Below the pieces are notes generated by a model that worked only from the letters and a program-made list of their open reading frames with translations, was not told the DNA's origin and ran no database searches. A stretch of 6,543 bases of DNA from Patescibacteria group bacterium. GTDB taxonomy: Bacteria; Patescibacteriota; Patescibacteriia; UBA2591; UBA6264. Made by a program: the position numbers and the translations under genes. Below, piece by piece: positions 1-6,543 of the stretch; positions within the stretch are counted from its first letter, which is position 1, and each line of letters opens with the position of its first letter. The stretch spans positions 1 to 6,543 of the forward strand of contig JACZVN010000026.1 in assembly GCA_022572625.1 (NCBI GenBank), read 5' to 3'.

Positions 1-525
1 ATTTTTAATAAATTGCTGGGTTATGGTTGAAGCACCCTGAACTTTACGGCCCTGAATAAGGTCAACCAGGATCGCTCTAGCAATGGCCTTAAGATCAAAG
101 CCGGGGTGAGTAAAAAAATCTTTATCTTCGGCCGCTAAAGTAGCCGAAATTAAATGTTGGGGAATTTCGGATAAATCAATCATCGTTCTTCTCTCTTCAG
201 CAAAAATTTCGTAAAGAACCACCTGACCAGTTTGGTCATATATTTTAGTGCTTTGAGAAATTTCTCTTTCTAAAAGTTTTTCTGGATCAGGTAAATTGCG
301 GGTCATCCAAGTTAAACTGATGATTATTACCACACTACCTAATAAAAATAAAAAAATCAGTAAAACAAAAAATTTTTTGATTGAATATTTTTTTTGGCTT
401 GTTATTTTAGGCCGGGTTTTAATTTTTTTTTTAACAAATTTTGATTTTCTGGCCACTGTTTTTTTCCTAATTGGTTTTTTTTGCCATTTAGAAATTTTTT
501 TAGTTTTGCGTTTAGAAATAGGCAT
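1..525 (-). CDS. Class A penicillin-binding protein (PBP1A-like), N-terminal part, cut by window edge
   Basis: The first 175 residues of a bifunctional peptidoglycan synthase are present; the rest lies beyond position 1. Residues 1-50 are a very basic, Lys-rich cytoplasmic tail. Residues about 52-73 form one membrane anchor. A short linker follows, then a glycosyltransferase family 51 domain. Two GT51 signatures are visible: EDKDFFTHPGFD at 133-144, where E133 matches the catalytic glutamate, and GASTITQQFIKN at 164-175. In this family the domain polymerises lipid II into glycan strands on the outer face of the membrane, and a C-terminal transpeptidase domain, not seen here, cross-links them. 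The ATG at 525 opens the basic tail. No clear Shine-Dalgarno sequence precedes it. Whether the transpeptidase half is intact cannot be seen. The GT51 assignment is secure; the exact subclass (PBP1A, 1B or 1C) is not. Confidence 0.93.
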   Translation of the reverse strand, partial: MPISKRKTKKISKWQKKPIRKKTVARKSKFVKKKIKTRPKITSQKKYSIKKFFVLLIFLFLLGSVVIIISLTWMTRNLPDPEKLLEREISQSTKIYDQTGQVVLYEIFAEERRTMIDLSEIPQHLISATLAAEDKDFFTHPGFDLKAIARAILVDLIQGRKVQGASTITQQFIKN

Positions 526-540
526 GAATTTATTTTAACA

Positions 541-553
541 TTGTCAGATTATA
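541..553 (-). promoter_or_regulatory. Possible -10 box of the penicillin-binding protein gene
   Basis: A perfect TATAAT reads on the minus strand at 553-548, which would place the transcript start near 541 and leave a leader of only about 16 nt. No -35 box is seen at normal spacing, where the upstream terminator hairpin sits instead. The region is AT-rich, so a chance match is possible. Confidence 0.35.
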
Positions 554-560
554 ATACAAG

Positions 561-591
561 ATTAAAAAATCGGGAGTTAAACTCCCGATTT
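561..591 (-). terminator. Intrinsic terminator of the conserved hypothetical gene
   Basis: A perfect 11-bp stem (567-577 with 581-591) has a 3-nt loop and a GC-rich core (CGGGAG/CTCCCG). Read on the minus strand it runs straight into a U-tract (the A-run at 564-569). It lies about 43 nt after the stop codon of the minus-strand gene at 634-1455 and separates that transcript from the penicillin-binding protein gene. Confidence 0.85.
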
Positions 592-633
592 AATATAGAT
601 TTATTTTTTTTTTGCGTTGATTTTGCAAATTTT

Positions 634-1455
634 TTATATCTTATTTTCGATTAGCGCTCTTTGGATTTGTTTTTTTTGAGATTGCGGCAGGTCTTTATTT
701 TCCAATAGTTTTTCAAGTGTTTTTTTCCCTATTGGTGAATCCTTATCTGGAGTAGTGGTGATTACCTTGCGGGTGCAGAGGTCATTCCATCCTTCATTAA
801 TTTGACGCCACCTAATATGCATTTCAATAAAACCATTAACACTTGGAACAAGTCGATTATTAAATCGCGAACCAGAACAAAGGGTATTGCTCTTAATATC
901 AAATCGCCAGCTTGGTTTAGCTTCTCGGGAATATTTCATTTCGGCCAATATTCTTTCTTTAAGGGTGATGCAATTCACCTTAAGCAGTTTAAGACTTTGG
1001 GTCGACAACCTTTCATATTCTAGGTCAGGTTCAGTTTGATCGCGCATCCAGATCGCGTATGAACCTTTTCGGCAATCTTGAAGTTTATCAAGCATTTCAA
1101 CTGAACTTTGGAACATTTCGGCTCCAAATAGTTCTTGGTATTTTTCAAATACTTGTCGCGTGGTTATTTTTTCAGTAAGTATAATTAGCCGATCAAATCC
1201 TTTTTGTTTTTTGGGAATTTCTATTTTAGATAAGCCGGGTGAAACTTTAAAAATATCTTTATAAAATTTTTTCCATTCAGCCAGCAAATCATCATCTGAA
1301 AATACTTTAACCCTGTTTCCTTCAATCAGCATTTGTAGACCGTTAAGGACAAAGCGCGGGTTTAACCCTTCTTTACGAAGCCTAACTTCAAGTTCGTGTG
1401 TCCGGGCATTAAAAGCCAACTTGTGTTCGTCAGTGACATTGTATTCCTTTGTCAT
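634..1455 (-). CDS. Conserved hypothetical protein, CPR-type family of unknown function
   Basis: A 273-residue soluble protein with no signal peptide or membrane segment. Its middle part resembles a hypothetical family I associate with Parcubacteria and related CPR genomes, where it is often present in several copies. The recognisable blocks are KGFDRLIILTEKIT (85-98), GSYAIWMRDQTEPD (131-144), ITLKERILAEMKY (163-175) and TLCSGSRFNNRLVPSV (191-206), followed by a Trp-rich stretch ending NDLCTRKVI (224-232). The N-terminus (10-60) and the Lys-rich C-terminus (237-273) are charged and probably helical. No catalytic motif is evident and I assign no function. The start at 1455 is secure because a perfect AAGGAGGT (1468-1461) lies 5 nt upstream. 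The gene has its own promoter, a structured leader and its own terminator, so it is a single-gene unit. Family resemblance is from memory, not a search. Confidence 0.85.
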   Translation of the reverse strand: MTKEYNVTDEHKLAFNARTHELEVRLRKEGLNPRFVLNGLQMLIEGNRVKVFSDDDLLAEWKKFYKDIFKVSPGLSKIEIPKKQKGFDRLIILTEKITTRQVFEKYQELFGAEMFQSSVEMLDKLQDCRKGSYAIWMRDQTEPDLEYERLSTQSLKLLKVNCITLKERILAEMKYSREAKPSWRFDIKSNTLCSGSRFNNRLVPSVNGFIEMHIRWRQINEGWNDLCTRKVITTTPDKDSPIGKKTLEKLLENKDLPQSQKKQIQRALIENKI

Positions 1456-1461
1456 AACAAA

Positions 1462-1517
1462 CCTCCTTGGGTTTAGGGATTTTATTCATTTTTTTAAGGA
1501 GCGATTAAGGCCTCCTT
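1462..1517 (-). promoter_or_regulatory. Leader with duplicated Shine-Dalgarno and an intervening anti-Shine-Dalgarno
   Basis: In the minus-strand mRNA, AAGGAGG occurs twice: at 1517-1511 and, as the working ribosome site, at 1468-1462. Between them lies CTCCTT (1501-1496), complementary to both. It can pair with the upstream copy (6 bp, 10-nt loop) or with the real site (6 bp, 27-nt loop). The two pairings exclude each other, so the leader could act as a translational on/off element. The complementarity is seen in the sequence; the regulation is inferred. Confidence 0.4.
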
Positions 1518-1518
1518 T

Positions 1519-1543
1519 TCACAGCGATCCCTTTTCGCCGTGA
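1519..1543 (-). promoter_or_regulatory. 5'-terminal hairpin in the hypothetical gene's leader
   Basis: A 9-bp stem (1535-1543 with 1519-1527, one G-U pair in the minus-strand RNA) closes a 7-nt loop. The predicted transcript start lies near 1545, so the hairpin would sit at the extreme 5' end of the mRNA. There it could protect against 5' decay or bind a regulator. It is not followed by a U-tract on the minus strand, so it is not a terminator. Confidence 0.45.
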
Positions 1544-1551
1544 GTGTTGAT

Positions 1552-1580
1552 AGTTTATATTAATTACCCATTTTTGTCAA
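1552..1580 (-). promoter_or_regulatory. Sigma-70-type promoter of the hypothetical gene
   Basis: On the minus strand a perfect TTGACA (1580-1575) is followed after 17 nt by TAAACT (1557-1552), a 4 of 6 match to the -10 consensus. TATAAA (1559-1554) is an alternative with a 15-nt spacer. Transcription would start near 1545, giving a leader of about 90 nt. Confidence 0.6.
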
Positions 1581-1597
1581 CCTTTATTTTTTATCAG

Positions 1598-1616
1598 AAA
1601 ATCAGTGTCTGATTTT
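1598..1616. promoter_or_regulatory. Palindrome between divergent promoters, candidate operator
   Basis: A perfect 8-bp inverted repeat, AAAATCAG and CTGATTTT, has a 3-nt spacer. A third ATCAG half-site lies at 1593-1597, so the half-sites start 8 bp apart. The palindrome ends 3 bp before the rightward -35 box (1620) and lies 17 bp upstream of the leftward -35 box. That position suits a repressor or activator site for one or both genes. No regulator gene is in the window. The symmetry is seen; the role is inferred. Confidence 0.45.
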
Positions 1617-1619
1617 AGA

Positions 1620-1648
1620 TTGACAAAGGGGTCGATTTGTGGCATATT
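1620..1648 (+). promoter_or_regulatory. Promoter of the HIT-family gene
   Basis: A perfect TTGACA (1620-1625) is followed after 17 nt by CATATT (1643-1648). The latter is preceded by TG at 1640-1641, forming an extended -10. The transcript start would be near 1655, about 35 nt before the ATG. Confidence 0.7.
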
Positions 1649-1689
1649 AGAGATAGTTCATATAAAAAAATATAATAGGAGGTTCGAAA

Positions 1690-2178
1690 ATGAAAGATAA
1701 TAAGTCTCAAGATTGTCTATTTTGCTTGATTTATAAGCAGAAGAAGGATATTATTTACGAAAACGAATATTTTTACGCTCAGTTTGATAAATTTCCAGTC
1801 AGTCCTGGACATCTTGAAATTATTTCCAAACGTCATCTTGTTTCAATGTTTGATTTAAGTATTTTTGAGTGGGAACATCTTTTTCCGACCATTAAAGATA
1901 CCATCAAGATTATTAAATCAACTGATTTTCAAGATGTTTACGCTAAATTTTTAGTCAATCCACTTAACCAAAGTTCTCAGGATTATTGTCAACAGTCACT
2001 TGCTAGCTTGGGCATAGGAAAATTACCTGACGGATATAATATTGGGGTTAATGAAGGAGTGGCCGCTGGAAGAAGTATTGATCATTTTCATCTTCATATT
2101 ATTCCGCGGTATCAAGGTGATGTTGAAAATCCACGGGGAGGTGTCCGAAATATTATTCCTAATAAGGGAGATTATTAA
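1690..2178 (+). CDS. HIT-family nucleotide hydrolase/transferase
   Basis: A 162-residue cytoplasmic protein of the histidine triad superfamily, whose members hydrolyse or transfer nucleotides through a histidine nucleotidylate intermediate (Ap4A, AMP-amidates and similar substrates). The triad is H132-F-H134-L-H136-I-I, with H134 the expected nucleophile. The N-terminus has CLFC (C9, C12), which together with H49 and a triad histidine could form the structural zinc site known in HIT proteins. SPGHLEIISKRH (38-49) is the usual second block. The C-terminus, NPRGGVRNIIPNKGDY (147-162), matches the RGGVR-IP tail of bacterial Ap4A-hydrolase-like members. Residues about 84-112 make the protein longer than minimal HIT proteins of about 110-140 residues. 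The start is fixed by AGGAGGT (1677-1683) 6 nt upstream. The gene has its own promoter and terminator. The substrate cannot be told from sequence. Confidence 0.93.
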   Translation: MKDNKSQDCLFCLIYKQKKDIIYENEYFYAQFDKFPVSPGHLEIISKRHLVSMFDLSIFEWEHLFPTIKDTIKIIKSTDFQDVYAKFLVNPLNQSSQDYCQQSLASLGIGKLPDGYNIGVNEGVAAGRSIDHFHLHIIPRYQGDVENPRGGVRNIIPNKGDY

Positions 2179-2181
2179 TTT

Positions 2182-2215
2182 AAAAAAGCGGCTGGATAAA
2201 CCAGGCCGCTTTTTA
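2182..2215 (+). terminator. Intrinsic terminator after the HIT-family gene
   Basis: The left arm (2183-2195, AAAAAGCGGCTGG) pairs with the right arm (2201-2214) around a 5-nt loop, with one bulged base. The 3' side ends in five T's, with further T-runs downstream. It begins 4 nt after the HIT stop codon and insulates that gene from the tyrS operon. Confidence 0.9.
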
Positions 2216-2217
2216 TA

Positions 2218-2246
2218 TTGTTTTTTTATTTTTTTTGTGCTAAAGT
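2218..2246 (+). promoter_or_regulatory. Probable promoter of the tyrS operon
   Basis: TTGTTT (2218-2223) is followed after 17 nt by TAAAGT (2241-2246), with TG at 2238-2239 giving an extended -10. The transcript start would fall near 2253, only about 2 nt before the tyrS ATG. The upstream terminator makes some promoter here necessary, but T-richness weakens the -35 call. Confidence 0.5.
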
Positions 2247-2254
2247 TTAAATAT

Positions 2255-3448
2255 ATGGCTAAAATTAATCAACAAAAAATAAAAAACCTGCTTAATCGTA
2301 ATGTTGAACAGATTATTGAATCAACCAATTTAAAAAAGCGTCTTTTAAAAGGAAAAACGCTTCGAATTAAGCATGGAATTGATCCAACCGGACCAAAAAT
2401 TCATCTTGGCCATGCAATCATTCTTTGGAAATTAAAGGAATTTCAGGATCTGGGACACACCATTGTTTTAATTTTAGGAGATTATACGGCTCAAATTGGT
2501 GATCCTTCAGATAAACTGGCTAAACGGCCTTTTCTTTCAGAAAAGCAGGTTAACGAAAATTTAAGAAATTATCAAAAGCAGATTGGCAAGATTTTGAATA
2601 TTAAAAAAGTGGAATGGCATCGGAATAGCGAATGGCTAAAGAAATTATCCATTCGTCAATTAGATGAATTAGCGGAATTATTTAGTGTTCAGCAAATGAT
2701 GGCCCGGCGGAATTTTAAAGAGCGCTGGAAAAAACAAGAAGAAATTTCTATTCGTGAATTTCATTATCCTTTGTATCAAGGTTATGATTCAGTGATGATT
2801 AAAGCAGATTTAGAAATTGGTGGGACTGATCAGCTATTTAATCTATTGGCTGGCCGAAGAATCCAGCCAGCCTATCAGCAAACGCCACAGGATATCATGA
2901 CTTTAAAAATGCTGATTGGTCTAGATAATCATAAAATGAGCAAGACTAAAGATAACGTAATTTATATTACTGACTCACCAACCGAACAATATGGTAAAAT
3001 AATGTCAATACCGGATCATTTAATTAGTCATTATTTTGAACTTTGCACCCCAATTAAAAATAAAGAAATTCAAAAAATAGTTACGGCCATGAAGCAGGGC
3101 GCTAATCCGCGTGATTTTAAAGCTAAATTAGCTTATCAGATTGTTGAATTGTATTATGGAGTAAAAGAGGCCCAAAAAGCAGAACAAGAATTTAACCAAG
3201 TCTTTAGAGACAAACAACTGCCAGCTAATATTCCAACTTATAAAGTAAAGAAACAAACATATAGATTAATCGACCTTTTATTTGAAGCTAAATTAACACT
3301 CAGTAAAAGCGAAGCTCGAAGATTAGTTGAACACGGAGCAGTAAAAGTAGACGGCCAATTAATCAATGACTGGTCTGATCAATTAATTCCTAAAAATGGA
3401 ATGATTATTAAAGTGGGTAAAAGAAGATTTATTAAATTATTAAAATGA
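2255..3448 (+). CDS. tyrS: Tyrosyl-tRNA synthetase
   Basis: A class Ic aminoacyl-tRNA synthetase of 397 residues that activates tyrosine with ATP and loads it onto tRNA-Tyr. The Rossmann catalytic domain (about 30-235) holds the HIGH box as H50-L-G-H53, the tyrosine/tRNA region YPLYQGYDSVMIKADLEIGG (171-190) followed by TDQLFNLLAGRR, and the KMSKS loop as KMSKT (227-231). An alpha-helical anticodon-binding region follows. The C-terminal S4 RNA-binding domain (about 337-397) includes LSKSEARRLVEHGAVKVDG (349-367). The length and the KMSKT loop fit the TyrZ-like bacterial subgroup. The frame is open back to 2042, but the upstream codons cover the HIT gene and its terminator and show no synthetase homology, so the ATG at 2255 is the start. 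No Shine-Dalgarno sequence precedes it. It leads the operon and overlaps galU by 4 nt. Confidence 0.97.
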   Translation: MAKINQQKIKNLLNRNVEQIIESTNLKKRLLKGKTLRIKHGIDPTGPKIHLGHAIILWKLKEFQDLGHTIVLILGDYTAQIGDPSDKLAKRPFLSEKQVNENLRNYQKQIGKILNIKKVEWHRNSEWLKKLSIRQLDELAELFSVQQMMARRNFKERWKKQEEISIREFHYPLYQGYDSVMIKADLEIGGTDQLFNLLAGRRIQPAYQQTPQDIMTLKMLIGLDNHKMSKTKDNVIYITDSPTEQYGKIMSIPDHLISHYFELCTPIKNKEIQKIVTAMKQGANPRDFKAKLAYQIVELYYGVKEAQKAEQEFNQVFRDKQLPANIPTYKVKKQTYRLIDLLFEAKLTLSKSEARRLVEHGAVKVDGQLINDWSDQLIPKNGMIIKVGKRRFIKLLK

Positions 3449-4308
3449 AAATTACGAAAGCCATTATTCCGGTCGCTGGTCTAGGCACTAGATTTTTGCC
3501 GGTTACTAAATCTCAACCTAAAGAAATGTTGCCGATCGTAGATAAACCAGCCGTGCAGTATATTGTTGAAGAAGCAGTGGCTTCAGGGATTAAGCAAATT
3601 TTTTTAATTACCAGTTCGACCAAACGATCCATTGAAGATTATTTTGATTATAATTTTGAATTAGAATATCGGCTTAAAAAGGCCAAAAAATTAAAAGCCT
3701 TGCAAAGTATCCGTCGGCTGTCTAATTTAGCCGAGTTTATTTTTATTCGCCAAAAAGAACCAACTGGCAATGGAGATGCTATTCTTAGGGCTTATGAGTT
3801 TGTTAAAAATGAACCCTGCGCTGTAATGTTTGCCGATGATATAATAGATAGCCGAATTCCTTGCTTAGCTCAATTAATAAAAGTATTTGAAAAGTATCAA
3901 GACTCGGTGATTGCGGTTAAGCGAATAAAAAAAAGTGAAATTAAACATTTTGGCTCAGTAAAAGTTGTGCCTTTGGAAAAGCGAGTTTATCAAATTAAAG
4001 ATATTATTGAAAAACCAAGCCCTGGAAAGGCCCCTTCTAATTTGGGAGTGGTTGGCCGCTATATTATGACTCCAGATTTATTAGAAGCATTATTAAAATT
4101 TAAGCCTAAAAAAGGAAAAGAAAAGGGTATAACTGATGGTCTAAATGCTGTTTTAAAAAAACATCCGGTGTATGCTTGTGAATTTGAAGGGGATTGGTAT
4201 ACTATAGGGAGTAAAGAAGGTTTTTTACAGGCTAATATAATTTTTGGATTAAAAGACAAAGAAATAAAAAAGAATTTAAAAAGTTTTTTAAAAAAACATG
4301 TTTACTAA
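3445..4308 (+). CDS. galU: UTP-glucose-1-phosphate uridylyltransferase
   Basis: A 287-residue cytoplasmic nucleotidyltransferase expected to make UDP-glucose from UTP and glucose-1-phosphate for envelope glycans. The nucleotide-binding signature is AGLGTRFLPVTKSQPKEMLP (11-30), followed by VDKPAVQYIVEEA (32-44). Metal-binding D131-D132 lie in VMFADD. The sugar-phosphate motif EKP is at 189-191, and GRYIMTPDLLEAL is at 204-216. Length is near the usual 290-300. Two positions depart from the common pattern: the GLGHA loop reads GNGDA (108-112), and the late Y-D-x-G motif reads Y-T-I-G (252-255), placing Thr where an Asp is usual. The start ATG overlaps the tyrS stop (ATGA), implying translational coupling. 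There is no separate ribosome site. A related sugar nucleotidyltransferase specificity is possible given the substitutions. Confidence 0.9.
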   Translation: MKITKAIIPVAGLGTRFLPVTKSQPKEMLPIVDKPAVQYIVEEAVASGIKQIFLITSSTKRSIEDYFDYNFELEYRLKKAKKLKALQSIRRLSNLAEFIFIRQKEPTGNGDAILRAYEFVKNEPCAVMFADDIIDSRIPCLAQLIKVFEKYQDSVIAVKRIKKSEIKHFGSVKVVPLEKRVYQIKDIIEKPSPGKAPSNLGVVGRYIMTPDLLEALLKFKPKKGKEKGITDGLNAVLKKHPVYACEFEGDWYTIGSKEGFLQANIIFGLKDKEIKKNLKSFLKKHVY

Positions 4309-5677
4309 AAATACAAAATATAAATTAACGCTAATATTTTTAATCGCTATTTTTGTAATCACTTCAGGACTAGGGTGTAAAGGAACGTCAAAAGATATAA
4401 TTGAAAGAACTAAACCAGTGAATTTGGTTTATTGGCGTACGATTGAAGGTCAAGAAGCTTTCGGATCTATTATCAATGGATTTAAGGTTCTTTATCCTCA
4501 TATTTCTATTACTTATAAGTTAATTCGAGAAGAAGAGTATGAACAGGCTTTACTTGAAGCTTGGGCTGAAGATCGAGGGCCGGATATTTTTTCTATTCCT
4601 AATACTTGGTTAGGAAAATATCAGACCAAGATTTTGCCTTTAGGTATGAGTCAGGAGATAGTAATGGCTAAAAGAATAATCACCGGCACAATTAAAAAAG
4701 AGGCTAAGATTGTGGTTGAAAGAAAAAAAGCCCCTAGTTTAAGAGAGTTAAGGGAGAAATTTGTTGAAACTGTTCCTAAAGATATTATAATCGATAATAA
4801 AATTTACGGGTTGCCGTTATCTTTAGATATTTTAACCCTATATTATAATCGGGATATGCTAAATAGCGCTGGCATTGTTAATCCTCCACAGACTTGGGAG
4901 GAATTTGTGAACCAAGTTCAAGCTTTAGTTCTTCAGGATCGATATGGAGATTTTATACAAAGCGGGACTGCCATGGGTACGGCTAAAAATGTACCTTATA
5001 TGTCTGATATTCTTTCTTTATTAATGCTGCAAAATGGCACACCGATGACTGAAGGTGACGGTCGAGTAACTTTTAACCAATCATTACCCAATGACCCCAG
5101 TTATTTCCCAGCTGAAGAAGCTTTACGATTTTATACGAGTTTTGCCAATCCGGCTCAGGAAATTTATACTTGGAATGAGACCCGACCTGATTCATTAGAC
5201 GCTTTTTTAGCCGGCCAAGTTGGTTTTATTTTTGGTTATTCTAATTATTTATCTTTAATTAAAAATCAGGCTCCTAAATTAAATTTTGATATGGCCAAAG
5301 TGCCGCAAATTACCGGCAGTTTGAAAGAAGTAAATTATGCTCGCTATTGGTTAGAAACAGTTTCCAAGAAAACCAAATATCCTCATGAGGCTTGGGCTTT
5401 TATTTTATACGCAACGGAAACCCAAAATGCTAAAACTTTTGTTGAAAAAACTAAACATCCGACTGCTCATCGAGATTTAATTAGTATGCAGTTGGAAGAT
5501 TTTGATTTAGCTCCTTTTGCCCGCGGCGTTTTAACCGCTCAAACCTGGTACCAAGGCAAAAATTATTCTTTAGCTGAAGAAGCTTTTCAAGAAATGGTTG
5601 AAACCGTTTTAAGGGGTGAAAGATCAGTTAAAGAAGCCATTGATATGGCGGCTAAAAAGGTTAATTTAACCTATTAA
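4298..5677 (+). CDS. Extracellular solute-binding lipoprotein (family 1, sugar-type)
   Basis: A 459-residue protein of the MalE/UgpB-like ABC substrate-binding family, which normally captures sugars or other solutes outside the membrane and hands them to an ABC permease. Residues 1-27 form a basic, hydrophobic lipoprotein signal ending SGLGC. C27 is the likely lipidated cysteine, although -3 is Gly rather than the usual Leu. VNLVYWRTIEG (41-51) opens lobe 1, RGPDIFSIP (93-101) is the typical hinge-side motif, and YGLPLSLDILTLYYNRDML (170-188) with PPQTWEEF (196-203) are hallmark blocks. FLAGQVGFIFGYS (303-315) is the usual late motif. A charged stretch (about 122-160) widens lobe 1. The ATG lies 11 nt inside galU and has no Shine-Dalgarno sequence. 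Two TAA stops follow in tandem. No permease or ATPase is encoded in the window, so the ligand and any transport role are unknown. Confidence 0.88.
   Translation: MFTKNTKYKLTLIFLIAIFVITSGLGCKGTSKDIIERTKPVNLVYWRTIEGQEAFGSIINGFKVLYPHISITYKLIREEEYEQALLEAWAEDRGPDIFSIPNTWLGKYQTKILPLGMSQEIVMAKRIITGTIKKEAKIVVERKKAPSLRELREKFVETVPKDIIIDNKIYGLPLSLDILTLYYNRDMLNSAGIVNPPQTWEEFVNQVQALVLQDRYGDFIQSGTAMGTAKNVPYMSDILSLLMLQNGTPMTEGDGRVTFNQSLPNDPSYFPAEEALRFYTSFANPAQEIYTWNETRPDSLDAFLAGQVGFIFGYSNYLSLIKNQAPKLNFDMAKVPQITGSLKEVNYARYWLETVSKKTKYPHEAWAFILYATETQNAKTFVEKTKHPTAHRDLISMQLEDFDLAPFARGVLTAQTWYQGKNYSLAEEAFQEMVETVLRGERSVKEAIDMAAKKVNLTY
5658..5672. repeat. Short perfect inverted repeat at the end of the solute-binding protein gene
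   Basis: AGGTTAA and TTAACCT flank a single T. It lies over the last codons of the solute-binding protein gene, 12 bp before the pilin-like gene. It is not followed by a T-run and is too tight for a stable terminator loop. It may be an operator half or chance. Confidence 0.3.
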
Positions 5678-5683
5678 TAATCT

Positions 5684-6543
5684 ATGAAAAAATTTTTTCT
5701 TTTATTATTGATCGTATTCATCTTTTCATTGTTTCTTAGTTATACGGCTCAGGCCATAGAACCTCGAAATATCGGGGCCGGCCTAACGAGCACATGTACC
5801 CAATTAGAGTCTGGTAATTGGGATTGTGATTGTCAAGTTTCAAACAAAGTAAAAGATTGTCAGGTCGGTCAGCTCATTACTGATCCAATCTGCGCTTGTT
5901 GTGGTGATTGTACTTTAGATAATTTTTTAGGTCTGGGAATTAACCTGTCTAATATTATTTTAAAATATTTAGGGGTTGTCGCGTTAATGCTTTTTGTCTT
6001 TGGCGGAGTGATTTGGATAACTTCTGGCGGATCGGCGGAAAAAGTTCAGCGAGGGAAGAAAATTATTAGTGGATCAATCATTGGTATGGCCATTGTCATC
6101 GGCGCCTTTTTAATCATTAGGGTTTTCACCGATGTGCTTGGCGTTGAAAAAGACTATTTGACTTATTTAGAAACAGAAACCCAGGATAGAAAAGATGGAG
6201 ATAAAGAAGGCGGAGTATGGCCAACTTGTCCGGCTGGTGACACACTAAGAGAGAATGCTGGCCGACCGTGGTGTTATGGTTGTACCTGGACTGGCGGAGC
6301 TGGGCGCGGTTGTCAAAGCAATGAAGTAAAAGAATACCAAGTAGCACTTAATGCAGCCCAATGTGATTGCGGGGGGGCAGATGGATTTTTTGGTTCTCAG
6401 ACTAAAGAGTGCACCAAGCGATTTCAAAAGGCCTGGAATGATGATTTACAAAGAATGTTTGATGGTCTTAATGAGGAACCGCCGCCATCCTTGGCGCTAG
6501 ATGGTACGGTGGGAGAGAAAACCTGGAGCGTTTATAACGATGA
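5684..6543 (+). CDS. Cys-rich VirB2/TrbC-like T4SS pilin fused to a peptidoglycan-binding domain, C-terminus cut
   Basis: An open frame of 286 codons runs off the right edge. Residues 1-24 are a signal peptide with an A-Q-A cleavage site. Residues 38-76 hold eight cysteines, including CACCGDC (70-76). Two hydrophobic helices follow (about 88-112 and 128-148), joined by a short basic loop, WITSGGSAEKVQRGKK (111-126). This two-helix hairpin is typical of the pilin-like VirB2/TrbC conjugal transfer proteins common in CPR genomes. A linker and a second cysteine-rich segment (182-229) lead into a peptidoglycan-binding-1-like repeat: YQVALNAA, DGFFGSQT (233-240), a CTKRFQKAW block (243-251), then LDGTVGEKTW (272-281). 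Basic residues in the loop predict both ends outside the membrane, which suits disulfides and wall binding. The start is 6 nt after the solute-binding protein stop codon, without a Shine-Dalgarno sequence. It probably acts as an envelope-anchored pilus or secretion component; this is inferred. Confidence 0.75.
   Translation, partial: MKKFFLLLLIVFIFSLFLSYTAQAIEPRNIGAGLTSTCTQLESGNWDCDCQVSNKVKDCQVGQLITDPICACCGDCTLDNFLGLGINLSNIILKYLGVVALMLFVFGGVIWITSGGSAEKVQRGKKIISGSIIGMAIVIGAFLIIRVFTDVLGVEKDYLTYLETETQDRKDGDKEGGVWPTCPAGDTLRENAGRPWCYGCTWTGGAGRGCQSNEVKEYQVALNAAQCDCGGADGFFGSQTKECTKRFQKAWNDDLQRMFDGLNEEPPPSLALDGTVGEKTWSVYND

Follow-up and report, generated by a model that had tools for sequence, protein, structure and literature searches.

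The window analysed here, a stretch of 6543 bases that makes up an entire contig (G000:C29), ends within a gene whose product, judged from its sequence, appears to be a pilin of the VirB2 type that combines a cysteine-rich ectodomain with a PG_binding_1 domain of its own and is encoded in a conserved row together with an orphan sugar-binding protein. We consider this combination new, VirB2-like pilin arrays of Patescibacteria as such being already known from the accessible text of PMC12102498. The wall-binding-type lead pilin, as we call the protein here, and the conserved sugar-binding gene that comes without a permease of the usual ABC family are two named parts that can be put to the test.

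The frame of the lead pilin comprises 286 codons (5684-6541, forward strand; gene 5684..6543, cut at its 3' end) and is devoid of a stop codon because the window is the whole contig and the frame runs off its end. The genome (G000; 640 kb in 137 contigs) is 75.8% complete. The closest three homologues (P0001-P0003; 81-94% identity) end nine residues later and contain one additional, sixteenth cysteine. Named relatives of the lead pilin are Patescibacteria, the source that the earlier note had suggested.

Pilin-type hairpin and cysteine-rich ectodomain

The protein starts with a predicted signal peptide (residues 1-24; 5684..5755) in a hydrophobic stretch (residues 1-26), and Ala-Gln-Ala at residues 22-24 looks like its cleavage site. 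It is followed by an N-terminal cysteine-rich ectodomain (residues 25-77; 5756..5914) with eight cysteines, for which an AlphaFold2 model predicts strands between residues 28 and 60 and which ends in the family signature CACCGDC. Residues 78-151 (5915..6136) form a putative VirB2/T4SS_pilin-type helical hairpin, the basic loop of which holds a TSGGS motif. A conserved cysteine linker (residues 178-212; 6215..6319), reading WPxCP...PWCYGCxWTG...RGCQ in the alignment of relatives, leads to the PG_binding_1 domain (residues 211-284; 6314..6535; all on the forward strand), which has a short insertion and three cysteines. In the hairpin region, hydrophobic stretches span residues 84-118 and 125-155, the AlphaFold2 model places the two helices at 78-112 and 118-151, and the inter-helix stretch (112-126) carries four Lys or Arg vs one acidic residue, with net acidic flanks on either side. 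Signal peptide, two hydrophobic helices and a short basic loop amount, by prediction, to the layout of a pilin, and the charge distribution agrees with the topology proposed in the earlier note, i.e. both ends outside and the basic loop inside.

The pilin identity of the hairpin is marginal in the window protein alone and, going by profiles, firm in most relatives scanned. In the window protein, the Pfam T4SS_pilin family (PF18895) matched residues 93-148 (5960-6127) with 22.7 bits, below the cut-off of 26.6, and the 25.9 bits of a genome scan also fell short of it. Ten of the 12 scanned relatives that carry a peptidoglycan-binding (PGB) domain passed this cut-off (L005, L038, L041, L042, L092, L109, L110, L127, L128 and L129), and two did not (L040, 23.2 bits; L126, 26.5 bits). 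The 13 PGB-bearing lead pilins scanned, window protein included, measure 225-518 aa. The two checks that the earlier note had named as able to refute its reading came out in favour of it: the structure model has a two-helix hairpin and a PG_binding_1 fold, and both profiles matched, PG_binding_1 above and T4SS_pilin below its cut-off.

The sub-threshold score leaves some room for the view that the protein is a divergent wall-associated one and its pilin likeness a chance similarity of two hydrophobic helices, and it is in keeping with this view that the fold matches of the hairpin in the PDB were not distinctive and that a small-pilin profile retrieved no natural pilin from the PDB sequences (11 matches, best E 0.0008, all apparently named designed proteins). 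Foldseek alone returned nothing at E <= 0.001. However, nine of the 13 PGB-bearing lead pilins pass both Pfam cut-offs, a profile derived from the hairpin picks up the adjoining pilins with scores of 33-75 bits, and the order of the genes is maintained. We regard a chance likeness as highly improbable, and relatives and gene order bring it already close to refutation.

Cysteines occupy positions 38, 48, 50, 59, 70, 72, 73, 76, 182, 197, 200, 210, 227, 229 and 243 of the window protein. Signal peptide prediction aside, the earlier note had counted 15 cysteines, eight of them within 39 residues (38-76), and its prediction and counts hold. Against a background frequency of 0.77% (791 of 103,364 residues, from frames of at least 150 aa with no more than 12 cysteines in the mapped loci), the binomial chance is ∼1e-8 for 15 in 286 residues and 6e-10 for eight in 39, uncorrected for the choice of region. 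Lead pilins have a median of 14 cysteines (range 2-34; n = 37) vs zero (0-16) in 101 adjoining pilin-like frames, a comparison of sequences related by descent for which we claim no significance. In the alignment, CACCGDC is almost fixed across the lead-pilin family, and a further pattern, LGCxCG..DGxFG..TKxCT, lies inside the PGB domain and is, to our knowledge, atypical of other domains of this kind. Cys 59 and Cys 72 are jointly absent from three rows (P0009, P0011 and P0022), which may reflect one shared event, and P0064 lacks Cys 72 and keeps Cys 59; Cys 229 and Cys 243 are jointly absent from four rows, and five lack Cys 229 alone. The genome holds two DsbA-like Thioredoxin_4 matches. The predicted export, these DsbA-like genes and the absence of Cys 59 and Cys 72 from the same rows lead us to favour disulfides over a metal-binding cysteine cluster, which we take to be less likely. 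VKOR was rejected as a general oxidant, being present in just two of 26 genomes of the order. Separately, a 1727-aa frame with 65 cysteines (L039:14818-19998, forward strand), open to the end of its stretch, was matched by no Pfam family at E <= 0.1.

An orphan sugar-binding protein as conserved neighbour

Six bases ahead of the lead pilin, on its upstream side, the window encodes an ABC-type sugar-binding protein (4298..5677, forward strand), which is preceded by GalU (UTP-glucose-1-phosphate uridylyltransferase; 3445..4308, forward strand), a frequent upstream neighbour in relatives. A PBP1A-type peptidoglycan synthase, of which the window has the N-terminal portion (1..525, reverse strand), adjoins the locus in divergent orientation in several of them. 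Between these genes, a 273-aa protein (634-1455, reverse strand) was matched by neither Pfam nor NCBIfam at E <= 1; a frame resembling it sits at the equivalent place in G004 (L041:3158-4087).

The sugar-binding-protein gene turned out to be a conserved neighbour, a context beyond the view of the earlier note. Among 23 assessable genomes out of the 26 of the order (in G008 and G011 the locus stops at a contig end, and G020 is without a pilin match), the same-strand gene directly upstream encodes an SBP_bac_1/8-type protein in 22, as recognised by its similarity to that of the window; G023 is the one exception. A second lead-like pilin of G010 (C57) is without such a neighbour. In a scan of the class, 53 of 380 genomes matched at 1e-25, 17 of them in the order and 36 outside it; 15 of the latter loci were read, chosen by the pilin match and not by the neighbour, and all 15 have the sugar-binding-protein gene upstream. 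The gap between the two genes is no more than 100 bases in 32 of the 37 pairs, often with an overlap of four.

On the other side, the lead pilin heads an array of small pilins in relatives, mostly of 110-160 aa. Other pilins lie beside it in 21 of the 23 order loci (20 of the 22 with the sugar-binding neighbour, plus G023); in G000 and G021, the two loci without visible neighbouring pilins, a contig end cuts the row short. Outside the order, pilin-like frames accompany it in 12 of the 15 class loci, with none in G326, G341 and G355. The first gene on contig C75 of our own genome is a small pilin cut by the contig start (39.4 bits), and glycosyltransferase-type genes come after it. As genes of the same type also follow the array in G003 and G004, C75 is probably the far side of the gap after the lead pilin. 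Taken by gene order, the lead pilin is likely the first subunit gene of a VirB2-like pilin array.

The upstream protein passes the Pfam cut-offs of SBP_bac_1 and SBP_bac_8, the family of MalE-like solute-binding proteins, and matches solved sugar-binding proteins. It differs from the MalE-like proteins in being tied to pilins and in having no BPD_transp_1-family permease as a partner, given that none of the 26 order genomes matches this family, with 14 of 14 controls positive. Ligand binding may nevertheless persist, since Trp 46, 200, 292, 366 and 417 are invariant in 37 relatives from order and class.

Secretion machinery and published pilin arrays

The earlier note had called for a search for ATPases of type IV secretion systems (T4SSs) and pili near the gene. 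A VirB4-family ATPase is indeed encoded in the genome, on contig C97 (G000:C97) and thus not on that of the lead pilin, and its P-loop family occurs in 22 of the 26 order genomes. It shares a gene row with a PrgI-like and a TrsD-like frame, both named by likeness to frames of G005; there, the PrgI-like frame scores 25.4 bits against a Pfam PrgI cut-off of 27, and the TrsD-like frame has a weak TraC_F_IV match. TrsD is described in the accessible text of PMC12102498 as a protein similar to the VirB4 N-terminus and encoded near virB4. No gene labelled VirB4 was found beside the arrays in the stretches read (order and class loci, up to 20 kb each). The T2SSE family had five matches over its cut-off in our genome, all on other contigs, two of which hold type-IV-pilus-like genes when read by eye, and no link of PilT or TadA to the lead pilin was seen. 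As further observations, the PrgI-like/TrsD-like/VirB4 row of G005 includes a 276-aa frame with 19 cysteines and a sub-threshold T4SS_pilin match (L048:6596-7426, reverse strand), and in G013, G014, G023 and G024 virB4 has pilin-like frames of ∼370-440 aa within a few kilobases.

Patescibacterial T4SSs with pilin arrays are on record. The accessible part of PMC12102498 counts 441 VirB2 arrays, each with 2-11 VirB2-like pilins, and states that 1135 of 1948 assemblies have pilin genes near virB4. That of PMC10633639 describes an essential pilin array in a Saccharibacterium, and according to excerpts of PMC11665869 and PMC12857230 the T4SS of a Saccharibacterium, which includes a pilin array, is indispensable when the bacterium grows on its host, its role being unknown. 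Our locus, taken together with those of its relatives, shares with the published arrays (PF18895; PF04956, TrbC/VirB2; PMC12102498, PMC10633639) the hairpin family, the tandem paralogues, the phylum and a T4SS ATPase in the genome, as far as the accessible text of these sources goes. In contrast to what this text describes, the first gene here is cysteine-rich, bears PG_binding_1 and follows a sugar-binding-protein gene, neither the domain nor the neighbour being mentioned in the accessible passages on arrays of the two reports. Nor did we find the PGB-fused lead pilin or its sugar-binding partner described in the accessible open-licence literature, supplements aside. The earlier note had thought of an uncharacterised CPR appendage as one possibility; a T4SS ATPase gene is present in the same genome, and such an appendage is not wholly uncharacterised, since VirB2-like arrays had been published before (PMC12102498, in its accessible part). 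According to excerpts of PMC12857230, T4SSs of Gram-positive bacteria were not considered to build conjugative pili, which raises the question of how such a pilus would be anchored in the wall.

The lack of virB4 in the array loci read, together with the three of 15 class loci in which a lead occurs without small pilins, is what would be expected if the VirB2-like hairpin were a mere membrane anchor for cysteine-rich surface domains and never entered a pilus. Bulky domains on either side of the hairpin in the window protein point the same way, as do hairpins of the T4SS_pilin type in giant open frames of 636-3534 aa, too large for ordinary pilus subunits, in at least 18 of the 26 order genomes. 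However, the lead stands with pilins of its own family in most order and class loci (21 of 23 and 12 of 15), and its hairpin retains the GG-W-TSGGS motif of the pilin family. We judge a pure anchor to be improbable. The giant frames, among them L044:3-7163, L045:7866-15203, L046:2344-7383 and L047:488-3664, are possibly pilin-borne giant adhesins in their own right: the hairpin is N-terminal in all four that were read, three of which adjoin ParA/ParB genes, and Pfam scans of two frames placed Big_5 or TIG domains after it.

The peptidoglycan-binding-type domain and the wall it may bind

PG_binding_1 (PF01471) was a narrow pass in the window protein (residues 212-250; 23.2 bits vs a cut-off of 23), and the AlphaFold2 model of the C-terminal domain has the PG_binding_1 fold. 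Ten of the 12 PGB-bearing relatives scanned passed the cut-off (24.3-59.7 bits), L040 and L041 staying below it (15.0 and 14.9 bits). Going by profile and model, the lead pilin carries a peptidoglycan-binding-type domain, with wall binding itself being predicted. The domain resembles those of endolysins, CtpB, SleB/SleC and L,D-transpeptidases in fold and profile. These proteins carry catalytic domains, whereas Pfam and NCBIfam scans found none in the window protein, which has the extra cysteine pattern instead. PHROGs matches of two or three PGB-bearing proteins to endolysins run through the PGB domain, and a phage origin was not adopted.

According to our own profile, which was built partly from proteins of G000, G001, G003, G004, G005 and G017 that are themselves counted, the domain is present on nine of 23 lead pilins in the order (G000, G001, G003-G006, G017, G023 and G024) and on four of 15 in the class (G059, G160, G196 and G224). 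On a tree built from the sugar-binding proteins upstream of 37 lead pilins, the 12 rows with a PGB domain require at least five gains or losses, compared with a mean of 10.4 after shuffling, and none of 500 shuffles was as low. Gain and loss are thus repeated but clustered, which argues that the domain is not freely exchanged.

Among type II secretion systems, ExeA/GspA and EpsAB provide a comparison: ExeA, an ATPase, acts together with ExeB for the secretin and is not a pilin. On account of this ExeA precedent (PMC4098917, accessible part), the topology predicted, the position of the gene as first in the array and the PBP1A-type neighbour, we tentatively favour, as the most likely reading, a minor T4SS pilin that would dock the base of the pilus on the cell's own peptidoglycan. 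Once the protein has been exported by Sec and has lost its signal peptide, the hairpin would rest in the membrane with both ends outside, and extracytoplasmic DsbA-like enzymes would oxidise the cysteine pairs. The hairpin would then pack with the small pilins from the same gene row at a VirB3/VirB4 platform, the outer PGB domain gripping glycan-peptide strands and so holding the apparatus where it crosses the wall. The sugar-binding protein, devoid of its usual ABC-family permease, would add another glycan-recognising component to this surface machinery.

Alternatively, the protein might be a pilin of the tip or surface that uses its PGB domain to attach to a partner cell's wall and not to its own, with the sugar-binding protein aiding recognition. 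The patchy distribution of the domain (just 12 of the 37 lead pilins with the sugar-binding neighbour) and its changes on the tree would suit such a host-wall adhesin, as would the cysteine content of the lead pilins, far above that of the adjoining frames, and the great length of other pilin-domain frames in the order, including the two with Big_5 or TIG. On the other hand, no host is known, the clustering on the tree speaks against it, hosts that are diderm or archaeal have their peptidoglycan concealed or have none, and the usual targets of PG_binding_1 domains are a cell's own wall or walls under attack by hydrolases. A partner-cell target finds a parallel in Patescibacteria that parasitise methanogens, in which genes for PG-binding domains and for T4SS pilins, under separate tags, are highly expressed and host attachment was proposed (PMC10936435, in its accessible part). 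On balance, we consider the adhesin a plausible though unlikely alternative to docking on the own wall. Distinctly more speculative, and in our estimate doubtful, is a combined role, in which the former ABC sugar-binding protein and the disulfide-clasped lead pilin would constitute a glycan-recognising head of the T4SS pilus that locks onto the cell's own and perhaps host walls and draws on another cell. If true, an ABC receptor would have been re-used by a conjugation-type machine.

Six of the seven order genomes whose lead pilin passes the Pfam cut-off of PG_binding_1 are without any other match to the family. The seventh, G000, has a doubtful extra match on contig C76 (L004; 196-1170, reverse strand), where a PilB-like frame passes, close to the end of the contig, into a tail resembling PG_binding_1. 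A PilB ATPase-PGB fusion was rejected here, as the frame departs from PilB sequence where contig C27 begins, so that we are probably looking at a chimeric contig end. Conversely, genome G007 (L145, L152 and L153) has a lead pilin without a PGB domain, yet five PG_binding_1 matches on other frames, two of which sit in one frame of 1322 aa.
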